From Candidatus Auribacterota bacterium (lineage in GTDB: Bacteria; Auribacterota; JAFGBW01), in the NCBI GenBank assembly GCA_016932965.1, contig JAFGBW010000135.1, positions 1 through 8,645 on the forward strand: a DNA stretch of 8,645 nucleotides, written 5' to 3'. The position numbers and the translations under genes are program-made. Of this stretch, positions 1-8,645 are shown in pieces (the stretch's first letter is position 1; the number at the start of each line of letters is the position of its first letter). The notes beneath the pieces are model-generated. The model ran no database searches. It saw only the letters and a program-made list of their open reading frames with translations, and was not told where the DNA came from.

Positions 1-431
1 ACATTTTTCATATCCCAGGGCGCCATGAACTGGCCTTTTTTGACATTGATCCAGAGTTTGGTATCAGCCGCTTCTTCCAGAAGGGCAGTCTGTCTGCATA
101 ACAAGGCCGGTATTTGAATGAAATCAGCATGCCTGGAAACCGGTTTCACCTCTTTTGTTTCATGAACATCAGTGAGAATAGGAAGATCAAATCGTTCTTT
201 GACTGACTCCAGTAATTTCAGGCCCTTTATCAGTCCCGGACCCCGGTAAGATGAGCCGGAAGAACGGTTCGCCTTCAAATAAGAGGCCTTGAAAATGACC
301 TGGACCCGGAATTCTTCAGAAATGGCCTTCAGGACTTCAGCCGTCTGGAAACAGACACGTTGACTTTCCGCGACACAAGGCCCGGCTATCAAAAAGAACT
401 GTTTGGGATCAAATGAGAAAAACGATTTCAT
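1..431 (-). CDS. kdsA: 3-deoxy-D-manno-octulosonate 8-phosphate synthase (KdsA), 3' end cut by window edge
   Basis: KdsA condenses phosphoenolpyruvate with arabinose 5-phosphate to give Kdo 8-phosphate, a cytoplasmic step of LPS inner-core synthesis. My translation from the ATG at 431 stays open to base 1 (143 codons, about half of a normal ~270-residue enzyme). Family motifs appear in order: IAGPCVAES (15-23), FKASYLKANRSS (47-58), YRGPG (62-66), then TDVHE, QIPALLCRQT and NVKKGQFMAPWD. The Cys in AGPC (residue 19) is the metal-ligand position of class II, metal-dependent enzymes such as the Aquifex one; the metal-free E. coli type has Asn there. The remaining metal ligands lie beyond the edge. 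The start overlaps the kdsB stop by four bases (ATGA), suggesting translational coupling; no strong Shine-Dalgarno is visible. Oddity: the loop usually read as FDKANRSSIHS is YLKANRSSGSS here. Confidence 0.95.
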   Translation of the reverse strand, partial: MKSFFSFDPKQFFLIAGPCVAESQRVCFQTAEVLKAISEEFRVQVIFKASYLKANRSSGSSYRGPGLIKGLKLLESVKERFDLPILTDVHETKEVKPVSRHADFIQIPALLCRQTALLEEAADTKLWINVKKGQFMAPWDMKN

Positions 432-1168
432 TTTCTTTTTTTTATATAATGGACTGCCGTTCTATAATCTTGTTGCGTATCAATACCAATGGTCTTTTCG
501 TGTGTTTCCACCAGCAATATATCATACCCATTGGCTAAAAAGCGGAGTTGTTCCAGTTTTTCATTTTGTTCCAAGGGGCAGGGTAACAGATCAGAATATT
601 TTTGCAAGAAAGAGCGTCGGAAGGCATAAATTCCCAAATGATGAAGCCAGGAGATGTTCTGTTTCGGATCCCGGTTGAATGGAATGGGGTATCTGGAAAA
701 ATAAAGTGCCCTGTTCAGATGGTCCCTTACTGTTTTAACGATATGGGGGTCCCGGGATGCTTTTGAATCCTTTGACGGATAGACCAGTGTGGCGATTTCA
801 CATGAGGGACTCATCTCCAGATCTTCGATCAGCTGAGAAACCTGCTGTTTTTTCAAGAAAGGTTCGTCTCCCTGAATATTGACAATGATTTCCCCGTTCA
901 GTTTCCCGACAATTTCGGCAATCCGGGACGTGCCGGAATCATGATCGCATCGAGTCAAAAGGACGCGGGCTCCGAAATGCTCGCAGGTTTCCTTGATTTT
1001 TTGAGAATCCGTGGCAATGACGATTTCATCAAAAAGATGAAAGTCACGGGCGTTTTCAAAGACCCTTTGGATGAGAGATTTCCCCCCCAAATCCAGAAGC
1101 AATTTACCCGGCAGTCTGGTGGATTCAAGGCGAGCCGGGATAACAGCACTGCGTTTTTTCATTTTCAT
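428..1168 (-). CDS. kdsB: 3-deoxy-manno-octulosonate cytidylyltransferase (CMP-Kdo synthetase)
   Basis: KdsB transfers CMP from CTP to Kdo, giving the CMP-Kdo donor used for the LPS inner core. The 246-residue length is normal for the family. Visible motifs: the nucleotide-binding IPARLESTRLPGK (10-22), DHDSGTSRIAE (75-85), VNIQGDEP (96-103) with metal-binding Asp101, YFSRYPIP (156-163), HLGIYAFRR (177-185), the LEQ/LEQLR block (199-209) and GIDTQQD (228-234). The usual SGT(D/E)R reads SGTSR, a small deviation. The start overlaps the gmhB stop by four bases (ATGA); the ATG two codons further in (M3) is an equally possible start, and neither has a strong Shine-Dalgarno, so reinitiation from gmhB is likely. 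Its own stop overlaps the kdsA start in the same way. The product could act on a Kdo variant such as 8-amino-Kdo, but kdsA next door favours Kdo itself. Confidence 0.95.
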   Translation of the reverse strand: MKMKKRSAVIPARLESTRLPGKLLLDLGGKSLIQRVFENARDFHLFDEIVIATDSQKIKETCEHFGARVLLTRCDHDSGTSRIAEIVGKLNGEIIVNIQGDEPFLKKQQVSQLIEDLEMSPSCEIATLVYPSKDSKASRDPHIVKTVRDHLNRALYFSRYPIPFNRDPKQNISWLHHLGIYAFRRSFLQKYSDLLPCPLEQNEKLEQLRFLANGYDILLVETHEKTIGIDTQQDYRTAVHYIKKRK

Positions 1169-1737
1169 TCTGCCGCGGTATGGTTGGTCATTTTATTTCC
1201 TGATCGCTTCAGGCATGCCTGACTGTACTGTTTTTCTATCAGCTGGGCTGCGGCAAGGAGATCAGGCGTTGTATGGTTTTGTCCGTAATTGGTGTCCGTC
1301 GCGGAGATCAAAAAAGTGGTTAAGCCCGCCTTTTTTCCGGCCTGGATATCGGTTTCCTTATCGCCGGCAAGAAACGAGGATGCAATATCCACGTCCCATT
1401 TTTGGATCGCGTCCAGGATCATTTTAGGGGATGGTTTCCGGCAGGGGCACTTGCTTTCAGGGCTGTGGGGACAAAAAAACACGTCCTGGATGACAATGGA
1501 TTTTTCCTTCAGCCGTTCCTGCATGTTTTTCATCACAGTCTGGTAATTTTCAAGGGAATATAGGCCTCTTCCGATACCGGATTGATTGGAAACAATGATC
1601 AGCAAAAAACCCAGATCGCTGAGTTTTTTCAGACCCTCTATAGCATGAGGCAGAAAAGCAAACTGATCGACGGATTTGACATAACCGTAATCCACATTGA
1701 TGGTGCCATCCCGGTCAAGGAAAAAAGCACGGTTCAT
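1165..1737 (-). CDS. gmhB: D-glycero-D-manno-heptose 1,7-bisphosphate 7-phosphatase (HAD family)
   Basis: GmhB removes the 7-phosphate from heptose bisphosphate on the route to ADP- or GDP-heptose, a sugar of LPS core or surface glycans. It is a cytoplasmic HAD-superfamily enzyme of 190 residues, the usual size. HAD motif I is FLDRDGT with Asp8 (nucleophile) and Asp10; motif II is the IIVSNQSGIGRG segment (47-58); the zinc loop has Cys89, His91, Cys97 and Cys99 followed by RKP; motif III is AGDKETD with Asp126 and Asp130. The zinc loop separates GmhB and the related histidinol phosphatases from other HAD proteins. A GGAG at 1744-1747 lies six bases before the ATG, which directly abuts the DUF1015 stop. 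The kdsB/kdsA neighbours favour the heptose role over histidinol phosphatase. Alpha or beta anomer preference cannot be told here, and no gmhA, hldE or hldD is in the window. Confidence 0.9.
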   Translation of the reverse strand: MNRAFFLDRDGTINVDYGYVKSVDQFAFLPHAIEGLKKLSDLGFLLIIVSNQSGIGRGLYSLENYQTVMKNMQERLKEKSIVIQDVFFCPHSPESKCPCRKPSPKMILDAIQKWDVDIASSFLAGDKETDIQAGKKAGLTTFLISATDTNYGQNHTTPDLLAAAQLIEKQYSQACLKRSGNKMTNHTAAE

Positions 1738-2991
1738 TCAATTCTCCAAAGGATGAATAAACAGGCCGCTTTTCAGCTTGGGTTCGAACCATGTGGATTT
1801 GGGAGGCATGAGTTTGTTTTCATCCGCTACCTCCATGAGGGTCTCGACAGAAACAGGAAATAAAGTGAACCCGGCTTTCATGTCTCCGGAATTCACTTTT
1901 TTGATGATTTTTTCTATTCCCAGCATTCCGCCGGCAAAATCGATCCGTTCATTGGTTCTGGGATCATGAATTCCCAAAAGGGGCGCCAGCACATTATTCT
2001 GTAAAAAAGAGACATCCAGGGATTCCACCACTTCCTGTTTTTTCAGTTTTTTTGCCTTGGCAGTGAGTTTATACCAGCACTGGTTTAGGTACAGGCCGAA
2101 TGTCCGGGGGGTTTCCGGCTGGAAGGCGGAATCTTTTTCCGGGGAACTGATATGAAAGATGTTTTCCAATCTGGAAATAAACTGTTCAGGTGTTAAACCG
2201 TTGATGTCTTTTACAAGACGGTTATAAGGAAGAATTTTGACCTGATCAGCCGGAAAAAGGACGGAGAGGATAAAATGATAAGGCTCTTTTCCTGTATGGG
2301 ATGGACAGTCTTTTTTTCTTTTACGGGACACGGCAGCCGCGGAAGCCGCGCGATGGTGCCCGTCGGCTATATAGAGATGAGGAATGGATGAGAAAAGTTC
2401 GACGAGTTTTAAAATAGTTTTTTCCTCGGAAATGATCCAGAGCTGATGATGGACCTGTTCCTGACAGATGAAATCATAAATGGGAGAGGAATTGTCCATT
2501 TCCTGAGCCACGATGGCATCAATCTCAGCAAAAGGTTTATAGGTCAGAAAGATGGGTTCAAGCTGGGCGTTCAAGTGATCAATATGACGGGTCCGGTCTT
2601 CTTCCTTGTCTTTTCTGGTGTTTTCATGACGTTTGATGATGCCTGAATCATATTCCTCAACAGAAGTGCATCCGACCAAGCCTGTTTGTGAGTGATCGCC
2701 CATTTGCTGGCGATAGATATACAAACAAGGCGCTGTGTCCTGGACAAGAATTTTTTCCGAAAGAAAACGGTTTAGATTCTTTTTGGCTTTTTCGTATATG
2801 ATAAAGTCATAGGGATTGATTTTCTCTTTGAAATCAGCCTCGGAACGGGTCAAATGAAGGAGACTGTATGGATTGCCTTTTATCAGGGATTTCACATCCT
2901 CCAGGTTCACGACATCATAGGGGGGACAAGCAACCTGTTCCACTAGCGAAGGAGAAGGTCTCAAAGCTTTGAATGGAAGAAGAATAGCCAT
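1738..2991 (-). CDS. DUF1015 family protein (COG4198-type), function unknown
   Basis: This 417-residue protein matches the DUF1015 family in length and signature motifs; I know of no established function to assign. Visible landmarks: an N-terminal PPYDV (23-27), NPYSLLHLTR (40-49), KRHENTRKDKEEDRTRHI (120-137) rich in charged residues, and IADGHHRAASAAA (208-220), the most characteristic block, whose His and Arg residues look like a catalytic or phosphate-binding site. No signal peptide or membrane segment is visible, so it is probably cytosolic. The start follows a plausible sigma70 promoter, but only a weak purine stretch (GAAAGAA) precedes the ATG and no proper Shine-Dalgarno is seen. It is the first gene of an apparent operon with gmhB, kdsB and kdsA, and its TGA abuts the gmhB ATG with no gap. 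Involvement in sugar or serine/phosphate metabolism would be a guess from context only. Confidence 0.88.
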   Translation of the reverse strand: MAILLPFKALRPSPSLVEQVACPPYDVVNLEDVKSLIKGNPYSLLHLTRSEADFKEKINPYDFIIYEKAKKNLNRFLSEKILVQDTAPCLYIYRQQMGDHSQTGLVGCTSVEEYDSGIIKRHENTRKDKEEDRTRHIDHLNAQLEPIFLTYKPFAEIDAIVAQEMDNSSPIYDFICQEQVHHQLWIISEEKTILKLVELFSSIPHLYIADGHHRAASAAAVSRKRKKDCPSHTGKEPYHFILSVLFPADQVKILPYNRLVKDINGLTPEQFISRLENIFHISSPEKDSAFQPETPRTFGLYLNQCWYKLTAKAKKLKKQEVVESLDVSFLQNNVLAPLLGIHDPRTNERIDFAGGMLGIEKIIKKVNSGDMKAGFTLFPVSVETLMEVADENKLMPPKSTWFEPKLKSGLFIHPLEN

Positions 2992-3023
2992 GATTTACAA
3001 TTCTTTCATTGATTTAGCTGAGA

Positions 3024-3052
3024 AGGATAACTTAAATCGGCTGTCCTTACAA
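3024..3052 (-). promoter_or_regulatory. Putative sigma70-type promoter for the DUF1015-gmhB-kdsB-kdsA operon
   Basis: On the minus strand a TTGTAA box (3047-3052) and a TATCCT box (3024-3029) are separated by exactly 17 bases, each matching the -35 and -10 consensus at four of six positions. They sit in the 73-base gap between the nfu-like stop and the DUF1015 start, giving a leader of roughly 25-30 bases. The position is right for the operon promoter; the match quality is moderate. No rho-independent terminator is evident in the same gap, so read-through from the nfu-like gene is possible. Confidence 0.45.
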
Positions 3053-3064
3053 GAAAATTAGAGG

Positions 3065-3322
3065 TCATACCGGAACGACTTTGATCTGGGGATCCCATTC
3101 TTTTTTCAAGACATTCTGGATCGCCATGAGTGTTCCCATGGTTGCGTGTGCGCAGCAGCCGCAGGCACCCTGATAATGAATGGAAAGGACCTTGTTTTTT
3201 TCATCGTATCCGACCACTTCCAGATCTCCGCCGTCATTTTGGAGAGCAGGGCGGATGGACTTATCTAAGAGCGCTTCGATTTCGCTGAGTTTAGTGGAAT
3301 CTGTCTTTTCGTGTTCGGTCAT
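3065..3322 (-). CDS. NifU C-terminal (NFU) domain Fe-S cluster scaffold protein
   Basis: An 85-residue cytosolic protein consisting of essentially one NFU domain, which holds a transient Fe-S cluster between two subunits and passes it to target enzymes. Hallmarks: IRPALQNDGGDLEVVG (23-38), the typical helix-to-strand entry of the domain, and GACGCCAHAT (52-61) carrying the CxxC pair Cys54 and Cys57, with an additional Cys56 between them. The family more often has G-x-C-x-x-C-P/S-S at this point, so the CGCCAHA version is a variant. It lacks the IscU-like N-terminal part of full NifU and the degenerate A-type domain of NfuA, so it is a stand-alone Nfu. An AGGAG at 3330-3334 sits seven bases before the ATG and fixes the start. 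It stands apart from its neighbours (87 and 73 bases), with its own likely -10 box upstream. No other Fe-S assembly gene is in the window. Confidence 0.92.
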   Translation of the reverse strand: MTEHEKTDSTKLSEIEALLDKSIRPALQNDGGDLEVVGYDEKNKVLSIHYQGACGCCAHATMGTLMAIQNVLKKEWDPQIKVVPV

Positions 3323-3368
3323 CTGCTTTCTCCTGTTAAAGTGTTGGGATTTTCTAATGCAGATTTTT

Positions 3369-3374
3369 ATTATA
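3369..3374 (-). promoter_or_regulatory. Putative -10 box (TATAAT) for the nfu-like gene
   Basis: The minus strand carries a perfect TATAAT within ATTATAAT, about 46 bases upstream of the nfu-like ATG, which would give a leader of around 40 bases. No convincing -35 box is found 16 to 18 bases further upstream (the hexamer at 17 is AATCCT). A short palindrome GGATAATCC lies just upstream and could be an operator, but it is short enough to be chance. Confidence 0.35.
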
Positions 3375-3409
3375 ATACAATCGGATTATCCAGGATTTAT
3401 TTTTCAATC

Positions 3410-4480
3410 TCAGTGATGATGTTTTTTTCTCAGGCCTAATATTTTAGGGATATTGACGTTAAAGGGGGGCTGGATAAAACCCTTTTCTGTAAAGAATCCG
3501 CGGATGAGAGAGGATTCCGTGACATCAAAAGCCGGATTGTAGACACGAACATTTGAGGGGGAAACCGGCATCCCTTTGAAGTGAGTCACTTCGGTTTTGG
3601 GTCTTTCTTCGATTTCGATCTCATCTTCAGAGGATGTGTTCAGGTCGAACGTGGAGGAAGGCGCAGCGATGTAAAACGGGATATGAAACTGGGAAGCCAT
3701 CTTGGCTAGCGTGTATGTTCCGATTTTATTGGCAGAGTCGCCGTTTCTGGCGATCCGGTCCGCACCGGTGATGATGAGATGGATCACGCCTTTTTTCATC
3801 AGGTAGCCGGCCATGTTGTCACAGATAAGAACCGTGTCAATTTCAGCTTCAGTCAATTCAAAGGCGGTGATTCTGGATCCCTGAAGCAAAGGCCGGGTTT
3901 CATCCACATACACGGTGAATTGTTTCCCTTCTTTTTTTGCCTGATATAGGACGGAGAGTGCGGTTCCGTTTCCGCCGGTCGCAAAAGCGCCCGCGTTGCA
4001 GTGGGTCAGGATATTCATGCCGTTCTTAATAAAATGAGAGCCGGTCAATCCGATGGTTTCGCATATCATCTGGTCTTCCATGTGGATGGACAGGGCTTCT
4101 TTCAACAGCGTTTCCTGGTACAGAGCCGCGTCATCATGTTTGAAGGTTTCAGAGACATGGATCATCCGGTCGACAGCCCAGAACAGGTTTACTGCCGTGG
4201 GCCTGGCTGTTTTTAAATATTGGGCCGCGGCGAGCAGGCGGGATTTTAAAAAAGGCACTTTTTTTTCTTCCGCGGTTACAAGGTCCACGCAGAGTCCGTA
4301 TGCGGCGGCAATCCCGATAGCAGGAGCGCCCCGAACGGAGAGTGTTTTGATAGCCTGCCATACTTCCTCTTTGCTTTTGCAGTTCAGATATTTTTTTTCC
4401 AGAGGAAGTTTGGTCTGATCCAGTATCCTAAGAAACCCTTCTTTTCTCCATTCCAGAGTCTTTGGTATGCTTAAGGTCAT
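3410..4480 (-). CDS. mtnA: S-methyl-5-thioribose-1-phosphate isomerase
   Basis: MtnA converts the aldose methylthioribose 1-phosphate to methylthioribulose 1-phosphate in the methionine salvage pathway, recycling the methylthio group left by polyamine synthesis or other SAM use. The 356-residue length is typical of this eIF2B-related family. Diagnostic segments: LSVRGAPAIGIAAAYG (47-62), THCNAGAFATGG (159-170) with catalytic Cys161, DETRPLLQGSRITAFEL (193-209), ICDNMAG (219-225) and GADRIARNGDSANKIGTY (239-256) with catalytic Asp241. Cys161 and Asp241 match the catalytic pair of the Bacillus enzyme. The C-terminal part has VRVYNPAFDVT (311-321). The paired catalytic residues favour MtnA over related ribose-1,5-bisphosphate isomerases or eIF2B-like proteins. 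The start gives the expected short N-terminus before LEWRKEG, but no Shine-Dalgarno precedes it. No other salvage gene (mtnK, mtnP, mtnB, mtnC, mtnD) is adjacent. Confidence 0.93.
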   Translation of the reverse strand: MTLSIPKTLEWRKEGFLRILDQTKLPLEKKYLNCKSKEEVWQAIKTLSVRGAPAIGIAAAYGLCVDLVTAEEKKVPFLKSRLLAAAQYLKTARPTAVNLFWAVDRMIHVSETFKHDDAALYQETLLKEALSIHMEDQMICETIGLTGSHFIKNGMNILTHCNAGAFATGGNGTALSVLYQAKKEGKQFTVYVDETRPLLQGSRITAFELTEAEIDTVLICDNMAGYLMKKGVIHLIITGADRIARNGDSANKIGTYTLAKMASQFHIPFYIAAPSSTFDLNTSSEDEIEIEERPKTEVTHFKGMPVSPSNVRVYNPAFDVTESSLIRGFFTEKGFIQPPFNVNIPKILGLRKKHHH

Positions 4481-4553
4481 TATTTATCGTTATTTCAATT
4501 TTGAAGATGATAGTTTCGGGAAAAGTTTATTAGAAAAAAGATTCTCAGTACCC

Positions 4554-4584
4554 TTTTCAAATAGGAAAGGTTCTCTTTTGAAAA
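4554..4584 (-). repeat. Perfect 8-base inverted repeat in the fliN-mtnA gap
   Basis: Arms TTTTCAAA (4554-4561) and TTTGAAAA (4577-4584) are perfect inverted copies around a 15-base loop. The AT-rich stem makes a strong transcription terminator unlikely. It could be a protein-binding dyad, or part of the mtnA leader or fliN trailer, or chance in an AT-rich gap. Its right arm overlaps the T-run of the neighbouring hairpin by a few bases. Confidence 0.35.
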
Positions 4585-4603
4585 AAGACCGAAGGAGCCT
4601 TTT
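4581..4603 (-). terminator. Weak hairpin with T-run after fliN, possible terminator of the flagellar operon
   Basis: Just downstream of fliN the minus strand reads AAAAGGCTCCTTCGG and then TCTTTTTT. AAAAG pairs with CTTTT, extended by G-T, C-G and T-G pairs around a five-base loop, and a run of six T follows the inner stem. The pattern of A-run, hairpin and T-run is that of a rho-independent terminator, but two wobble pairs and few G-C pairs make it weak. It lies 18 bases beyond the fliN stop, where a terminator is expected. The rest of the 140-base gap up to mtnA holds only the inverted repeat listed separately and no clear promoter. Confidence 0.35.
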
Positions 4604-4620
4604 CTTTTTGCTTTTTCCAA

Positions 4621-5016
4621 TCAAGCACTCTTTGCGGAACCACCGAGGTGCTGGATGCGTGCAGCGGCGCCCAGGATTTCGGTGATACGTACCCCGAAAT
4701 TTTCGTTGATGACAACGACTTCTCCCCTGGCAACCATGGCTTTATTGACAAAAACATCCACGGGTTCTCCGGCGAGCTTGTTGAGTTCAATGACCGAACC
4801 CGGAGCCAGTTCCAGAACATCTTTAATCATCATATTGGCTCTTCCCAGTTCTACGGTCACTTCCACGTTGATATCCAGAATCAAGTCCAGGTTCTGGGTA
4901 TTTTCTTTTGCCGATCCTTCCTGAATAGGGGTGAATTTCACCGGTCTTCCGGTGAGGTTTTCCTCCAATTCATTTTCGGATTCTTTTTTCTGATCATTTG
5001 GTTCTTTTTCCGGCAT
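4621..5016 (-). CDS. fliN: Flagellar motor switch protein FliN
   Basis: FliN forms the lower part of the flagellar C-ring with FliM, helping switch rotation and docking the export ATPase complex through FliH. The 131-residue protein has a charged, probably flexible N-terminal stretch (1-42, rich in Glu and Lys) and a C-terminal SpoA domain (about 43-118). The domain is recognised by LDINVEVTVELGRA (47-60), then LELAPGSVIELNKLAGEPVD (68-87) and ARGEVVVINENFGVRITEI (96-114). It is the plain FliN form, not the longer FliY with CheC-like repeats. The start overlaps the fliM end by 23 bases in another frame; it is supported by GGAGG at 5026-5030, nine bases before the ATG. It is the last flagellar gene of the run; no fliO, fliP, fliQ or fliR follows. 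Confidence 0.95.
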   Translation of the reverse strand: MPEKEPNDQKKESENELEENLTGRPVKFTPIQEGSAKENTQNLDLILDINVEVTVELGRANMMIKDVLELAPGSVIELNKLAGEPVDVFVNKAMVARGEVVVINENFGVRITEILGAAARIQHLGGSAKSA

Positions 5017-6049
5017 TGGCGATTTCCTCCCTGTTTTCAGTCACAATGGAAACGAGTTGAACAGCTTTCCTTTTTCCTATGATTCCCGGATTGGCCAGGA
5101 ATTCATTTTTTTCTTCCACCTGCACGAGAAGAGGGTTACGGACCTTCTGTTCCATCATGATCACGTCGTTTTTTTTCAATTCTAAAAGTTGACGGATGGT
5201 CAGAAGCGTTTTGCCTAAAATAGCAGAACAGGTGAGCGATGATTTTTCCAGATTCTTTTTCAAAGAAATTTTCATGTCTTCCGTCGGTTTTTTTTGGGCG
5301 GCAGCGATCCAGTGCTGGGCACTCAGAGAAGACATGATGGGTTCAAGATAAACAAACGGAAAGCAAATACTGGCGATACCCGTGACAGGGCCCACTTTCA
5401 TTTCACAGCTGATCAAAATGACCGTTTCACCAGGGGCCACTACTTGCACAAACTGGGGGTTGACCTCCCTTTCTTCTATACGCAGATCAAATTGAATGAT
5501 GTTGTTCCAGGATTCCCTTAAACCCTCCAGAAAGATATCGAGTACTTTTGAAATGATGGACTGTTCGATATCAGTTAAAGCCTTGATTTCCGCAGGGGGA
5601 TGTCCCGGCCCTCCAAGAAGCCTGTCAATGATCGTATAGACAAGGACAGGATTGATTTCCAAAACAGCCCGGCCTTCCATGGGTTTGATGCTGAATACGT
5701 TGATACAGGTGGGATTGGACAGCGACATGTTGAATTCACCGTATGTGAGCTGGTCAACCGCAACAAGATTGACCTCCACGATGGTCCTCAAATAGGTTGA
5801 AAGATTGGTCGTTAAAAAGCGGCAGAAGGTTTTATGTAGCATCTGCAGCGTCCGCATCTGGTCCTTGGAAACGATGTCCGGGCGCCGGAAATCGTATTTT
5901 CCGATGAGTTTTTCTTCCTTCCCTTCAGCGGTGATGCCGGCAGAGGTTGCGATACGGGCGGCGGTTTCTTCTTTGGGGCTTTCTATCCCGCCCGTTGATA
6001 AGGCGGAAAGAAGGGCATCTACTTCATCCTGGGAAAGAATATCAGCCAT
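4994..6049 (-). CDS. fliM: Flagellar motor switch protein FliM
   Basis: FliM links the chemotaxis signal to the motor: phospho-CheY binds its N-terminus, its middle domain contacts FliG, and its C-terminus pairs with FliN. The 351 residues match the family. The CheY-binding peptide ILSQDEVDALLSAL (4-17) is intact, followed by a linker (18-48), the CheC-like middle domain (about 49-240) with the FliG-contact loop LLGGPG (144-149), and a C-terminal SpoA domain (about 265-340). The conserved CheY peptide implies that the motor is chemotactically controlled, although no che gene is in the window. Its start overlaps the stop of the GNAT gene by eight bases (ATGGCTGA); a GAGG at 6058-6061 lies eight bases upstream of the ATG. 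Its end overlaps fliN by 23 bases. Tight packing on both sides points to coupled translation. Confidence 0.97.
   Translation of the reverse strand: MADILSQDEVDALLSALSTGGIESPKEETAARIATSAGITAEGKEEKLIGKYDFRRPDIVSKDQMRTLQMLHKTFCRFLTTNLSTYLRTIVEVNLVAVDQLTYGEFNMSLSNPTCINVFSIKPMEGRAVLEINPVLVYTIIDRLLGGPGHPPAEIKALTDIEQSIISKVLDIFLEGLRESWNNIIQFDLRIEEREVNPQFVQVVAPGETVILISCEMKVGPVTGIASICFPFVYLEPIMSSLSAQHWIAAAQKKPTEDMKISLKKNLEKSSLTCSAILGKTLLTIRQLLELKKNDVIMMEQKVRNPLLVQVEEKNEFLANPGIIGKRKAVQLVSIVTENREEIANAGKRTK
5026..5030 (-). promoter_or_regulatory. fliN: Ribosome binding site for fliN inside fliM
   Basis: The minus strand reads GGAGG nine bases before the fliN ATG, embedded in the last codons of fliM. It decides the fliN start and explains how fliN is translated despite the 23-base out-of-frame overlap. 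Confidence 0.7.
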
Positions 6050-6842
6050 GGTGATTGCCTCTTATGCTTTTTCCAATGCCTTCGAAATACTCATTTTTTT
6101 TGATAAAGCCGATCCGGCGGTATAAGAGAATCGCCTGCGCATTACCCCGGTTCACTTTGATGCTGATGCAGTCAAACACCTCTTCCTGCAGCGACTGGCA
6201 TAATAGAAGAAGGGCGGAGGTGGCATATCCCTTGTTTCTGTAATCGCTGTCAGTGATCACGTTTCCGATGGTGGCGGTGCGATAATCAAAACAGAGAACC
6301 GTGGTGCCGGCCATGGAGACGAGTTTGTCTTCTTTTTGAACTCCAAAATAGATGCCATGATTGAATTGATCCACGTCGAAAACACCTTTTTCCACATTAC
6401 GAAAATATAGATCCCTGGCTTTGGGGAAGTCTTCCGGAGCCAGACGGCGTACCTCGGAGCTGACGGGAAAGGAATTAAAGCGGAAATGTTCCAGCTTCAT
6501 TTTATGCATGATCAGGGCTGAATCAAAGTGGTAATGTTCCTTTAAAATGCCAATGCAGCTGATCGGCGCCTCAACAAAGATTGTTTTCGGTATGATTTCA
6601 GAACGGATGATATAAGCCAGACAATTAGGTTCACCGGCAAGAAAAACCGGCGTGGGAGAAAGATGCTTGAACATCAGCGCCAGACCCAAATTGGTCCCCT
6701 CCTGATGGCCGTACCAGGAAGCCACGGACCAGATCCGGTCATCCAGACTCATGAGGGCCTCCGATGCCCAGACACGGTCGAGGGAGAGATAATCGGAAAT
6801 CAGTTTCCGGTCATGAATTAGTGCGATGGATTCTTGCATCAT
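6042..6842 (-). CDS. GNAT-family N-acetyltransferase with extra N-terminal domain, embedded in the flagellar operon
   Basis: A 266-residue protein with a C-terminal GNAT acetyl-CoA-dependent acetyltransferase domain (about 128-260). Motif A is ATIGNVITDSDYRNKGYA (190-207), containing the pyrophosphate-binding RNKGYA; motif B is NRGNAQAILLYRRIGF (231-246), with the typical Asn, Ala, Tyr and Gly-Phe. The N-terminal ~125 residues show no motif I recognise and may be a degenerate second GNAT fold or a substrate-recognition domain; the layout recalls FR47-like two-part acetyltransferases. No signal or membrane segment is visible. It lies 15 bases after the fliL stop and overlaps the fliM start by eight bases, so it is certainly part of the flagellar unit. 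The substrate is unknown: a flagellar protein, a glycan precursor or a small molecule are all possible. Start at the first of two adjacent ATG codons; the Shine-Dalgarno is weak. Confidence 0.88.
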   Translation of the reverse strand: MMQESIALIHDRKLISDYLSLDRVWASEALMSLDDRIWSVASWYGHQEGTNLGLALMFKHLSPTPVFLAGEPNCLAYIIRSEIIPKTIFVEAPISCIGILKEHYHFDSALIMHKMKLEHFRFNSFPVSSEVRRLAPEDFPKARDLYFRNVEKGVFDVDQFNHGIYFGVQKEDKLVSMAGTTVLCFDYRTATIGNVITDSDYRNKGYATSALLLLCQSLQEEVFDCISIKVNRGNAQAILLYRRIGFIKKNEYFEGIGKSIRGNHHG

Positions 6843-6857
6843 GATTTTGCTTTTTCA

Positions 6858-7394
6858 TCATTGTATGACAAAGTCCCTGAAAAATACATCTTTTACCTGT
6901 CCATTGATCAGCAGTTCGTTTAGTTTATCGCGGATTTCCCTTTTAATATTGTTCCTGGAAGCGGGATTGTCGATCTGTTCCATGGGTTTTGAGCTGAAAA
7001 TGGAATTCAAAATATCCGTCATCTGATACTTTCTGGTTTCGAATTCTTTTTTCATCTGATCCTCGTTCTTGGCTTCGAGTTCCAAACTCACGCTCACTTT
7101 GAGATATCGGGTTCCCTGGGTGCCCATGATGTTGACGATCAAGGTGTCGAAAGATTCGATCAGATCAGGCATTTTTTTATCTTCAAGTATTTCTTTTTCA
7201 ATCCCCGGTTTTTCTGTTTCCACTTTCAGGAATGATTTCATGCCGAAAAAGGTACCAGTCCCCAGGAAAATAATAAGAAGACCTCCGATAAGCATGTTTT
7301 TACCGCTCAAGAGCTTTTTTTCAGCCGGAGCAGTCGGCTGCTCTTTTTTTTCCTGCCCTTGTTGCGGAGCAGCGCCTTTTTTTTCTTCTGCCAT
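6858..7394 (-). CDS. fliL: Flagellar basal body-associated protein FliL
   Basis: FliL is an inner-membrane protein that surrounds the stator units and supports motor torque. The 178-residue protein has a short Lys/Gln/Pro-rich cytoplasmic N-terminus (1-32), a single membrane segment (about 33-52, in MLIGGLLIIFLGTGTFFGMK) and a periplasmic FliL domain (about 80-178). Typical features are FDTLIVNIMG (82-91), RYLKVSVSLEL (96-106), and the final helix and strand with IRDKLNELLINGQVKDVFF (154-172). A strong AGGAGG at 7400-7405, five bases before the ATG, fixes the start. It sits 32 bases after the FliL-like gene and 15 bases before the GNAT gene. Of the two FliL proteins in the window this one is closer to the canonical form. 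Confidence 0.93.
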   Translation of the reverse strand: MAEEKKGAAPQQGQEKKEQPTAPAEKKLLSGKNMLIGGLLIIFLGTGTFFGMKSFLKVETEKPGIEKEILEDKKMPDLIESFDTLIVNIMGTQGTRYLKVSVSLELEAKNEDQMKKEFETRKYQMTDILNSIFSSKPMEQIDNPASRNNIKREIRDKLNELLINGQVKDVFFRDFVIQ

Positions 7395-7399
7395 GGGAT

Positions 7400-7405
7400 C
7401 CTCCT
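7400..7405 (-). promoter_or_regulatory. fliL: Strong ribosome binding site for fliL
   Basis: A perfect AGGAGG on the minus strand five bases before the ATG at 7394. It is the best Shine-Dalgarno in the flagellar run, suggesting that fliL is translated well and independently of the gene upstream. Confidence 0.7.
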
Positions 7406-7426
7406 AAAAAATGGACATTATCTTGA

Positions 7427-8035
7427 TTATTTAGTCTCCAGTAGAATCAGATTTTCTTTTGCCAAGTGTCGAATTTTATATTTACTAAAGAAAATATCCC
7501 TCACCTTTGTTGTTGACAAGGTAGCGTTCAATTCGTCACGAATCAATCTTTTTAATTTGTTTTCTTCACTGAGCGTGTCGATATCCCAGGACCTTTTTTC
7601 CAAAAGGACCGAAAGGATCTTATCCCTGAGTTCTGCTTCCCGGCTTGCGCACTCAAAAAGGCCGCTGTCGTTACTGATAGCGAGATGGATTGAGAGGATC
7701 AGGCTTTTGGGATTATCTGTGTCTTGTAGATTGGCTTCCAGATCATTCATGGAATAGATGGGGTCTGAATATTGATTTTTTTTTCTGGAAGTATAAAGGG
7801 GGGAGGAATAGACAGACTCTGCCCCATGATAATACCCCATTTTGAAAACGCCGTATTCGGAGCCAGCCACAATGAAGATGAGAAGAACAAGCACCCAGGT
7901 TTTAATCGAGATTTGTTTCCAGGATGAATTTTGAACCGGTCCTGGAAACATGGTGTCCGGTACAAGCGGCATACCGGGAACTTCCGGTTCAGGGATCATT
8001 GGTTTGTTCTCTTCCATTGGATTTGGATCAGCCAT
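7427..8035 (-). CDS. Divergent FliL-like protein (second FliL paralogue)
   Basis: A 202-residue single-pass membrane protein with FliL architecture. It has a Pro/Met-rich cytoplasmic N-terminus (1-40, repeated PEPEVPGMP-like stretches), a membrane segment (about 43-62, within SIKTWVLVLLIFIVAGSEYG), a linker rich in Tyr and Ser (63-95), and a FliL-type periplasmic domain (about 108-190). The domain is recognised by alignment with the adjacent FliL: SLILSIHLAI (111-120) against the RYLKVSVSLEL strand, and KRLIRDELNATLSTTKVRDIFFSKY (162-186) against the IRDKLNELL/VKDVFF helix and strand. Similarity is clear only in these parts, so an ancient duplication is likely. AAGGAG at 8042-8047 lies six bases before the ATG, which overlaps the motB stop by eight bases. 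Role inferred: stator-associated, alongside MotB and FliL. Confidence 0.8.
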   Translation of the reverse strand: MADPNPMEENKPMIPEPEVPGMPLVPDTMFPGPVQNSSWKQISIKTWVLVLLIFIVAGSEYGVFKMGYYHGAESVYSSPLYTSRKKNQYSDPIYSMNDLEANLQDTDNPKSLILSIHLAISNDSGLFECASREAELRDKILSVLLEKRSWDIDTLSEENKLKRLIRDELNATLSTTKVRDIFFSKYKIRHLAKENLILLETK

Positions 8036-8645
8036 TTTTGACTCCTTCCTCAGTCGGTTGAGTGACGTCCACCTGGATTTCCACCCTCCGGTTCATTTTT
8101 TTTCCATGAAGAGTTTCATTAGTGGTACGGGGTTTGAATTCCCCGTGTGCAACCGCCTGGATTCGTTTAGGGGAAATCCCTGCCTCGACAAAATAATGCA
8201 GCACGGAAAGCGCCCTGTCAGAGGATAATTCCCAATTCGATTGATATCGGGTAGTGGCGATCAGTTCATTATCCGTGTGTCCTTCAATGCTCATGGGAAA
8301 GGGGACTTTCTGGAATAATTCAACGAGCTTATCCAACAGGATTGTTGTTTTTTTGTCTTTCTTCAGGAGCGAATTGCCGCTTTTAAATAGGAGGGATTCA
8401 GGAAGATTGACCGCCATTTTGTTTCCATTGACAGAGGCGGTCAGAAGATTGGTGATCTCCATTTCTACAGCGATGCTTTTAATTTTTTTGGCAAGATTCT
8501 CCAAGTATTTTTGGTTCGGATTTTTGGGTTCTGTGAAAGGTTTACCCTGTTTCGAATGGAAAAGCGCCGCAACAGGGGTGGGGAGTTTATTGATAAGTGC
8601 CGCAGCCTTGTTGTTAGCCAGAAGTCCCAGTGAACTCTGCAAGGA
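8028..8645 (-). CDS. motB: Flagellar motor stator protein MotB, 5' end cut by window edge
   Basis: MotB pairs with MotA to form the ion-driven stator and anchors it to peptidoglycan. The reading frame is open to base 8645, so the visible 205 residues are the C-terminal part; a TTG at 8642 is only an internal codon. The N-terminal membrane helix with the ion-binding Asp lies outside the window. The visible part begins with QSSLGLL, a segment usually found just after the MotB helix and plug region. The OmpA-type peptidoglycan-binding domain follows, marked by MSIEGHTDN, NWELSSDRALSVLHYF, RIQAVAHGEFKP and the closing MNRRVEIQV. The flagellar neighbours favour MotB over a general OmpA-family lipoprotein. 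Its stop overlaps the start of the FliL-like gene. motA is expected just upstream. Whether protons or sodium drive it cannot be told without the N-terminus. Confidence 0.9.
   Translation of the reverse strand, partial: SLQSSLGLLANNKAAALINKLPTPVAALFHSKQGKPFTEPKNPNQKYLENLAKKIKSIAVEMEITNLLTASVNGNKMAVNLPESLLFKSGNSLLKKDKKTTILLDKLVELFQKVPFPMSIEGHTDNELIATTRYQSNWELSSDRALSVLHYFVEAGISPKRIQAVAHGEFKPRTTNETLHGKKMNRRVEIQVDVTQPTEEGVKNG

Follow-up and report, generated by a model that had tools for sequence, protein, structure and literature searches.

An acetyltransferase gene of the tandem-GNAT type placed between fliL and fliM in the flagellar motor operon of one order of Auribacterota

The extra gene and its neighbours

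The window, by which we mean the whole 8,645-nt stretch of DNA analysed, carries on its minus strand the gene run motB-fliL-fliL-GNAT-fliM-fliN (Table 1). A preliminary description of this DNA had placed a GNAT acetyltransferase gene between fliL and fliM, 15 bases after the former and overlapping the latter by eight bases, and our coordinates agree with it (6843–6857 for the gap, 6042–6049 for the overlap). No terminator-like site was found on the coding strand at either the fliL-GNAT or the GNAT-fliM junction, and promoter-like matches were at chance level. Separately, positions 4480–8645 (plus strand) hold 17 terminator-like matches against 5.3 expected from shuffled sequences, nearly all of them on the non-coding strand and within genes; the excess is probably a composition effect.

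Table 1. Features of the motor operon in the window
Feature	Position	Strand	Basis or remark
motB/OmpA-type stator gene	8028..8642	-	apparently truncated by contig end
Second fliL-like gene	7427..8035	-	family match
fliL	6858..7394	-	PF03748, 73 bits
fliL-GNAT intergenic gap, 15 bp	6843..6857	-	without terminator-like site
GNAT acetyltransferase gene, 266 aa	6042..6842	-	tandem-GNAT type
Motif A acetyl-CoA loop codons D200-Y-R202-N-K-G205-Y-A207	6222..6245	-	R202 and G205 conserved through the family
Y241 codon, counterpart of RimI-type general-acid Tyr	6120..6122	-	RimI alignment; conservation
fliM	4994..6049	-	PF02154, 218.6 bits; start codon within GNAT 3' end
fliN	4621..5016	-	family match

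The placement is conserved within the order

The closest matches among 59 relatives came from G001 and G002, which belong to two genera in a second family of the same order; together with G000, the genome of the window, these are the three genomes by which the order is represented. All three, spanning two families, carry a GNAT orthologue at the same site. The preliminary description would have been contradicted if no close relative had the gene at this site, and the opposite was seen; a chance insertion is ruled out by the presence of the gene at one site in three genera. The gene order in G001 is motA-like, motB, fliL, fliL, GNAT, fliM, fliN. The same run is found in G002, there divided between two contigs that overlap at their ends and encode identical GNAT residues in the overlap (IFLECPLDFVGIVKKMYYFPVARIM), so that most simply they represent one gene.

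Spacing between the GNAT gene and fliM is tight in all three genomes (-8, +3 and +2 bp), and each GNAT 3' end contains a stretch rich in purines that could serve fliM as its ribosome-binding site (AAGAGG, AAGGAGG and AAGGAG). The gap upstream is looser, at 93 bp in G001 and 214 bp in G002 when the first in-frame start is taken, suggesting that it is the coupling to fliM, and not that to fliL, which is conserved. Moreover, comparison of the orthologues in the three genomes gave 39–46% and 73% for the GNAT and 42–43% and 61% for FliL, that is, the gene has diverged about as much as its neighbour, which argues that it is under constraint. Conservation of the placement across the order thus bears out the link with the motor operon that had been claimed earlier.

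The gene was not found in the gap outside the order

A clear FliM was present in 7 of the 44 phylum genomes examined. In the four flagellated ones outside the order (G007, G014, G021 and G015), fliL directly precedes fliM, and a family-profile search of the phylum members found one further copy of the GNAT, in G039, with no flagellar neighbour in the surrounding stretch. Tandem fliL-type genes, as in the window, were seen in all flagellated phylum members examined, which suggests that the fliL pair predates the insertion of the GNAT gene.

We also surveyed the distance between the FliL and FliM domains in 384 genomes across bacteria. FliL was sought among the matches listed, and all FliM matches but a handful of the weakest were used; at least 81 FliM matches had a listed upstream FliL within 5 kb. 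Among the matches listed, the distance was 64–420 bp in 79 genomes, too short to leave room for an extra gene of 800 bp, while it was 965 bp in G000 and 1033 bp in G001. Inspection of the best 29 new FliM neighbourhoods revealed no relative of the window GNAT. Among the genomes surveyed, presence in the gap is therefore a feature of the order only and not of flagellated bacteria at large, as it would be for a member of the core flagellar gene set. The earlier statement that acetyltransferases are not standard members of fliL-fliM-fliN clusters holds for the four phylum genomes and for the 79 others, and the same absences and short gaps disfavour an ancestral operon member that was lost elsewhere.

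Catalytic domain

The GNAT protein matches PF00583 over residues 129–254 (E 2.8e-11; 44.1 bits, cut-off 20.7), and this model and related GNAT models together cover only about residues 123–254. The protein has a catalytic GNAT domain of about residues 129–259 and an N-terminal half, residues 1–124, that is probably degenerate. The family is COG3393/FR47-like. The acetyl-CoA loop pattern R/Q-x-x-G-x-G/A is satisfied by R202-N-K-G205-Y-A207, as it is in all three orthologues, and R202, G205, N234, Y241 and G245-F246 are retained in the motor-operon clade and in its relatives, compatible with an active acetyl-CoA enzyme. At the same time, 14 positions are fixed in the motor-operon clade differently from most relatives. 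Judged from its sequence, then, the protein is predicted to be a catalytically competent tandem-GNAT acetyltransferase.

Among curated models, that of RimI, the ribosomal protein S18 alanine N-acetyltransferase (TIGR01575), comes nearest to the catalytic domain, with 30.7 bits against a cut-off of 86.4. The catalytic residues of RimI are Glu103 and Tyr115; the general-acid tyrosine is common to both proteins (Tyr241 stands at the Tyr115 position), while Lys229 occupies the position of Glu103, and a RimI-like N-alpha mechanism is therefore not indicated. RimI is, moreover, single-domain, unlike the window GNAT. Identity as either RimI or PseH (see below) was rejected on the cut-offs of the curated models.

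N-terminal half and structural comparisons

No Pfam or NCBIfam family matched the N-terminal ~125 residues, and to that extent the preliminary description, which recognised no family there, was right; on the other hand, full-length collinear homologues contain this half. Since it is common to the homologues and aligns, at low model confidence, with tandem-GNAT folds, a novel domain is not supported, a degenerate GNAT half being the simplest account. An internal duplication was not detected when the profiles of the two halves were compared (hhalign probability 3.6%).

An AlphaFold model of the protein has a mean pLDDT of 67.9, good in the catalytic half and poor over most of residues 1–67, with values below 50 at residues 1–16 and 29–67; a second structure prediction, from a two-row alignment, reached a pLDDT of 45.6 and was not used. 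Foldseek and VIA-align both placed 3ec4, a putative tandem-type GNAT from Novosphingobium aromaticivorans, first (Z 17.9 over 211 residues, rmsd 3.5, 17% identity over the structural alignment), followed by 1sqh from Drosophila, GLYAT and tandem GNATs. The same 3ec4 was also the best profile match among PDB sequences (1.5e-11). The alignments span residues 5–261 with 1sqh and 5–260 with GLYAT, in a model that is of low confidence in its N-terminal half. Given that several alignments cover nearly the whole chain, the likeliest reading of this half is that it corresponds to the non-catalytic part of a tandem GNAT.

As is predicted for the window GNAT, GLYAT (7pk0, 7pk1) consists of two GNAT halves with the active site in the C-terminal one, and the two match at Z 16.0–16.6 over 240–242 residues. 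They differ in that GLYAT acts on a metabolite and has 8–9% identity to the window GNAT, in which the Glu226-His263 dyad of GLYAT (PMC12509317) was not located.

SpeG and DpA are among the sequence and structure matches of the catalytic half, which could point to acetylation of polyamines, with motility tuned by the level of the product, as with Dpa in Acinetobacter baumannii, where a polyamine acetyltransferase is reported to regulate motility (PMC10267138). However, these matches are to the part of the fold that GNATs have in common, both Dpa and SpeG consist of a single domain, and the protein scores far below the curated SpeG model (13.3 of 218 bits), so that we think this reading quite improbable.

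Family, origin and the possible capture of a metabolic gene

Five other PF00583 matches are present in G000, none of them a further copy of the window GNAT. Among the 384 genomes, roughly twelve more contain full-length collinear homologues, as do 11 of 39 genomes from one other phylum; in many genomes the profile matches cover about 250 of 262 positions. Around ~23 homologues elsewhere, no gene resembling fliL, fliM, fliN or motB of the window was seen in flanks of 1.5 kb, and around the GN15 homologue no such gene was seen within about 6 kb before it and 2 kb after.

In the tree, the three motor-operon copies form one clade (support 99/98, and 100/100 with more members) on a long stem branch, suggesting considerable sequence change on or after recruitment. 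The simplest reading is one recruitment into the fliL-fliM gap, followed by divergence, and we consider recruitment into the motor operon, with co-expression and coupling with fliM, to be very probable. The preliminary description had allowed that orthologues found mostly away from flagellar genes, with another known substrate, would count against its reading. Half of this is seen: the wider family does lie mostly off flagellar loci, but no other substrate has been assigned to it, and the clade of strict orthologues occurs in the motor operon only.

The scattered, non-flagellar contexts of the family agree with the main rival to the modification of a motor or chemotaxis protein, which is nearly as likely: that the enzyme has a metabolite for its substrate, either a small amine or a compound resembling an amino acid, as is the case for GLYAT and SpeG-type GNATs. 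A near-neutral insertion would have left a usable fliM ribosome-binding site, and the link to motility would be one of co-expression only. A single recruitment event suffices for it, and GLYAT, which acts on small molecules, is among the top structural matches over the full length. Against this, the gene has held its place and its coupling since the two families split, under constraint similar to that on FliL, and the long stem points to much change on or after recruitment. We regard capture of a metabolic gene as a serious contender, if somewhat short of probable.

A possible role in the motor

The placement is confirmed and specific to this lineage; the enzyme fold is ordinary, and its location is what is unusual. 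Conservation of the placement suggests that the enzyme modifies something used by the motor or by chemotaxis, and our best guess, held tentatively, is an amine of a protein that belongs to one of these two systems. CheY and flagellar proteins are both known to be acetylated. In other bacteria, acetylation of CheY is reported to affect both the binding of FliM and motility (PMC9927263). Under the mechanism that we propose, a tandem GNAT would have entered the gap between fliL and fliM a single time, before the members of the order diverged, and have been kept there, translationally coupled, so that it would be made in step with the C-ring proteins; it might then acetylate a primary amine on a switch-contacting protein (FliM, FliN, CheY or the stator), and motor output would come to depend on the acetyl-CoA level, in a manner comparable to the known acetylation of CheY. 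This fuller version, in which the C-ring operon of this order encodes a dedicated motor acetyltransferase whose action on a protein of the switch, the stator or the chemotaxis system makes rotation or switching respond to acetyl-CoA status, seems to us possible and rather doubtful.

Points against a motor-protein substrate are the lack of a flagellar link in the wider family and the small number of genomes, three, by which the order is represented. A substrate-lysine signature in the FliM of the order was likewise not apparent, order-specific lysines (7 of 48) not being significantly enriched (p=0.06). Our literature searches found no report of an acetyltransferase encoded within a motor-switch operon, and those on flagellar-operon GNATs or COG3393 returned nothing relevant. 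Should the enzyme act on the motor, the switch would have a built-in input from metabolism, with the substrate among few candidates; if it does not, the locus would show clearly how a highly conserved operon can capture a metabolic gene.

Flagellin glycosylation and sugar pathways in the genome

The preliminary description had also proposed a sugar precursor for flagellin glycosylation as a possible substrate. Such a role would resemble that of PseH, a GNAT of the flagellin pseudaminic-acid pathway which has a flagellar link in common with the window GNAT. We know of no tandem-GNAT PseH. PseH has one domain and a length of about 180 aa (PMC4363471), and its model (TIGR03585, cut-off 93.1 bits) gave no match to the window GNAT at E<=1, leaving the proposal without sequence support. 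The genome does encode two flagellin-type proteins and, on contig C243, a pseudaminic-acid cluster in which PseB, PseI and PseF exceed their cut-offs, PseG falls just short of its own and no GNAT is present, which would fit an enzyme encoded elsewhere that replaces PseH in acetylating a nucleotide-sugar precursor. However, a formyltransferase in that cluster could fill the PseH step, and another GNAT of the genome is weakly PseH-like. A sugar role is accordingly possible and not favoured, and replacement of PseH by the window GNAT we consider unlikely.

This PseH-like protein, a 162-aa GNAT at C211:14129-14617, reaches 46 bits with the PseH model; its contig also carries flg genes and a flagellin-type protein. 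In the C243 cluster (positions 1790-6960 of the stretch examined), the formyltransferase and an LmbE-type deacetylase seem to occupy the place of PseH, and the product is possibly an N-formyl nonulosonic acid. Four over-cut-off NeuB-family genes, on contigs C243, C133, C200 and C161, indicate that the genome probably encodes several nonulosonic-acid or related sugar pathways.
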